Source: Acetobacter aceti NBRC 14818 (lineage in GTDB: Bacteria > Pseudomonadota > Alphaproteobacteria > Acetobacterales > Acetobacteraceae). From it: DNA of 64,000 nt. The DNA lies in NCBI RefSeq assembly GCF_000193495.2, contig NZ_AP023410.1, positions 2,170,001 through 2,234,000 of the forward strand, written 5' to 3'. Shown one piece after another: positions 1 through 64,000 of this stretch. A program made the position numbers and the translations under genes. Under the pieces are notes generated by a model. That model did not search any database. It was not told where the DNA came from and saw only the letters and a program-made list of their open reading frames with translations. Positions within the stretch are counted from its first letter, which is position 1; each line of letters begins with the position of its first letter.

Positions 1-1546
1 GCTGGGCCTGCGACATGACCGCCAGCCCCAGCACGCTCACGCCGACACCGATATGCGCCAGAGCCGCGCCGAACGCGGAGCGTGGCAGGGACTTCGCCCG
101 CTGGATGCTCTGCGAAAACGACACGCGGAACAGCGCCAGACGACCGGCAATGTCTGTCAGGCTGGAACCGATGATCCATACCGCCATCGTCGCACACAGG
201 ATTGGCAGCACGCCCGCAAGCCCGATCACCGTCACGACGAACGCGGCCAGCGTGGCCAGCGCCGCGACCCACAGGCGCCTGAGAACCGGCCAGAGCTGCG
301 CCCGCTTCCACGGCAGCATTGGTCCGAACCCCATGAAGGTGAACAGCGGGATGGCCAGAGGAATGGTGGCCGCGTCAAAGAAGGGCTTGCCGACCGAGAT
401 CGTCTTGCCGAACAGCAGCGACATGAACGGCGGATACATCGTGCCGGTCAGCACCACGGCGCAGATCGAGCACAGCAGGATGTTGTTCAGCACCAGCGAG
501 CCTTCCCGCGAGACCGGGGCGAACAGGCCGCCGCTGGTCAGAGACGGAGCACGCCATGCGAACAGCGCCAGCGATCCGCCGATGACCAGTCCCAGCAGGG
601 CGAGAATGAAGATGCCGCGCGCCGGGTCCTGCGCGAAGGCGTGAACCGAATTGAGGATACCTGAACGCACGAGGAATGTGCCGGAGAGCGAGAAGGAGAA
701 GGTGCCAATAGCCAGCAGAACGGTCCAGATCTTCAGCGCCTCACGCTTCTCGACCACGATGGCGGAGTGCATCAGCGCCGTGCCGGACAGCCACGGAATC
801 AGCGAGGCGTTCTCCACCGGGTCCCAGAACCAGTAACCGCCCCAGCCGAGCACATAATAGGACCACCATGACCCAAGCGCGATGCCGCAGGTCAGGAAGC
901 ACCACGCCGCCACGGCCCACGGACGCACCCAGCGCCCCCATGCCGCATCGACGCGCCCTTCCATCAGCGCGGCAATGGCGAAGGCGAACGGCACGGCGAA
1001 TCCGACATAGCCGGTGTAGAGAATCGGCGGATGGAACGCGAGGCCGGGGTCCTGCAACAGTGGGTTCATGCCCTGTCCGTCGAGCGGTGCGGGCCAGACC
1101 CGGTCGAACGGATCAGAGGTCGTCAGGCAGAACAGTTCGAACCCGGCGGCCACGCCACCCAGCACACCGATCACCCGCGCCCGCAGGGCCGATGGCAGAT
1201 TACGACCGAACGCCGCCACCGCTGCACCGCAGATGCCGAGAATCAGCGCCCAGAGCAGGATGGACCCTTCATGGTTTCCCCAGACGCCGGTGATCTTGTA
1301 GAGCAGCGGCTTGGTCACCGAGCTGTTCTCAAGGATGTTGGCCACCGAGAAGTCGTTGGTCACCGCTGCATTCACAAGGCAGAGGAAGGAGGCGACCAGC
1401 GCGATGAGCTGCCCCAGCGCCAGACCGGGGGCGAGCGCCATCAGGCGACGGTCTCGCCTGCGTGCGCCCAGCACCGGCAGGATAGCCTGCGCCAGCGCGA
1501 AGACGCAGGCCAGCGCCAGCGCGAAACGACCAAGTTCGGGGCTCAT
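1..1546 (-). CDS. ccmF: Cytochrome c-type biogenesis protein CcmF (partial)
   Basis: Haem lyase subunit of the system I cytochrome c maturation machinery; it sits in the inner membrane and helps attach haem to apocytochrome c. Translating the minus strand from the ATG at 1546 gives MSPELGRFALALACVFALAQ and then a continuous, very hydrophobic frame to the window edge. It contains the tryptophan-rich WWD signature (GWGGYWFWDPVENASLIPW) typical of the CcmF/CcmC family, roughly 230 residues in. The C-terminal part lies outside the window. It is the last gene seen of a leftward ccmC-D-E-F order, 139 bp after ccmE, and that gap holds a repeat element. Identification is secure; only the C-terminus is unseen. 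Confidence 0.95.
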   Translation of the reverse strand, partial: MSPELGRFALALACVFALAQAILPVLGARRRDRRLMALAPGLALGQLIALVASFLCLVNAAVTNDFSVANILENSSVTKPLLYKITGVWGNHEGSILLWALILGICGAAVAAFGRNLPSALRARVIGVLGGVAAGFELFCLTTSDPFDRVWPAPLDGQGMNPLLQDPGLAFHPPILYTGYVGFAVPFAFAIAALMEGRVDAAWGRWVRPWAVAAWCFLTCGIALGSWWSYYVLGWGGYWFWDPVENASLIPWLSGTALMHSAIVVEKREALKIWTVLLAIGTFSFSLSGTFLVRSGILNSVHAFAQDPARGIFILALLGLVIGGSLALFAWRAPSLTSGGLFAPVSREGSLVLNNILLCSICAVVLTGTMYPPFMSLLFGKTISVGKPFFDAATIPLAIPLFTFMGFGPMLPWKRAQLWPVLRRLWVAALATLAAFVVTVIGLAGVLPILCATMAVWIIGSSLTDIAGRLALFRVSFSQSIQRAKSLPRSAFGAALAHIGVGVSVLGLAVMSQAQ

Positions 1547-1582
1547 ACGGCCTCACTTCTCTTTTTGGATATACCGGGAATA

Positions 1583-1628
1583 GGGGCTCTGCCCCTTGGC
1601 CCCCGCCAAAGGCTCACCTTTGGAAACC
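1583..1628. repeat. Intergenic palindromic repeat, family A copy 1
   Basis: Short element in the ccmE-ccmF gap. It has a GGGGCTCTGCCCC palindrome followed by CCGCCAAAGG, a short loop and CCTTTGGAAACC. The same design recurs at 39861, 43312, 50168, 52466 and 55776, always between genes. Confidence 0.75.
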
Positions 1629-1685
1629 GTGCATGAAATTGAATCGGGTAGAGGTTGCTCTTGGAAAGCAGACGGAGGGAAGGCA

Positions 1686-2201
1686 TCAGTTCTTCCCGGC
1701 CGCCGCTGTATCCTTGCCGGTCATGGCGTTCCAGCTTGCAGCATCGGGTGGAGGACCGAATTTCGGGTTCCATTTCCCCGATTTCTGCAACGCTTCCGCC
1801 ACTTCCTTCGGCATGTAGGTCTCATCATGCTTGGCCAGCACTTCCGACGCCACGAAGGTCTTGTCAGGCTCCAGAGAGCCCACGGCCACCACGCTCTGCC
1901 CCTCGCGGAACAAGTCCGGCAGGATGCCCTCGAAGCGCACGGTCACAGCGGCCTGACCGTCCGTCACCTGAAACAGGTTGATGGGCGTTTCGCCCTGACG
2001 CTCACGCTTCACCGATCCCGCCACGACCATGCCGCCAAGCCGGATCGTGCGATCCGCTGCGGGCGGATGGTCCACCACCTGAGAGGGGGCCATGAAAAGC
2101 TGGATATTGGAGGAAAAGGCCGAAAGCGTCAGACCGGCGGCTGTGCCCAGTCCGGCGACACAGGCGATGACAAGCCAGAGACGGCGGGTCTTGCGTTTCA
2201 T
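1686..2201 (-). CDS. ccmE: Cytochrome c maturation haem chaperone CcmE
   Basis: Periplasmic haem chaperone that covalently binds haem and hands it to the CcmF lyase. The 171-residue protein has an N-terminal membrane anchor (about residues 7-28), then the OB-fold domain. The haem-binding signature is visible as LAKHDETYMP, giving His125 as the covalent haem ligand and Tyr129 as the axial ligand by family homology. The ATG overlaps the ccmD stop (ATGA), so the two are probably translationally coupled. The C-terminal tail after about residue 140 is variable, as is usual for the family. Confidence 0.96.
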   Translation of the reverse strand: MKRKTRRLWLVIACVAGLGTAAGLTLSAFSSNIQLFMAPSQVVDHPPAADRTIRLGGMVVAGSVKRERQGETPINLFQVTDGQAAVTVRFEGILPDLFREGQSVVAVGSLEPDKTFVASEVLAKHDETYMPKEVAEALQKSGKWNPKFGPPPDAASWNAMTGKDTAAAGKN

Positions 2202-2368
2202 GCGCGTTGTCCTCCCTGTGTCGCACTCTGGGCCCGGCCACGTGCAGCTTCCAGCGAGGCCAGTTTCAACCGGTCACGCTTCAGGCGCAGTGCTGCGCCA
2301 ACGGACAGGATGACGGCCAGACTGCCCGCCAGCCCGTAGGACGCCAGAATATAAGGCAGGTGGGTCAT
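2198..2368 (-). CDS. ccmD: Haem exporter protein CcmD
   Basis: Small membrane protein of 56 residues that in the known system helps release holo-CcmE from the CcmABC complex. It starts MTHLPYILASYGLAG, has one transmembrane segment (about 7-27) and a basic charged tail (RLKRDRLK), the standard CcmD layout. It is set by its position between ccmC and ccmE, with ATGA overlaps on both sides (2365-2368 and 2198-2201). A longer frame runs further upstream but is only the shadow of ccmC. Confidence 0.9.
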   Translation of the reverse strand: MTHLPYILASYGLAGSLAVILSVGAALRLKRDRLKLASLEAARGRAQSATQGGQRA

Positions 2369-3162
2369 GCGGATGCTTCCCCGGATGAAGCCCGACGCGG
2401 GCTTGAGAGTAGACTGCGAATACGGCTTTCCATCACACCGGCCCGGAGACGCGCAACAACAATCGCCGCAAAGCCCAGCGTGAACCCCAGTGTGGAAATC
2501 AGCAGCGGCCAGAGCATGGTCTGGGACATGGTCGGCGCGCCGGTCAGGGTGATGCTGGCGGGCTGATGCAGTGTGTTCCACCACTGCACGCTGAACTTGA
2601 TGATCGGCAGATCCACGGCTCCGGCCAGCGCCAGAATGGCCGCCGCACGATAGCCACGTTGCTGGTCGTCGAAAGCGTGGATCAAGGCGATGTGCCCGAG
2701 ATAGAGAAAGAACAGCACCAGCACGGAGGTCAGCCGGGCGTCCCACACCCACCATGTGCCCCACATCGGTTTGCCCCACAGGGAGCCGGTCGCCAGACAG
2801 GTCGCCGTCACGCAAGCGCCGACCGGTCCGATCTCGACGGCGGCGAGATCGGCGAGCGGGTGCTTCCAGACCAGAGACAGCACCGAACAGACGGCCAGCG
2901 CGAAATAGCCCGAGGACGACAGCCAGGCGCACGGGACATGCACATACATGATGCGCACCGAATCACCCTGCTGCCAGTCGGCAGGAGAGAAGAACAGCCC
3001 CCAGCCCAGCCCGATCAGCGTGATGATCACGGCGGACCATGTCAGCCAGGGCTGAATCCTGTCGCCCAGACGCAGGAAGCGGCCGGGGTTGGCATAGCGG
3101 TGAAACAGGGCTCCGGCCCGCTCTGTCAGTGTCGGCGTCGCGCTCAAGGTCCGTCCGTTCAT
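2365..3162 (-). CDS. ccmC: Haem exporter / haem handling protein CcmC
   Basis: Inner-membrane protein that delivers haem to CcmE. The 265 residues carry six probable membrane segments. The WWD signature is at about residues 129-146 (WGKPMWGTWWVWDARLTS), and a candidate haem-ligand His lies in YVHVP at 75, with a second in the WWNTLHQP loop. It is the first visible gene of the leftward ccmCDEF run; ccmA and ccmB are not in the window upstream. The ATG at 3162 has no strong competing start. Confidence 0.96.
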   Translation of the reverse strand: MNGRTLSATPTLTERAGALFHRYANPGRFLRLGDRIQPWLTWSAVIITLIGLGWGLFFSPADWQQGDSVRIMYVHVPCAWLSSSGYFALAVCSVLSLVWKHPLADLAAVEIGPVGACVTATCLATGSLWGKPMWGTWWVWDARLTSVLVLFFLYLGHIALIHAFDDQQRGYRAAAILALAGAVDLPIIKFSVQWWNTLHQPASITLTGAPTMSQTMLWPLLISTLGFTLGFAAIVVARLRAGVMESRIRSLLSSPRRASSGEASA

Positions 3163-3363
3163 TGGCAGGGCGCATCATTACGCCCATGTGGGTAAACCAT
3201 TCCTTATGGCGCACCGCCCGCGAGCACGGAAGACGGCACGCAATCAGGCCCTGATGATCATGCAGGGGGTCGTGCGGGCTGTCTTCCTACACTATCATGC
3301 GGATATTGGCACGGGGTGCCCGCTGCATGGGCGGCACTCCCTCATTTCAACCCGGAGCCTCCT

Positions 3364-3657
3364 ATGCTGTTCGCCATCATCTGCACCGACAAACCCGGCC
3401 AGTTCGAAACCCGCTCGGCCACGCGGCCGGATCACCTCGCCTTTCTCAAGACCTATGTCGACCGCATCCAGTTCGCCGGCCCGATGATGGGACCGGACGG
3501 CAAGCCCTCAGGCAGCATCGTCATGCTGGAAGCCGCCGACAAGGCCGAGGCCGAAGGCTTCGCCGCCGCTGACCCCTATGCAAAGGTCGGTCTGTTCGAG
3601 AGCGTGGTCATCCGTCCGCTGCGCACGGTTTTCCGTGATGGAAAACTGGCGGAATGA
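3364..3657 (+). CDS. YciI family protein
   Basis: Small 97-residue ferredoxin-like-fold protein of the YciI family, whose cellular role is not well defined. The start MLFAIICTDKPG is chosen because GGAG at 3354-3357 is well placed and the family normally begins here; an in-frame upstream ATG at 3316 lacks such a site. The RPDHLAFLKTY and GPMMGPDGKPSGS stretches match the family, in which a conserved His/Asp pair lies near the pocket. It overlaps the next gene by ATGA, so the two form a translationally coupled pair. Confidence 0.88.
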   Translation: MLFAIICTDKPGQFETRSATRPDHLAFLKTYVDRIQFAGPMMGPDGKPSGSIVMLEAADKAEAEGFAAADPYAKVGLFESVVIRPLRTVFRDGKLAE

Positions 3658-4070
3658 GCCGGAGCTACTGGCTGGTCAAATCGGAACCCGACGCCTTCTC
3701 CTGGGATGAGCAGGTCGCCAACGGTGTCGAGCCGTGGACCGGCGTGCGCAATCATCAAGCCAAGAAAAACCTCGCCGCCATGAAGAAAGGCGACCGCGCG
3801 TTCTTCTATCACTCCAATGTCGGACGTGAGATTGTCGGCGTGGTCGAGATCGTGAAGGAAGCCTATCCGGACCCGTCAGCCGAAAGCGGGTCATGGGTCT
3901 GTGTGGATGTGAAGGCCGTCGGCCCCATGCCGCGCCCGGTGACGCTCGCGGAGATCAAGGCCTCCCCCGAACTGGCCGAGCTTGCTCTGGTCCGGCAGTC
4001 CCGTCTTTCCGTCGTGCCTGTGTCGGAAGAACACTGGAACATCCTGTGCGGGATGGGCGACTGGACGTGA
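3654..4070 (+). CDS. EVE domain-containing protein
   Basis: A 138-residue protein of the EVE (PUA-like) family, homologous to human THYN1. EVE domains are thought to recognise modified bases in nucleic acids. It begins with the family hallmark YWLVKSEPDAFSW and includes WTGVRNHQAKKNL and GDRAFFYHSN, the usual pocket motifs. It is coupled to the YciI gene by a 4-base overlap, an arrangement common in alphaproteobacteria. The target is not deducible from the sequence. Confidence 0.92.
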   Translation: MSRSYWLVKSEPDAFSWDEQVANGVEPWTGVRNHQAKKNLAAMKKGDRAFFYHSNVGREIVGVVEIVKEAYPDPSAESGSWVCVDVKAVGPMPRPVTLAEIKASPELAELALVRQSRLSVVPVSEEHWNILCGMGDWT

Positions 4071-4258
4071 AGCCCCCTCTTCCTTCGCCTTTCAAGGAAC
4101 TGACTTTACCCAAGGCAACCGATCAACTCTTTAGTCATACAGGCTCACCAGAAACACTTTGTTGCAGCACCGTATGACAAAGAGCCGAACATATCCCGGA
4201 GCGTGGTTAAATGAGACAAATCACTTCAAACCACACTCAAGACCAACCAAAAATATAC

Positions 4259-4900
4259 TTAATCGCTGATTTTTACCGTGTATATCTGAGCCAAAGGGGC
4301 CTGCAATATATGCATTTTTTGGGAAAAAATATTCAGAAAAGCATCAATAGCAATTTTGGGAGTTTTCAAAGGATTGGCTTCTTCATTGACTGACTCCCGC
4401 CACAAATAATCATCAAATATAAGAACACCGCCAGGTTTCAGCAATTTAAAGCTCATTACAGCATCCATCAGAACATCATGAGCCTGATGCGATCCATCCA
4501 CGTAAATCATATCAAAGTAATTTTTTCCGACAGATGTGATCAAATGCGCCAGAAGAAAATCACTCGTCCCTTTGGACTTGTGCATGGATACTTTATTTTT
4601 TGATTTTTTAATAGAAATATTTACATTAGAATCAAACCTTTCTTCAACGCTTGTCATATTTATATTCTGATTTTTATGCTCGACGCCCCCCTCCCAGGTA
4701 TCCACACAGTAAACTTCGATGTCTTTATGTTGAGAGGCACAATCAATGGCAAAACAGGTGCTACGCCCTTCATATGATCCGATTTCAAGAATTTTTTCAG
4801 GCTTTAAGTTTGTAATGATCTGATTCCACACAGGCTCATTAGAAACAAACCAATCATTAGAATAAACATAATTTTCCGCCACCAAAAATCTCCACTGCAA
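4259..4900 (-). CDS. Class I SAM-dependent methyltransferase
   Basis: A 213-residue protein with a Rossmann methyltransferase fold of the Methyltransf_24 type. Motif I is KILEIGSYEGRST (about residues 36-48). An acidic strand end (VYCVDTWEGG), IYVDGSHQAHDV and GGVLIFDDYLW match the class found in sugar- and glycan-modifying methyltransferases. The gene is strikingly AT-rich next to its neighbours, with many AAA and ATT codons, and is flanked by AT-rich spacers, which suggests horizontal gain. The substrate is unknown. It is probably transcribed alone. Confidence 0.82.
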   Translation of the reverse strand: MQWRFLVAENYVYSNDWFVSNEPVWNQIITNLKPEKILEIGSYEGRSTCFAIDCASQHKDIEVYCVDTWEGGVEHKNQNINMTSVEERFDSNVNISIKKSKNKVSMHKSKGTSDFLLAHLITSVGKNYFDMIYVDGSHQAHDVLMDAVMSFKLLKPGGVLIFDDYLWRESVNEEANPLKTPKIAIDAFLNIFSQKMHILQAPLAQIYTVKISD

Positions 4901-5228
4901 TACTTAAAGGAATCTTTCCTTCTTACATTTTATCCAAAACCATTTAACATTTAGTTTCTCAATATTTATTTCGAAACACACCACGCAAACCGTTTAAATT
5001 ATATATTCTAAACCAAGCTTCATACCCTACTGTAAATACAAATCCGCTCGCACATTATTTTGTTACATTTTTTAAGCAGGGAGACCTGCACCGCTAAAAA
5101 ACAAAATATGTCATAAAATGTAACAATATCTACAAATGCTAGTCACGCGCTTCGTTAAAAGCAGAGGCTGGTCTACTGTCTGCCGGTTTGTTCGCTGACC
5201 CGGAACAAACGGTCACACAGGAAGCAGA
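4901..5228. other. AT-rich intergenic region between divergent genes
   Basis: About 330 bp separating the leftward methyltransferase from the rightward glycoside hydrolase. It is very AT-rich and must hold both promoters. No tRNA, repeat or convincing operator was recognised. The AT-rich character continues from the methyltransferase and ends near 5160. Confidence 0.6.
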
Positions 5229-6668
5229 ATGACGATCGCTCGTAAATCCCGACTTTGCGCAGTGAGCCTGATACTTGCAGGTCTCTCCTCTCAGGCACAG
5301 GCCAACCAGACAGCGGCCCCTCCCTCAGTCGTCAGAATGACCACGAGCGATCGCGCCATGGTTGATGACCTCGAGCACCGCACCTTCCTCTGGTTCTGGG
5401 AGGCGGCCGACCCACAGACCGGGCTGATCCCCGATCGCTATCCTTCCCCGCAGACCTTCGACAGCGTCGCGTCCATCGGGTTCGGTCTGACGGCCTACGG
5501 CATCGGAGCCGAGCGTCATTACATCACACGGGAGCAGGCGGCTGAACGGACTCTGACTACCCTGCGTTATCTGTCCCGCCTGCCGGAGAATGATTCAAAG
5601 GATCAGTCTTCCGGATTTCACGGGTTTTTCTACCACTTTCTCGATCCGAAAACCGGGCTGCGTCTGAATCCGGATATCGAACTATCCAGCATCGATACGG
5701 CGCTTCTCATGCAGGGCATTCTGTTTTCGCAGAGTTTCTATGACCGGAACACGCCGCAGGAAACGGAAATCCGCAATCTGGCAGATAGTCTTTACAAAAG
5801 GGTCGACTGGCAGTGGATGAAGCGTCCCGATAACCGCCTGAGCATGGGCTGGGGACCGGAGCATCAGTTCATCTCCAACTACTGGGAGGGCTACAGCGAA
5901 GGCATGATGGCCTACATTCTCGGGCTTGGTTCGCCCGAGCAGGATTATGCCCTGACCCCGGCCTCATGGAAGGCGTGGCTCAGCACCAATGACAAGCGCT
6001 GGGGTGAGTATTACGGCCAGACTTTTTTAAATTTCGCCCCGCTTTTCGGGCACCAGTACAGCCATGCCTGGATCGACTTCCGGGGCATTCAGGATGACTG
6101 GGTGCGTGGAAAAAGCGTTGATTATTTCGAGAACAGTCGGCGTGCAGCCTATGCCCAGCGCGCCTACGCCATGGCCAATCCCGGCGGATGGCACGATTAC
6201 AGTGCGACTGTCTGGGGACTGACCGCCTCCGATGGGCCCGGTGAAATCACGCAGAAGGTGGACGGCAAGGACAAGCGGTTCATGTCATATGTCGCTCGCG
6301 GAACAGGCCGTGATTATGTGCAGGATGACGGAACGATCGCACCGACGGCGGCTGTCGGTTCCATTGCCTTTGCGCCTGAAATCGTAATTCCCGCCATACG
6401 TGAGATGAAAAGCCGCTATGGAAAACAGGTTTACGGCAAATACGGTTTTGTAGACGCCTTCAATCCCAGCTTTCAGGATGGCAAAACATTCTGGTCCGAT
6501 CGTGAATATGTTGGAATCGATCAGGGGCCAATCCTGCTCATGATTGAAAACTGGCGGGACGGGTTTGTGTGGAATGTCATGAAGCACAATCCATATATCC
6601 GCACGGGTCTGCAGCGCGCCGGATTTTCCGGCGGGTGGCTGGAGACGAAAAACGCGCCGTCAGAATAA
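5229..6668 (+). CDS. Secreted glycoamylase-like (GH144-type) glycoside hydrolase
   Basis: A 479-residue exported protein with a signal peptide (cleavage probably after AQA, residue 25) and an (alpha/alpha)6-type glycoamylase domain (PF10091). This family includes GH144 endo-beta-1,2-glucanases, so a role in periplasmic beta-glucan breakdown is plausible but inferred. Visible features are RTFLWFWEAADPQTGLIPDR near the N-terminus, SSIDTALLMQG, and a C-terminal DQGPILLMIENWRDG, a conserved tail of the family. It is followed by a family B repeat and then a convergent outer-membrane protein gene. Confidence in the family is high; the substrate is uncertain. Confidence 0.85.
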   Translation: MTIARKSRLCAVSLILAGLSSQAQANQTAAPPSVVRMTTSDRAMVDDLEHRTFLWFWEAADPQTGLIPDRYPSPQTFDSVASIGFGLTAYGIGAERHYITREQAAERTLTTLRYLSRLPENDSKDQSSGFHGFFYHFLDPKTGLRLNPDIELSSIDTALLMQGILFSQSFYDRNTPQETEIRNLADSLYKRVDWQWMKRPDNRLSMGWGPEHQFISNYWEGYSEGMMAYILGLGSPEQDYALTPASWKAWLSTNDKRWGEYYGQTFLNFAPLFGHQYSHAWIDFRGIQDDWVRGKSVDYFENSRRAAYAQRAYAMANPGGWHDYSATVWGLTASDGPGEITQKVDGKDKRFMSYVARGTGRDYVQDDGTIAPTAAVGSIAFAPEIVIPAIREMKSRYGKQVYGKYGFVDAFNPSFQDGKTFWSDREYVGIDQGPILLMIENWRDGFVWNVMKHNPYIRTGLQRAGFSGGWLETKNAPSE

Positions 6669-6680
6669 CAGGCTTGCAGA

Positions 6681-6749
6681 GCGTCGTCTTTTTTCGGAAA
6701 GGCGATGCTCACTGAAGCTTTTTGCAAAAAGCCTTACCAGAGACTTCAG
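6681..6749. repeat. Intergenic palindromic repeat, family B copy 1
   Basis: Contains GCGTCGTCTTTTTTCGGAAA and then GAAGCTTTTTGCAAAAAGCC followed by an ACCAGAGACTTC tail. It lies between convergent genes and can form a stem with a T-run, so it may work as a shared terminator. Related copies are at 21131, 47850, 52681 and 54461. Confidence 0.65.
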
Positions 6750-6779
6750 CTTTACTTAAAAGAGGTGTGTGAGCAGGCT

Positions 6780-7676
6780 TCAGGGCCAGAGGTAGAGCAG
6801 CTTGATGTAATAGGCGTTGCTTTCCGATGTGTCCCGCCCTTCCACGGAATGGCTGTACCGGGCTGTCAGACTGAAATCCCTGGCGATATTGAACATGATA
6901 CCGGTTCCAAGCGCGACCTCCCGGCTGTTCGAATCATCCAGATACCGGTCCGCCGTTCTGTCATAGGTGCCGGTCACATTCTGCCAGTCGAACGCAAGAA
7001 ACGGCTCGACAAGCTTGGTGGCTTTCCAGCTGAAACGCAGATTGCTGTAAAACACCACACCCGGAGAATAGCTGTGTTCTCCGGTCTTGTGCTTCGTTGC
7101 GCCGACAACCGTTCCGGCGTCACCATCGAAACTGAAATGCTTCCATTCATAATCAAAGATAAGGCTGGAAATGTTCGACCAGTACCCCGGTGTCAGCGAA
7201 TCCCGTGTGCCGGAATTGGTCTGCATGAAGGTCTGGATACCGAACGTGCTGTGTGAATTCGGCTTGAACCACGCAGCCGGTCCCACAATCGTCGGGCCAA
7301 GGCCGCCATAGTTGGTGCCGTTGGAAAGATTGTAGCTCTCCGTCTGGATAAGCTCAAAAGCAAAGCCGACATGGGGAATGGCGTCAAACGTGCGGAAATG
7401 CACATATTTGGTCATGCCCGCCCAGGTATGGCTCCCTTCTCCCGGCTTACGCTGACCGCCGGAATTATAGTAGCTGCCGGCGGCATTGCCGTCGCCATAC
7501 TGCACCAGAACATTGAAGGGCTTGAAATCGACCGGCAGGTCATACTCGTGCGGACCAATGATCCCGAGCGTGACATCCGAAGCCTCGGCTGTCCTTGCAG
7601 GGACAAAGCTGAGTGTCGATGCAAAGACACACAACACCATACGACGGTGCCATGCGGCCCTTTCTGTGAAGTGCAT
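6780..7676 (-). CDS. Outer-membrane beta-barrel protein (Phenol_MetA_deg-like transporter)
   Basis: A 298-residue exported protein with a signal sequence (roughly residues 1-32, ending TAEAS) followed by alternating polar/hydrophobic strands. It resembles the MetA-pathway phenol-degradation (Phenol_MetA_deg/SphA-like) outer-membrane family. The last residues YIKLLYLWP are a typical terminal barrel strand with an aromatic residue close to the end. Function in these families is poorly defined; they are often linked to uptake of hydrophobic substrates. It converges on the glycoside hydrolase and lies downstream of, and on the same strand as, the PQQ dehydrogenase, separated by a hairpin. Confidence 0.7.
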   Translation of the reverse strand: MHFTERAAWHRRMVLCVFASTLSFVPARTAEASDVTLGIIGPHEYDLPVDFKPFNVLVQYGDGNAAGSYYNSGGQRKPGEGSHTWAGMTKYVHFRTFDAIPHVGFAFELIQTESYNLSNGTNYGGLGPTIVGPAAWFKPNSHSTFGIQTFMQTNSGTRDSLTPGYWSNISSLIFDYEWKHFSFDGDAGTVVGATKHKTGEHSYSPGVVFYSNLRFSWKATKLVEPFLAFDWQNVTGTYDRTADRYLDDSNSREVALGTGIMFNIARDFSLTARYSHSVEGRDTSESNAYYIKLLYLWP

Positions 7677-7770
7677 TGGTTTTATTCCGGAATAGCCGGG
7701 ACTGCATGAGCCACGCTCTGCGACTCATACAGTCCCTGTTGAAACCAGTTCAGAAAACAGGAGTGAAGAG

Positions 7771-7806
7771 GGGCAGAAGGCGTCGGCTGAGCCGTTCCTT
7801 CTGCCC
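7771..7806 (-). terminator. Hairpin downstream of the PQQ dehydrogenase gene
   Basis: GGGCAGAAGG (7771-7780) pairs perfectly with CCTTCTGCCC (7797-7806). It sits just after the stop of the leftward dehydrogenase gene. The T-tract on the minus strand is weak, so it may be a terminator or an mRNA-stabilising stem. Confidence 0.6.
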
Positions 7807-7819
7807 GTCCCAGCGCTTT

Positions 7820-10258
7820 TTACTTCGTAGCGCCATCGAGTGTGTAGGCAAGGATGTAATCGCCTGAGCGCGTCCCAAGACCACCATGACCACCGGCGGC
7901 GATCAGCACATACTGCTTGCCCTCGACTTCATAGCTCATGGGCGTCGCCTGACCACCAGCCGGGAGACGATCCTTCCAGATCACCTTGCCTGTGGCGACA
8001 TCGAACGCACGCAGATAGTCGTCCGCTGTCGCGCCCATGAACAGCAGTCCACCCTTGGTCACAATGTTTCCGCCGATATTATACATGCCTGTGGGCAGCG
8101 GCAGATTGTTGTGCGTCCGGAAAGGCCCCGTATCACGCGTCGTGCCGACAGGGTGCTGCCATACGATCTTCTTGGTCACGAGGTCGATCGCAGTCAGCGT
8201 GCCCCAGATCGGTCCCTTGCAGGGAATCTGCAGCGGGTTCAACCAGGGGTTGGTGTAGGCGACATACGGCGTGCCGTAGTCAGGCGAGATGGCCAGAGCG
8301 TTGCCTTTCGGCGTTGGCTCGTTGCCTGCGCCCTGCCATTTCGGCAGCACGCCTTCCTCCTCAAGCTTGTTGCGATGATCGAGCTTGATACGGAACGGCA
8401 GGTAGCTGGCGTTGGCGAACATCAGCTTGCGGGCCGGGTCAATGGTGATGCCCTGCCAGTCAACGACACCATAGAACGCCGGATAGACGATCGTGGTCTT
8501 GCCGACGTGCGGTGGCGTAAACTGACCCTCATAGGCCGACTCACGATACTCGAGACGGCACAGCATCTGGTCCAGCAGGGTTGCGCCCCACATGTCGGAC
8601 TCTTTGAGGTTCGCTGGCGTCAGGCTCGGCATTGCCGCCGGATAAGGCTGCGTCGGGCTGACACGATCATCCGGAGCATGACCGGCTGTCGGAACAGGAC
8701 GCTCCTCGACCGGATAGCCCGGAACCGGCTGACCCGTTCGCCGATCAAGCACGAAGAACTCGCCGCGCTTCGTGCTCTGCACCAGAGCCGGAACAGTCTG
8801 ACCGTTCGCATCCGGCAGATCGACCATTGTCGGGCCACTCGGAAGATCCATGTCCCACAGATCGTGATGGACCGTCTGGTAGAGCCAGCGACGCTCACCC
8901 GTTACGATATCGAGGGCGACAGTCGCACTGGACGTTGCATCATCGAACGGACGACGTGAACCGCCCCAGTTGTCCGGCGGGGCATTACCCGTGCCGAAAT
9001 AGACCAGACCAAGATCAGGATCGGCCGTGTAGACGCCCCACGCATTCGGTGTGTCACGCGTGAGCATGTCACCCGGACCCGGCGTCCATGTCTCGGGATT
9101 GTGGCCCGCATCCCATGCCCAGGCGATCTTGCCTGTGGTGGCGTCGAAGGCGCGCACAGCGCCCGAAGGCTCGAAGTTGGCCTGATTGTCAAAGATCCAG
9201 CCGCCCGTGATCAGACGGTTTTTCATGACCATCGGAGGCGAGGTGATGAAGTGGAAGCCCAGCGGCACATTGCCCATGTATTCGCGCATGGAAATGAAGC
9301 CATGATCACCGAAGTCATCACAGGGCTGACCGGTCTCGGCATTGACCGCGACGATGCGGGCATCAGCTACCGGTGAGTAGATACGCTCACGGCAGGATGT
9401 CTGGATCTCGTCGGGAATGCGATAGTAGGAGACGCCACGGCAGGCGAGATAGACGTTCGTGTCCAGATCGGCCTTGGCAGGCTTCGGATCGTACTTCCAT
9501 TTGACCTTGCCGGTCTTGGCGTCCAGCGCCATCACCCAGCTATGCGGGGTGCATATATAAAGAGTGTCCTTGACCTTGATGGGGGTCAGTTCGAGATTGA
9601 ACTCGTGACCGGCATCAGGCCCGGCCACAACTGCTTCACCCGCCTGCTGCGTGTCGCCGGTCCGTGTGACCCATGCCCGTTTCAGATTACTGATATTGGC
9701 CGGCGTGATCTGGTCCAGCGGGGTATAACGCTGTCCCTGGGCATTGCGGCCATAATAGTGCCAGTCACCGGCAGGAACGCCGTCATGCATATCCGGTAGG
9801 CTCGCAGCCATGCGGTCAGCAGCCACCGTGCCGTTGATGGAGTAGGAAGAGAAGCAGCTTGCAACCAGCGCAAGGCAGGAAACAGCCAGCGCCCCGAGTA
9901 CTTCCCGCTTGTCGGTCATCCACGTTGAACCGGCGCGCCAGACGCCCGGGATCAGCAGCCAGACGCCAAGGCCAACAAGTGTCAGAAGGCGAACTTCAAG
10001 GCCCCAGATATTGAAGCCGACTTCAAACAGCGACCAGACAGTCGCCAGCAGCAGGAATGCCGCATACAGGCGCATTGCCGTCTGTGGCTTGCTCAGCCCC
10101 AGAACGGCTGCGGCAAGCATGACGAATCCTGCGAGCGCGTAAAACCACGAACCTCCAAGAAAAAGAAGCTTAATTCCTCCCAATAAAAGAAATAAACCCA
10201 TAATTCCGAAAATAACAGAGGTTATGACTGACCATAACTTCATGCCACTTTTCTGCAT
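7820..10258 (-). CDS. Membrane-bound PQQ-dependent dehydrogenase (glucose/quinate/shikimate family)
   Basis: Inner-membrane quinoprotein that oxidises a sugar, polyol or cyclic acid in the periplasm and passes electrons to ubiquinone. The chosen start (MQKSGMKLWS) gives 812 residues; a longer frame to 10348 adds a charged, non-homologous leader. About five membrane helices occupy residues 8-140, then the eight-bladed PQQ propeller. Visible motifs are GRNAQGQRYTPLDQI, LACRGVSYY, GNAPPDNWGG (the Asp matches the catalytic Asp of E. coli Gcd), QTVHHDLWDMDLPSGP and RLPAGGQATPMSYEVEG. Some loops differ from classical glucose dehydrogenase, so the substrate is left open. The upstream gap carries a 37-bp dyad. 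Confidence 0.93.
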   Translation of the reverse strand: MQKSGMKLWSVITSVIFGIMGLFLLLGGIKLLFLGGSWFYALAGFVMLAAAVLGLSKPQTAMRLYAAFLLLATVWSLFEVGFNIWGLEVRLLTLVGLGVWLLIPGVWRAGSTWMTDKREVLGALAVSCLALVASCFSSYSINGTVAADRMAASLPDMHDGVPAGDWHYYGRNAQGQRYTPLDQITPANISNLKRAWVTRTGDTQQAGEAVVAGPDAGHEFNLELTPIKVKDTLYICTPHSWVMALDAKTGKVKWKYDPKPAKADLDTNVYLACRGVSYYRIPDEIQTSCRERIYSPVADARIVAVNAETGQPCDDFGDHGFISMREYMGNVPLGFHFITSPPMVMKNRLITGGWIFDNQANFEPSGAVRAFDATTGKIAWAWDAGHNPETWTPGPGDMLTRDTPNAWGVYTADPDLGLVYFGTGNAPPDNWGGSRRPFDDATSSATVALDIVTGERRWLYQTVHHDLWDMDLPSGPTMVDLPDANGQTVPALVQSTKRGEFFVLDRRTGQPVPGYPVEERPVPTAGHAPDDRVSPTQPYPAAMPSLTPANLKESDMWGATLLDQMLCRLEYRESAYEGQFTPPHVGKTTIVYPAFYGVVDWQGITIDPARKLMFANASYLPFRIKLDHRNKLEEEGVLPKWQGAGNEPTPKGNALAISPDYGTPYVAYTNPWLNPLQIPCKGPIWGTLTAIDLVTKKIVWQHPVGTTRDTGPFRTHNNLPLPTGMYNIGGNIVTKGGLLFMGATADDYLRAFDVATGKVIWKDRLPAGGQATPMSYEVEGKQYVLIAAGGHGGLGTRSGDYILAYTLDGATK

Positions 10259-10413
10259 TTCATCTTTCTTTCTTCTGCATACCCTAATCTGTTCCGAAAT
10301 TTTATTTTTCGAATACGAAACAAAAGGCTGCGCGGACAGATAAGGCATTCACCGCATGAGCCATTTTCAAAACAAGGATTCAGACGCAGGAATCACATAA
10401 ATTTGTTTTCTGG

Positions 10414-10450
10414 CACCCAAAACTGTATCGGATATGATACAGTTTTGGTG
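10414..10450. promoter_or_regulatory. Strong dyad upstream of the PQQ dehydrogenase gene
   Basis: CCAAAACTGTATC (10417-10429) and GATACAGTTTTGG (10436-10448) are perfect inverted copies around a 6-base spacer, and the symmetry extends to CACC/GGTG with one extra C. It lies about 155 bp before the dehydrogenase start. It looks like an operator for a dimeric regulator, though a hairpin role is possible. The rest of the 349-bp gap (10259-10607) shows only an AT-rich leader near 10260-10320. Confidence 0.6.
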
Positions 10451-10607
10451 ACGCCATTAAAGCAGGCAGCATCAGAGGCTTGCTCTTGCCCATTGTTTAT
10501 AAAAGGATAATTTCAGTGCCTTGCGATTTCGGCACTTCATGACAAAGCGATGAATTCTGGTGCATGCCCGTCACGTAGCGCCCAACGCATCAGTCAGGGA
10601 ACGGCCT

Positions 10608-11645
10608 TCAGCCTTCTGACGGGACATGCGCCTCGATATCGTGGAACTTCGAATAATCCACAGCCAGACCGCCGCTCGGCCGTGTGTGAATGATGTCCAC
10701 AAACCGGTGATTGTGCAGAACCTTGTCAAACGCATAGGCCGTCCGGGCGAACACCGTCTGCCCCATGGCCTCATCCGTTCCGGTGACTGTCACGATGATC
10801 TCGGCCTCTTCCGCCTGCAACTCCTGCAACGAGCATCTGTGCAGCGGGCTGGTCTCCGTCACGACATGCGCCAGCACGAAGGCAAAGCGCAGAACCGGTA
10901 CATGCGCCTGCACCAGCGTCAGCGGCTCGAAGCGCCGCTCAAGATGACCGTCATGCGTGACAATCAGCCGTGACAGGGCAACCTCGACATCCACGGACAG
11001 GATCAGGCTGCGACGGCAGTTGGCGATCCGGATACACAGGGCGGATACCCCGTTTTCATCCGACACGACCGCCTTGTTACTGAAGATGATCCGGGCGCGG
11101 GGACGGGCGATTCGGGCAAAGACGGCACCTGCGGCCAGCGCATTGACCATCATGCCCAGCAGCACTTCGAACGACACGATCACATTGGCGGCGACACCGC
11201 TCGGCACCATGCCGCCATAACCGACGGTCGACAGCGTCTGCACGCTGAAAAAGAACAGGTCCAGAAAGGACAGGGGGTGCGGACCCGTCACTTCGCCGGG
11301 AACCAGCGCATACAGCACGGCGAACAGCAGGTTCACCACCACATAGGAGACGAACGCCCAGAAAGTGAAGGCAGTCCAGCTGGCTGTCAGGGCATGATGG
11401 TACATGTCTGACCAGAGCGCGTCATGCACCCCGACACGCACCACATCGGCATGCTTCTTTTCGTCGAGAGCATGGGCCCGGAAACGGCGGATGGCCTCCT
11501 TGGTGGAGATATGCCTTTTCGTCTTCCCGGAATGTTTCCCGGTGGACGGTGAATGAGCTGGAGCGTCCTGACGCTCTCCCTCCTGCGGCTCCTGCGATGC
11601 AGAGGAACGTTGTGCATTCAGTCGCTGCCAGATCCGCTTCATCAT
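10608..11645 (-). CDS. KirBac-type inward rectifier potassium channel
   Basis: Bacterial homologue of eukaryotic Kir channels. The start MMKRIWQRLN is preferred (345 residues) because AGAGG is well spaced upstream; the frame stays open to 11756. Residues 1-60 are polar and cytoplasmic, an outer helix is near 92-115, and the pore helix with the selectivity filter TVGYG is at 140-144. The inner helix follows (VIVSFEVLLGMMVNALAAGAVF), then the immunoglobulin-like C-terminal Kir domain (AEEAEIIVTVTGTDEAMGQT, about 290-310). Function is K+ conduction across the inner membrane; the gating ligand is unknown. It is divergent from the guanine deaminase gene. Confidence 0.93.
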   Translation of the reverse strand: MMKRIWQRLNAQRSSASQEPQEGERQDAPAHSPSTGKHSGKTKRHISTKEAIRRFRAHALDEKKHADVVRVGVHDALWSDMYHHALTASWTAFTFWAFVSYVVVNLLFAVLYALVPGEVTGPHPLSFLDLFFFSVQTLSTVGYGGMVPSGVAANVIVSFEVLLGMMVNALAAGAVFARIARPRARIIFSNKAVVSDENGVSALCIRIANCRRSLILSVDVEVALSRLIVTHDGHLERRFEPLTLVQAHVPVLRFAFVLAHVVTETSPLHRCSLQELQAEEAEIIVTVTGTDEAMGQTVFARTAYAFDKVLHNHRFVDIIHTRPSGGLAVDYSKFHDIEAHVPSEG

Positions 11646-11848
11646 GTCCTCTTCAAGGATGAAAAGGCACGGAAAACAGGCCGCGCCGCCCCTCTTCTCC
11701 CCATACCGGCATGACTGGTTTCCCGCTACCGAGGCTTCTGCATGGAACCCCCGCATTCCCCATTTGGCGAAAAACTTTCTATCCTCGGAAAAACCGGTTC
11801 CACACGACTGTCCGGACCGGTCAGCACATCAGACAGGGTAATGCGCGA

Positions 11849-13186
11849 ATGACATCCAGCCGCACTCAATCCGCAGTCCGGGGCCGTATCGTCACCTTCC
11901 GGGACAATCCATTCAACGTCCCGCCATCCGAAGCCCTGTTGGTAGAAGAAGATGGGCTGGTCGTCATGGAAGGCGGCCTGATCACTCAGGTCGGCGCCTA
12001 TACAACACTCCGTGACACGCTGAACGCAGACACCACTGTTGTCTCTTATGGCGATGCCCTGATCTCGGCGGGCTTCATCGACACGCATGTGCATTACCCG
12101 CAACTGCCGGTCATCGCATCGTGGGGACAGCAGCTGCTGGAGTGGCTGGACCGGTATGTCTTTCCAGCGGAGGCCGCCTTCTCCGATCCGCTGGTGGCGC
12201 GGGACACCGCCCGACGGTTCCTTGGCGAACTGCTGCGTGCCGGCACGACGACCGCCGCCGTTTACTGTACGGTGCACCCACAGTCTGTGGACGCCTTCTT
12301 CACCGAAGCTGAGCGGATCGGCGCACGCATGATCGCGGGCAAGGTGCTGATGGATCGCAACGCCCCCGACACCCTGCGGGACTCGGTGAAAACGGGCTAT
12401 GCCGACTCGGCGGCGCTTATCGGACGCTGGCACGGAAAGAAGCGGCTCTCCTACGCCGTCACACCGCGATTCGCGATCACCAGCACACCGGAACAGCTGG
12501 AAGCCGCTGGCCAGCTGCTCCGTGAGCATGACGGGCTCTTCATGCAGACGCATCTTTCCGAAAATCTGCACGAAATCGAAACCGTCGCCCGTCTGTTCCC
12601 CGAGCGCTCCTCCTATCTCGATGTCTATGATCATGCCGGACTGGTCGGTCCCCGCAGCATCTTCGGGCATGGCGTGCATATCGGTGAAAAGGAGTTCTGC
12701 CGCTGCCATGAGAGTGCTGCGAGTCTGGCGCACTGCCCGACCTCGAATCTGTTTCTTGGCAGCGGACTCTTCAAGCTTTTTGAAGCCCTGTCCCCGGAAC
12801 GTCCGGTGCGCGTGGGCCTGGGCACCGATGTCGGCGCGGGCACGTCCCTTTCCCAACTCCGGACGCTGGGCGAGGCCTACAAGGTGGCGCAACTGACGGG
12901 CCGCTCACTCCATCCCGTTCAGGCCTTCTGGCTGGCGACCGCGGGAAGCGCCCGTTCTCTGCATCTGGAAGACAGAATCGGCACGCTCGCACCGGGCATG
13001 GAAGCAGATCTGTGCGTGCTCGATCCACATGCCTTTCCCCTGCTCGATTACAGGGCGTCACGCTGTGAAAGCGTCGAAGAGCTGCTTTTCACCCTGATGA
13101 CCCTTGGAGACGAGCGTTGCATTTCAGCCACATGGGTGGGAGGGACGTGCGTCCATACACGCGAAAATGGCTCTTTATATGGCTAG
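11849..13186 (+). CDS. guaD: Guanine deaminase
   Basis: Amidohydrolase that converts guanine to xanthine and ammonia in purine salvage and breakdown. The ATG at 11849 (445 residues) is chosen because the family begins shortly before the beta-sandwich segment (RGRIVTFRDNP) and an AGGG lies upstream; the frame is open further to 11711. Metal and catalytic motifs are DTHVHYPQ (residues 79-86), QTHLSEN, FGHGVHI and GLGTDVGAGTS, matching a mononuclear zinc guanine deaminase. It stands alone, followed by the porin gene 120 bp later. Confidence 0.93.
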   Translation: MTSSRTQSAVRGRIVTFRDNPFNVPPSEALLVEEDGLVVMEGGLITQVGAYTTLRDTLNADTTVVSYGDALISAGFIDTHVHYPQLPVIASWGQQLLEWLDRYVFPAEAAFSDPLVARDTARRFLGELLRAGTTTAAVYCTVHPQSVDAFFTEAERIGARMIAGKVLMDRNAPDTLRDSVKTGYADSAALIGRWHGKKRLSYAVTPRFAITSTPEQLEAAGQLLREHDGLFMQTHLSENLHEIETVARLFPERSSYLDVYDHAGLVGPRSIFGHGVHIGEKEFCRCHESAASLAHCPTSNLFLGSGLFKLFEALSPERPVRVGLGTDVGAGTSLSQLRTLGEAYKVAQLTGRSLHPVQAFWLATAGSARSLHLEDRIGTLAPGMEADLCVLDPHAFPLLDYRASRCESVEELLFTLMTLGDERCISATWVGGTCVHTRENGSLYG

Positions 13187-13306
13187 AAACGGCAGAAATC
13201 CCTCAGTGCAACAAAACTGAAATACCTGTGTCATTCAAGCTTCACGCCGTTTTCCGTGAGCAGAGATTAACAGGGCGTCATCCCACGGCTCCGGATCAAG
13301 AGAGAG

Positions 13307-15010
13307 ATGACCCTGTCCTCCCGTTTCCTACTTCTTTCACTGACAGTACTGAGCGGAGCATCAGTCCTGTCGGTTTCCCCTGCACAGGCAGCAACGTCCG
13401 ACAGCGCAGAAGTTGCCGAACTGCGTCGTGAAATGGCCGAGATGCGCCATGAGATGCTGAGCATGCGCTCCGAGCTGCGTCACCGGAACACGTTCCCGAC
13501 CAACCATGATGGTCGTCCGGCTTCCGATCGTGGCGAGGCTCACTCATGGAAAAGCGCTCACGCAGCGGCTGCCCATACACCGAACGACTATAACGGCTCT
13601 CCGGAAGCCGGCATTGCGTTCAACCAGCCTGCGAAAATCAACTATCACGCCACAGGCGACGGTCGTCCGGCTTCTGATCGCGGCATCACCAGCTCGTGGG
13701 AAGATTTCAAGCGCGCTTCCGCCGATACGGAAGTCGTGCAGGTCGGCGGCATGAAGATCGGCTTCCCGAACGGTCGCCCGACGATCCAGTCCGAAGACGG
13801 CAAATATGCCTTCTCGATCGGTCTCGCCTTTCATGAAGACTTCGGTGGCTTCATGGGCGTGAGCCCGAAGGCTGGCGAAGCCAAGGGCAAGTTCAATGGT
13901 TTCACGTCAAACGCCCGTCGTCTGCGTATTCCGTTCACCTTCCGCTACAAGGACTGGGTCGCCAACGTCACACCTGACTTCGGTGCGGGCAACAACGACG
14001 GCACCGTCGGTCTTTACGAAGCGAACCTGAACTACGCCGGTCTGCGCAACACCATCCTGACGGTCGGTTACTTCCAGCCGCGCGTGACGGAAGAAGATTC
14101 CGAGAGCTCGAACGAATTCGAGTTCATGGAACGTCCGGGCATCACCGATATCGTGCGTAACATCGCCGCCAGCGATGCGCGCTTCTCGATCGGTGGTCTG
14201 CATTATGAAAAGCGTTGGTGGATCGGTGCCTACTTCACCGGTCAGCAGTTCGGTGGACGTAACGCCAGCGGTTACTACGGCGGCGACGGCGCGGTCAGCG
14301 ACAGCCAGACGGGCGGCACCTTCCGTGTCGCAGGTCGTCCTGTCGCCACCAAGGACTGGGATCTGCATCTCGGTATTTCCGCCATTTCGGCCTTCAAGCC
14401 GAACAATGGCACGCACGGTCGTTCCTTCACGCTCAGCCAGCGTCCTGAAGTCAACCTTGGTGAAGACAGCCTGCTCGGTACGGGCGCGATCACCAACGTG
14501 TCCCAGGTCTGGGCAGCCGGTCCTGAAGTTGGTCTTCGCTGGAAAAGCCTCGTTATCAAGAGTGAATACTACCACATCGGTGTAAACCGTTCGCACAATG
14601 CGTCCGGCCAGTCTCTTGGCAACCTGAACTTTGGCGGCTGGTATGTGGCTGCAAACTACACCCTGTTCGGCACGCCGCGTGCCTACAACTACAAGGAAGG
14701 CGCTTTCGCCGCTCCGGGCGTAAAAGAGAACCAGGAATTCAATCCTGCAACCGGTCACTGGGGTGCGCTTGAAATCACCGGCCGTTACAGTGAAACCAAT
14801 CTCAACAGCCAGCCGAACTCCGCCACAGGCATTCGTGGCGGCAACCAGATCGTCTGGTCGGGTGGTCTGAACTGGTATCCGAACCGCCACTTCCGCGTGA
14901 TGCTGGACTACAACCACTTCATCGACCAGCGGACCAACAACGACGGTCTCGTCAACATCGCAGGCCGCAACGGAAACTCCGTCGCCGCCCGTGTGCAGGC
15001 TGCTTTCTGA
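13307..15010 (+). CDS. OprO/OprP-family porin
   Basis: A 567-residue outer-membrane porin (Porin_O_P family, phosphate/polyphosphate-selective type in Pseudomonas). A signal peptide ends near residue 28 (PAQA-A). Residues 34-59 form a heptad coiled coil (ELRREMAEMRHEMLSMRSEL), which could trimerise or contact peptidoglycan. An unusual linker repeats DGRPASDRG twice (about 68-76 and 118-126) before the barrel. The protein ends with Phe, as expected for Bam recognition. Specificity cannot be read from the sequence. A clear terminator follows at 15025. Confidence 0.88.
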   Translation: MTLSSRFLLLSLTVLSGASVLSVSPAQAATSDSAEVAELRREMAEMRHEMLSMRSELRHRNTFPTNHDGRPASDRGEAHSWKSAHAAAAHTPNDYNGSPEAGIAFNQPAKINYHATGDGRPASDRGITSSWEDFKRASADTEVVQVGGMKIGFPNGRPTIQSEDGKYAFSIGLAFHEDFGGFMGVSPKAGEAKGKFNGFTSNARRLRIPFTFRYKDWVANVTPDFGAGNNDGTVGLYEANLNYAGLRNTILTVGYFQPRVTEEDSESSNEFEFMERPGITDIVRNIAASDARFSIGGLHYEKRWWIGAYFTGQQFGGRNASGYYGGDGAVSDSQTGGTFRVAGRPVATKDWDLHLGISAISAFKPNNGTHGRSFTLSQRPEVNLGEDSLLGTGAITNVSQVWAAGPEVGLRWKSLVIKSEYYHIGVNRSHNASGQSLGNLNFGGWYVAANYTLFGTPRAYNYKEGAFAAPGVKENQEFNPATGHWGALEITGRYSETNLNSQPNSATGIRGGNQIVWSGGLNWYPNRHFRVMLDYNHFIDQRTNNDGLVNIAGRNGNSVAARVQAAF

Positions 15011-15024
15011 TCTGCAACGACAGG

Positions 15025-15054
15025 AAGGAGCGGGATATATCCCGCTCCTTTTTT
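15025..15054 (+). terminator. Rho-independent terminator of the porin gene
   Basis: An 11-bp perfect stem, AAGGAGCGGGA / TCCCGCTCCTT, with a TATA loop, followed at once by TTTT. It starts 15 bp after the porin stop codon. Confidence 0.92.
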
Positions 15055-15083
15055 ATAGGTGTGATGCGGCCCGATTCCCTGAG

Positions 15084-15137
15084 CGTTCTGGCCGTCTGAT
15101 CACAAACAAACGTTCTGGCCGTCTGATCACAAACAAA
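15084..15137. repeat. 27-bp perfect tandem duplication
   Basis: The unit CGTTCTGGCCGTCTGATCAC plus AAACAAA occurs twice with no spacer (15084-15110 and 15111-15137), between the porin terminator and the bfd terminator. It looks like a recent local duplication by slippage. Confidence 0.9.
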
Positions 15138-15167
15138 AAGGCAGGGAGCTTTCACTCCCTGCCTTTT
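15136..15167. terminator. Bidirectional terminator between porin and bfd
   Basis: A 13-bp stem, AAAAGGCAGGGAG / CTCCCTGCCTTTT, with a 6-base loop. A-rich on the left and T-rich on the right, it can stop transcription from both sides and mainly serves the leftward bfd gene. Confidence 0.85.
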
Positions 15168-15197
15168 GTATTTTCATCGACTCAAATGTCGAAGCGA

Positions 15198-15443
15198 TCA
15201 GGCGACAGCGCGCGCGCCATCCTGCTGTGCGGCCAGTTCCATGGCTGCCATGGCGGCGGCGGATGCGTTGCGCTGCTTCAACGCCTCACGAAGGATGCAG
15301 ACAACGCCTTTGACACAGTTGCCACACTGCGCCCGACATTTTCGGGCTGCATAGACTTCTACGGGTCGTGTTGCTCCGGCTTCCACCGCAGCGCTTACAT
15401 CATGATCGGTCAGCCCGTTACAGGAGCAGATATACATCCACAT
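15198..15443 (-). CDS. bfd: Bacterioferritin-associated ferredoxin
   Basis: Small [2Fe-2S] ferredoxin that donates electrons to bacterioferritin to release stored iron. It has 81 residues. The Bfd cluster pattern is visible as CSC (Cys6, Cys8) and CGNC (Cys40, Cys43), plus an extra Cys36. The start may instead be Met3 (MYICSCN), which has GAGG seven bases upstream. The tail after residue 58 is Ala-rich and probably disordered. The upstream region (15444-15671) is AT-rich and includes an ATGAGAA...TTCGCAAT stretch loosely like a Fur site, not strong enough to call. Confidence 0.9.
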   Translation of the reverse strand: MWMYICSCNGLTDHDVSAAVEAGATRPVEVYAARKCRAQCGNCVKGVVCILREALKQRNASAAAMAAMELAAQQDGARAVA

Positions 15444-15671
15444 GCCTCATCGCCTCAACGTAGTAATATGTTAGCAGTCAATGAGAACGCTTCGCAATAA
15501 CATTTCTGTCAATTCATCCGAAAAAGTGCTTTCAGGACCAGACAGGCATTCGGTCACTCAGCGGATATCCGGGAAAGACCGCAGTTTCTTTCCACCCTTA
15601 AAAATATTTCATCTTTGGTTTTTCCTTCCTCAGGCTGATATGTCACCCGCAACAGGTTCGAGGGAGGTGAT

Positions 15672-16754
15672 GTGAGGGACGTTCCACACATTCTACAGGT
15701 CATGGCGGCACGCGGTCACGGTGGTGCCGAGTTGTATTCGACCGACGTCATGCTGGGTCTGCACAAGGCTGGCGTCCGGCAGACTGTGGTTCTTCATCCC
15801 GACAACCCGCGCCTGAAAGAACTCGAGGACGCAGGTCTTGCGCTCGAAACCGAGGCCCTGAAGTCGCCGCTTGCCCTATGGAGGAAGTGGCGCATGACAC
15901 AGCTTATCCGTCGCCTTGAGCCTTCCATCATCCATTGCTGGATGCGTCGCGCGGCCACCAGCATCCCGGCCAATGCGAGTCATCTTTCCGGCGACCGTCC
16001 CGTCATTGGCTGGTTCGGCAATTACCGTGACCTCAAGCCCTACGCTCACTGCACGCATCTTGTAGGCTGCACGCCGGATATCGCGGAACGGATGCGTGCC
16101 GACCCGGACTGGCATCCTGTCGATAATGCTACGGCAAAGGATCGCATCTTTTCCGCTCCCACCTTTTCCTCGGTCACACCCGAGCCACCGCTGCCACGTT
16201 CGGAGCTCGACACGCCACAGGATGCCCGCGTTCTGCTGACCCTCTCGCGCCTGCATGAGGCGAAGGGACTCGAAACACTCATCTCGGCAATGCAGCAACT
16301 CCCGGATTGTTACCTCTGGATGGCCGGCGAAGGCCCATTGCGTGCCGCACTGGAAGAACAGGCGAAACAGGAAGGCGTGATCAACCGGATTCGCTTCGCC
16401 GGATGGCGGACAGATCGCGGCGCTCTTCTGGCTGCGTCCGATATCTGCGTTCTGCCTTCACGCTATGAGCCTTTCGGGACCGTCATTCTGGATGCCTGGT
16501 CCACGAAAACGCCTTTAGTGGCCTGTGCCGCCGCTGGTCCCCGCGCCTATATTCGCACCGGCGAAAACGGCATGCTGACTCCCATCGACGATCTTGCGGC
16601 GCTTGTCAGCGCCATCCGGTCCGTACTGGATGACAGCACTCTGAGAGACCGGATTGTCGCGGGCGGCCTTGCTGATTACGAGCACGGCTTCACACCGCAG
16701 GTCGTGATCAACCGCTGGCGGGCAATCTACGACACCTGTCTGGCTTCTGTCTGA
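15672..16754 (+). CDS. Glycosyltransferase family 4 protein
   Basis: A 360-residue GT-B glycosyltransferase, probably acting on cell-surface glycans. The GTG start is supported by a strong GGGAGGTGA just upstream; the overlapping ATG is followed at once by a stop. The N-terminal domain has the glycine-rich acceptor loop (ARGHGGAELYSTDVM). The C-terminal domain shows LLTLSRLHEAKGLETLI, WMAGEGP, AGWRTD and the EX7E-like sugar-nucleotide motif region (SRYEPFGTVILDAW). It stands alone, not joined to the glycan locus at 28961. Confidence 0.88.
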   Translation: MRDVPHILQVMAARGHGGAELYSTDVMLGLHKAGVRQTVVLHPDNPRLKELEDAGLALETEALKSPLALWRKWRMTQLIRRLEPSIIHCWMRRAATSIPANASHLSGDRPVIGWFGNYRDLKPYAHCTHLVGCTPDIAERMRADPDWHPVDNATAKDRIFSAPTFSSVTPEPPLPRSELDTPQDARVLLTLSRLHEAKGLETLISAMQQLPDCYLWMAGEGPLRAALEEQAKQEGVINRIRFAGWRTDRGALLAASDICVLPSRYEPFGTVILDAWSTKTPLVACAAAGPRAYIRTGENGMLTPIDDLAALVSAIRSVLDDSTLRDRIVAGGLADYEHGFTPQVVINRWRAIYDTCLASV

Positions 16755-16885
16755 ACCTTCCGGAAAGGTGGAACAGGACTGTTTTACGAGAGCGTATCCT
16801 GTGAGCGGGATAGTGATCCTGCAAAAGCCATCCGTTACATTCCGCAATTCTTATGAACGCAACGTCACAAAAACAGTCTTGAGTT

Positions 16886-16915
16886 ATATCTTAAAACATA
16901 TATATCGTAAGATAT
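16886..16915. promoter_or_regulatory. Inverted repeat overlapping the padR start codon
   Basis: ATATCTTA (16886-16893) and TAAGATAT (16908-16915) are perfect inverted copies with 14 bases between them. The right arm overlaps the ATG at 16914. PadR regulators usually bind such dyads in their own promoters, so this is a likely autoregulatory operator. Confidence 0.65.
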
Positions 16916-17528
16916 GTTTAAAGAGCATAAATCCAAACACCGTTCCTCCCGCCATGCAGGCGGCGAACATTCCAAAGGTCGTCGCCAGTTCGGTGGTGGC
17001 TCCCGTCACGGTTTCGGCAGAGGCGATTTCCCTGCCGGACGCAAACTCAGCTCCGGCGAACTGCAACTGGTTCTTCTGGCGCTTCTGGAAACCCAGCCCG
17101 CGCACGGTTATGAGCTGATCCGTCTTCTTGAAGAAAAATCCGGTGGTTTTTACGCACCAAGTCCGGGCATGGTTTACCCAGCCCTCACTTACCTTGATGA
17201 GACCGGCCAGGTCACGGCGTCTCCGGAAGGCAACCGCAAACTCTATACGCTGACCGATGAAGGCAAGGCCCTTCTCGAAGCCAATCGCGAACAGGCTGAG
17301 ACAATCCTCGAAACCCTGAAGCGGATCGGCAGTCGCATGGGCGAAGTGCGGGAAGCGTTTTCGGGCGTCGACGATGCAGACCCGCGTGCTTCCGACGAAT
17401 TTCACGAAGCCCGACATGCTTTCAAACAGGCCATGATGCGTCAGCGCGGATGTGGGCCTGAAGAAAAGAAGCGCATCATCGAGATCCTCAAGCGCGCCAC
17501 AGCAGAGATTCTCAACAAACCTGAGTAA
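16914..17528 (+). CDS. PadR family transcriptional regulator, NfeR/YqjI-like
   Basis: A 204-residue regulator. Residues 1-42 are rich in His, Lys, Arg and Gly (HKSKHRSSRHAGGEHSKGRR), a tail like that of E. coli YqjI/NfeR, which binds nickel or iron. A PadR winged helix follows (LSSGELQLVLLALL, HGYELIRLLEEKSGG, PSPGMVYPALTYLDETG), then a helical C-terminal dimer domain. The next gene is a siderophore-interacting ferric reductase, the known target of NfeR, which strengthens the assignment. The ATG has no clear Shine-Dalgarno and overlaps a dyad, so a leaderless mRNA is possible. Confidence 0.87.
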   Translation: MFKEHKSKHRSSRHAGGEHSKGRRQFGGGSRHGFGRGDFPAGRKLSSGELQLVLLALLETQPAHGYELIRLLEEKSGGFYAPSPGMVYPALTYLDETGQVTASPEGNRKLYTLTDEGKALLEANREQAETILETLKRIGSRMGEVREAFSGVDDADPRASDEFHEARHAFKQAMMRQRGCGPEEKKRIIEILKRATAEILNKPE

Positions 17529-17554
17529 TCCAGACTTTTTCAATGGAGACGCGC

Positions 17555-18370
17555 ATGAACTCCCTGTCCCGGACGCCACTGCGCGTCCGCCAACCCGTGC
17601 GTCTGCGGATGGTGCATGTCGCACGGATCGAACAACTCTCCCCCCTGATGCGCCGCATCATTTTCACAGGCGATGACCTGCATGATTTCAGTTCGACTGC
17701 CGCCGACGATCATGTCAAACTGTTCTTTCCACTCCCCGGACAGGACACTCCTGTCCTGCCGGAGGTGGACACTGGCGGTCGCCCGGTGCGCTCCGCCTCG
17801 TCAGCCGTGATCAAGCGTGACTATACACCACGCTTTTTCAATCCAGAGACAAATGAACTCGCCATCGAGTTCGTCCTGCATGGCGACGGCCCTGCGGCAA
17901 CATGGGCAGCTCAGGCCCAACCCGGCCAGACACTTGGTATCGGTGGCCCGAAAGGCTCTTTCGTGGTTTCCGAAAATTACGCGCATTATCTGCTGATCGG
18001 CGATCAGACCGCGCTCCCCGCTATCGCCCGCCGGCTGGAAGAAATGCCGGAAGGCGCCAATGTCACGGCCATGGTCGAGGTTGCCGACGCAAAAGAAGAA
18101 CGTCCGCTGGCAAGCAAAGCCAATGCCAGCATTGTCTGGCTACCTCGTAATGGCGTGGAAGCAGGAAAATCAACGGTTCTTCAGGAGGCTTTGAAAAGCT
18201 ATTCCCTTCCGTCAGATGACCTGCATGTCTGGATTGGTGCTGAAATCGAAACAGCCCGCCAGCTTCGTACTCTGCTCATCGAAGAAAAAGGCATGACGCG
18301 AGAGCACATTCGCGCAGCAGGTTACTGGCGGTTGGGCGCGACAGACGGCGGCGGGCGTGTGGAGGACTAA
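17555..18370 (+). CDS. Siderophore-interacting protein (NfeF/YqjH/ViuB-like ferric reductase)
   Basis: A 271-residue cytoplasmic flavoprotein that reduces ferric-siderophore or ferric-citrate complexes to release iron. The start MNSLSRTPLR is preferred because GGAG sits six bases upstream; an in-frame ATG at 17543 is also possible. The FAD-binding motif RDYTPR is at residues 88-93 and HGDGPAATWA follows. The NAD(P)H-binding SIP domain shows GDQTALPAIARRLEEMP, and the C-terminal signature is AAGYWRLGATD. It lies 26 bp after the PadR gene, so the pair is probably one metal-responsive operon. Confidence 0.92.
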   Translation: MNSLSRTPLRVRQPVRLRMVHVARIEQLSPLMRRIIFTGDDLHDFSSTAADDHVKLFFPLPGQDTPVLPEVDTGGRPVRSASSAVIKRDYTPRFFNPETNELAIEFVLHGDGPAATWAAQAQPGQTLGIGGPKGSFVVSENYAHYLLIGDQTALPAIARRLEEMPEGANVTAMVEVADAKEERPLASKANASIVWLPRNGVEAGKSTVLQEALKSYSLPSDDLHVWIGAEIETARQLRTLLIEEKGMTREHIRAAGYWRLGATDGGGRVED

Positions 18371-18378
18371 ATCGGGCT

Positions 18379-19206
18379 CTACAGACCACGATCCCGCTTG
18401 ATGACATCCCACGCCGCATTGATGCTGGCGATCCTGACAACGGCAGCATCAATTTCAGACTGAGGAGCATTACGCGCCGAAAGTGCATCCGGGTGATTGG
18501 CGCGCACCAGCGTCCGCCAGGTGGCCCGGATTTCGTCGTTCGATGCGTCTATGGAAACGCCCAACACCTGATAGGCGGCATTCTCGGCCATGGCCGGGCG
18601 TGAGCGTCCGCCTTCAGCCCGGCTCCAGGCACCAGCGCTTAAGCCAAACGCCTTATGCACGTTTTTCAGAAATCTGATTTCAGCCGGATGCAGGACTTCG
18701 TCTTTTGCACAGTCTGCCCGCGCCACGAAAAAGAGAACGCCGAGCAGATCCTCAAGCATGAGCTGGTCATCACGGTAAGCCTGACCGAGCTCCCGGGCGA
18801 ATCGCTCGTAATCATCCGTCCGCTGCCGGGCGAGATCGAACAGACGACCGACCTCCGGCTCGTTTTCAGGCGGAATTCTCAAACGCGACTTGAAAGCGTT
18901 AATTTCCTTGCGATTCACCGGCGCATCACATTTGGCCAGCTTGGCGCAAAGCAGAACGGTGCAGAGCGCGTAAAGCTGATCTTTCTTGCCCGTTACTGCG
19001 GCAAGCTTGGCCGCGACAAAGGCCGCCGCGCTGTTCGGATCAGGCGCAGCACGGGCCGCCCAGCGATCACTCCACCCGCCCGTCGGCGGCTCCAGAAGAG
19101 ACCCACGATCAGCCGCATGTCCGAGAGCCGCGCCCAGCACCGCTCCCATTCGTCCACCAACCGCAAACCCTGCCACGGTTCCGAACAGTTTGCCCCAGAT
19201 AGCCAT
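18379..19206 (-). CDS. TerB/DnaJ-domain protein (DjlA-like)
   Basis: A 275-residue protein similar in layout to the membrane co-chaperone DjlA. The N-terminus has a Gly/Ala helix with GxxxG spacing (residues 10-30) that may insert in the membrane. A TerB-like helical domain spans about 65-195, and a C-terminal J domain has the HPD motif at 238-240 (VRANHPDAL). J proteins stimulate DnaK ATPase. It converges on the siderophore-interacting protein gene with only 8 bp between stops. Confidence 0.85.
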   Translation of the reverse strand: MAIWGKLFGTVAGFAVGGRMGAVLGAALGHAADRGSLLEPPTGGWSDRWAARAAPDPNSAAAFVAAKLAAVTGKKDQLYALCTVLLCAKLAKCDAPVNRKEINAFKSRLRIPPENEPEVGRLFDLARQRTDDYERFARELGQAYRDDQLMLEDLLGVLFFVARADCAKDEVLHPAEIRFLKNVHKAFGLSAGAWSRAEGGRSRPAMAENAAYQVLGVSIDASNDEIRATWRTLVRANHPDALSARNAPQSEIDAAVVRIASINAAWDVIKRDRGL

Positions 19207-19306
19207 GAGAAGAGTCTAGCCTTACTTCAGCGGGGACTAAAGCCCCCTTATGGTCAGGCCAGCCAGCCTCCCGCAACAAGGCCCGAAATTCCGCCAGTTC
19301 TCTCGC

Positions 19307-19483
19307 TTAGGACGTCGTTTCCGAAGGCCGATCAATGGCCGAATGGGCCAGACCGACCAGATCATTCGCAAGCCCCGGCAGACCGGCCTGCCAGACAACA
19401 TCCGCCAGCTGAAGCAGGGAATGGGAGATCAGCATCGGGCTGGCCTCGGGGCAGTGCGGCAGACGTAGAATATTCCCTGACAT
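19307..19483 (-). CDS. Small hypothetical protein
   Basis: A possible 58-residue protein starting MSGNILRLPHCPEASPMLIS, on the same strand as its neighbours. The frame is open further upstream, but that part lacks coding character. No domain is recognised and the ribosome-binding site is weak (GAGA). It may be a genuine lineage-specific small gene or chance. It lies 100 bp upstream of the TerB/DnaJ gene. Confidence 0.35.
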   Translation of the reverse strand: MSGNILRLPHCPEASPMLISHSLLQLADVVWQAGLPGLANDLVGLAHSAIDRPSETTS

Positions 19484-19690
19484 GGATGTCTCATCTGAGG
19501 TCTTGGGGTTTGAAGCGTTTTCTCTTCTGGCACGCGACGCTAGAAGTGCCGGGGTTTCTGAAGGGTTAATCAGACAAGAAATTGGAGCGTTCTTCATTTT
19601 GGTAAACTGCGCATTCCTGATTGGGCAGAGAGCGCCGTCCCAGACAGATTTTACCATTCTTCCTTATGGAATACGGTTTTTCTGCCAGTT

Positions 19691-19960
19691 TCATAAATCG
19701 GGAGACGACTGCGTGACTGTATCCTGTCCCAAAGACGAAACAGCATCAGATCTGGAGGCTTGCAATGCTGCAACACGTAAGGCCGATGCGAGGGGACGAT
19801 TCGGGGCCCGTTTTCCGTCGATGCTCTCCACGAGTTTGCCAATCGTCTGACCTTGCTGCTGCGCCAATTCATCCAGCACAGCCCAGAATTCCGGTTCCAG
19901 CGCCACACTGGTCCCATGCCCGGAAAGGATAAGACTGCGCTTGAGGAGGTGACGCGTCAT
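19691..19960 (-). CDS. Ribbon-helix-helix domain protein
   Basis: An 89-residue protein of the RHH_4 type (PF13467), a class found widely in alphaproteobacteria. The core reads LSGHGTSVALEPEFWAVLDE then GQTIGKLVESIDG and LASALRVAALQ, the beta-strand, helix, helix pattern of ribbon-helix-helix DNA-binding proteins. Its targets are unknown. The ATG overlaps the queG stop (ATGA), so it is translated as the second gene of a queG operon. Confidence 0.85.
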   Translation of the reverse strand: MTRHLLKRSLILSGHGTSVALEPEFWAVLDELAQQQGQTIGKLVESIDGKRAPNRPLASALRVAALQASRSDAVSSLGQDTVTQSSPDL

Positions 19961-21093
19961 AAGCCCGGCCTTGCCGGCATCGGAGACGAGACTGTCTGCG
20001 CCAGCCGTTTCACAGCCCAGTCCGCAGCCTCCGCCACGACCGGATCAGCATCATCCCGTAACCGTTCCGCAATCGGCCCCATACCTTCATCCCCTGAATT
20101 ACCGATGGCGATGAGCACATTCCGCACGAAGCGGTTACGCCCGATCCGCTTGATCGGCGAGCCCGAAAACAGGGTGCGGAACCCGGCATCATCCAGCGCC
20201 GCCAACTCCGACAGGCGAGGCGCGATCAGATCCTCGCGCGCCTTCAGCTTCATCACCCGTGATTCCTCGGCAAAGCGATTCCATGGACAGGCGGACAGAC
20301 AGTCATCACAGCCATAGATATGGTTTCCCATCGCCTCTCTGAATTCGTGAGGAATGGGACCTGCATGCTCGATGGTGAGATATGAAATGCAGCGTCGGGC
20401 ATCCAGCCGATAGGGCGAGGGAAAGGCGCTGGTGGGGCAGACTTCGAGGCAGCGCGAACAACTCCCACACTGTCCCGCCCGGTGAGGTGTCGGCGGCAGT
20501 TCGAGCGTCGTGTAGATTTCACCCAGCAGCAGCCAGCTTCCATGATCTCGCGACACGAGGTTGGTGTGTTTCCCCTGCCAGCCAAGTCCGGCCTGTTCAG
20601 CCAGAGGCTTTTCGGGCACCGGCGCGGTATCGACAAAGACCTTCACCTCCGCCTCAAGCTGCGCCCGCCGCGTTTCCGCGACCAGATACTGCGCCAGATG
20701 CTTGAGCATCCCCTTGATGATGTCATGATAATCCCGGTTGCGGGCATAGATCGAGATATTGCCGCACGCCTTGTCGGCAAGTGTCGCCAGTGGGTCTCCC
20801 TCCGGCGCATAGGACAGACCGAGGGAAATCACGCTGCGGGCTTCCGGCCATAACCCGTTGGGATGCGCACGGGATTCCACCCGCTCGGCCATCCACGTCA
20901 TCGTGCTGTGGTGTCCCTGCGCAATCATGTCCCGCAGGCGGTCTCCCGTCTCCTCACCGATATCGGCAGCACAGATTCCAAAGGCATAAAAACCCAGTTC
21001 CCGTGCCTTGGTCTCCAGTCGCTCGACAAGCCTGTGCATCAATGTGGGGGAGGAGGACATCCCGGTTCGCTCTGTAATGGACTGGCTCTCCAT
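19957..21093 (-). CDS. queG: Epoxyqueuosine reductase
   Basis: Catalyses the last step of queuosine tRNA modification, reducing epoxyqueuosine with a cobalamin cofactor and two [4Fe-4S] clusters. The 378 residues include FVDTAPVPEKPLAEQAGLGW with the candidate catalytic Asp at 155. The clusters are marked by CGSCSRCLEVCP (Cys209, 212, 215, 219) and Cys235 with CDDCLSACPW (262, 265, 269). A HEAT-like C-terminal segment binds tRNA. Met12 (MSSSPTLMH) is an alternative start. It pairs functionally with tgt and queA, found at 54580-57001. Confidence 0.96.
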   Translation of the reverse strand: MESQSITERTGMSSSPTLMHRLVERLETKARELGFYAFGICAADIGEETGDRLRDMIAQGHHSTMTWMAERVESRAHPNGLWPEARSVISLGLSYAPEGDPLATLADKACGNISIYARNRDYHDIIKGMLKHLAQYLVAETRRAQLEAEVKVFVDTAPVPEKPLAEQAGLGWQGKHTNLVSRDHGSWLLLGEIYTTLELPPTPHRAGQCGSCSRCLEVCPTSAFPSPYRLDARRCISYLTIEHAGPIPHEFREAMGNHIYGCDDCLSACPWNRFAEESRVMKLKAREDLIAPRLSELAALDDAGFRTLFSGSPIKRIGRNRFVRNVLIAIGNSGDEGMGPIAERLRDDADPVVAEAADWAVKRLAQTVSSPMPARPGL

Positions 21094-21130
21094 AATGGAA
21101 ATAAAAGTTTGAGGTGTCGTCTTATTTCAA

Positions 21131-21180
21131 AGAGACGACGCTCCTGAAGCTTTTTGGAAAAAGCTTCACCAAAAACTTCT
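21131..21180. repeat. Intergenic palindromic repeat, family B copy 2
   Basis: AGAGACGACGCTCC is followed by GAAGCTTTTTGGAAAAAGCTTC, a near-perfect palindrome, and CACCAAAAACTTCT. It lies in the gap between queG and hemF. The remaining 260 bp to hemF hold no recognisable gene. Confidence 0.7.
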
Positions 21181-21446
21181 TTATGACTCATCAGGGACAT
21201 TGCGGAATACGTCTTTGAAACAGGGCACTCGGCAGGACCTCTGCTCCACAGGCAGGAGCCCTACCCCCATGTTTCCAAGGGCAACAACTGCCCCGAAACA
21301 CACCCTCTTGCAATCACAGCCCGGATATCGCACCCCATAGGCGCATTCTGCGCGTCCGCCACGGAACCGAGCCCATGCGCGCCAGCCAGTGGACCAGACC
21401 GGGGGACCCAACAGGACGCACTGACAGGATCAGGAGATATCCGGCT

Positions 21447-22376
21447 ATGGATGAAACCACCGCCCCTTCCTCTGCCGACGCCCGGCATTACGAACCTCTG
21501 AAGCCGGAAGCGCAGCAGTGGTTTGAATCGCTGCGCGACCGGATCTGCGCCGCTTTCGAGAGCATCGAAACGGACGCCGCAGAGATGAACGCCCCCACCC
21601 TGCCGGGACGTTCCACAGCCCCTGGACGGTTCGAACGCACGGCATGGACCCGCGAAGCGGGAGACGACGCCCACACTGAAGGTGGCGGCGTGATGAGCGT
21701 CATGCGTGGACGCGTGTTCGAGAAGGTAGGCGTCAATGTCTCGGTCGTCTCAGGCGAGTTCAGCCCGGAGTTCCGCAAGTCGATCCCCGGCGCGTCCGAA
21801 GACCCGCGTTTCTTCGCCACCGGCATCAGTCTGGTCGCCCATATGTGCAGCCCCGTGGTGCCCGCAGCCCATTTCAACACACGGATGATCGTCACGACCG
21901 AAGGATGGTTCGGCGGCGGTGGCGACATCACCCCGATGTTCCCCGAAAGCGAGGAAGCGCAGGACGACGCTGCCATCTTCCACGACAGCTTCCGGATTGC
22001 CTGTGAAAAACACGATCCTGAATACTACCCGCGCTTCAAAGCCTGGTGCGACAAGTATTTCTACCTGCCGCATCGCCTCGAGCCACGCGGTCTGGGCGGT
22101 ATCTTCTACGACCGTCTCCACAGCGGCGACCCGCTCATGGATTTCGCTTTTACAAAAGATGTGGGACTCGCCTTCCTTGAGGCCTTTCCCAACATCGTGC
22201 GGTCCCGCATGATGGAGCACTGGACACCCGAACAGCGCGAGCAGCAACTGATCCGGCGTGGACGGTATGTGGAATTCAATCTGTTGCAGGACCGGGGCAC
22301 ACTTTTCGGGCTGAAGACCGGTGGCCACACCGAGGCGATCCTCATGAGCATGCCTCCCGAGGTGAAGTGGCCCTGA
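21447..22376 (+). CDS. hemF: Oxygen-dependent coproporphyrinogen III oxidase
   Basis: Converts coproporphyrinogen III to protoporphyrinogen IX in haem synthesis under aerobic conditions. The start [10 protein letters not shown] has AGGAG upstream and gives 309 residues; the frame is open further back to 21375. Family motifs visible are [62 protein letters not shown] and the C-terminal [15 protein letters not shown] with GLKTGG. The His in AHFNTR and the Asp/His residues at the active-site face agree with the family. Appropriate for an obligate aerobe. Confidence 0.97.
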
Positions 22377-22420
22377 TCCGTAAGGACGTGATCGCCACAG
22401 AACGGCCTTAACTTTATGGT

Positions 22421-22444
22421 GGTAATATTCCTGAAAATATTACC
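22421..22444. promoter_or_regulatory. Perfect dyad before the TctC-like gene
   Basis: GGTAATATT (22421-22429) and AATATTACC (22436-22444) are perfect inverted arms around CCTGAA. It ends 14 bases before the AAGGAG ribosome-binding site of the next gene and 45 bases after the hemF stop. It may be an operator or a leader hairpin. Confidence 0.5.
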
Positions 22445-22474
22445 CGGACCATCTTGCAAGGAGATCTCCGAGTT

Positions 22475-23620
22475 TTGCCAGAAAAAGACCTGCCACCCGA
22501 CTCCCGTTTTTCACGAGACCTTCTGCGGCGTCATAGTCGGCGGACCCTCCTGAAGGCGGCGCTCGGCCTCACGACAGGTTCTGGCGCAGGCTCTTTTCTG
22601 ACAGCCCGCGCCTTCGCCCGCCGCTCCGAGACCGACGGCCTGCTGCAGGCTGCCTCAGCTGCCATTCCGGCTCCGACAATCGGCACACCGGATCTTATCG
22701 TCGCCGGCAGTCCCGGCACCGGGCCGGCCCGGTGGGCGCCCGTTCTCGCGCCCTCCCTTGAAACGACGCTGCCGACTGATGGCCCGTTGAATCTGCATAA
22801 TGTCGCGGGTCAGGATGGCGTTACAGGAGCCAATTTCTTCGATGCGCAGGCCTCCGGAGAAAATGCTCTCCTCGTTCCCGGCACAGCCATCCTTGCCGCG
22901 CTGTCCGGTGATTCCCGCGTCCATTTCGATTACCAGCGCTGGCTACCGGTCGCGCTTGTCACCGGCTCTCCACTGGTTGTGGGACATGTCGATTTCCGCC
23001 GCTCCCTGCGGACGCTGCTCCAGAACCGGCCCGTACGCGTCGCCGTCACAACGCCTACAGGCGCTGAACTGCCGACGCTTCTCGCGATGGCCATCCTGTC
23101 GATGCGCGCTATTCCCGTCAGCGGGCTGGCAACACGAGACACCTCCATCGAGGCGCTGCAACGGGGTGAGGTCGATGTGGCGCAGCTGTCACCCGGTAGC
23201 GCCACGCCGGAACTGCTCGACGCCCTGAAAGCAAAGGGGTTTGTACCGCTGTTTTCCCTGACGACGGACACCGGCGGAAGCCTTCCGGATTTTGCGGGCC
23301 GGTTTACCAGCCTGCGGGGACATACGCCGGATCATCCACTTTTTCCCGCCTATCGGGCTGCGGCTCATGCAGCGTCCATTGAAGCCGCGCTGGTGCTCCC
23401 CATGCTCACACCGCCAGCAAATGCAGCGCTCTGGCGGCATGCAGCTCATCTGACCGCGAGCCTGCCCAGTGTTGATGAAGTCGCCCGGAGCAGCCACACG
23501 CGTCTCACGACAGAAGCTGATGTCCTGCCTTTTTATGCCGCGCTTTCTCCGCCACTCGCGAGCGTCCTCGCCTTTCGTCGGTGGTTGTCGGCGTCCTCCG
23601 TCTCCTGGCGCACCGGCTGA
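22475..23620 (+). CDS. TctC/Bug-like periplasmic substrate-binding protein
   Basis: About 381 residues, resembling the tripartite tricarboxylate (Bug) receptors. The TTG at 22475 is preferred because AAGGAG is 11 bases upstream; a TTG at 22454 overlaps that site. The N-terminus has a Tat-like signal, SRRTLLKAALGLTTG, around residue 21. The mature part shows DLIVAGSPGTGPARWAPVLA, NVAGQDGVTGANFF and WLPVALVTGSPLVVGH, equivalent to the conserved lobes of Bug proteins, though divergent. No TctA or TctB genes are adjacent, so it is an orphan receptor. The ligand is unknown. Confidence 0.65.
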   Translation: MPEKDLPPDSRFSRDLLRRHSRRTLLKAALGLTTGSGAGSFLTARAFARRSETDGLLQAASAAIPAPTIGTPDLIVAGSPGTGPARWAPVLAPSLETTLPTDGPLNLHNVAGQDGVTGANFFDAQASGENALLVPGTAILAALSGDSRVHFDYQRWLPVALVTGSPLVVGHVDFRRSLRTLLQNRPVRVAVTTPTGAELPTLLAMAILSMRAIPVSGLATRDTSIEALQRGEVDVAQLSPGSATPELLDALKAKGFVPLFSLTTDTGGSLPDFAGRFTSLRGHTPDHPLFPAYRAAAHAASIEAALVLPMLTPPANAALWRHAAHLTASLPSVDEVARSSHTRLTTEADVLPFYAALSPPLASVLAFRRWLSASSVSWRTG

Positions 23621-23647
23621 CAAACCGGCTCCAGACTGTAACGCCGA

Positions 23648-25489
23648 TCAGTTGCGCTGAAAGCCGTCCAGAAGACGGCCGATTTCGCCAATATCCGTTT
23701 CGGCCAGAACGCGCCGCGCCAGCAGACGACAGTCATTGTAACTGATATGGCGCACGATCTGCTTTACGCGCGGCACCATGGAAGCCGACATGGAAAAGGA
23801 CCGGCACCCCAGCCCGATCAGAAGAGGGGTCAGCCGAGGATTTCCGGCGATCTCTCCGCAGACAGACACAGGACATCGCTCAAGGAAGGCGGCTGAAAAA
23901 ACTTCGCCGATCATCCTCAGAACCGCCGGATGCAGCGGGTTGTAGAGCGCCAGCACGTCCGAAGACGCCCGGTCCGCCGCAAGGGTATACATCGTCAGAT
24001 CGTTTGATCCGATCGCCAGAAAATCGGCATACTGAGCGAGATGTCCCGACGTGAGGGCGGCCGCCGGGGTCTCGATCATTACCCCCAGCGGCGGCAGGGT
24101 CTCACCGGTTTCAATGCCCTTGCGCTTCAGCCGACGCGCCACCCGTTCGTAGATCTCACGGGCCGCGACAATTTCCGAAGCAACCGTGACCATCGGCAGC
24201 AACACCCGCACCGGCCCTTTCGCCGCAGCCCGCAGAATGGCCGCAAACTGCGTCTCCAGCAGCTCAGGATACTCGAGCAGAAGCCGGATTCCCCGCACGC
24301 CCAGAGCCGGATTGATGGAGTCACGCCCGACAATCCCGGCGCGAATAAGCGCCTCGCCCTGCTTCTCACCGCCCCAATCCAGAACCCGAATGGTCGTGGG
24401 ATCAGATCCCATTGTGGAGACAATCGCGGCATAAATGTCGTACTGCGTCGCTTCATCCGGAAGCGTTTCGGCGTTGATGAACAGGAACTCGGTCCGAAGC
24501 AATCCGATCCCGGCGGCGCCCGACTGCGCGATCAGAGGCAGCTCAGCCGGAAGTTCCAGATTGGCCTGCAGACTGATCTTCTCACCACTGGCCATGCGCG
24601 ACGACAGCCGCCGCATGCGTCCGAGTTCCTGCCGCTCCTGCGCATAGGCCGCGACCTGTTTGCGAGCCTGCCGTGTGGTGCGCGAGGACGGATCGACCGT
24701 GACGCTGCCTGAATAGCCGTCCACGACCAGCGTGGTTCCGTCGGTCACATGATCAAACAGCCCTTCGACCGCCAGCACGGCAGGCACACCGAGAGCCCGC
24801 AACATGATGGCCGTATGGCCCGTCGAGCCACCATCCTCGGTGACGACCGCCGCAACGCGAGCCGGATCGATCAGCGCAGCATCCGCAGGGCGGAGTGTAT
24901 GCGCCACCAGAATTGCGCCATTCGGCATATTGGACAGGGAAAGAAAGGATTCCCGCATGAGATTACGGATCACCCGGCGACCGATTTCACGAAACTCGCC
25001 AGCCCTACGCTCCGCCGCCGCCGCATCCTCTCCGACGAGTTGCCTCTCGTCTCTGGACGCCAGCATCAGCTCAGCCAGTTCAGCCGTCGCCTCATACACA
25101 GCGGCTTCGGCCGTCATGCCATCATCCAGCCGACTGACAACACCATTCTTCAGACGGGAAGGTCCCAGCATCCGCTGGTAGACTTCCAGCATCGGCCCGA
25201 TCTCGACCTGCGTTTCTTCCGGGAGGCGAGCGATACGGTTCTGAAGTTTTTTCAGCTGGCCAATGGACCGTTCAACCGCCTCACTGAACCGGGCATGTTC
25301 CTGCTCCCGTGTCAGATGGCTGATCCGGGCCCCCGGTTCCAGCGAGGGATCTTCGCCGACCACAAAGGCAGGGCCGATGGCGAAACCCGCTCCGATCGGC
25401 TCGCCATGAAGAAGATGTTCGCCGCCCGGCTCGTCCGTCCCACTTCTGGCGAGATCTACTCCACAACCGGAACTGCGGTGAGCGTTCAT
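23648..25489 (-). CDS. ptsI: Phosphoenolpyruvate-protein phosphotransferase (Enzyme I)
   Basis: A 613-residue PTS Enzyme I that autophosphorylates with PEP and passes phosphate to HPr. The swivelling phosphohistidine domain has GGSTGHTAIMLRAL, with His225 as the active residue. The PEP-binding TIM barrel follows, with GIGLLRTEFLF, RVLDWGGEKQGE (the family usually has DIGGDK here), IETPAAAL, AIGSNDLTMYTLAADR and VSVCGEIAG, whose Cys is the catalytic acid. There is no N-terminal GAF domain, so this is the EI-Gly type rather than PtsP. It lies 112 bp downstream of ptsH in a leftward cluster. Confidence 0.93.
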   Translation of the reverse strand: MNAHRSSGCGVDLARSGTDEPGGEHLLHGEPIGAGFAIGPAFVVGEDPSLEPGARISHLTREQEHARFSEAVERSIGQLKKLQNRIARLPEETQVEIGPMLEVYQRMLGPSRLKNGVVSRLDDGMTAEAAVYEATAELAELMLASRDERQLVGEDAAAAERRAGEFREIGRRVIRNLMRESFLSLSNMPNGAILVAHTLRPADAALIDPARVAAVVTEDGGSTGHTAIMLRALGVPAVLAVEGLFDHVTDGTTLVVDGYSGSVTVDPSSRTTRQARKQVAAYAQERQELGRMRRLSSRMASGEKISLQANLELPAELPLIAQSGAAGIGLLRTEFLFINAETLPDEATQYDIYAAIVSTMGSDPTTIRVLDWGGEKQGEALIRAGIVGRDSINPALGVRGIRLLLEYPELLETQFAAILRAAAKGPVRVLLPMVTVASEIVAAREIYERVARRLKRKGIETGETLPPLGVMIETPAAALTSGHLAQYADFLAIGSNDLTMYTLAADRASSDVLALYNPLHPAVLRMIGEVFSAAFLERCPVSVCGEIAGNPRLTPLLIGLGCRSFSMSASMVPRVKQIVRHISYNDCRLLARRVLAETDIGEIGRLLDGFQRN

Positions 25490-25601
25490 TTCATCCTCAT
25501 CAAGCCTGATCTGGCCATACGAAAACGTCTGACCGGATCAGGAGATCCGTCAGATCATCGCCCGGCGCAGCACTTATGAACCACAATGAAAGTCAGTTAC
25601 T

Positions 25602-25910
25602 CTAGCTGACCGCAGCGTCCGTCTCAGTATCTTCCCCAAACCCGCTGGCGACAAGAGCGTCCAGCGCCTCAAGGGCTTCCCCGGCCTGTACGCCTGTAGC
25701 CGACAGGGTGATCGTCGCACCAACCCCCGCCCCCAACAGCATGAGACCCATGATGGAACAGGCGGACACCACTTCGCTGCCGTAAGTGACTGTCACTTCG
25801 GCATTCCATTTCTCGGCTTCCGCAACAAACTTCGCCGAGGCGCGGGCATGCAATCCCTTGGCGTTCACGATTGTGACCGCCCGGGTCAGCATCATTTCCG
25901 AGGCTTCCAT
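25602..25910 (-). CDS. ptsH: Phosphocarrier protein HPr
   Basis: Small phosphocarrier between Enzyme I and EIIA. With the ATG at 25910 it has 102 residues, with the active His in KGLHARASAKF at 21 and the regulatory Ser in SIMGLMLLGAG at 52. Starting at Met7 (MLTRAVTIV) would give the canonical His15 and Ser46, so that may be the true start. The Ser is present, consistent with the HPr kinase gene nearby. The tail is acidic. The first ATG shares one base with the EIIA stop (TGATG). Confidence 0.94.
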   Translation of the reverse strand: MEASEMMLTRAVTIVNAKGLHARASAKFVAEAEKWNAEVTVTYGSEVVSACSIMGLMLLGAGVGATITLSATGVQAGEALEALDALVASGFGEDTETDAAVS

Positions 25911-26446
25911 CAGCCGACTGCGACCTTCCGTTCAGAGATCAGGCTGACAGGCAGCAGCGGCTCGGGACAGAGCTTGCCAGAGAGAGACGGCAAGATGCGA
26001 ATCGGCTCGCCCGCGGCCCCCTCGGAGCATCGTCGCGCTCCATCGAGACATTGCTGTGGGAGATGGGAAGCGCGGCTGATATATTTATGGGCTGCCTGTT
26101 CAGCGGCCGTCGCGCACTCTTCCAGCGTATGCACATCGCGCATCTGGGCCAGCTTGACCAGCATCGGGAGATTGGCTCCCCCCAGTACTTCGATCCGGCC
26201 TGCTTCCATCATCGCGACGGCAAGATTCGACGGCGTGCTCCCGAACATGTCGGTCACCAGCATCACACCATCACCGTCATCAACGCCGGCGACGCAGGCT
26301 TCCAGTTCCAGACGCCGCGCCAGCAGATCATCATCCGGTCCCACGCTGACGGCTGCCAGTCTCTCCTGTGGTCCGACGACATGTTCCAGAGTGTCCCGCA
26401 GGGCCACACCCAGAGCACCCTGAGTGACGAGTACAATGCCGATCAT
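25910..26446 (-). CDS. EIIA-Man family PTS protein lacking the active-site His
   Basis: A 178-residue member of the mannose-type EIIA family, normally phosphorylated by HPr on a His near the N-terminus (VTHG). Here the sequence reads MIGIVLVTQGALG: the codon is CAG, so Gln9 replaces the phospho-acceptor. Other family features remain (GVMLVTDMFGSTPSNLA, GGANLPMLVKLAQ). About 45 extra residues at the C-terminus are Pro- and Cys-containing and match no known domain. The ATG overlaps the rapZ stop by ATGA. No EIIB or EIIC gene is present, so any role is regulatory. Confidence 0.85.
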   Translation of the reverse strand: MIGIVLVTQGALGVALRDTLEHVVGPQERLAAVSVGPDDDLLARRLELEACVAGVDDGDGVMLVTDMFGSTPSNLAVAMMEAGRIEVLGGANLPMLVKLAQMRDVHTLEECATAAEQAAHKYISRASHLPQQCLDGARRCSEGAAGEPIRILPSLSGKLCPEPLLPVSLISERKVAVG

Positions 26447-27525
26447 GCGTTTCCCCGCACCATGGAATGCGACGTCGACGTTCTGTCGTCCGTATTCACG
26501 TTACTGTTGTCCACAACGGCGACGTCCACCAGCCGTTCCGCCAGATCCGTCTGAAGATCGGCCTTGTCATCAGCTGGCTTTCTGGCCCAACGCCAGGCAG
26601 CGGAATCCGGTCCGGCGATCCCGAGCCGCGCCAGTTCCCGATGAACGACGGCCACCGGCCCTTCCCCACCCGGACTGTCGGAGATGTCCGCCAGTTTCCG
26701 GCCCAGCGCCTCCACCAGCGTGACGGAGCGATGACGCCCGCCCGAGCAGCCCACGGCGATGGTCGCGTATTTCTTGCCTTCCAGCACAAAGCGCGGAATG
26801 ACCAGATGCAGCATCCCAAGAATCTGGTTCAGAAACGGCTCATAGTCCGGATCAGCCTCGACATAGTCCGCGACCGGCCGATCAAGCCCTGTCTGGGGCG
26901 CCAGCACCGGGTCGTAATGCGGGTTTCTGAGGAAACGGGCGTCAAACACCATATCCGCTTCCTGTGGAAGACCGGCCGGAAAGGCGAACGACATCAGCAC
27001 GACCGTCAGCCCCTCATCCGGGCCGCTGTGCCACGTGCCGTAGCGTGTCTCGATCAGTCGACGCAGCTCCGGGGCCGACAGGTCGGACGTATCAATGACC
27101 AGATCGGCTCCGGCCCTGAGCTTTCCGGTCAGATCCCTTTCCGAGTCGATCCCTTCCTTGACGCTGCCATGTGGTGCGAGAGGATGGCGTCGGCGGGTCG
27201 CCGTGTAGCGACGCAGAAGCGTGGCTTCGTCAGCAGCAGCGTAGATCAGTTCGGCCCTGAGATGCGGGTTCATCCGCAGACGCGCCAGGGCTTCCAGCAC
27301 CGTGGACGTGTCAAAATCCCGGGTACGCGAATCCACACCGATTGCGATCGGACGATTTCCTCGCGCCACGATCTCATCCAGCATGCCCAGAGGCGGATTA
27401 TCGATCACTTCATGCCCAAGATCCTCCAGAATCCGGAGAATCGAGGATTTCCCTGCTCCCGACAGACCCGTGACAAGCAGGATCTGACGGAGAGGAACCT
27501 CATCGGCAATCTGAGACGTCACCAT
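26443..27525 (-). CDS. rapZ: RNase adapter protein RapZ (YvcJ family)
   Basis: A 360-residue P-loop protein; the family binds nucleotides and, in E. coli, regulates glucosamine-6-phosphate synthase through small RNAs. Walker A is VTGLSGAGKSS (about 18-28), with the conserved GVDSRTRDF following. The C-terminal domain has VLMSFAFPAGLP, DMVFDARFLRNPHYDP and the signature AVGCSGGRHRSVTLVEAL. An extra C-terminal tail of about 50 residues is variable. It is coupled to the EIIA gene by a 4-base overlap. Confidence 0.94.
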   Translation of the reverse strand: MVTSQIADEVPLRQILLVTGLSGAGKSSILRILEDLGHEVIDNPPLGMLDEIVARGNRPIAIGVDSRTRDFDTSTVLEALARLRMNPHLRAELIYAAADEATLLRRYTATRRRHPLAPHGSVKEGIDSERDLTGKLRAGADLVIDTSDLSAPELRRLIETRYGTWHSGPDEGLTVVLMSFAFPAGLPQEADMVFDARFLRNPHYDPVLAPQTGLDRPVADYVEADPDYEPFLNQILGMLHLVIPRFVLEGKKYATIAVGCSGGRHRSVTLVEALGRKLADISDSPGGEGPVAVVHRELARLGIAGPDSAAWRWARKPADDKADLQTDLAERLVDVAVVDNSNVNTDDRTSTSHSMVRGNA

Positions 27526-27735
27526 TGAAATCCGACAAACACCCTAAATGGAGAACAAAACAACAGAGAATTCGGCCTGCGACCACGCTTCCCGGACAGT
27601 GGCTTCATCGGAGACCGCCACCTCAATATCCCAACCGGAACACGCCTGAAGAATGACGGTCAACACATCACCGTTCTCTGGCTCTCAAGAAACCATACCA
27701 GAAGCCGACACTTCTCTGACACATTTTTGTCGCCC

Positions 27736-28203
27736 TCAGTCATCACGGACCAGCATGGCGCTCTGCGACAGGAGAAAGGCTCGCCCCTCCAGACAGTCCA
27801 GCGCCATGTCGATCCGCTCCGGCGCGGAGGCCATCATGCCATCCAGTCTCAGGACCGGCAGCCCCGTTTCTCCGTCAGTCAGCCCTTCTTCCGGCAAGCG
27901 GGAAAACGCCTCTCCCTGCCGGATCAGCCTTACAGCCAGACAGGGCGTGACCTCTGGCACAAAGGAACGCCGCACGATTCCCCACCCACGAACCTCGACA
28001 AGTCCCCGCAACATTGTCGGTGCCCGGACAAGGCCATTTTCCATCTCGATCCGGTCATCCGCCACCAGATCATAACCACGAGCCAGCAGCCGAAGCAGAA
28101 GATCAGACTTCCCGGTGCCGGATGCTCCCAGAATCAGCACTCCCTGCCCGCGTCGTGCGACGCATCCGCCGTGAAATCTTCGCACGCCATCACAGACAGT
28201 CAT
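27736..28203 (-). CDS. hprK: HPr kinase/phosphorylase, short alphaproteobacterial form
   Basis: Phosphorylates and dephosphorylates HPr on the regulatory Ser. At 155 residues it has only the C-terminal catalytic domain, as is normal in alphaproteobacteria. Visible features are FHGGCVARRGQGVLILG, Walker A GASGTGKSD, VADDRIEM and the family signature LRGLVEVRGWGIV. It is the first gene of the leftward hprK-rapZ-EIIA-HPr-EI cluster. A 210-bp gap separates it from rapZ and holds no supported gene. Confidence 0.92.
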   Translation of the reverse strand: MTVCDGVRRFHGGCVARRGQGVLILGASGTGKSDLLLRLLARGYDLVADDRIEMENGLVRAPTMLRGLVEVRGWGIVRRSFVPEVTPCLAVRLIRQGEAFSRLPEEGLTDGETGLPVLRLDGMMASAPERIDMALDCLEGRAFLLSQSAMLVRDD

Positions 28204-28349
28204 GGCGCTCCCGTTCTGAAATCGTTACGATCCAACAGCGTTCCTCCAGAGAAACATCTTTGCTTTGCCGTTCTTTTCGGATTATGACAATTTTGTGTCG
28301 CCGACCTGTGTCACACGCAGACGAGACCCGACCATAAAGGACAACCGAA

Positions 28350-28787
28350 ATGGAAGCAGCAACAGCCCTCATGCGGACCCGATATGATCGCCCGGACAAC
28401 GCTCCCGTAGACTCACTATTGTGCCTCGACACGGTTCAGCCAAGCTATGAGCATTCTCACGAGGGAATGCGCGTGCGCCATTTGCGTGGATTTGACTCCC
28501 GGACAGGCGATTTTCCGCCCCGCATCAGCGACCAGTGTCGTCTGGCTTTCTCGGCAGGAGACGCCGCTCTCTCGACCCGCGGCGCGTCACTTCAGGACGT
28601 GGTGCGCGTGGTCTACCTCGTCAAGGATGCCAGCAAACTCTCATCCTGTGGCAGTTTCGCCAGCAATGCGTTGGGCGACAACCGCCCAGCAACCACCGTA
28701 CTCGTGGTTAAGAAGTTCGATCGACCCGAAGTGGAAATCGAGCTGGAACTGATCGCCCGCATTCCCGAAGACGCCCTCGCAAGCTAA
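28350..28787 (+). CDS. RidA (YjgF/YER057c/UK114) family protein
   Basis: A 145-residue protein of the RidA superfamily, whose best known members hydrolyse reactive enamines and imines. The ATG at 28350 has AAGGA upstream. The core shows DQCRLAFSAGDAALSTRGAS, LQDVVRVVYLVKDASKL and a C-terminal NRPATTVLVVKKFDRPEVEIELE, in which the conserved Arg-Pro-Ala pocket is kept. It is divergent from hprK with a 146-bp spacer. Its enamine specificity is not predictable. Confidence 0.85.
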   Translation: MEAATALMRTRYDRPDNAPVDSLLCLDTVQPSYEHSHEGMRVRHLRGFDSRTGDFPPRISDQCRLAFSAGDAALSTRGASLQDVVRVVYLVKDASKLSSCGSFASNALGDNRPATTVLVVKKFDRPEVEIELELIARIPEDALAS

Positions 28788-28960
28788 CTCTCAGCGCCAA
28801 CAATCAGAAACGATATATTAACGATCCATTTCCTTTGGACGCGCCTCCCTGTATGAGAAGTGACACAGGGCTTGAGCCTCACCGGCCATGGGACGCGCCA
28901 GCACTTGCAGCCGGGTGACAGGCGGAAAGCCTCCTTCCGTTTCCGAGGCCAGATCCCGCA

Positions 28961-31300
28961 GTGTCCTTTTCTCCAGACAATCCTGACATCCCCACTTCGG
29001 AAGACAAAAAGACAGGCTCGTCCCAGAGCGGTCTACAGGATGAACTGACACGGCTCCGCCTCCGGGCCACCGCGTTCGAGCAGTCGGAAGCCACGGTCGA
29101 GGCACTGCAACGCCAGATACAGGCCTATGAGAACAGCACGTTCTGGCGTCTCACCGGCCCCGCCCGGAAAATCCTTGAACACTCCCCGCGCCTGAAGCAC
29201 CTGCTGCGTGAATCAGCCCGCTCCTGCCGCGGGCTTGTGAGCGGTCAGCTCCCAGACCGACTGCGTCACTCCTGGCGGACGCGCACGACAAAACCCCTCC
29301 GTGAAGAAGAGACAACCCAGCCAGAAGCGCAGACAACCCGCCAGAGCAAACGCACTTTCCGCCCTGTAAAAGAAGATCACACCTCTCTCCGCTTCCCGCG
29401 CCACGCTTTCCCGGTGCTGAGCATCGTCATTCCAAGCTACGGACAGGTGCCTGTCACGCTGCAATGTCTGTGCTCCATCATGCGCCATCCGCCGTCCTGC
29501 CCTTATGAAGTGATTGTCGCGGAAGATGCTTCCGGCGATCCAGCTGTTGCCGCCCTGCGCGCCATCGAAGGGCTGGTGCTGATCGAACGCAGTGAAAATC
29601 TGGGCTTTCTGAAGAACTGCAACGAAGCGGCGAAAGCGGCGTCCGGCACATGGCTTCACCTGCTCAACAACGACACGGAAGTGCTGCCCGGCACGTTCGA
29701 CGCCCTTCTATCCCGCCTGCAAACCGACGAAAGCATCGGTCTGACCGGCTCGAAGCTGCTCTATCCGGACGGGCGGTTGCAGGAAGCCGGCGGCATCATC
29801 TGGAACGATGCTTCAGGCTGGAATTTCGGTCGCAACGATCCACATCCCGACCGGGCCGCCTACAGCTATCCCCGTGATGTGGATTACATTTCCGGCGCGT
29901 CAATCATGTTGCGTCGAGACCTGTTCGCCTTCCTCGGCGGCTTCGATGAAGCCTTTGCGCCCGCCTATTACGAGGACACGGACCTCGCCTTCCGCATCCG
30001 CGCTTCCGGACTGCGCGTGGTATTTGAACCAGCCTCGGCGGTCATCCACCATGAAGGCGTCTCGCACGGAACGGACGAGACCAGCGGCGTCAAGGCGTAT
30101 CAGGTCCGCAACCGGCAACTGATGCTGGACCGCTGGCGTGACACGCTGCAAGCGCAACACTTCCCGCCAGCAACACACTTTCTGCGCGCCGCGTCTCATG
30201 CCCGGGACCGCAAGACCATTCTCATCATCGACCATTATGTGCCGGAGCCAGACCGCGACGCAGGTTCCCGCACGACCATGGACGTGATCCGCGCCCTGAT
30301 CCACGCGGGGTGGCTGGTGAAATTCTGGCCGGAAAACCGCCAGCGCAACCACTACTCTCTCGCGCTCGAACGTCTGGGCGTGGAGATCCTCGACGAAACG
30401 AATCCCTGTGATTTTCCCTCGTGGATTACGGAAAACGGCCCCGATCTCGACCATGTCATGATCATGCGTCCCACCATCGCCCGCGCCTTCCTGCCGGATG
30501 TGGTGCTCAACACCGACGCGCGCCGCTCCTATTACGGTCACGACATTCACTTTCTACGACTGGAACGCGAGGCGGAGGTGACAAAAGACCAGAAGACCCG
30601 CGAGGATGCGCTCACCATGCGGCGGCTTGAGACATGGCTGTGGCCACAGTTTCATGCCGTGCTCTATCTGTCGCGATACGAAGCCGACCTTGTGCGCGAA
30701 CTTGCGCCCAACGCGCAGCCTCATGCCATCGTGCCGTTCTGCTTCACCCCGGACCTCTCGGCACGCCCCGTTACATCGGGCAAAACCATCCTGTTTGTCG
30801 GTGGATTCGGTCACCCGCCCAATGTCGATGCCGCTCTCTGGCTTGTGCGAGAAATCATGCCGCTGGTGCGTCAGCGCGTGCCGGATGTACGCCTGATCCT
30901 CGCCGGATCGAAACCAGCACCTGAAGTTCGTGCGCTGGCCAGTTCGAATGTCACCGTTACAGGTTTTGTGTCGGATGAAGAACTGGCGCGGCTCTACGCC
31001 ACCTCACGCGTGGCCGCCGTGCCTCTGCGTTTCGGAGCCGGTGTGAAGCACAAGGTGCTGGAAGCGCTGCATCAGGGACTGCCGCTCGTCACAACGCCAG
31101 TGGGCGCGGAAGGTATTGCCGGGCTGGGAGATATGGCGTCCGTGGCAGAGACAGCCCCTCTGTTTGCAGACGCGCTTCTGGCGTTACTGGAGAATGACGC
31201 GTTGTGGCGGGAGCGCTCGGATGCGGGAAAAGAACTGATTAGCGCAGGGTATTCGCCGGAACGATTTGGCGAGGAATTACTTGGAGCTCTAAAGAAATAA
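28961..31300 (+). CDS. Two-domain glycosyltransferase (GT2 plus GT4 fusion)
   Basis: A 779-residue fusion. A short coiled-coil region (about 25-60, ELTRLRLRATAFEQSEA) is followed by a GT2 domain (about 150-400) with LSIVIPSYGQVPVTLQCL, VIVAEDASGDPAV, WLHLLNNDTEVLPG, SGASIMLRRDLF and YYEDTDLAFR. Next is a GT-B/GT4 domain (about 420-779) with KTILIIDHYVPEPDRDAGSR, ILFVGGFGHPPNVDAALW and GAGVKHKVLEALHQGLPLV. It likely adds two sugars to an envelope glycan. The start is GTG with a weak ribosome-binding site. First gene of the glycan locus. Confidence 0.88.
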   Translation: MSFSPDNPDIPTSEDKKTGSSQSGLQDELTRLRLRATAFEQSEATVEALQRQIQAYENSTFWRLTGPARKILEHSPRLKHLLRESARSCRGLVSGQLPDRLRHSWRTRTTKPLREEETTQPEAQTTRQSKRTFRPVKEDHTSLRFPRHAFPVLSIVIPSYGQVPVTLQCLCSIMRHPPSCPYEVIVAEDASGDPAVAALRAIEGLVLIERSENLGFLKNCNEAAKAASGTWLHLLNNDTEVLPGTFDALLSRLQTDESIGLTGSKLLYPDGRLQEAGGIIWNDASGWNFGRNDPHPDRAAYSYPRDVDYISGASIMLRRDLFAFLGGFDEAFAPAYYEDTDLAFRIRASGLRVVFEPASAVIHHEGVSHGTDETSGVKAYQVRNRQLMLDRWRDTLQAQHFPPATHFLRAASHARDRKTILIIDHYVPEPDRDAGSRTTMDVIRALIHAGWLVKFWPENRQRNHYSLALERLGVEILDETNPCDFPSWITENGPDLDHVMIMRPTIARAFLPDVVLNTDARRSYYGHDIHFLRLEREAEVTKDQKTREDALTMRRLETWLWPQFHAVLYLSRYEADLVRELAPNAQPHAIVPFCFTPDLSARPVTSGKTILFVGGFGHPPNVDAALWLVREIMPLVRQRVPDVRLILAGSKPAPEVRALASSNVTVTGFVSDEELARLYATSRVAAVPLRFGAGVKHKVLEALHQGLPLVTTPVGAEGIAGLGDMASVAETAPLFADALLALLENDALWRERSDAGKELISAGYSPERFGEELLGALKK

Positions 31301-31743
31301 CCGAACCCTGTTTTTATGAATTCTTTTATTAAATCATGTATTTTCATCAGAAATATTCAGGAAAGACTCATCATTGAATCGAAATCAAATCAGAAACATC
31401 CGGCATTTTATGCTCACACAAATTTGCCAGAAGATTTTTTGTCGAGGATAACGACTGCAAACATTCCTTTCGCAAAACCTCATTTAATTCAAAATGATAC
31501 GTTTAAACAACAACCCACAGGACATAATATTTTTAAAAACCATGCAATAAAAATTTCATTTTTATCAAGATATACCTGAAAAATAAGCAATTATCAGGAA
31601 GAATTTAATTTTATAGGTTCAGTCATCTGACCTTATGATGTCTATGAAAATCCTCCTCCTTTCCACCGCTCTTGCGTAAAAATCAATTTCTTCGACCCTC
31701 AATGCAAATACTGCTGTATGTGTGAAAGACAGTCAGGCGGAAG
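31301..31743. other. AT-rich gap inside the glycan locus
   Basis: About 440 bp of strongly AT-rich sequence with no recognisable gene. An 87-residue frame (31316-31579) has no family resemblance. Such stretches often mark integration or recombination points in surface-polysaccharide loci, and a promoter for the next genes may lie here. Confidence 0.5.
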
Positions 31744-32757
31744 GTGCGGATATTTTCGCGCAAAAAGAGCATCCTCCTTACAATAAGCAGTGCCGCATCA
31801 ATGGAGAGAAAAACGGCAAATCGTGCTATCACGTCGGTGATGAGTATCTTCAGAACCGATATCTGGCGCGTCGGCGTCGTGCAGGCCGGATTTTCCGCTA
31901 TCTGCCGGGCAGGCTCCCTCGACCCGTTTGCCATCCGCTGGCTTCCCAACCCCGGTCCATACCGCTTTCTGGCTGATCCGTTCGGGATATGGCGAGACGA
32001 CAGGTTGCATATCTTCGTCGAACATTATGACTATCGCACGCGCAAGGGCGAAATCCATCTCCTTCTCCTGAATCAGGAATTGGAAATCATCCAGCAGGGA
32101 AAGGTTCTTTCCGAACCATGGCACCTGTCCTATCCTTTCATTCTTGAAGCCGATGGCGAAACATGGATGCTGCCCGAAGCCTGCCGTTCGGGAAAACTGA
32201 TCCTCTATCGGGCGCGCCGCTTCCCGTGGGAGTGGGAAGCTGTTCCCGAATTTCATTTTCCTCATGCCGCGATCGATGCCTCTCCGATTTTCACCGCAGG
32301 CGCATGGTGGATGTTCTACGCCCCCTCCTCTCCACATTCCGATCGCATGACGGCTCTGCGGCTGGCGCGGGCAGATACGCTGCTCGGCAGGTGGACCGAC
32401 GTTTCCACCCAACCATTAAGACGCGGGGCGGGAAGCAGCCGGATGGGAGGCACACCCCAAATCGTGGATAGACAGCTTATTCTTCCCATGCAGGACTGCA
32501 CAACAACCTATGGCGGGGCGATCCGCCTTCTGACGACCGCAACTGACCCCGATCAATCCATGACTTTTCAGGAGGGTTTTCGGATAACCCCGCCCAGGAG
32601 CGCACATCCGTTTACGGCGGGCCTGCATACACTCTCGGCAGCAGGTGACGTCACGCTCATTGATGCCAAACGCATCCTGCGTAATATGCCAGCACGTGCC
32701 GGAATGGATCTCCGCCACCATCTCGGAAAATGGTGGGAACAGAGGACCGCACGGTGA
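31744..32757 (+). CDS. GINT1 N-terminal-like beta-propeller protein
   Basis: About 305-337 residues resembling the N-terminal domain of plant glucosamine inositolphosphorylceramide transferase 1, a GH43-like propeller. Characteristic pieces are FLADPFGIWRDDRLHIFVEH, WHLSYPFILEADGETWMLPE and IDASPIFTAGAWWMFYAP. Related bacterial proteins occur beside glycosyltransferases, and their reaction is unknown. The start is uncertain: GTG at 31744, or ATG at 31801 or 31840. The stop overlaps the GTG of the next glycosyltransferase (GTGA), so the two are coupled. Confidence 0.7.
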   Translation: MRIFSRKKSILLTISSAASMERKTANRAITSVMSIFRTDIWRVGVVQAGFSAICRAGSLDPFAIRWLPNPGPYRFLADPFGIWRDDRLHIFVEHYDYRTRKGEIHLLLLNQELEIIQQGKVLSEPWHLSYPFILEADGETWMLPEACRSGKLILYRARRFPWEWEAVPEFHFPHAAIDASPIFTAGAWWMFYAPSSPHSDRMTALRLARADTLLGRWTDVSTQPLRRGAGSSRMGGTPQIVDRQLILPMQDCTTTYGGAIRLLTTATDPDQSMTFQEGFRITPPRSAHPFTAGLHTLSAAGDVTLIDAKRILRNMPARAGMDLRHHLGKWWEQRTAR

Positions 32758-33845
32758 GGATCGCCTATATCATCAACTCGGTGGAAGGCGGCGGAGCGGC
32801 CCTGCCAGTGCCCGCCGTGACCCAGGTTATGCGTGAGTGCGGGCACCATGTCGAAATCTTCGCACTCAGCCGTCGGGACGGGCGCGCTATCGCTCCGATG
32901 GAACAGGATGGTTTGCGCGTGCACGTCCGGAATGGCGCTCCGGGAGACCATCTGGCCGCCTTTCTCTGGCTGAAGCGCCAGATGCAGGTATTTTCGCCAA
33001 CGGTGATCTGGACCTCGCTGACCCGCGCGACCCTGATGGGACAACTGCTCGGAGCCTATCGACGCTGCCCGGTCGTCAGCTGGCAACATTCAGCCCGCCT
33101 CAAACCGGCCAACGCCCGACTACTGCGCCTCCTGCGGTCCCGCACCTCTCTCTGGATCGCGGACTCCTGCTGTGTGGAGAAAATGACCCGGGAGACGCTG
33201 GGAATTCCGGCCAAGCAACTCGCCTGCTGGCCGATTTTTCGTGCAGACGCCGATGTCCCTCTGGCGACACCATGGCAACCGGGCGAACCGGTTCGTATCG
33301 GTTCACTCGGACGCCTTCATCCGGTCAAGGGTTACGATATTCTGTGTCAGGCACTGACGCTCCTGCGTCAGCGGAACGATCTGCCATCTTTTGAAGTCCT
33401 GATCGCAGGAGAAGGCGAAGAACGCGTCCATCTGGAAGGCCTGATCAAACGGGATAACCTGCCGGTCCGTCTTGCTGGCTATGTCGAGCACCCCAAAAAC
33501 TTTCTGGCGACCCTGCACGCCTATGTGCAGCCTTCCTTCTGGGAAGGGCTGTGTCTGGCGGCACATGAAGCGATGCTTGCGGGGTTGCCAGTCATCACGT
33601 CAGCGGTGGGAGAACTTCCCTTTACCATCACGGGAGAAATGGGAAGCGTGGTGCCCCCCCGTGATCCACAGGCTTTGGCGGGTGCGCTTGAAAAACTGCT
33701 CCACTCGCCAGACAAACTGGCGGAATGGGGGCAGGCGGGACGTCAGCGGGTGCTCGAACGGTTCAGCGCCGAGCGCTTCGACGCCACCGGGCGCGACATC
33801 GTGGAACGCGTGGAGCAGATCGTTCAGGCACACCGCCTGAGATAA
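32754..33845 (+). CDS. Glycosyltransferase family 4 protein
   Basis: A 363-residue GT-B enzyme. The GTG start (MRIAYIINSVEGGGA) has GAGG eight bases upstream and overlaps the preceding stop; an upstream ATG at 32730 is less likely. N-terminal glycine-rich loop NSVEGGGAALPV; C-terminal domain with RIGSLGRLHPVKGYDIL, LIAGEGEER, LAGYVEHPKNF and the EX7E region PSFWEGLCLAAHEAMLAG. It probably transfers a sugar from a nucleotide donor to a surface glycan intermediate. Its 3' end overlaps the convergent next gene by 22 bp. Confidence 0.9.
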   Translation: MRIAYIINSVEGGGAALPVPAVTQVMRECGHHVEIFALSRRDGRAIAPMEQDGLRVHVRNGAPGDHLAAFLWLKRQMQVFSPTVIWTSLTRATLMGQLLGAYRRCPVVSWQHSARLKPANARLLRLLRSRTSLWIADSCCVEKMTRETLGIPAKQLACWPIFRADADVPLATPWQPGEPVRIGSLGRLHPVKGYDILCQALTLLRQRNDLPSFEVLIAGEGEERVHLEGLIKRDNLPVRLAGYVEHPKNFLATLHAYVQPSFWEGLCLAAHEAMLAGLPVITSAVGELPFTITGEMGSVVPPRDPQALAGALEKLLHSPDKLAEWGQAGRQRVLERFSAERFDATGRDIVERVEQIVQAHRLR

Positions 33846-34957
33846 TCCACCATGGCGTCGGCCGCTGCCGGAGCCGTGGGCTGGTTGTCGGGCAGTTCGA
33901 ATGTTTCAGAAAAATAGGCAGTCTGTCTGTCCCTGAACTGCGGATGGATCAGAAACGCATTGTCCAGCGTGTCAGCAAGACGGTCAGGATCATCCAGCAC
34001 TTCGCCCAGCTGCCAGAAGCTGTAATTATTGTCGTTTTCCCATCGTGCGTTATGAGCGTTGAGAAAGACACAGGGGCGCGGACGGATCATGAATTCCGCC
34101 ACCTGACTGCTGACATCTCCCAGATAAAGATCCGCCGCCATGGTGTAGGTCATGTCCACGCTGCGCGTACTTCCTGGATCGATCAGCAGATTGTCACAAC
34201 CGGAAAAACGCTGCCGGAGCGCCTCGCCAGCCTCTCTGTTCCGGTCAAACAGACGGATATGCGGGGCAAAAATCAGATTGTAGCGATCCTGCTGCGCGAA
34301 AAAAGCAAGAATCTGGTCGCCAAACTTCTCCCATGAGGACAGCCGGGAGGAAAAATGCGGATTATAGAGCACGACAGGTCTGGCATTGTTGAAAAGCGGA
34401 CGTGCTGAGTGATTCATGCGCTGGACGATATCGAATTTCGCATAGGTGCCACGATGATAACGCCCCGGTGTGATGGCGCCCTGCTGAAGAAGGCGTTTTT
34501 CGATCTTCTTTCCGGACAGAACGATGAAATCGAACAGGCGCGTATCTTTTGCGAAACCGACGGCTCTGTCACCAGCGCCATGCCGGGTCCATGCCAGACG
34601 GGGTTTCCGAACACCCATGCGCTTGAGATAGAGAGAGGTCCGCTCTGGCACAACAATGCCACTGAACTGAGAAAAATAGGAACGATTCATCGCAAGGACA
34701 GCGATTTTTTCGAGTGGTCCTGGTCCCTTTTCCTCTATCCTGCGTCGCAGACGGTGAGGCATCCGCAGCAACTCATATGAAACCTTGCTTTCCGGATAGA
34801 AAGCGGCAAGCGTGCGGGCGTATTCCAGATGACTTTCCGTCATGCAGGCTATCTGCACATCGACATCCGGATTACGCGCCGCCATTTCCATTCCTATGGG
34901 AAGGGAATGTAGCGTCTGATGCGGCTGGGCTATGAACGGCAACACAACCTTCAGCAT
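33824..34957 (-). CDS. CDP-glycerol glycerophosphotransferase-like protein
   Basis: A 377-residue protein with a GT-B-like fold. The C-terminal half matches the TagB/TagF (Glyphos_transf) class: VVLYNPHFSSRLSSWEKFG, LIFAPHIRLFD, and MAADLYLGDVSSQVAEFMIR with PCVFLNAHNARWEND. These enzymes move glycerol-phosphate or related polyol-phosphate units onto envelope polymers. In this Gram-negative context it may decorate LPS or capsule, which is inference. It is opposite in strand to most of the locus and stops inside the 3' end of the upstream gene. Confidence 0.72.
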   Translation of the reverse strand: MLKVVLPFIAQPHQTLHSLPIGMEMAARNPDVDVQIACMTESHLEYARTLAAFYPESKVSYELLRMPHRLRRRIEEKGPGPLEKIAVLAMNRSYFSQFSGIVVPERTSLYLKRMGVRKPRLAWTRHGAGDRAVGFAKDTRLFDFIVLSGKKIEKRLLQQGAITPGRYHRGTYAKFDIVQRMNHSARPLFNNARPVVLYNPHFSSRLSSWEKFGDQILAFFAQQDRYNLIFAPHIRLFDRNREAGEALRQRFSGCDNLLIDPGSTRSVDMTYTMAADLYLGDVSSQVAEFMIRPRPCVFLNAHNARWENDNNYSFWQLGEVLDDPDRLADTLDNAFLIHPQFRDRQTAYFSETFELPDNQPTAPAAADAMVDYLRRCA

Positions 34958-35268
34958 GTCTCACTATATTCCATACGATATTGATTATCTTTTGCTTCTT
35001 GTGACAAAACATCCTCATAAACAACCGTGTTTCAGGTCACTTTTTTGAACACTTTATTGCAGTCAATGAGGCGCTCCGGCTTGTTGAATTTTATTTTATT
35101 ATATTTTTGTTGCACCTCATTCATCTGAAATATTATCGTGTATCAGATGCACTCCAGAAACATCCCTGTGTGTGCTCCGCGGAAGAAGTGCAACCCCATC
35201 ATGCCTATCCAGTCCGGATGGAAATCGATGGCCGGGTAGGGCGGGGAGAATGAAGCGGGAGCAATGGT
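34958..35268. other. Intergenic AT-rich region between divergent genes
   Basis: About 310 bp between the leftward glycerophosphotransferase-like gene and the rightward phosphoesterase gene. The first 170 bp are very AT-rich. It must hold both promoters; no clear operator is visible. Confidence 0.5.
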
Positions 35269-36240
35269 GTGATGATCAGTCATATAGGCCAGAGTCAGAG
35301 CCTTGCCCATCTGTCTGACGTGCATCTCCCTCCAACGGGTGTCTTGTCGCCCAAGGCCTTCCTCGGGAAACGCGCCCTGAGCGTGCTGTCATGGAAACGT
35401 CGGCGGTCCAGACTGCATAGCCTCAAGACGGCAGAAGCGGTGATGAATGACATCACCGCGTTCGCACCGGATGCCATTGCCGATACCGGCGATCTTACTA
35501 ATTTCGGCCTCCCGCAGGAGTTTTCGCAGGCGGCAGGCTGGCTTGAGCGGATGCCAGCTCCAACAGTCGTGGTGCCGGGCAATCACGACGCCATGACCTC
35601 GGGTTCCAGAAAGCAGGCACTTGCCGCATGGGACAGATGGACCGCTCCCCGCGCCGAGGATTTTCCCTTTGTCCGTCGGATCGGGAATATGGCGCTGATC
35701 GGCGTGTGCAGCGCCGTCGCCAGCCCGCCTCTCATGGCCTATGGACGTGTGGACATCGATCAGGCAATGCGCCTGCGCAGAATTCTCGAAGCCACCCGCG
35801 ACGCCTGCCGGATCGTGCTGATCCATCACCCCGTGACACCGGGCCTGGTGCCCTGGCGAAAATCCCTTCTGGGATGGCGACATGTCGCCGGTGCGCTAAA
35901 AGAAGCCGGAGCGGAGCTCGTGCTGCATGGCCATTCTCATTGCGCCACGACCAGCTTTATCCCGGACACAGCCATTCCGCTCATCGCCACGCCGTCCGCC
36001 TCCCTGATGTCGGACGAACCGGACAGGGCCGCGGGCTGGAACGCTTTCCGGGTCGGCGCCGAGGCCAGCTACTGGCGCATAGAGATGACCCGCAGGCGGA
36101 TGACCAAAACCGGGGAATTCATCAATTGCGGTCAGCTTACCTGGTTGCGGCCGCGTGCGCCTGCACAGGGCACTCCCGCGAGTCCGGATGCTTTCGGCAC
36201 TCCCTCAATACCGGTCTATCAGGATGCGATAGGAGCATGA
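35269..36240 (+). CDS. Calcineurin-like metallophosphoesterase
   Basis: A 323-residue phosphoesterase with a two-metal site. Motifs in order are LAHLSDVHLPP, DTGDLTNFG, VVPGNHDAM, IHHPVTPG and LHGHSH. This pattern is like the cyclic-nucleotide or lipid-intermediate phosphoesterases, and the substrate cannot be told. The start is GTG 35269 or ATG 35272, with GGGAG upstream. Its place in the glycan locus suggests a role on a phosphorylated sugar, lipid or polyol intermediate, but this is inference. Confidence 0.88.
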   Translation: MMISHIGQSQSLAHLSDVHLPPTGVLSPKAFLGKRALSVLSWKRRRSRLHSLKTAEAVMNDITAFAPDAIADTGDLTNFGLPQEFSQAAGWLERMPAPTVVVPGNHDAMTSGSRKQALAAWDRWTAPRAEDFPFVRRIGNMALIGVCSAVASPPLMAYGRVDIDQAMRLRRILEATRDACRIVLIHHPVTPGLVPWRKSLLGWRHVAGALKEAGAELVLHGHSHCATTSFIPDTAIPLIATPSASLMSDEPDRAAGWNAFRVGAEASYWRIEMTRRRMTKTGEFINCGQLTWLRPRAPAQGTPASPDAFGTPSIPVYQDAIGA

Positions 36241-36343
36241 CATGAGTCATGTCTACCGCCAGTCCCACAGTACGCTGGTCTGAAACCACACATCGGCGAT
36301 CAAGAAAATTGTCTGTCTCTAATCAGAATAAAAAAAAATCCGG

Positions 36344-37348
36344 TTGGCGTCATCCGTGAACAGTGTTTCCGACGCGTCCATCCTTATCGTTGATACCGGT
36401 CGAAAAGGTGAAATGCGGCAGTGCGAGGCGCTGGCCAATGCCTGTGGCCTGCCCTGGCAATTCACCAGAAACGACCAGCTTCCCTCCGAAGAGCCGACGC
36501 TGATCCTGTCCTTCGGCAGAGCCTTGGGACAGGCATGGCGTCTGAAAGCAGCCTTCGATGGTCGCCCTCGCATCATCCAGCTCGGGCGTCCGCGTCTGAA
36601 AGCGCCATCGGAGCTGGATCTGATCCTGCTGATGCCACAGGACGACTACCCGGACGGTCCACAGACGCTGCATCTGAACATGCCGCTGAATGGCGCGGAT
36701 ATTGCACGCTCAACCATTCCTGCCGATACCACACAGGGACCAGTTTCCGTGCTGCTGGGAGGGCCGACACGTCACTTCGACTTCAGCGATCACGACGCAC
36801 TGGTGCTACTGTCCCGCGCCGAGCGACTGGCCGCAGCGACAGGCACGGAACTGCGCGTCGTGCCGGGTCCGCGCACGCCGGATCACGTCGTGAAAAGTGT
36901 TGAGGAACGGTATCGTCAGGCACCTGAGCGCATCGACCGGCGACCGCTTTCGACGGTGCTGGAAGAAAGCGGAAGGCTGGTGGTGACGGCGGACAGCGCC
37001 TCCCTGCTCGCCGACGCATGGCGGACCGGCAAACCGACCTGGCTGTATCCGCTTCCGGTCCGGCTCCCGCCAGTCCAGCGCCTGAAAATCATGGCGGACC
37101 GCATCACGCCGGAACTCCGCCATATGCTGATCCGGCGTGGCTGGCTCGCAGGCGGCACTGACTTCACCCGGTGGCATCGGGCGCTTGTCCAGCAGGGACT
37201 TGTCCGGCCCTTGACGGAACAGGGCCTGAAAGAACCAGACTGGCGCATGCCGTTTCCGGCGCCTGATGAGGAATTACGGGTGTGCCGTGACCGGGTTCTT
37301 GCACTGGTCGCCAACAGTGCGCCTGCCTCCGATCGTGTAGAGAGATGA
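36344..37348 (+). CDS. ELM1/GtrOC1 family protein
   Basis: A 334-residue protein of the family PF06258, named for plant ELM1 mitochondrial fission proteins; the bacterial members look like GT-B glycosyltransferases. Seen are ILIVDTGRKGEMRQCEALA, LILSFGRALG, VSVLLGGPTRHFDFS, RVVPGPRTPDHVV and VTADSASLLADAWRTGKPTW. The start is a TTG at 36344 or GTG at 36356, with no good ribosome-binding site. Its stop overlaps the ATG of the next glycosyltransferase, so the two are coupled. Confidence 0.8.
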   Translation: MASSVNSVSDASILIVDTGRKGEMRQCEALANACGLPWQFTRNDQLPSEEPTLILSFGRALGQAWRLKAAFDGRPRIIQLGRPRLKAPSELDLILLMPQDDYPDGPQTLHLNMPLNGADIARSTIPADTTQGPVSVLLGGPTRHFDFSDHDALVLLSRAERLAAATGTELRVVPGPRTPDHVVKSVEERYRQAPERIDRRPLSTVLEESGRLVVTADSASLLADAWRTGKPTWLYPLPVRLPPVQRLKIMADRITPELRHMLIRRGWLAGGTDFTRWHRALVQQGLVRPLTEQGLKEPDWRMPFPAPDEELRVCRDRVLALVANSAPASDRVER

Positions 37349-38331
37349 TGTTATTGCCGCAGCAAGACCGAACCTGTGTCGTCACCGTCACTTATGGCGA
37401 GCGCACGCACCTTCTTGCGGAAGTGTTGCGGGCAGCTTTCCGCTGCGGGGCGACCTGCGCCGTCGTCGTGGACAATGGCACACCCCGCTCAGCACAGGAG
37501 GCGCTCGCCTCGCTGCGGGATGAGTTCGGCGCGGATGCCCTGCATGTCGTGCGGCTGGCGGAGAATGAAGGCTCGGCGGGCGGCTTCCATGCCGGACTGG
37601 CCCATGCGGCACGTCTTCACGACATGCGTTTCGTCTGGGTGCTGGACGACGACAATGTGCCGGAAGAGAACGCTCTCTCCGTTCTGCTCGACCGCTGGAA
37701 ACGCCTCGGCGCGGACGAACGCAACGCCATGATGAGCTTTCGCGTGGACAAGCGGCAGTATCGCAAGGTGCTGGATCGCAAAACCCTGCACTGGGTCGAG
37801 CCTGACGCGTTCTTCGATTTCAATCTGGCGCATCTGTGGAACGGTGGAAAAAGGAAAGCCGCGATACGGGAAGGCTGTTTCGAACTTGGTGTCGCGGCCT
37901 ATGGCGGCTTCTGGTTCGCCCGTTCGTGGCTCGACCGGATCGCCCTGCCCCCACAGCATTATCATCTCTATTTTGATGATTACGCCTTCTCACGGCAGAT
38001 CCCGGCGGCTGGCGGCCATATCTGGCTCTGTCCCGATAGTCGCCTCCATGACATCGACGAATCCTGGCGTGCGAATCGCAAGGCCATTCACCCCTGGCTC
38101 GACCCGAAGACCGAGGAACGACGCGTTTTCTGCACAATCCGCAATCGGCTCTGGCTGGAGCGGTCTCTGGCGACCTCGCCGAGCCTGCACCGTCTCAATA
38201 TGGCGCTGTATCTGCTCGTAAAGGTGATCGCGCCCAATCTGGGGACCGTGCTGACGCGAACCCGTTCAGCGCCCGCCTTCCTGCGCCGGTTCAGGCTGAT
38301 CTGGCGCGCCTTCCGGGCCGGGCTGTCCTGA
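37345..38331 (+). CDS. Glycosyltransferase family 2 protein (GlfT2-like)
   Basis: A 328-residue GT-A enzyme. Visible are CVVTVTYGERTHLLAEVL, AVVVDNGT, ENEGSAGGFHAGL, and the metal-binding FVWVLDDDNVPEENAL. A later HLYFDDYAFSRQIPAAGG with the acidic catalytic pair recalls galactofuranosyl- and rhamnosyl-transferases of the GlfT2 group. Donor and acceptor are unknown. Coupled to the ELM1-like gene upstream; its 3' end overlaps the convergent flippase gene by 66 bp. Confidence 0.87.
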   Translation: MMLLPQQDRTCVVTVTYGERTHLLAEVLRAAFRCGATCAVVVDNGTPRSAQEALASLRDEFGADALHVVRLAENEGSAGGFHAGLAHAARLHDMRFVWVLDDDNVPEENALSVLLDRWKRLGADERNAMMSFRVDKRQYRKVLDRKTLHWVEPDAFFDFNLAHLWNGGKRKAAIREGCFELGVAAYGGFWFARSWLDRIALPPQHYHLYFDDYAFSRQIPAAGGHIWLCPDSRLHDIDESWRANRKAIHPWLDPKTEERRVFCTIRNRLWLERSLATSPSLHRLNMALYLLVKVIAPNLGTVLTRTRSAPAFLRRFRLIWRAFRAGLS

Positions 38332-39630
38332 GCGACCGAGCCGTCGGGAAAAGATCACCGCGCCAGCAAGGCAGGACAGAAAGACCGCTGCGCTTGAGGC
38401 CAGTGTTGCCAGGCAGGCGCCTGTCAGATGGAAGGAGCGGGTCAGCAGGTAGAGCGCCGGAAAATAGAGCAGCGTGACGAGGACACGCGTTCTGACAATA
38501 AGCCGCAACTGGCCGGTCACGATCAGCAACGGCTCCAGCGGAACAATCAGCAGGCTGAAAATCGCCGCCAGCAGCATCATCGTGATGTAGAACGATGTGT
38601 GCGGCACATGCACATGCAGCAAGGCGCGGAAGATGTGCGATCCCGCCACAGCCGTCAGGAGAATCAGAAACGCCGAGATGGCGATCAGAATTCCGAAAAT
38701 GGACAGGGTGACTTTCCGGAGCCCCGCCCAATCCTGCCGGTCACGCATCTTCACGAGCTCAGGGTATAGAACTGGCGAAATCAGCTGCGCAGGTGTCACG
38801 ATTCCGGAAGCAATCTGCCGGCACACCCGGAAGACCGCTGCTTCGGCAGTGCCGATCTGCTTGCCGACAATCAGCGTCGCGACATGGGTTGAGGCGGACG
38901 CCAGCGTCTGATTGAGGCTGACGCCGCGTGTGAAGGCCCACAGACCTTCGCCCTTCCAGCGCCAGTGCCGGAAGGCCTCAAAATAGTCGAACGAAGTCCG
39001 CTTCCTGAGAATGGACAGGGCGAACGCGGTATAAAGCCCATAATCGAACAGCACGGCCGCAGCCCAGATAAACAGGAACCAGCCCACGCCCAGATGCAGC
39101 GCATAGGCCAGCAGCACGCCACACATCTTGCCGAACGCCGTGAAACCGTCCGTGATCGGCACCAGCCGGAACTTCCCGGCCAGACGCAGTACACCGTGAC
39201 ACCAGCCCGTATACATGAAGGGCGCGACACAGGCGTACAGCAGGGCCAGTGTCCGCTCATGATGCGTCCAGCCAACACTCGGGGCATAGAGAATCACGAC
39301 CACAAGACTGATTGCCAGAGCCACAACAGCCGACAGTCCGTCGAGACGAATGCAGAAGAAAACGACCTGTCTGAAACGCCCCATGTCGTCATCGAAAAAC
39401 GCATCGCTCCCGAAACGGATCAGCGTCTGCCATGTCTGGAGCCGTGAGAGAGTTGAACCAGTCATGGCGAGGGAGTGAATCAGGATCAGCAGCCCGAAAT
39501 CAGACAATCCCAGCGCGCGTACGGCAAACGCCATATAGACGAAGCTGCACAGCGCGGTCAGGATCCGCCCAAGTGTCAGCATACTGACGTTGCGGAAGAT
39601 CGAGTTGAAGGTTGAGCGGCTCCGGGTCAT
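38266..39630 (-). CDS. Polysaccharide flippase (Wzx/MATE-like)
   Basis: A 454-residue integral membrane protein with about 12-14 hydrophobic segments, fitting the lipopolysaccharide/oligosaccharide flippase superfamily. It begins with a loop-helix MLTLGRILTALCSFVYMAFA and has repeated Gly- and Leu-rich helices (LLYACVAPFMYTGWCHGVL, FILLTAVAGSHIF). It would move undecaprenyl-linked repeat units across the inner membrane for the locus. The tail is Pro/Gly-rich and charged. It runs opposite to the glycosyltransferase gene, with a 66-bp 3' overlap. Confidence 0.85.
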   Translation of the reverse strand: MTRSRSTFNSIFRNVSMLTLGRILTALCSFVYMAFAVRALGLSDFGLLILIHSLAMTGSTLSRLQTWQTLIRFGSDAFFDDDMGRFRQVVFFCIRLDGLSAVVALAISLVVVILYAPSVGWTHHERTLALLYACVAPFMYTGWCHGVLRLAGKFRLVPITDGFTAFGKMCGVLLAYALHLGVGWFLFIWAAAVLFDYGLYTAFALSILRKRTSFDYFEAFRHWRWKGEGLWAFTRGVSLNQTLASASTHVATLIVGKQIGTAEAAVFRVCRQIASGIVTPAQLISPVLYPELVKMRDRQDWAGLRKVTLSIFGILIAISAFLILLTAVAGSHIFRALLHVHVPHTSFYITMMLLAAIFSLLIVPLEPLLIVTGQLRLIVRTRVLVTLLYFPALYLLTRSFHLTGACLATLASSAAVFLSCLAGAVIFSRRLGRSGQPGPEGAPDQPEPAQEGGR

Positions 39631-40484
39631 ACGGACTTTCTGTTTGGCTGACGGTGGCCGATGCGTGCCGTCCCGGCTTTTGACATATCAGAAGGGATCG
39701 AAAAACCTTCTTTCTGCAACATATCCTCAGTGGGAACGCTGTCCCGAGCCCTGAGCGACAGGTGTTACACAGAGTAAGCGCTGTCATTTATCGCTTCCCT
39801 GAAGGTGAGAATGACAGAATGAATATCAACGGGCTTACCAGATGAAGTGTCCATATCGTTGGGGGCTCGGGGGCTCCACCCCAGACCCCGCCAAAGGCTT
39901 GCCTTTGGAAACCGGTTACTGTCGATAACGGGGAGACCGTGACTTGCGATCTTTGCCAGGAGAGGAAAGTCCGACCGCCAGAGCATGTCCGGCAAAGAAT
40001 ACCGCACAGGGCTAATGGCACTCAGAGTCATTGGAAAGCGGAATAACAGCGCCGCAGTCGTGCGCGCTGCAAGCATAAGGCCGCCAGATCAGTCCACAAC
40101 ACCTTCCCCTCAGTATTTTTTCGCTCTTTTACAGCACGAAGTCCCTGAGCGTGTGTCCACACAACACGGACACGCTTCAGGAACAAAGTCTCATGAAGCT
40201 GTCACACCGTCTCCGGCCAAGCCTGATAAACACCCAGTCATCTGTTTTTACAGCTTATCCGTGTTTGCAAACACGACCATGTGAGGCAACTTCAGAGGAG
40301 AGTGGCCCCGTGACAGACAGGACTATGAAGATTTTGTGGCTCCATTCCAGATGTCAGGCAGAAAGCAGCATTCTTCTGCATTTGCAAAATATACAGGGAC
40401 CTGTCTTTTCTGTATGGTCCCGTCCGCCTGCCCCATCCGGCAGTCAGGGCGGATTGAGAATTATGGCGGTTACCGGCGAGAATA
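39631..40484. other. Large intergenic region before tatB
   Basis: About 850 bp without a supported gene. It holds a family A repeat (39861-39913) and an imperfect inverted repeat at about 40143-40184 (CCTGAGCGTGTGTCC with GGACACGCTTCAGG). Open frames on both strands have no family resemblance. No tRNA or tatA gene was recognised. Promoters for tatB and for the flippase gene should lie here. Confidence 0.55.
39861..39913. repeat. Intergenic palindromic repeat, family A copy 2
   Basis: GGGGGCTCGGGGGCTCCACC then CCCGCCAAAGGCTTGCCTTTGGAAACC in two parts; the same layout as copy 1 but with a different loop. Confidence 0.75.
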
Positions 40485-41147
40485 ATGTTTGATTTTGCCT
40501 GGTCGGAATTTGCGCTGATCGGCGTGGTGGCGCTTCTGGTCATCGGACCGAAAGACATGCCCGCCGCCATCCGCTCCGTTGCCAAGGTCGTCAAGAAAGC
40601 CCGCCGTCTGGCTGCGGATTTTCAGGGCCATGTGGACGAGATGGTCCGGGAAGCGGATCTGGGCGACGTGCGGGATCAGGTCCGCCAGCTTCGCTCACTT
40701 GATGTCCGCAGCCAGATCATGCGGACCATCGACAATGACGGCAGCTTGCGTCGGACACTCGATGATCCCGCACTAAGGGGGCGCCCGTTTGACGACAGGC
40801 CGAAAGCCCTCCCCGCTGCTGACACGCCCGACCTGATTCCGCCTCCGGCACGAGAGAATGTCGGCGCCTCACCTCTGGGCATAGAACCGCTCTCCTTTAC
40901 AGGCAGCACGCCGCAGAGCGAACCGGATCAGGCCCCCGCCGTAGTGCCGCCGGCCATCGCCCGACGCATCGCCTCCGCATGGCCGCGGCTGCGCACGCCC
41001 GCCATTCTTCCCCCTTCACGGGTGCTGCATGGCAACAGACGGGTCGCTCCCTTCAGCGTGGCTCTTCCTGATACGTCAGTGAGCGCCTTACAGCCTGCAC
41101 AAGACCAGACTTCTTCCCCCGACCAGCCGAGGAACGACCTGTCGTGA
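40485..41147 (+). CDS. tatB: Sec-independent translocase subunit TatB
   Basis: Part of the twin-arginine translocation receptor. The 220-residue protein begins MFDFAWSEFALIGVVALLVI, then the Gly-Pro hinge (GPKDMPAA) and an amphipathic helix (IRSVAKVVKKARRLAADFQG), the standard TatA/B layout. The longer acidic and proline-rich C-terminal region and its coupling to tatC mark it as TatB. The stop overlaps the tatC GTG. No tatA is found upstream, unlike the usual tatABC order. Confidence 0.92.
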   Translation: MFDFAWSEFALIGVVALLVIGPKDMPAAIRSVAKVVKKARRLAADFQGHVDEMVREADLGDVRDQVRQLRSLDVRSQIMRTIDNDGSLRRTLDDPALRGRPFDDRPKALPAADTPDLIPPPARENVGASPLGIEPLSFTGSTPQSEPDQAPAVVPPAIARRIASAWPRLRTPAILPPSRVLHGNRRVAPFSVALPDTSVSALQPAQDQTSSPDQPRNDLS

Positions 41148-41956
41148 CGACGACTGACAATCCGATTCACGATGAACCCATGCCGCTGCTCGAACATCTG
41201 ATCGAGCTGCGTCGCCGTCTGATCTGGTCCGCCGTCACCTTCGCCATAGCCTTTGCGGTCTGCTACCATTATGCGCAGGACATCTACCTGTTCCTTGCCC
41301 GTCCGCTTGGCGACATCATGCGGCAAAAGGGCGAACAGCCGCACCTGATCTACACGGCGCTGTATGAGGCGTTCTTCACCTATATCCGTGTGGCGGCGTT
41401 TGGGGCCGCGTTCATTTCCTTCCCGATGATCTCCACGCAGCTCTGGATGTTCATCGCGCCCGGCCTGTATCGCTCGGAAAAACGCGCCTTCGCGCCGTTT
41501 CTGATCGCAACGCCAATCCTGTTCCTGATGGGCGCGGCGCTGGCCTACTATTTCATCTTTCCGATGGCGTGGAAGTTCTTTCTGTCCTTCCAGACCAGCG
41601 GCGGTGCGGACGGTCTCCAGATCGAACTTCAGGCCAAGGTGTCCGAGTATCTGACGCTGGTGATGAAACTCATCATGGCGTTCGGCATTGCGTTCGAGCT
41701 GCCCGTGGCGCTGACCCTGCTGGCGATGGTCGGCATTGTCACCTCCGACCAGCTCAGAAAATTCCGGCGTTACGCCATCGTCGGCGCGTTTGTCGCCGCC
41801 GCCATCCTGACGCCGCCGGACGTGATCACCCAGACAGGCCTCGCAGTGCCGCTGGTTATCCTTTACGAAATTTCCATTATCTCGGCGCGACTTGTTGAGC
41901 CGAAAAAGCCCTCCGTAACGGAAGAGGGCGAGACTGAAGAGAAAGAGGTTTCCTGA
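41144..41956 (+). CDS. tatC: Sec-independent translocase subunit TatC
   Basis: Core receptor of the twin-arginine translocase, a six-helix inner-membrane protein that reads RR signal peptides. The 270 residues start at a GTG overlapping tatB. Visible motifs are [17 protein letters not shown] at the N-terminus, the cytoplasmic-loop [12 protein letters not shown], and [17 protein letters not shown] with [17 protein letters not shown]. The C-terminal tail is acidic. The stop shares its A with the serS ATG. Confidence 0.97.
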
Positions 41957-43239
41957 TGCACGACCTTCGCGCCCTGCGCGCCGATCCCGCCGGTTTTGAC
42001 GCCGATCTGGCCCGTCGCGGTATGGAGCCTGTGTCGGAGAAGGTCATGACGCTCGACGAGGAGCGTCGCGCTGCCCAGACGGCTCTTCAGGAAAAGCAGA
42101 CACGCCGGAACGCGCTGGCCAAGGAAATCGGCGTCCTCAAACGTAACAAGGGCGACAGTGCTGTGCTTGAAGCAGAAGCCGTGCGTCTGCGTGAAGACAT
42201 GGAAGCGCTGGAAATGCGCGCCCAGTCACTCGACGCCGAGGTGAAGGCCGTTCTGGAAGTGCTGCCCAACCGTCTGGACGCCTCCGTGCCGCCCGGTCCG
42301 GACGAGACGGCCAACGTGCAGGTCAAGCAGTGGGGCGAGCCGAAGACGTTCTCCTTCACGCCGAAGCAGCATTTCGAACTCGGCGAGGCCATGCAGCAGA
42401 ACGGCCAGCCACAGATGGACTTCGCTACGGCCACCAAACTGTCCGGCGCGCGCTTTGTCCTGCTGCGCGGTGGCGTCGCCCGTCTGGAGCGGGCGCTGGG
42501 GCAGTTCATGCTCGATCAGCATGTGAACGAGCACGGCTATACCGAGACCCATGTGCCGGTGCTGGTCAATGAAGCCGCGATGTATGGCACGGACAAGCTG
42601 CCGAAATTCGCCGACCAGTCCTTCCACACCGAAGACGATCGCTGGCTGGTGCCGACCGCCGAAGTGCCCCTGACGGCCTCTGTGATGGGCGATATTCTCG
42701 ACGCAGCGCAGTTGCCGATCCGCATGACAGCGCTTTCGCTCTGCTTCCGTTCGGAGGCCGGGTCTGCCGGACGCGACGTGCGCGGGATGCTCCGCCAGCA
42801 CCAGTTCGAGAAGGTGGAGATGGTCTCCGTCACCACCCCGGACGAGAGCGAGGCCGAGCATGAGCGCATGACGCTGTGCGCCGAGAAGATCCTTGAGCTT
42901 CTGGAAATTCCCTATCGTCGTATGTTGCTCAGCGCCGGTGACACGGGCTTTGGCGCGGCCAAGACCTTCGATCTGGAAGCGTGGATTCCGGGGCAGCAGG
43001 CATGGCGCGAGATTTCATCCTGCTCGAACACCAGGGACTTTCAGGCACGTCGCATGAACGCCCGTTACCGTGCGCCGGACCAGAAAGCGCCCGTCTTCGT
43101 TCACACGCTGAACGGGTCAGGTCTTGCAGTCGGGCGCACGCTGATCGCAGTCATGGAGAACTGGCAGAATGAAGACGGTAGCATCACCGTGCCGCCAGTT
43201 CTGCGGCCTTACATGGGCGGGATTGAACGGCTGGTCTGA
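41956..43239 (+). CDS. serS: Serine--tRNA ligase
   Basis: Charges tRNA-Ser with serine. The 427 residues have an N-terminal antiparallel coiled-coil arm (about 30-105) that contacts the tRNA variable arm, and the class II catalytic core. Motif 2 is seen as [20 protein letters not shown] with FEKVEM, and motif 3 as [25 protein letters not shown] marks the serine pocket. Overlaps tatC by one base (TGATG), so it shares the tat transcript. A family A repeat follows it. Confidence 0.98.
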
Positions 43240-43311
43240 ATAATTGGAAGTTATCCAGTGGAGTTGTAATCACGACTTTTGTGCCTAATTTTCCTATCCA
43301 GTGGGGTTTCA

Positions 43312-43409
43312 GGGGCTCTGCCCCTAACCCCGCCAAAGGCTCGCCTTTGGAAACCATTAAGTGGGCTCAAGGGGCCTGCGGTCTCTTGCGGGCGCGGGCA
43401 GAGCCCGCA
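43312..43409. repeat. Intergenic palindromic repeat, family A copy 3
   Basis: AGGGGCTCTGCCCC, then CCGCCAAAGGCTCGCCTTTGG with AAACC, and a second half ending GGGCAGAGCCC. It sits between convergent serS and the AcoR-like gene. Confidence 0.78.
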
Positions 43410-43424
43410 TAAATCCATTCTTCT

Positions 43425-44345
43425 CTATCCTTCCATCGCCCTGATCTTGCGATGCAGCGTTGACCGGCTGATTCCCAGCAGCCGTGCCGCCGGGGCTACC
43501 TTGCCGCCAGACATGGCCAGAGCGCCTTCAATCACTGCCCGCTCGGCTTCCTGAAAATCCGGCACGCCGCGCCCGCGTGTACCGAGGTCGAAACAGACAT
43601 TGCTATCAGCATCACCAAGCTTGAGCATCTGACGGGCCGCGAAAGTCGCTCCCACGACAACGCGAGCCTCATCCAGCGCCACCATCGGCAGCGAGATGTC
43701 GTTGCTTTCACCCAGCAGCACGACGGTGTGGGAACCGTAGGCGTGCAGAAAGCTCCGACGCTCGATACGCCGGGCCGCATCCACCAGCACCGCTTCCATC
43801 ATGATGGCGATACGACCTTCCGGGTCAGGACGCGTGGAACTGACGTTCAGGGCTCCGGCCACGCGCCCGTCCGGTCCGTAAAAGGGTACGGCAGAACAGG
43901 CCAGATAGCGCAGGCTGAGCAGCCAGTGCTGGTCCATGTGCACCGTGACGGGCCTGTTTTCTACAAGACAGGTGCCGATACCATTGGTTCCCACCTGCTT
44001 TTCCGACCAGCTAGCGCCGGGCCACAGATGCCAGCGCCGGTTTCCCTTTTCCTGTAGAGAGTCGCCCCGACGGGTAAGGATGATGCCGTTCGGGTCCGCA
44101 AGCAGCACGGTATAATCCAGCGTGGAGACAATGCCGTGCAGCCGGTCGACCTCCGGCTCTGTCGTCTTCATGAGCGGTCCCATACGGGCGCAGGCCTGCC
44201 TGAGTTCCGCACCGCAAAGCAGTTCAATGCATCCCTCACCCGTTGGAGGAATGGCGTAATGCGAGGCGCACCGCGTCCAGGAAGCCCGAAGCGCTGCGGG
44301 AATCATCGCCAGGCGGTCGGGAGTGACCAGTATGGTTTCGCTCAT
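43425..44345 (-). CDS. acoR: AcoR-like regulator with GAF and Fis domains, no AAA+
   Basis: Probable activator of the acetoin operon. The start MSETILVTPD gives 306 residues; a longer open frame runs into the intergenic region. The N-terminal part matches the AcoR sensor (SHYAIPPTGEGCIELLCG, GNRRWHLWPGASWSEKQVGT, FYGPDGRVAGALNVSS). The C-terminal Fis-type helix-turn-helix reads APAARLLGISRSTLHRKIRA. The AAA+ sigma-54 activation domain that lies between these in classic AcoR is absent, so it should act on a sigma-70-type promoter. Divergent from acoA; two dyads lie between them. Confidence 0.85.
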   Translation of the reverse strand: MSETILVTPDRLAMIPAALRASWTRCASHYAIPPTGEGCIELLCGAELRQACARMGPLMKTTEPEVDRLHGIVSTLDYTVLLADPNGIILTRRGDSLQEKGNRRWHLWPGASWSEKQVGTNGIGTCLVENRPVTVHMDQHWLLSLRYLACSAVPFYGPDGRVAGALNVSSTRPDPEGRIAIMMEAVLVDAARRIERRSFLHAYGSHTVVLLGESNDISLPMVALDEARVVVGATFAARQMLKLGDADSNVCFDLGTRGRGVPDFQEAERAVIEGALAMSGGKVAPAARLLGISRSTLHRKIRAMEG

Positions 44346-44386
44346 GGCCTTCACACTCCCTGCGGATGATGCATTCCCGTTGAACT

Positions 44387-44406
44387 CTGTCGCGATAACG
44401 CGACAG
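44387..44406. promoter_or_regulatory. Perfect dyad, probable AcoR-like operator 1
   Basis: CTGTCGCG (44387-44394) and CGCGACAG (44399-44406) form a perfect 8-base dyad with an ATAA centre, 41 bp before the regulator's ATG. It fits a Fis-type dimer site. Confidence 0.65.
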
Positions 44407-44421
44407 TCTCTTTCTAACCTC

Positions 44422-44437
44422 GTCACGTACGTGTGAC
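44422..44437. promoter_or_regulatory. Second dyad in the acoR-acoA gap
   Basis: GTCAC and GTGAC flank GTACGT. The shape GTCAC-N6-GTGAC is like the upstream sites of GAF/Fis regulators. It is 109 bp before the acoA start. No convincing sigma-54 -24/-12 site was seen. Confidence 0.45.
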
Positions 44438-44545
44438 CAGCTTCAAAGCCCCCCTTACCCCAGACGCAGCAACACCTCTTTGCTTGCTTCCAGACGGCAC
44501 GCATGGACACACGCCGCACAAGAATAAATAAAAACGAGGAATATC

Positions 44546-45511
44546 ATGCAGATTTCAAGAGATATCCTGACACGATCCTATCGTGCAATGCGTACGATTC
44601 GTGATTTCGAGGAACGGCTGCATGTCGAATTCGCCACCGGGGAAATTCCGGGCTTCGTCCATCTCTACTGTGGAGAGGAAGCCTCCGGTGTAGGCGTCTG
44701 CGCCCATCTTTCCGACACGGACACCATCGCCAGCACGCATCGCGGACACGGCCACTGTATTGCAAAAGGCGTTGCCGTAGACGGGATGATGGCCGAAATC
44801 TATGGCCGCCAGACAGGTGTCTGTCGCGGCAAGGGTGGCTCCATGCATATCGCAGATCTGTCGCTCGGCATGCTGGGCGCTAACGGCATCGTGGGAGGCG
44901 GACCGCCCCTGATCTGCGGCGCGGCGCTCTCTCATAAACTCCTGAAAGATAACGGTGTTGCCGTCGCTTTTTATGGTGATGGGGCCTCCAATGAAGGCAG
45001 CACGCTGGAAAGCCTCAACCTCGCCACCGTATGGCAGCTTCCGGCGGTCTTTGTCGTGGAAGACAATGGTTACGGCGAGGCGACAGGTGCTTCCTATGCC
45101 TGCGCCGGAACGCAGAAAGACCGGGCGGCAGGCTTCGGCATGCCCTATTTCGAGTGTGACGGCACCGATTTCTTCGCTGTTTACGAAACTGCCGGTGAAG
45201 CCATCGCCCATGCACGCTCCGGCAAGGGACCGGCGATGCTGCATGTGCATCTTTCCCGCTGGTATGGCCACTTTGAAGGCGACGCGATGACCTACAGGGC
45301 AGAGGGCGAAGTTGCGAGAGAACGGGCCGAGCACGACTGTCTTGTCAATTTCAGAAAGCACGTCACGGAAATCAGCCTGCTTGAAGCCTCGGCGCTGGAT
45401 GACATTGATGCTGCGGTGAAAAGCGAAATCGACGCAGCCGTTGCCGCCGCCAAGGTCGCCCCTCTTCCGGAAGAAGCTGATCTTATGAGGGATGTTTACG
45501 TCTCCTACTGA
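44546..45511 (+). CDS. acoA: Acetoin dehydrogenase E1 component, alpha subunit
   Basis: Thiamine-diphosphate subunit of the complex that splits acetoin to acetaldehyde and acetyl-CoA. The 321 residues include the ThDP motif GDGASNEG (from residue 144) ending with the Asn of VEDN at 174. GVHL/CGEE and HRGHGHCIAKG segments are also standard for the E1-alpha family. AGGA lies upstream of the ATG. It is followed by acoB after 29 bp and lies divergent from the AcoR-like gene. Confidence 0.93.
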   Translation: MQISRDILTRSYRAMRTIRDFEERLHVEFATGEIPGFVHLYCGEEASGVGVCAHLSDTDTIASTHRGHGHCIAKGVAVDGMMAEIYGRQTGVCRGKGGSMHIADLSLGMLGANGIVGGGPPLICGAALSHKLLKDNGVAVAFYGDGASNEGSTLESLNLATVWQLPAVFVVEDNGYGEATGASYACAGTQKDRAAGFGMPYFECDGTDFFAVYETAGEAIAHARSGKGPAMLHVHLSRWYGHFEGDAMTYRAEGEVARERAEHDCLVNFRKHVTEISLLEASALDDIDAAVKSEIDAAVAAAKVAPLPEEADLMRDVYVSY

Positions 45512-45540
45512 TCTCTCTTGCACAATCAAGGATAATAAAA

Positions 45541-46569
45541 ATGAGCAGGAAAAGCTTTCGTCAGGCCATCAATGAAGCTCTGCGGCAGGAAATGCGTCGC
45601 GATCCCCGCGTGATCCTCATGGGTGAGGATGTTGCAGGCGGACGCGGCGGCACATCCGGCGTGAAAGATGCGTGGGGCGGCGTTCTGGGTGTCACCAAGG
45701 GCCTGCTGACGGAATTTGGGGAAGACCGCGTTCTGGACACGCCGATCACCGAAGCCTCCTATATCGGAGCGGCGGCAGGAGCCGCGGCGACCGGCCTCCG
45801 TCCTGTTGCGGAACTGATGTTTGTTGATTTTATCGGCTGCTGTCTTGATCAGATCATGAATCAGGCTGCCAAGTTCCGCTACATGTTCGGCGGCAAGGCA
45901 CGCACCCCGCTCGTCATCCGGGCCATGTATGGCGCGGGCTTCAATGCCGCCGCACAGCACAGTCAGGCGCTCTACCCGCTCTTCACCCATATCCCGGGCC
46001 TGAAGGTGGTCGTACCATCTTCTCCCTATGAAGCGAAAGGCCTGCTCATCGAAGCCATCCGCGATGATGATCCTGTGATCTTTCTTGAAAACAAGGTCAT
46101 GTATGACGATGAGGAAGATGTACCTGATGAGCCGTATACCATCCCGTTCGGTGAAGCCAACCTGACACGTGAGGGAGATGACGTCACGATTGTCGCTTTC
46201 GGACGCATGGTCAATCTCGCCAATCAGGCTGCTGACCGTCTGGAAAAGGATGGCATTTCCTGCACAGTCATTGATCCACGCACAACTTCACCGCTGGATA
46301 CAGGAACAATCCTCGACTGCGTGGCTGACACAGGTCGTCTTGTGATTGTTGATGAGTCCAGCCCACGCTGCAATCTGGCGACCGATGTCGCTGCGCTGGT
46401 CGCGGAAGAAGCATTTGATGCCCTCAAGGCACCGATCCGGCGCGTTGTGCCTCCGCACACACCGGTTCCTTTCGCTACGGTTCTTGAAAATCTTTATATG
46501 CCCAGCGTGGAAAAAATTGAAGCGGCCGTTCGTTCCGTTGCGGCCTATCGCGTGAAAGAGGAGGCCTGA
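45541..46569 (+). CDS. acoB: Acetoin dehydrogenase E1 component, beta subunit
   Basis: A 342-residue transketolase-like beta subunit pairing with AcoA. It begins MSRKSFRQAINEALRQEM. Conserved pieces are ILMGEDVAGGRGGTSGVKDA, DTPITEASYIGAAAGAAATG, RPVAELMFVDFIG and the C-terminal VVPPHTPVPFATVLENLYMP. The AAGGA site precedes the ATG. It lies between acoA and acoC, with 3 bp before acoC. Confidence 0.93.
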   Translation: MSRKSFRQAINEALRQEMRRDPRVILMGEDVAGGRGGTSGVKDAWGGVLGVTKGLLTEFGEDRVLDTPITEASYIGAAAGAAATGLRPVAELMFVDFIGCCLDQIMNQAAKFRYMFGGKARTPLVIRAMYGAGFNAAAQHSQALYPLFTHIPGLKVVVPSSPYEAKGLLIEAIRDDDPVIFLENKVMYDDEEDVPDEPYTIPFGEANLTREGDDVTIVAFGRMVNLANQAADRLEKDGISCTVIDPRTTSPLDTGTILDCVADTGRLVIVDESSPRCNLATDVAALVAEEAFDALKAPIRRVVPPHTPVPFATVLENLYMPSVEKIEAAVRSVAAYRVKEEA

Positions 46570-46572
46570 TTT

Positions 46573-47697
46573 ATGAGTGGTACCATCACACCGATCACCA
46601 TGCCGAAATTTGGCCTAGCCATGACCGAAGGCAAACTGGCAAGCTGGAGCCTTCCTGTCGGCAAGGAAGTCAAGGCGGGAGATGAAATCGCTGATATAGA
46701 AACAAGCAAGATTACAAACGGCTATGAAAGTCCTGCTGCAGGCATTCTCCGTCGGCAGGTCGCGCCGGAAGGTGAAATGCTGCCTGTCGGTGCACTGATT
46801 GGCGTTCTGGCGGATGCCGACGTTTCCGACGCCGAGATCGACGCCTTCATTCAGAATTTCAACGACAATTTCTCTTCAGGAGAAACGGAAGATAAAAACA
46901 GCGACGCAACTGCGCGCAAAATAGTGGACGTTGGCGATCTCAAAATTTCCGTACAGGAAAGTGGAAATAGAGAGACAGGAAGTAGCGTTCTTCTCATTCA
47001 TGGTTTTGGTGGTGATGTCAGCAACTGGATGCTGACACAGTCGGCTCTGGCATCCTCACATCATGTGATCGCTTTCGATCTCCCCGGACATGGTGAGTCC
47101 ACAAAACAGGTGGGAGATGGCACTCCCACAGGATTTGCAAAAACTGTTGAAGACCTGATCAAGGCATTGGATCTGTCTGAGGCACATGTCGTCGGGCATT
47201 CCCTCGGCGGCGCGATAGCGCTGGAACTGGCGAAATCCGCACCCAATCTGGTGAAAAGTCTGATCCTGATTGCACCGGCCGGGCTGGGTCAGGATATCAA
47301 TATGAACTTTATCAATGGCTTCATTGATGCAGACAGACGAAAAACACTTGAACCTGTCCTGCAATATCTTGTGCATGACAAGAGTCTGATTTCCCGACAG
47401 ATGGTGGAAGGGATCATTCGTTATAAACGACTGGACGGTGTGGTCAGCGGTTTGAAAACCATTGCCTCCGCCAATTTCCCTGATGGAAAACAGGCTGTTT
47501 CACTCAGATCTGTTCTGGAAACATTTGATAAACCCGTCCAGATTCTGTGGGGAGAACAGGACGAGATTTTGTCTACAAAAGATGCTGATGGACTTCCTGC
47601 CACCATTGGTGTGACGCGTTTTCCCGAGACCGGTCATATGCCGCAACTCGAGCAGGCTGCCGCAGTGAACAAAAAAATCAGCCAGTTTATCGAATAG
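46573..47697 (+). CDS. acoC: Acetoin dehydrogenase E2, lipoyl domain plus alpha/beta hydrolase
   Basis: Dihydrolipoamide acetyltransferase subunit of 374 residues. The N-terminal lipoyl domain (1-80) has DIETSKITNG with the lipoylated Lys46. A linker (about 85-120) leads to an alpha/beta-hydrolase domain in place of the classic acyltransferase: LLIHGFGGDVSNW (oxyanion hole), GHSLGG with Ser210 as nucleophile, and a C-terminal ETGHMPQLEQ containing the catalytic His. This matches the AcoC type. The E3 dihydrolipoamide dehydrogenase is not in the window. A strong terminator follows. Confidence 0.93.
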   Translation: MSGTITPITMPKFGLAMTEGKLASWSLPVGKEVKAGDEIADIETSKITNGYESPAAGILRRQVAPEGEMLPVGALIGVLADADVSDAEIDAFIQNFNDNFSSGETEDKNSDATARKIVDVGDLKISVQESGNRETGSSVLLIHGFGGDVSNWMLTQSALASSHHVIAFDLPGHGESTKQVGDGTPTGFAKTVEDLIKALDLSEAHVVGHSLGGAIALELAKSAPNLVKSLILIAPAGLGQDINMNFINGFIDADRRKTLEPVLQYLVHDKSLISRQMVEGIIRYKRLDGVVSGLKTIASANFPDGKQAVSLRSVLETFDKPVQILWGEQDEILSTKDADGLPATIGVTRFPETGHMPQLEQAAAVNKKISQFIE

Positions 47698-47706
47698 CTG
47701 ATCTTT

Positions 47707-47740
47707 CGCACGATGCGGTAATAGCTGCATCGTGCGTTTT
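47707..47740 (+). terminator. Terminator of the aco operon
   Basis: CGCACGATGC (47707-47716) and GCATCGTGCG (47727-47736) form a perfect 10-bp stem with TTTT after it, 10 bp downstream of the acoC stop. Confidence 0.93.
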
Positions 47741-47849
47741 CACGGTATTTCTCCCAAACCGGTTTTGTGGAGCCTGTCTGTTTTCGAAATTTCTGTAAGT
47801 TCATGAAACTCTACAGAACACTCAAAAAATCACTTCTGAAAATCAAAGA

Positions 47850-47886
47850 AAAGTTTTGGTGAAGCTTTTTCAAAAGCTTCAGAAGC
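47850..47886. repeat. Intergenic palindromic repeat, family B copy 3
   Basis: AAGTTTTGGTGAAGC then TTTTTCAAAAGCTTCAGAAG, a reduced version of the family in the 322-bp gap between acoC and the SDR gene. The rest of the gap shows nothing further. Confidence 0.65.
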
Positions 47887-48019
47887 CAGACCTTTCTAAA
47901 AACTCATCAAATCATTTTTTGCATATACCACTCACAACAATGCGAGAGAGGTTTATCGCAACCATTCCCGCGAACGCCCGTTCTCCTCATGACCACGTAA
48001 CATTTCACTGGAGAATTTC

Positions 48020-48880
48020 ATGGCGATAACCATCCCTCCCCAAAGTCAGGATCATCAACCCGGCGTTGAAGGCAAAATGAAGCCTTTAGCCATCCATATC
48101 CGTCCTGATTACAAGGGCAGCGGGAAACTGAACGGCAAAAAGGCGCTTATAACGGGCGGTGACAGCGGCATCGGACGAGCGGCGGCGCTGCATTTTGCGC
48201 GTGAAGGCGCTGATGTTGCCATTGTTTATCTGGAAGAACATGAAGACGCCAAGGAAACGGCTCGGCTGATCGAGGCAGAAGGACGCAAGGTCGTTCTTAT
48301 CCCCGGCGATGTCTCCTCCAGCACATTCTGTAATGAAGCCGTCGAGAAAACCGTTTCCCAACTGGGTGGTCTTGATGTCCTCGTCAACAATGCGGGCGTG
48401 CAGTATGTCAGCAATGACCTGACCGACATTACCGATGAGGTCTGGCAGCGGCACATGGATGTCAACATCAACGGTTATTTCTATATGACCCGCGCCGCCC
48501 TGAAGCACCTGAAAGCAGGCGCGTCGATTATCTCCACATCTTCGATCAATGCCTTTGCCGGCAATAAGTCTCTGGTGGCCTACACCACCACCAAGGCTGC
48601 GGAAATGGGCTTCACAAGAGCGCTGGCCCTTCAACTCGCCGAAAAGAAAATCCGCGTGAACGCCGTAGCGCCGGGTCCAATCTGGACGCCATTACAACCT
48701 GCAAGTTGGGGGCCTGTCGATCCGCAGGCTGTCGCCGATATGGGCAAGAGCACACCGATGGGACGTATTGGCGAGCCAAGCGAAATGGGGCCTGCCTATG
48801 TCTATCTGGCCTCGGAAGATTCCTCTTACGTCACCGGCCAGACGCTCCACGTCAACGGGGGCATGATCATCAATGGTTGA
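48020..48880 (+). CDS. SDR family oxidoreductase (YghA-like)
   Basis: A 286-residue classical short-chain dehydrogenase with an N-terminal extension of about 35 residues, as in YghA-type enzymes. The nucleotide motif TGGDSGIG is at 45-52, NNAG at 123-126, catalytic Ser in STSS (173-175), and Tyr188-Lys192 in YTTTK. It ends with the usual LHVNGGMIING. NAD(P) preference and substrate are unknown. The next gene starts inside its last codons (8-bp overlap), so the two are co-translated. Confidence 0.92.
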   Translation: MAITIPPQSQDHQPGVEGKMKPLAIHIRPDYKGSGKLNGKKALITGGDSGIGRAAALHFAREGADVAIVYLEEHEDAKETARLIEAEGRKVVLIPGDVSSSTFCNEAVEKTVSQLGGLDVLVNNAGVQYVSNDLTDITDEVWQRHMDVNINGYFYMTRAALKHLKAGASIISTSSINAFAGNKSLVAYTTTKAAEMGFTRALALQLAEKKIRVNAVAPGPIWTPLQPASWGPVDPQAVADMGKSTPMGRIGEPSEMGPAYVYLASEDSSYVTGQTLHVNGGMIING

Positions 48881-50141
48881 GATGCTGCCATCCCTGATGG
48901 TGCCCACGTCAAGCTGGCTCCGTCGCTCCGTGCATCGCCGCTGGCTGGATCATCAAGGATTGCGGCTCCTCGATTTTTCAAAACCCTCCCACATCAAACT
49001 CGGTTTCGGCCCGCTCGATGCGAAAGGAAATCTCAGTCCCGATGCTCAGGCGGACACCATTCTCACGGCCCGGATGACACATTCCTATGCGATTGCCGCC
49101 ATGCGGGGCGTGCCGGGATGCCTGCCTCTGGCCGAGCACGGCGTCGCAGCTCTCCGCGACGGACTGAAGGACAAGCTTCACGGCGGCTGGTTCACCGCCC
49201 CTCCGGAAATCCTGAAGACTGCTCAGGAGAAACGGAAAGAAAACTATCTTCACGCCTTTATCGCGCTGGCGGCGTCCTCGGCGCATGTCGCTGGTGTGGC
49301 TGGCGCCAGCGCGCTTCTCAAGGATGCTCCGCATATCTGGGAAACCCATTTCTGGAGTGAGGAAGAGGGTGTTTTTCGGGAAAGCTTCGCCGCCGACTGG
49401 TCAGATGAAGAAAACTACCGCGGCGCAAACTCCAACATGCACTCGGTGGAAGCCTGCATGGCGCTGGCCGATGTGCTCGACGCCCCTGTCTGGCGAATCC
49501 GCGCTCTCCGGAGCGCCGAGCGATTCATCCATCATTTCGCACGTGAAAACGGCTATGCAGTTCCGGAACATTTCGACCGTAACTGGAAACGCCTTGATGA
49601 CTTTAACCGCGACAAACCAACGGATGACCTGCGTCCTTTCGGCATGACGCCGGGACATTTTGTGGAGTGGTCTCACCTTCTGCTCAAGCTGGAAGCTGCC
49701 CTGTTGCGTCAGGATGGACACGCGCCTTACTGGCTGCTGACCGATGCAATCGGCCTGTTCAACGCCGGCATGAAAGCCGGTTGGTCACGCAGCGGGACAG
49801 GCGGGCTGCTCTATACTGTTGATTTCCAGCTTGAGCCGGTCGTGCAGAACAAGCCGCACTGGTGTCAGGCTGAAGCGCTCACGGCGGCAGCCGCCCTGCT
49901 GAAACGAACGGGTCATGCCCCCTATGAGACGTGGTACCAGAAAATATGGGATTTCATTGATCTGCACATGATCGATCGGAAACTGGGAGGCTGGATTCAG
50001 GAGCTGGATGCAGACAATCATCCGTCTGAAGTCGTGTATCCCGGCAAGGCCGATCTCTATCATGCCTGGCAGGCGACATTGAATCCGCTTCTGCCGCTGT
50101 CACCCAGTTTCGCAACGGCCATTTCGGAACTGGATGGCTGA
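48873..50141 (+). CDS. AGE family epimerase/isomerase (YihS-like)
   Basis: A 422-residue member of the N-acylglucosamine 2-epimerase superfamily, closest in layout to YihS/mannose isomerases that interconvert aldoses and ketoses such as mannose and fructose. The (alpha/alpha)6 barrel shows ARMTHSYAIAAM, NSNMHSVEACMALADV, FGMTPGHFVEWSHLLLKLE, KPHWCQAEALTAAA and YPGKADLYHAWQATLNP, which carry the conserved catalytic His and pocket residues. Translationally coupled to the SDR gene. The precise sugar is not fixed. Confidence 0.87.
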   Translation: MVEMLPSLMVPTSSWLRRSVHRRWLDHQGLRLLDFSKPSHIKLGFGPLDAKGNLSPDAQADTILTARMTHSYAIAAMRGVPGCLPLAEHGVAALRDGLKDKLHGGWFTAPPEILKTAQEKRKENYLHAFIALAASSAHVAGVAGASALLKDAPHIWETHFWSEEEGVFRESFAADWSDEENYRGANSNMHSVEACMALADVLDAPVWRIRALRSAERFIHHFARENGYAVPEHFDRNWKRLDDFNRDKPTDDLRPFGMTPGHFVEWSHLLLKLEAALLRQDGHAPYWLLTDAIGLFNAGMKAGWSRSGTGGLLYTVDFQLEPVVQNKPHWCQAEALTAAAALLKRTGHAPYETWYQKIWDFIDLHMIDRKLGGWIQELDADNHPSEVVYPGKADLYHAWQATLNPLLPLSPSFATAISELDG

Positions 50142-50167
50142 GTGTCTCTTTGTTGATGCGATCGTTT

Positions 50168-50280
50168 AGGGGCTTTGCCCCGTACCCCACAAAGGGACAC
50201 AGTCCCTTTGATCCCATTTTTTTAAAATAAATAGGGATGAAGGGATCTGTGATCCCTTCCGGATGCAGGGCAGAGCCCAG
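50168..50280. repeat. Intergenic palindromic repeat, family A copy 4
   Basis: AGGGGCTTTGCCCC, AAAGGGACACAGTCCCTTTG, an AT-rich core (TTTTTTTAAAATAAATAGGG) and a closing GGGCAGAGCCC. Between convergent genes; very similar to copy 5 at 52466. Confidence 0.75.
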
Positions 50281-50290
50281 TTTATACTCT

Positions 50291-51256
50291 TCAGTAAGGC
50301 AGCCAGTTCTTGTCGCCGCTTTCCTTGCACGCCTTGTCACCAACACTCATGCGGGCGGCCTTCAACGTATTCCGCAGCAGGCAGGCGATGGTCATCGGTC
50401 CCACGCCACCCGGAACCGGCGTGATGCGCCCGGCAATCGGCGCAACCTCGTCAAAGTCTACATCGCCGACCAGTCTGGTCTTGCCGCCTTCCGTGGGGAT
50501 GCGGGTGATCCCGACATCGATAACGGTCGCGCCGGGCTTCACCCAACCCTTCTTCACCAGCCCTCTTTTACCTGTCGCGACAACCAGAATATCCGCCGTG
50601 CGGGACATCGCCGCAGGATCAACCGTGTCAATGTGGCAGATGGAAACCGTGCAGCCCTCATTGAGCAGCAGCAGCGCCATCGGCTTGCCGACCAGATTGG
50701 ACGCACCGATGACGGTTGCGTTCAGTCCACGCAGATCACCCAACTCGGATTTCAACAGCATCAGGCAGCCGAGCGGCGTGCACGGAATAATCCCCGGCAA
50801 ACCGGTCATCAGACGACCCGCATTGACCTCCCCGAGGCCATCGACGTCCTTGTTCGGCGCAATGGCGTTCGTGACGCGGAAGGGGTCGATATGCTTCGGC
50901 AGCGGCAACTGCACGAGGATGCCGTGAATTTCCGGATCCTCATTCAGACGCTCGATCAGATGCAGCAGAGATGCTTCCGATGTCGTCTCGGGCAACATGT
51001 GCATGAAGGAACGCATGCCCACGCGATGCGTCTCCAGCGCCTTGTTTCGCACATAGACTTCGCTCGCGGGATCATTGCCGACCAGCACCACAGCCAGACC
51101 CGGTGTCACACCATGCTTCTCGTGAAAGGCCCGAACCTCCTCCGCCGTCCGCTGGCGCAGGTTTTTCGCGAAAGCCTTGCCGTCGATCAGTCTGGCGCCT
51201 GCTCCGACGTTTTCCGGGGAACCGCTGGCTGTTTCTGACGCTGTCTTTTCGGACAT
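50291..51256 (-). CDS. folD: Bifunctional methylenetetrahydrofolate dehydrogenase/cyclohydrolase
   Basis: Interconverts methylene-, methenyl- and formyl-tetrahydrofolate. The start [10 protein letters not shown] gives 321 residues; the frame extends to 51301. Motifs: [14 protein letters not shown] with the catalytic Tyr and Lys, [38 protein letters not shown] and the C-terminal [16 protein letters not shown]. The NADP loop is [13 protein letters not shown]. Divergent from the threonine aldolase gene. Confidence 0.97.
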
Positions 51257-51316
51257 TGGGCTTGGCCTTCCATGGGTGCTAGAATGGGCAGGTCGTATCA
51301 AAAGGCAGGAGGCGAC

Positions 51317-52438
51317 ATGGAACAGGCCGCTCAGACACCGCCGCTCAGTGACACGTTACCGGATGACGACACTGGATCGCAGCGTATACGCACGAACTTC
51401 ATGAGCGACAATGTGGGACCGGTCTGTCCTGAGATTCTGGCCGCCATCGCGGCTGCGAATACAGGCGATGCGCCTGCTCATGGCGATGACGCCTGGACCG
51501 CCCGCCTCGAAGCCAGCGTCTCCGAAGTCTTTGAAGCCGAAGCCCGGGTTTTCCCTGTCGCAACAGGCACGGCAGCCAACGGCCTCGCTCTCGCGGCCCT
51601 GACACCGCCCTGGGGCGCGATCCTGTGCGATGAGAGCTCCCATATCTTTCGCAGGGAATGCGGTGCGCCGGAATTCTTCACCAGCGGGGCCAAGCTATGC
51701 CCGATTCCGTCGGCTGAAGGACGAATGCACACGGGACTCCTGTCCCGCACCATCGCCGATCTTCAGGCCGGTGGCCGACGACTGAGCCGCCCGACGGCCC
51801 TCTCCCTCTCCCTCTCACAGGCCACGGAGTGGGGGACCGTCTATACGATCGAGCAGCTTGTCGAGTTGACGTCGCTTGCTCATGACGCGGGTATGGGCGT
51901 GCATATGGATGGTGCCCGTTTCGGCAATGCTCTGGCGCATCTGGGTTGCGCGCCAGCGGATGCGACTTGGCGCGCAGGGGTCGATATTCTCTCGCTCGGC
52001 GCGACCAAAAGTGGTGCCCTTGCCGCCGAGATGGTGGTGATCTTCAATACAACGCTGGCTGAAGACATGGAGCGCCGCATCAAGCGCGCCGGTCATCTCT
52101 GGTCCAAGCAGCGCTTCATCAGCGCACAGATTCTGGCGTGGCTGGAGAATGATCTGTGGCTGCACAACGCCCGGCAGGCCAACGAAATGGCCGGGCGTCT
52201 GGCGCGCGGTCTGCTGCGTCATCCGGGTGCGACTCTGCCGTTCGACACGCAGGCGAACGAGGTCTTCGCCATCATGCCTGAACTTCTGGTGCAGGGGCTT
52301 GAGGCGGCCGGCTATATCTTCCTTCGCAGGACTGCGCCTCCAGGTGTGGAAGGCACGCTGGTCCGCTTTGTCATGTCTTACGACACGCAGCCCGCTGATA
52401 TTGATGCGCTGCTTGAAGCATTGGCGTCGATAGAGTAG
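51317..52438 (+). CDS. Low-specificity threonine aldolase family protein
   Basis: A PLP enzyme that cleaves threonine or allo-threonine into glycine and acetaldehyde. The ATG at 51317 is preferred (373 residues) because AGGAGG is close upstream; the open frame begins at 51272. Visible are [46 protein letters not shown] with the PLP-contacting Asp198, and [15 protein letters not shown] with the Schiff-base Lys231. It may also act on related beta-hydroxy amino acids. Confidence 0.88.
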
Positions 52439-52465
52439 GAAATTTGAAGGGCTTCGCTGTTTTTC

Positions 52466-52555
52466 AGGGCTTTGCCCCGAACCCCACAAAGGGAGGCAGT
52501 CCCTTTGAACCCGATTTGTTAAAATAAACTGGGGTGAAGGGGAGAACCCGCTCAG
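52466..52555. repeat. Intergenic palindromic repeat, family A copy 5
   Basis: AGGGCTTTGCCCCGAACCCC, AAAGGGAGGCAGTCCCTTTG, then GATTTGTTAAAATAAACTGG and a second half. Close in sequence to copy 4. Confidence 0.72.
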
Positions 52556-52680
52556 GTTCCTGTTTTAAAAGCCTTGAGCAGAGAAATTTTATCAATCCAC
52601 GTTTTTTAATAGATGCTTACCTGCTTAAACCAGAACCCTGCACGCTAAATCAGCAATAAAAACAATAAAAATTTTTGGGT

Positions 52681-52741
52681 GCCGCCTTTTTTTCCAAAAA
52701 GACGGTGTTCTTTTAGGCTTAAAAAAACTTCACCAAAAAAA
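52681..52741. repeat. Intergenic repeat, degenerate family B copy 4
   Basis: GCCGCCTTTTTTTCCAAAAA then GACGGTG, TTTTAGGCTT and AAAAAAACTTCACCAAAAA. It lies in the 327-bp gap between the aldolase and nucleoside hydrolase genes, with copy 5 of family A beside it. Confidence 0.5.
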
Positions 52742-52765
52742 TCCTCTTGTAATTTACAGGAGACT

Positions 52766-53695
52766 TCAGAAACGAGCCAGACGCTCCGCTATGAGATCAT
52801 AAGCAGCATCAACATCACACGTCCTGAGAAACAGCACGTTTTTCGGTAAATTGCTGATCCCCCACCAGTCTACGACCGTCATGCCCATTGTCAGCTCGCT
52901 GCCAGTCTCCACCCGCACATTGACCTGCCGTCCACGATAAAGATCCGGCTTCAGAAGCCAGAGCACAGTATTCGGATCATGCAGCGGCCCACCATCCGTA
53001 CCGTATTTGTTGGCCTCAAAACGTTTCTCGAACCTTAGCCAGTCGGCAACGACCGGACCAACACGATTGGGAATGGCCGCAAGACGCGCCATACGAGCCG
53101 CGCTCGTGTGCAGAGTATGCGTCACATCCAGCGGCAGCATGGTAATGGGAATACCGGATTCCAGCACAATGGCGGCGGCATGGGGATCGACATAAATATT
53201 GAATTCTGCGCTGGGCGTAATATTGCCGACCTCCGAAAAGGCACCCGACATCGTGACAATCCGTCCGATCCGCGTCCGCAACGCGGGCTCGCGTGACAGG
53301 GCAAGCGCAAGATTGGTCATGGGACCGATCGCGCAGATCGTGATCGCCCCGACCGGGTTTTCCATGACGGAGCGAATGAGGAAATCGACTGCATGCTCGG
53401 AAGAAGCCATCGTCACCGGGTCAGGAAGGTCCGCTCCTTCAAAACCCGTCCGGCCATGCACATGCGTGGCGTTGACGGGCGCACGCAGGAGCGGCCGTTC
53501 TGCTCCACGACACACCGGAATATCAGGTCGACCGCCGAGTTCCATTGTCTTCAGAGCGTTGATTGTCGCCTGATCAACATCGACATTTCCCGAGACCGTG
53601 GTGACGCCAAGCAACTCGATCTCGGGACTGGCGAGGGCGAGGAGAATTGTCAGGGCGTCATCCTGTCCCGGATCTGTGTCGATGATGATTTTCAA
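52766..53695 (-). CDS. Inosine-uridine preferring nucleoside hydrolase
   Basis: Hydrolyses ribonucleosides to base and ribose. The TTG start at 53695 is preferred because GAGGAG is upstream and the protein then begins (L)KIIIDTDPGQDDA, exactly the family N-terminus with the calcium-binding Asp cluster DTDPGQDD (6-13); the open frame extends to 53761. Later motifs are CRGAERPL, HGRTGFEGADLP, MSGAFSEVGNITPSAEFNIY with DPHAAAIVL, and GGPLHDPNTVLWLL, which carries the conserved active-site His and Asp. 309 residues. Confidence 0.92.
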   Translation of the reverse strand: MKIIIDTDPGQDDALTILLALASPEIELLGVTTVSGNVDVDQATINALKTMELGGRPDIPVCRGAERPLLRAPVNATHVHGRTGFEGADLPDPVTMASSEHAVDFLIRSVMENPVGAITICAIGPMTNLALALSREPALRTRIGRIVTMSGAFSEVGNITPSAEFNIYVDPHAAAIVLESGIPITMLPLDVTHTLHTSAARMARLAAIPNRVGPVVADWLRFEKRFEANKYGTDGGPLHDPNTVLWLLKPDLYRGRQVNVRVETGSELTMGMTVVDWWGISNLPKNVLFLRTCDVDAAYDLIAERLARF

Positions 53696-53907
53696 CGCCT
53701 GTTCTCCTCGTATGCCTTGTTCCGACCCCGGCAACGCGCGATCACTCCGGTAACAGAGCAAACAAAGTCTGGTTTCTGCAAGTGATCCCTTCAGCAGACA
53801 GCCAGAGGCTTTCCCTGTGAAACGAAGAGTTGTCCTTCTTCCTTACAGTCACATGAAAGGAACAAATAAAACCTTTCAGACACAACATGCTGTAGAACAC
53901 AGAAATC

Positions 53908-54450
53908 ATGATTACATTCTCACGTTTCCTCTCCCTGTCTTTCATCACCGGTTCCCTCTGGGTCTTTGCAGGGAACCCGGCGCAGGCTGCTCCAGCGCCA
54001 ACACTTGACGAAGCAGCGCTCTACACCCAATCGGTTCTGGCGAAAGTTGGGGCCGAGCGCTTCACCGCTCCCGATTTTCATCCGGGCATTGTCCGTCATA
54101 TGGTGATGTTTCGTTTTCGTCCGGAAGTGACTGCAACCTTGCGAAATGAGGTCACAAAAAGATTTCTCGCTCTCGCCAGTCAGTCTCATCGTCCAGACGG
54201 AAAGCCTGTGGTGGTTTCTATTGAAGCAGGCCCACAGAATAGCGGTGAAAATGTCGATCTTGGCCTTCAGGAAGGCTATCTGGTGACTTTCCGCTCGGAA
54301 GGCGACCGGAATTTCTATGTCGGACGCCCCGTCGTGACGGACAGCAGATATTTCGACCCGGCGCATGACGCGTTCAAAGCCTTTGCCGGACCTTATCTGG
54401 AAAAAGTCGTGGTGTTCGACTTTCCGGTCACGGTCACCAGTCAGCCATAA
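53908..54450 (+). CDS. Exported Dabb (stress-responsive A/B barrel) protein
   Basis: A 180-residue protein with an N-terminal signal (about 1-27, ending AQA-A) and a Dabb-type ferredoxin-like domain. Characteristic are GIVRHMVMFRFRPEVTATLR, PVVVSIEAGPQNSGENVDLG and RYFDPAHDAFKAFAGPYLEK. Members of this family have varied or unknown roles; export to the periplasm is less usual. Transcribed rightward, away from the nucleoside hydrolase. Confidence 0.8.
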   Translation: MITFSRFLSLSFITGSLWVFAGNPAQAAPAPTLDEAALYTQSVLAKVGAERFTAPDFHPGIVRHMVMFRFRPEVTATLRNEVTKRFLALASQSHRPDGKPVVVSIEAGPQNSGENVDLGLQEGYLVTFRSEGDRNFYVGRPVVTDSRYFDPAHDAFKAFAGPYLEKVVVFDFPVTVTSQP

Positions 54451-54460
54451 AGAAATTACT

Positions 54461-54530
54461 GATGAAGCTTTTTCCAAAAAGCTTCTGAGAACATCGCCTT
54501 TTTGAAAAAAGGCGATGCCCAAAAACTTTT
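54461..54530. repeat. Intergenic palindromic repeat, family B copy 5
   Basis: GATGAAGCTTTTTCCAAAAAGCTTC in two parts, then CATCGCCTTTTTGAAAAAAG and GCGATG, ending AAAAACTTTT. Both are strong stems; it lies between convergent genes and could terminate both. Confidence 0.75.
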
Positions 54531-54579
54531 ATCTGTTGTTATGCTCACGCCACGCCCAGACGAATTGTGAGCTTCAGAT

Positions 54580-55743
54580 TCAGGCGACAGGCGGAATGAG
54601 TGGCTGCGGCACTTCATCCTCGCTCCAGTCTCCCGCCTGCCATTCAGCCCGCAGATGCTCAGCGTGAGCCGACAGCGTGCCGTCTACAATCGCCGCACGG
54701 ATGCCGCGCATCAGCCGCTGATAGTAGGCAAGGTTGTGCCATGTCAGCAGCATCGGTCCGAGAATTTCGTCAGCACGGAACAGATGATGCAGGTAGGCGC
54801 GGGAATGGCGCGTGCAGGCGAGGCAGTCGCAGTGCGGTGACAGCGGTCGGGCATCAAGCGCAAAACGTGCGTTACGCAGATTGATGTGACCGCGCTCTGT
54901 ATAAGCGCGAGCAGTCCGCCCGGCACGGGTGGGCATCACGCAGTCGAACATGTCCACGCCACGCATCACGCTGCCCAGCAGGTCATCCGGTGTGCCGACA
55001 CCCATCAGATAACGTGGCTTGTCATTCGGCATGAGCGGCGTTGTCACGTCGAGCGTGGAGAACATCAGTTCCTGCCCCTCGCCCACCGCAAGGCCGCCGA
55101 TGGCGTAACCCTCAAAGCCAATATCCGTCAGCGCCTTCACGCTCTCGGCGCGCAGTTCCGGCTCCGTGCCACCCTGCACAATGCCGAACTGGCCGTAACC
55201 TTCCCGCTGGATGAACGCCTCACGCGAACGGGCTGCCCAGCGCATCGACATCCGCATGGAAGCGGCGATGGCCTCCGGTGCTGCGGGAAGAGCCGGACAC
55301 TCGTCGAAGCACATGGTGATGGTCGCATCGAGAGCGTGCTGGATGTCGGTCGAGCGTTGCGGGTCAAGGCGATGTTTCGAGCCGTCGATATGCGACTGGA
55401 ACGTCACGCCGTCCTGATCGAGCTTGCGCAGTGCGCCAAGCGACATGACCTGAAACCCGCCGGAATCCGTCAGGATCGGGCCGGACCAGTCCATGAATTT
55501 GTGCAGCCCACCGAGTTGTTTCACCCGCTCCGCACCGGGGCGCAGCATCAGGTGATAGGTGTTGCCCAGCACGATCCCTGCCCCTGTCGAGCGTACGGCG
55601 TCCATGGTCATGGCCTTCACCGTGCCAGCCGTGCCGACGGGCATGAAGGTCGGTGTCTGGACCGGGCCGTGCGCCGTGTGCAGCGTGCCGGCACGGGCCA
55701 GTCCGTCAGTGGACTCGCAGATCCAGCGGAAAGTGCTGCTCAT
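54580..55743 (-). CDS. tgt: Queuine tRNA-ribosyltransferase
   Basis: Exchanges guanine-34 for preQ1 in the wobble position of GUN tRNAs. The start [12 protein letters not shown] gives 387 residues; the open frame extends to 55818. Motifs: [30 protein letters not shown] with the conserved Asp, [33 protein letters not shown] with the nucleophilic Asp, and the zinc site [19 protein letters not shown]. Same strand as queA, with a family A repeat in the 200-bp gap. Confidence 0.97.
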
Positions 55744-55775
55744 GAGGAAAAGCCTTTTGCTGTGAAAGAGATATG

Positions 55776-55931
55776 GAGCGCTGCCCCATACCCCGGCAGG
55801 AAGCCCGGCTTCCTGCACCTCGTTTTGCTAAAAATGGTTTCCAAAGGCGAGCCTTTGGTGGGGTGCGGGGCAAAGCCCCGATAGGGAAAGGTCTCTGCCT
55901 TTAACCAGCCAAAGGCGGTGCCTTTGGAAAC
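55776..55931. repeat. Intergenic palindromic repeat, family A copy 6 (double unit)
   Basis: The longest copy. It includes GCAGGAAGCCCGGCTTCCTG, GGTTTCCAAAGGCGAGCCTT with TGGTGGGG, GGGGCAAAGCCCC and AGCCAAAGGCGGTGCCTTTG with GAAAC. It looks like two joined elements in opposite orientation between tgt and queA. Confidence 0.78.
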
Positions 55932-55942
55932 ATCTTGCTGAA

Positions 55943-57001
55943 TCATGATACTTCTGCACGCCTAAGCAGACAGGCATCACCGTAAGAATAGAAACGGTAG
56001 CCGTCGCGGACCGCGTGCTCATACGCCGCCTTCATCCGCTCCGTGCCTGCAAAAGCGCAAACCAGCATGAACAGTGTCGAGCGCGGCAAATGGAAGTTGG
56101 TCATCAGCATATCGACCGCGCGGAACTTGAAGCCGGGATGAATGAAAATCGAGGTATCGCCATCGAATGGCATCACGCGCCCGTCTTCCGTTACCGAGCT
56201 TTCCAGCAGCCGCAAAGTGGTCGTCCCGACCGCAACGATCCGACCGCCCTGTTCCTTCACAGCGTTGATCCGGTCCGCTGTTTTCTGCGTGATGATGCCG
56301 CGCTCGGCATGCATGTGATGGCCGGACAATGTCTCGGCACGCACTGGCAGAAACGTGCCTGCACCCACGTGCAGAGTCAGCGTCTCACGTCCAACACCAG
56401 CCTCGTCGATACGACGCAATAAGTCGGGCGTGAAATGCAATCCGGCCGTAGGAGCCGCGACCGCGCCACGATGCTCGGCGAAAATGGTGCGGTAATCGCT
56501 CTGGTCCTCGGCAGTGGGGCCTTGCGGGCGGGCGATATAGGGAGGCAGCGCCAGCGCCCCGGCGGTTTGAAGGAATGCATCGAATGCGTCGCCTTCCGCA
56601 CTGAAACGCAGTGTGGCACCGCCCTGCCCGTCGAGCGTGGCCACCTCCGCCGTATCGTCCGTGCCGGGAAAGGTCAGCGTGTCACCGAGCTTGAGGCGCT
56701 TGGCGTTGCGGATCAGTGCGCTCCACGTGCCATCTGCCTGATGCTGATCAAGCGTAACGCCGATTTTTGCTTCACCACGGCGGGCATGAAGCTGCGCCGG
56801 GATGACCGCTGTGTCGTTCGCCACCAACAGATCGCCTGCCCGCAACAGGCCCGGCAGATCGGTCACATGCCGGTCGATAAACGGTGCCTTAGGATCGGCA
56901 GGCACATCCAGCAGGCGGGCGCTCTCACGCGGTCGCGCAGGATGCTGCGCAATCGAACTCTCGGGAAGATGAAAATCGAAATCGGCGGTACGGTCGTCCA
57001 T
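55943..57001 (-). CDS. queA: S-adenosylmethionine:tRNA ribosyltransferase-isomerase
   Basis: Adds the cyclopentenediol ring of queuosine to preQ1-tRNA. The start MDDRTADFDFHLPESSIAQH fits the family; the open frame extends to 57067. 352 residues. Visible are RPRESARLLDV, LVANDTAVIPAQLHARR, VAAPTAGLHFTPDLL, TLHVGAGTFLPVRAE, HAERGIITQKTADRIN and MLMTNFHLPRSTLFMLV with CAFAG, all typical. It probably shares a transcript with tgt. Divergent from recA. Confidence 0.97.
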   Translation of the reverse strand: MDDRTADFDFHLPESSIAQHPARPRESARLLDVPADPKAPFIDRHVTDLPGLLRAGDLLVANDTAVIPAQLHARRGEAKIGVTLDQHQADGTWSALIRNAKRLKLGDTLTFPGTDDTAEVATLDGQGGATLRFSAEGDAFDAFLQTAGALALPPYIARPQGPTAEDQSDYRTIFAEHRGAVAAPTAGLHFTPDLLRRIDEAGVGRETLTLHVGAGTFLPVRAETLSGHHMHAERGIITQKTADRINAVKEQGGRIVAVGTTTLRLLESSVTEDGRVMPFDGDTSIFIHPGFKFRAVDMLMTNFHLPRSTLFMLVCAFAGTERMKAAYEHAVRDGYRFYSYGDACLLRRAEVS

Positions 57002-57221
57002 AGGGCCAGCGTTTACGGAATTTGGCGGTTCTGTGCCAGTCATCATGAGAAAAATGATGCTGTTCATCGTCCCAGAATGTTCAGGAAGTGGAGTACGTGC
57101 ATTGGAGCGCAGTCACGAGCTCTTCCAGTAATTTCTGAGAAACAATCACATTTCAATTTTGATCGCACAGACTTCAACTAGCCATCTGGAAAGCTTCGAA
57201 TCCAAGATTCCTCTTGTGCTT

Positions 57222-57257
57222 GTTCTTATTTTGTTCCAAATAGGAACAAACGCGAAC
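57222..57257. promoter_or_regulatory. LexA (SOS) box upstream of recA
   Basis: GTTC-N7-GTTC at 57222-57236 matches the alphaproteobacterial SOS box. Two GAAC copies follow at 57244 and 57254 (GAAC-N6-GAAC), so the whole stretch is nearly symmetrical around GTTCCAAATAGGAAC. It lies about 240 bp before the recA start. Confidence 0.8.
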
Positions 57258-57492
57258 AAATCCTTAACAAGACGTTTTTGCCAGATCACTACGATTTTCT
57301 CGCAGGGACGCCTTGATAAGAACAGATTACGGAACATATGCGGAACAGGGATAATTCCCCATGCCGCACATTGCGGGAAGGGTCAGGCTTGTGACAGACT
57401 CGTCAATCAGTGCGGTTTTTACACCTGACGAACCATCATTGTTCGCTCTCATGGGCGGAACAACAGGTGGAAACGGGTTTCGAGGAATGGAC

Positions 57493-58518
57493 ATGGACAA
57501 GACGAAGGCCCTTGAAGGGGCGCTGAGCCAGATTGAGCGTGCTTTCGGCAAAGGGTCGATCATGCGCCTCGGACAGCGTCCGAAAGAAGAAGCCGATGCG
57601 ATCTCAACCGGGTCGCTCGGTCTTGATATCGCGCTTGGCATCGGCGGCATGCCGCGCGGTCGTATTGTCGAGATTTATGGGCCGGAAAGCTCGGGCAAGA
57701 CGACGCTGGCGCTGCACATCATTGCCGAAGCCCAGAAAAAGGGCGGCACCTGCGCCTTTATTGACGCCGAGCACGCGCTTGATCCTGGCTACGCCCGCAA
57801 GCTGGGCGTTGATGTGGACAATCTGCTGATCAGTCAGCCGGATGCCGGTGAACAGGCGCTGGAAATCGCGGACACACTCGTCCGTTCCGGCGCTGTTGAC
57901 GTGCTGGTGGTGGACAGTGTCGCGGCCCTTGTTCCGCGCGCAGAACTGGAAGGCGATATGGGCGACAGCCATGTCGGTCTTCATGCCCGTCTGATGAGTC
58001 AGGCGCTGCGTAAGCTGACTGGCACGGTCTCACGTTCCAACACGCTGCTGGTGTTCCTGAACCAGATCCGTCTGAAGATCGGCGTGATGTTCGGCAATCC
58101 GGAGACGACGACAGGCGGTAACGCCCTGAAGTTCTACGCCTCCGTGCGTCTGGATATCCGTCGGATCGGGTCCATCAAGGACAAGGATGAGGTTGTCGGT
58201 AACCAGACCCGCGTGAAAGTGGTCAAGAACAAGATGGCTCCTCCGTTCCGGCAGGTGGAATTCGACATCATGTATGGCGAAGGCATCAGCAAGATGGGCG
58301 AGCTGATCGATCTTGGCGTGAAGGCCGGCGTGGTCGAAAAGTCGGGAGCGTGGTTCTCCTATGACAGCCAGCGGGTTGGTCAGGGCCGTGAAAACGCCAA
58401 GAACTTCCTGCGCGAGCATCCGGAGATGGCTCATGCCATCGAGCATCGTATTCGCGAGCAGGCCGGTGTGGTTGCCGAAGCCATGATGGACGGCCCGGAC
58501 GAGGGCGAAGAGCACTAA
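57493..58518 (+). CDS. recA: Recombinase RecA
   Basis: DNA strand-exchange ATPase and co-protease for LexA. The start [20 protein letters not shown] is preferred because AGGA is upstream and the family begins here (341 residues); the open frame reaches 57361 with several other starts, including 57487. Walker A is GPESSGKTT (63-71), followed by the family pieces [32 protein letters not shown] and [20 protein letters not shown]. An SOS box lies upstream and a terminator follows. Confidence 0.98.
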
Positions 58519-58536
58519 TCTTGCGAAAGGTTTCTC

Positions 58537-58578
58537 CCTGATGTCAGAAGAATATTTTGACATCAGGAATATTTTTTA
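58537..58578 (+). terminator. Terminator of recA
   Basis: CCTGATGTCA (58537-58546) and TGACATCAGG (58558-58567) form a perfect stem, followed by AATATTTTTT. It begins 19 bp after the recA stop. Confidence 0.92.
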
Positions 58579-58626
58579 CAGCCTGATGCGACTGGTTGGC
58601 AAAAAAGCATCAGGGCGTGTCGTCAG

Positions 58627-59051
58627 TTAAGCCTGAGCATCCAGAAGCGGCTCTCTCTGCCCGGGAGTAAGGGAAAGAGCCACAGCCTTTCCTGTGGCAT
58701 CGACGGTGACGTTGATCGTCGTGGTCAGTTCGCGTCCTTTTTTTACGGGCACTCGTGCTGTCGAGCATCATGTATTCATTGTCATGATCGGCGATCAGAT
58801 GCCGGAAAACCTGCCCGATGACACCGTTTACGCACCAGTGGCGTAACCGCCGGTGGATGGATGCTCTTCCAGTCACCGAACAGGCAGGCAGCCGCGTCAG
58901 GGAATGCCAGCGCGATGGGGTGATACAGCACAGCCTCTACAAACAGACGGCTGTCCGATGCTGTTCCTCCGACATGATCTTCACGACCAGGGAGAAAGTC
59001 CTTTATCCGCTCGCACTGGCTGTCGCTCAGTCCATACCGGCGTATTCCCAT
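58627..59051 (-). pseudogene. Decayed IS5-family transposase fragment
   Basis: Remnant of an IS5-type (IS427/IS1031-like) transposase, frameshifted. From 59051 the frame reads MGIRRYGLSDSQCERIKDFL and GREDHVGGTASDSRLFVEAV, the usual N-terminus. A second frame continues with HDNEYMMLDST, carrying the first Asp of the DDE set, and then a third reads KGRELTTTINVTVDATGKAV and LSLTPGQREPL, the next conserved block. The rest, including the last catalytic residues, is missing. It marks past insertion downstream of recA. No flanking inverted repeats were confirmed. Confidence 0.85.
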
Positions 59052-59154
59052 CGCTCCCTGAAGACAGGGAGAAAACGTCACAGATCAAATGGAAGTACAA
59101 GCGTCTTTCAACCGTGTGCTCACTGACGATGCAATCTGGGTCGTATCTAATATC

Positions 59155-59526
59155 TCATTGATGAGTGTTGGCGGATTCTGCGCGGTGTTCCGCTCCCCAT
59201 GCGGCCAGTATGAATACCACTTTTTCCAGCTTTTTCCCTGATGATGTTAATGCATATTTACGGTTTTTGCCGTCTGGCTCTGATTTGTGCCGTGTGATGG
59301 TGCCATTAACCTCCAGCTCGCGCAATTCGCGAGAGAGCATGCGAGGCGAAATGGTCGCTAAAAGCCGTTCAATATCCGCGAAGCCCTTGGGTCCGCTCAA
59401 CAACGTGCAGACAATCGCCAACTTCCACTTGCCGCTGACAACTGCCAGGGCATCACGGATCGCCAGAACGAAGGCCTTTTTGCACAGGTCGTGATTTTCC
59501 GGCTCAATTTCCATTTGATGTTTCAT
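59155..59526 (-). CDS. HxlR family transcriptional regulator
   Basis: A 123-residue winged-helix regulator. A Cys near the N-terminus (HDLCKKAFVLAI, Cys15) is placed as in the redox- or quinone-sensing members (YodB/QorR type). The core is VSGKWKLAIVCTLLSGPKGF, IERLLATISPRMLSRELREL, NGTITRHKSEPDGKNRKYAL. It is divergent from the NmrA-like reductase gene, a typical arrangement for a local repressor. Composition is more AT-rich than the surroundings, suggesting transfer. Confidence 0.87.
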   Translation of the reverse strand: MKHQMEIEPENHDLCKKAFVLAIRDALAVVSGKWKLAIVCTLLSGPKGFADIERLLATISPRMLSRELRELEVNGTITRHKSEPDGKNRKYALTSSGKKLEKVVFILAAWGAEHRAESANTHQ

Positions 59527-59619
59527 TTTGCCCTCTGCCGAACTGGAGTCTGAACTATACAGGTTGATAGTGCTTTAGCGCTTCAATCCCTTTAAGTACT
59601 CGCAATGTGATCGGGGGTT

Positions 59620-60489
59620 GTGATGATACTGATTGGTGGTTCGACTGGCCAACTGGGTAGCGCTGTTGTGGCCCAATTAGCGAAACAGGGAGCAAAAGGT
59701 AATTTTGCCGTCCTTGCTCGCAATGCGGAGAAAGCCAAGGAATATTTCAACCAAGGGATCGAGGTCCGTCTGGCGGATTACGACTACCCTGACAGCTTGT
59801 CTGCCGCTTTAGACGGAATAGAACGTTTTCTTTTCATTTCCACCATGTCGCAGAATCGTGGCCCCCAACAGAAGGCAGTGGTCGATGCCGCTCATGCCGC
59901 GGGCGTCAAGCATATCGTCTATACTGGGCATGCAATCAAAAATATCGACACATCAGCAGTCCGTGAGCTGATGAAGAGCCATTTTGAGACAGAGGACCAT
60001 ATCCGGGCTTCGGGTATGGAATGGACCTTCCTGCGCAACACCATGTATGCGGAAGCCATTCCCGAAATTGTAGGTCGGGATGCGGTAAGCAGTGGAATCT
60101 CGGTGCCGGGCGGGACAGGGCGGGTGCCTTACGCTCTACGCTCTGAAATGGGTGAAGCAACAGCGAACCTGCTGCTAAATGATGGTCACACTGGGAAGAC
60201 TTACAATATCACCGGCAATGACAATCTGAGTTATGACGATCTTGTACAGATATTGTCACGATTGACTGGAAGACAGCTGGAATATCGAAATATTTCAGAA
60301 CAACAATTCAGTGACGCCTTACAGGCGGCTGGAATGCCTGATTTTCCAATCTGGCTTACGCTAAACACGCTACGAGACATCAAGTCCGGGCAATATGATC
60401 TCCGGTCGCGGGATCTTGAAACACTTCTCGGACGCCCTCCAGCATCAGGTGAGAAGATGTTGAACGAGGTGTTCAGTATCGCTCATTAA
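59620..60489 (+). CDS. NmrA-like NAD(P)-binding protein (quinone reductase QorB-like)
   Basis: A 289-residue atypical SDR. The nucleotide loop is MILIGGSTGQLGSAVVAQL. AVLARNAEKAKEYFNQG, FLFISTMSQNRGPQQKAVVD and GMEWTFLRNTMYAEAIPEIV match the QOR2/NmrA-type reductases that act on quinones or azo dyes. No SDR Tyr-x3-Lys pair is seen. The start is GTG 59620 or ATG 59623. Divergent HxlR gene upstream suggests redox-controlled expression. Confidence 0.85.
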   Translation: MMILIGGSTGQLGSAVVAQLAKQGAKGNFAVLARNAEKAKEYFNQGIEVRLADYDYPDSLSAALDGIERFLFISTMSQNRGPQQKAVVDAAHAAGVKHIVYTGHAIKNIDTSAVRELMKSHFETEDHIRASGMEWTFLRNTMYAEAIPEIVGRDAVSSGISVPGGTGRVPYALRSEMGEATANLLLNDGHTGKTYNITGNDNLSYDDLVQILSRLTGRQLEYRNISEQQFSDALQAAGMPDFPIWLTLNTLRDIKSGQYDLRSRDLETLLGRPPASGEKMLNEVFSIAH

Positions 60490-60571
60490 CACCACCAAGA
60501 GTGGACGAAGTTAGCAATTTTTGGGCTTGGGATGTCCCCCTGCCCTCCGCAATAGAAAAGAAGAGGTTGTC

Positions 60572-60970
60572 ATGAACACTTCTCCCCGTGCTGTCGTAGA
60601 GAGCATGTTTGCCGCTTTCGAAGCCAAAGACCTTGCCGCCGCACTTGTCACCGTTTCGACAGACACACTCTGGATCCATCATGGTACACAGAAGATGCCG
60701 TCCGTACGGTTTGAAGGCAAACATGGTGCGGAGCAATTTTTCCAGACCAGCTTCAACACCATGAAGATAGATTATTTCCGTCCGCTGGCTTTTATCGAGC
60801 AGGGCGACAAGGTCGTTGTACTCGGTGAGGAAAGTTATACTATGGACGGAATCGATGGCAAGCTCACTAACAAATGGGTTCAGGTCTACACAGTCACCAA
60901 TGGTTTGATCAGCAAGATGGAGGAGTTCGCCACTTCAGCGGATCCCGCGTCTTACATAATTGTCAAATAA
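60572..60970 (+). CDS. SnoaL-like (NTF2-fold) protein
   Basis: A 132-residue protein of the SnoaL/NTF2 superfamily. The start MNTSPRAVVESMFAAFEAKD is preferred because GAAGAGG is upstream; the frame is open to 60521. DTLWIHHGTQ, HGAEQFFQTSFNTMK and KWVQVYTVTNGLISKMEEFA are typical pieces of the fold. Members may be polyketide cyclases or small-molecule binders. It is 82 bp downstream of the NmrA-like gene and probably co-transcribed. Confidence 0.8.
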   Translation: MNTSPRAVVESMFAAFEAKDLAAALVTVSTDTLWIHHGTQKMPSVRFEGKHGAEQFFQTSFNTMKIDYFRPLAFIEQGDKVVVLGEESYTMDGIDGKLTNKWVQVYTVTNGLISKMEEFATSADPASYIIVK

Positions 60971-61596
60971 CAACGTACATAGCTCTACTTTGTCAGTAAA
61001 TTTCAAGAGAGATAGAAGGATCTCTTGTTGCCTGATCGCAGCTTCGTGGACGAACAATTACGTTTTTGCGGCTATACGCAACTGATCAAGTAAGCATCAT
61101 CCTACGGCTGCCGTGTCCACGTTGCGACAGGACAATCAACCTCCTATTGGGCTCTTGGACTTGTCCTGTGAAATACGGGCGCTGTATGCGACAAAAATGG
61201 CAGTCAGGAGTGACGTGTTCTCCGAAAACACGGCCACTTTGAATTGGAATTTTCCACTTATGTTCCTGTAGGCGGGATGCAGGCCGTGATGTCCCGTCCT
61301 GAGAAAGACTGCCTGATCCGTTCCATCTGGCGCCCAGACAGAAAAAACCCGTCACTCACAGCCTCACCTCCATCGGTAAGTCTGTGAATCACAACAATAC
61401 GCTCAGTTCTCCGTTCAATGAATTCACCGGTCCTGAGCCAAGAGGTCTCTGCCGCGCCGATATATATTTACCTTATCCCGAAAGAGTGGCTCCCTGCCTT
61501 TTCTGACCATGAAGGGACAGGGATCGTCGGACCTCTCTGCAGACCATTACTGGCAGTATGGAGAGATAGGGTAAAACATGATGCTGATTTGCCAGC
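60971..61596. other. Gap without supported gene, possibly decayed
   Basis: About 625 bp between the SnoaL-like gene and the YeeE/YedE pair. Short frames exist on both strands (61086-61355 minus, 61418-61603 plus) but none has family resemblance or a good start. The nearby transposase remnant suggests this may be degraded mobile DNA. Confidence 0.45.
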
Positions 61597-62016
61597 TTAC
61601 TGACGACGCGCCCTGATCTCATATACGCTGATGCCAACAATCAAACCAAACAGAAACAGATAGCTTGAGACGTGACCGGGTATGATCGCGGTAAGGGCGG
61701 GAGCCGGACAAATCCCGGAAAGCCCCCAACCAACCCCGAACAGAGCGCTGCCAATAACAAGATTCCTGTCGATATGTCTGGCGGTTGGCATATGAAAGCT
61801 GACGTCCAGAACAGGTTTTTTCATTTTTCTTTGAAGAAGAACCGCCAGTGCGGCAAGACCTGTCGCACCCATCAGGACAAAACACAACGAAGGATCCCAT
61901 TGGCCCGTGACGTCCAGAAATCCCTGCACGCGTTGGGGATCAAGCATGCCGCTGAAGCAAAGTCCCAGGCCGAACAGGAGCGCGCTTGCAAAAGTGGCAG
62001 CCAGATAAAAAATCAT
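61597..62016 (-). CDS. YeeE/YedE family transporter, half-size (DUF6691-like)
   Basis: A 139-residue membrane protein with about four helices. The GLGLCFSGMLDPQRVQGFLD and GVGWGLSGICPAPALTAI segments match the short YeeE/YedE (thiosulfate-transport-like) proteins that work as pairs; the Cys in GLSGICPAP is the likely sulfur-handling residue. It lies 3 bp after its partner and on the same strand as the cysteine desulfurase. Confidence 0.88.
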   Translation of the reverse strand: MIFYLAATFASALLFGLGLCFSGMLDPQRVQGFLDVTGQWDPSLCFVLMGATGLAALAVLLQRKMKKPVLDVSFHMPTARHIDRNLVIGSALFGVGWGLSGICPAPALTAIIPGHVSSYLFLFGLIVGISVYEIRARRQ

Positions 62017-62019
62017 GAT

Positions 62020-62436
62020 CTATTTCCAAAGCGTCAGTCGTAAAATCGCTACGGTTATCATGCCGGAAAGCAGAAAGACCGGAACGGCCACGAAAGAGCG
62101 GGGCGAAAGGCGGCCAAGCCCCAGAATACCATGTCCGCTGGTGCAACCGCCTCCCAGACGTGCTCCATATCCGGCGAGTATGCCGGCAGGAAAAAAAACG
62201 AACCATGGAACCTGAAAATGCATTTTCGGCCAGTGGTCGGTCAGAAGAGTGTAAACCAGAGGCGCGACGATGAGACCGGCCAGAAAGGCTCCGCACGCGA
62301 CGCGCCTGTGTCCGACGAGAAAACCAGCCAGAATGCCACTCACCCCGGCGATCCGTCCGTTGAGCAACAGCAAAGCCGATGCTCCGAGGCCAATAAGTAT
62401 GCCGCCCAAAAAACTCTGGAGATAGGAGCTGGTCAT
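62020..62436 (-). CDS. YeeE/YedE family transporter, half-size partner
   Basis: A 138-residue membrane protein starting MTSSYLQSFLGGILIGLGAS; the frame is open to 62481. Three to four hydrophobic segments surround the signature GARLGGGCTSGHGILGLGRL, with the conserved Cys of the YeeE family. Together with the 61597-62016 partner it would make a full-size sulfur-compound channel. It is likely to share a transcript with the desulfurase gene, 164 bp upstream. Confidence 0.88.
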   Translation of the reverse strand: MTSSYLQSFLGGILIGLGASALLLLNGRIAGVSGILAGFLVGHRRVACGAFLAGLIVAPLVYTLLTDHWPKMHFQVPWFVFFPAGILAGYGARLGGGCTSGHGILGLGRLSPRSFVAVPVFLLSGMITVAILRLTLWK

Positions 62437-62600
62437 AATTTTCCTTCTTACCAAGAGCATCTTGATGAGACTCTTTTCCATGCAACCTGAAAGGGATATA
62501 TTTTGAAACTGCCTTATAATGACCGGAAACCAGCTTGTTGATATTCACCGGGTTCCGGCAATCCGGTTATGATTAAATAAGAACAATAACTCGTTTTCTG

Positions 62601-64000
62601 TCAGGAACGAGGTAACTGATGCAACGCCCTTACAAGCACATCTACATCCTCAAATGTGTTGTAGAGACCGAAAGACGCCCTGACCGTTTCCTCCACTCCA
62701 AACCGTCGTAGTGACGGCTGGGCGCAATGATGTCCCGAACGGGCTGCGATGCCTTGCCGGTCGAGATGTCGCGCCACGTCTCCAGCCGTGTGTCCGTCGA
62801 TCACGAAAGACACGACACTCGCCTTGCGCGCTGCCTGCCCTATGATCCTGAGGCCCCGGATTTCAGCAAGCTGGGGGGTCACGTATTCCAACAGTGCGTG
62901 TTCATGCGCGGCAATGGCGGAGAGCCCCAAGGACTGGAGATAGTCCACTGCGGCGCCCAGACCAACAGCTCCTGAGATATCAGGTGTTCCTGCCTCAAAT
63001 TTTTCTGGAAGCCCCTGAAATTCAGTATGTTCGAACGTTACATCACGGATCATGTGCCCTCCCCCTTGCCAGGGCGGCATCGCGTCGAGTAGCGCCCGCT
63101 TGCCATAGAGAATGCCAATGCCGGTCGGACCGTAAATCTTGTGACCCGACAGAACCAGAAAGTCCGCATCCAGAGCTGTCACATCAATCGGCAGATGGGG
63201 CGATGACTGCGCTGCATCGACCAGCACGAGGATTCCCCTCGCATGGGCCAGAGCGATGATCTCTTCCACAGGATTGATCGTGCCAAGGGCATTGGCGACG
63301 TGTGTCACGGAAACGATCTTTGTTCTGGATGTAAGAAGTTTTTCAAAATCCTCCAAAATGATTTCGCCGCGGTCATTGACTGGCGCAGCCTTCAGTTCCG
63401 CACCGGTTTTCCGGGCGAGCAGCTGCCAGGGCACAATATTGGCATGATGTTCGATGGTAGAAACAACGATACGATCGCCTGCCCCGATATTTGCTGCGCC
63501 GTAGCTCTGGGCCACGAGGTTGATTGCTTCGGTCGTGCCCCGCAGAAAGACGATCTCGGCGGCTTCCTTCGCTCCGATGAAGCGACGCAGTTTCTCACGG
63601 GCTCCCTCGAACGCATCGGTGGCTCTGGCCGCAAGGGTATGGGCCCCTCGATGAATATTGGAATTGTCCCTTTCATAGAAGGATGAAATCGCATTGATGA
63701 CAGACAAGGGCTTCTGTGTCGTCGCTGCGTTGTCCAGCCACACCAGCTGGTGTCCGTTCACACGCTGGTTCAAGATAGGAAAATCCTGTCGGGCGCTGAC
63801 CGGATCGTAGCCTTGTGAAAGAGCAGCTGTGAAGCGACCTGGCACGTCGGATGAAAGATGCTCAAGAAAATAGGGACGCCCCCCATAGCCCGACGTTGGG
63901 TCGCGGAAAGCGCCTGTCAGCCACTCGGTCCCGCCCGTGTAAGGAGAAGCGCTGCCATACGATGAAATCAGGCGCCCCTCCAGTTTGGACGGGGTCTCAG
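62601..64000 (-). CDS. Cysteine desulfurase with N-terminal extension (SufS-like, partial)
   Basis: PLP enzyme that releases sulfur from cysteine as a persulfide. The SufS-like core (about 400 residues) has LDNAATTQKPLSVI, NIHRGAHTLAARAT, STIEHHANIVPWQ, LVLSGHKIYGPTGIG with the PLP Lys, and RSGHHCAQP with the active Cys. A GTG at 63845 could start a normal-length protein, but the same frame stays open past it to the window edge with a Gly/Tyr/Ser-rich leader (SSYGSASPYTGGTEW, GGRPYFLEHLSS). Such a long N-terminal extension is typical of encapsulin family 2A cargo desulfurases. The true N-terminus is outside the window. Confidence 0.82.
   Translation of the reverse strand, partial: ETPSKLEGRLISSYGSASPYTGGTEWLTGAFRDPTSGYGGRPYFLEHLSSDVPGRFTAALSQGYDPVSARQDFPILNQRVNGHQLVWLDNAATTQKPLSVINAISSFYERDNSNIHRGAHTLAARATDAFEGAREKLRRFIGAKEAAEIVFLRGTTEAINLVAQSYGAANIGAGDRIVVSTIEHHANIVPWQLLARKTGAELKAAPVNDRGEIILEDFEKLLTSRTKIVSVTHVANALGTINPVEEIIALAHARGILVLVDAAQSSPHLPIDVTALDADFLVLSGHKIYGPTGIGILYGKRALLDAMPPWQGGGHMIRDVTFEHTEFQGLPEKFEAGTPDISGAVGLGAAVDYLQSLGLSAIAAHEHALLEYVTPQLAEIRGLRIIGQAARKASVVSFVIDGHTAGDVARHLDRQGIAARSGHHCAQPSLRRFGVEETVRASFGLYNTFEDVDVLVRALHQLPRS

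Follow-up and report, generated by a model that had tools for sequence, protein, structure and literature searches.

Family 2 encapsulins are sorted by the layout of their shell protein: in the accessible text of the published definition, family 2A has no internal domain and family 2B carries one, and operons with a cysteine desulfurase were counted for both types, 1281 for 2A and 199 for 2B; serine O-acetyltransferases and rhodaneses showed the strongest enrichment among their neighbours (PMC8346489). In Synechococcus elongatus, the insert-free 2A shell SrpI (PDB 6X8M), which has an HK97-type core, takes up the desulfurase CyD as its cargo, and the available part of that report states that loading requires the 225-residue extension of CyD and names two cargo motifs, LARLANEFFS and AASPYYFLDG (PMC8049743). 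The Streptomyces 2B shells (9BHU, 9BJE and 9BIX) carry a CBD-like insert in the E-loop; those of S. lydicus belong to a xylulose-kinase type system, unlike the desulfurase locus described here. The accessible sections of the same paper report the role of the CBD in 2B shells as unclear and, citing earlier work, state that a 2B CBD binds no cyclic nucleotide (PMC12407261).

The locus analysed here lies at the edge of a 64,000-nucleotide stretch of Acetobacter DNA (hereafter the window; G000:C1:2170001-2234000) in a genome of 3.69 Mb. A SufS-like frame on the minus strand (62601-63998) stays open up to the window edge. A first-pass annotation of the window had proposed that this frame runs on past the edge, and it does: in the genome sequence beyond, the full gene starts at an ATG at window-equivalent position 64181 (L005:6182) and encodes 526 aa, stop-free inside. 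The same annotation had put at least 52 open codons upstream of the usual start; the open frame is there, and 51 codons precede its first GTG at 63845. The product matched PF00266 with 497.8 bits and contains the stretches SGHK, EHH and SGHHC, which we take to be the PLP lysine, His and catalytic Cys sites of SufS, respectively. Among the 35 NCBIfam families matched, the best was the encapsulin cargo family f2_encap_cargo1 (NF041166, 749.5 bits), but this score falls short of the family's curated cutoff (800), the match covers profile positions 221-623 only, and the extension, when aligned to this cargo model, gave no match.

Table 1. Features of the encapsulin-linked desulfurase locus. Positions are those of the window; window-equivalent positions beyond its edge equal the position in L005, the genome stretch spanning the edge, plus 57999.
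Feature	Position	Strand	Basis or remark
YeeE/YedE-type half-transporter B (DUF6691)	61597..62016	-	PF20398 134.6 bits, PF04143 30.6 bits
YeeE/YedE-type half-transporter A	62020..62436	-	PF04143 32.4 bits; ORF listed with its start at 62481; alignments of several relatives begin at ATG 62436
Encapsulin-linked SufS-like cysteine desulfurase, in-window part	62601..64000	-	Open frame and PF00266, NF041166 and TIGR01979 profile matches
N-terminal extension, in-window part (whole extends to 64181)	63786..64000	-	Likely shell-loading domain, by analogy
GGRPYFLEHLSS, counterpart of published cargo motif AASPYYFLDG	63849..63884	-	Motif comparison across extensions
LVSRAFRDVL, possible first motif	64101-64130, beyond window	-	By-eye likeness to LARLANEFFS
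Encapsulin shell gene, 454 aa, intact	window-equivalent 64168-65532	-	PF19307, encap_f2b, PDB relatives
CBD-like E-loop insert, shell residues 68-199 (132 residues)	window-equivalent 64936-65331	-	Alignment and predicted fold
Broken serine O-acetyltransferase remnant, upstream of shell	L005:7805-8098 = window-equivalent 65804-66097		One internal TGA

The N-terminal extension of the desulfurase comprises the 132 residues preceding DFPIL. Close relatives align across it, A. suratthaniensis with 77% identity over residues 1-524 and A. okinawensis with 66% over residues 1-525, and it is therefore more than a chance open frame. The extension is likely to be a shell-loading domain, a role assigned by comparison with the 225 residues that load CyD, as described in the available text (PMC8049743). 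The stretch GGRPYFLEHLSS that the first-pass annotation had pointed out in this leader was located there, and within the extension GGRPYFLEHL, with its PYFL, is the counterpart of AASPYYFLDG. This second motif is clear: YFL is present in 82 of the 84 related extensions whose boundary was found by script (out of 86), and the remaining two have YYL or YFI (L049, L114). The first motif is weak, because LVSRAFRDVL resembles LARLANEFFS only loosely by eye, and a pattern that we wrote for it hit 7 of the 84 extensions. Extensions of the acetic acid bacteria in the desulfurase-linked 2B-type clade measure 131-159 residues; those of the Methylobacteriaceae loci measure 243-304, and the remaining members of the clade span 142-278.

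Directly upstream of the desulfurase lies the encapsulin gene that had been expected just beyond the window. The two genes overlap by 14 nt, the stop of the shell gene falling within the first codons of the desulfurase. The product matched the SrpI-like HK97-fold family PF19307 with 350.7 bits (cutoff 22.8), which identifies it as a family 2 shell, and its solved relatives are PDB 6x8m (E 1e-100), 8t6r and 9bje. It scored 506.4 bits against the NCBIfam model encap_f2b (cutoff 400) and 420.4 against encap_f2a (cutoff 380). The 132-residue insert occupies the aligned place of the CBD in the E-loop of 9BJE and is predicted to have the CBD fold; only the insert was read from the structure model because the shell core was modelled poorly (mean pLDDT 52.8). 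The core is 54.7% identical to that of 9BJE and 58% identical to that of the Acinetobacter baumannii 2A cargo-loaded shell (PDB 8T6R), which has the SrpI-like core in common, is insert-free, and belongs to a desulfurase-type system. The Streptomyces griseus 2B shell has a terpene cyclase as its partner. Because a CBD-like insert is present and the published definition, in its available text, excludes one from family 2A (PMC8346489), the label 2A given in the first-pass annotation is wrong; judged by sequence layout, the shell is family 2B. An E-loop insert and an unannotated N-terminal desulfurase extension are also what the accessible part of that survey describes for 2B encapsulins with a desulfurase (PMC8346489).

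The Acetobacter insert differs from those of other 2B/desulfurase shells at one site. After shell residue 156 there is a four-residue gap where relatives carry an FGD/FGE cassette. The deletion was found in 28/28 Acetobacter-type rows (24 distinct segments), whereas of the 166 non-Acetobacter rows 164 retain the glycine of the cassette, and 9BJE keeps LGD there. The deleted residues likely belong to a phosphate-binding cassette, the probable ligand pocket of the insert. A PF00027 profile search with the whole shell and with the insert alone gave no match at E<=1, while the Methylobacterium insert matched this profile with 39.8 (cutoff 27.5). When the insert by itself was searched against PDB sequences at E<=10, no CBD came up, the sole hit being the unrelated GPATCH1 (E 0.018).

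We also compared substitution rates in the insert. The median dN/dS was 0.27 in Acetobacter (21 pairs kept of 66 possible, from 12 loci) and 0.35 in a mainly Methylobacterium set (1444 pairs, which also took in L051, L054, L055 and L063 from other genera), and it was 0.62 in two Xanthobacter/Aquabacter pairs; only pairs with core dS within 0.15-1.2 and an unsaturated insert dS of at least 0.1 were kept, and dS was high in many cases. The Acetobacter insert evolves under constraint, with a dN/dS no higher than in the other sets, which speaks against plain decay; dN in the insert relative to dN in the core points the other way (median ratio 39 in Acetobacter, 7.5 in the Methylobacterium set and 6.9 in Xanthobacter/Aquabacter). 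The purifying selection, the kept predicted fold and a new conserved pattern around the gap (G-Q in 28/28 Acetobacter-type rows) would also suit an insert that still senses a ligand through a pocket rebuilt for a different signal, the gap then marking a change of specificity. We regard this as rather unlikely, given that the PF00027 search at E<=1 and the PDB search at E<=10 brought up no CBD match and that the sister shell of Asaia, described below, manages without the domain.

A serine O-acetyltransferase gene upstream of the shell survives in the window's strain as a broken remnant, with a tblastn match of 42% to the A. suratthaniensis protein interrupted by one stop and three large gaps. 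Of the 12 other Acetobacter loci, 11 have a serine acetyltransferase match upstream of the shell (one of these was checked with Pfam), as do 51 of the 53 stretches from Methylobacteriaceae. The remnant could be taken to mean that the locus as a whole is decaying and non-functional in this strain, but this is very unlikely: the shell and cargo frames are intact, the retained Acetobacter pairs show a shell-core dN/dS of about 0.01, and two other stop-free serine acetyltransferase matches lie elsewhere in the genome.

A shell of this kind was found in one of nine Asaia genomes, that of Asaia prunellae (P0021, G286). The whole CBD is gone from it (residues 68-199 are absent), the core is 78-79% identical to that of Acetobacter, and its desulfurase partner has the same 14-nt overlap with the shell gene. 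To place this shell, we used two trees of 279 core columns with the insert left out, one of 60 rows and a denser one of 61 rows; near-identical rows were thinned ahead of each tree, and L115_9526 was dropped for low coverage. An A. fabarum shell of 289 aa (P0113), included in an earlier first tree, was left out of these two as a likely truncated record. P0113 is without its N-terminal part, yet the locus of A. fabarum LMG 24244 (L046) encodes a full-length shell, so that P0113 is either a truncated record or a strain-specific break.

The classical 2A shells (SrpI, A. baumannii and six Acetobacteraceae shells) formed one clade (100/99), and the desulfurase-linked 2B-type shells formed a separate one (100/99), to which the window shell belongs. 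Inside the latter, mostly CBD-bearing clade, Asaia and Acetobacter grouped together with 100/100 in the 60-row tree and 100/99 in the 61-row tree. The starred branches in both trees force at least three changes in CBD presence. Because the CBD-less Asaia shell groups beside Acetobacter inside a mostly CBD-bearing clade, the CBD-less ('2A') shells are not a single lineage. AU tests rejected trees in which all CBD-less shells form one lineage (17 rows, p 0.0002), in which Asaia groups with classical 2A (p 0.00045), and in which Asaia groups with 22 Verrucomicrobia-type rows (p 0.0007). As to naming, NCBI calls the Asaia shell 'family 2B' although the CBD is missing, and calls Verrucomicrobia shells of the same clade (P0127, P0142 and P0174) 'family 2A'.

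The change with the best support is a loss of the CBD in the lineage of Asaia. The Verrucomicrobia/Nitrospira-type group is large and CBD-less, with shells of about 320 aa whose NCBI-named members in our list are called 2A; in the denser tree its rows branch first within the clade, while the base is open in the 60-row tree, and a basal position would also fit a gain of the CBD higher up. An N-x-x-GE stretch after the insert site, present in 3/3 Asaia-type, 19/22 Verrucomicrobia-type and 23/28 CBD-bearing rows and in 0/8 classical 2A rows (two PDB rows among these being partial), hints at loss rather than gain.

An ordinary 2A sulfur compartment, in which no domain calls for separate explanation, would account for the desulfurase partner, the cargo-type extension, the SrpI-like fold and an encap_f2a score above its cutoff. 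It is highly unlikely in view of the E-loop insert, the higher encap_f2b score, the position of the shell core in the 2B desulfurase clade apart from SrpI and A. baumannii, and the core identity of 58.5% to SrpI against about 75% to the Methylobacterium/Xanthobacter 2B shells; by the published definition it is ruled out already.

We assigned 81 fetched loci to the desulfurase-linked shell clade, taking about 8 kb per side (some contigs are shorter, and L029 is identical with L043). In 79 of them the desulfurase lies downstream of the shell on the same strand, and the other two stop at contig ends. That the Acetobacter desulfurase is an ordinary Fe-S pathway SufS with an encapsulin neighbour by chance, as its TIGR01979 sufS score of 569.1 bits (cutoff 475.1) might suggest, is scarcely credible beside this linkage, the recurrent YFL extension and a second desulfurase in the genome (C1:1402605, 47% identical), whose 428-aa frame is too short for such an extension.

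Two half-size YeeE/YedE genes had been reported to adjoin the desulfurase, which we confirmed with PF04143 in both and DUF6691 in the second. Both halves were found within the stretch in 43 of the 81 clade loci. Among the Acetobacter loci, the pair is downstream of the desulfurase in 10/13, L040 and L102 being cut by contig ends and L039 having none. The fetched stretch of the closest relative, A. suratthaniensis, lacks the pair, as does the fetched Asaia stretch. In Methylobacteriaceae the pair occurs in 33 of 53 loci; one has it downstream, and the other 32 have it upstream, on the opposite strand and at a distance of 1.7-7.2 kb from the shell. Classical 2A loci of the same bacterial family as the window have the pair in two of seven cases (L032 and L035). 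Half B is present in 11 of 12 Acetobacter genomes with the shell versus 7 of 37 without it (Fisher p 1e-5, uncorrected for kinship), and in 9 of the 12 it lies on the same contig within about 2.5 kb of the shell. The YeeE pair may have joined these loci on more than one occasion, because the window's half B is closer to unlinked Acetobacter copies (44-51% identity, scores 112-124) than to linked ones (scores 58-95). A second YeeE/YedE-type half B, 46% identical, is found at G000:C1:2480560-2480925.

Downstream of the YeeE pair, HxlR-type regulator, NmrA-like and SnoaL-like proteins are encoded at 59155-60970; A. suratthaniensis has instead a LysR regulator and a choline sulfatase after the desulfurase. 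A short ORF (58782-59081, minus strand), by eye an IS5-type transposase fragment, sits between a gene that looks recA-like (57361-58518, by eye) and the HxlR/NmrA genes. Elsewhere in the same bacterial family, a 7.2-kb contig (L033, G091:C909) carries two adjoining shell genes with 2B-type inserts at 518-3347, with frames of 469 and 478 aa; it has no desulfurase match and looks like a two-component locus.

Taken together, we consider it probable that the 2B-layout shell and the SufS-type desulfurase form a shell whose enclosed enzyme draws and holds the sulfur of cysteine, with the CBD-like insert as a fixed cover. From the comparisons above we infer assembly, cargo loading and sulfur storage at the Acetobacter locus as follows. 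By means of its extension, which carries the PYFL motif, the desulfurase would dock on the inner shell wall, a loading role taken by analogy from CyD in the available text (PMC8049743), and cysteine would enter through pores. The desulfurase would free alanine, and the sulfur would stay inside or be handed out under sulfur shortage; the YeeE/YedE halves may import thiosulfate or another sulfur compound. Going by the accessible part of the work on solved 2B shells (PMC12407261), the CBD-like insert would lie over the two-fold pores. Because the likely ligand cassette is deleted, the Acetobacter insert is predicted to be a fixed cover that no ligand controls, and the Asaia shell would have dropped the cover altogether. 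Counting against this explanation are the cargo score below the NF041166 cutoff and the failure of the extension to align to that model, the weak first motif, the constraint under which the insert still evolves, the reported lack of cyclic-nucleotide binding by a 2B CBD (PMC12407261), the lost serine acetyltransferase neighbour, and the missing YeeE pair in the A. suratthaniensis stretch and at the Asaia locus.

As 2B/desulfurase operons are already in print (199 in the available text of PMC8346489), the locus is of a known kind, and the cassette deletion and the absence of the CBD in Asaia make it a variant and not a new kind of system. In a search of the open-access literature, which leaves most subscription journals outside, no paper mentioned an encapsulin together with YeeE, with a phosphate binding cassette, or with both cysteine desulfurase and thiosulfate. 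For encapsulins in connection with Acetobacter or Asaia the search brought up PMC6821227 and PMC8776678, the accessible text of the latter concerning a linocin/Dyp-peroxidase cluster different from the locus in the window. In the accessible passages of the papers found, neither the cassette deletion nor the absence of the CBD in Asaia is mentioned.

One possible reading, which we put forward tentatively, is that in acetic acid bacteria a 2B sulfur encapsulin has been losing its control domain stepwise, the cassette being gone from all Acetobacter-type shells seen and the whole domain from that of Asaia. On this view the CBD would be a gate that the compartment can do without, the shell would have passed from ligand-gated to permanently set, and the 2A layout would have been reached repeatedly. 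Sorting shells into 2A and 2B by the presence of the CBD does not track descent. The shells form a natural series with close cores, all with a desulfurase, in which the cassette is intact (Methylobacterium and Xanthobacter), deleted (Acetobacter) or absent with the whole CBD (Asaia), and the Acetobacter/Asaia series makes the role of the CBD testable on one kind of enzyme.
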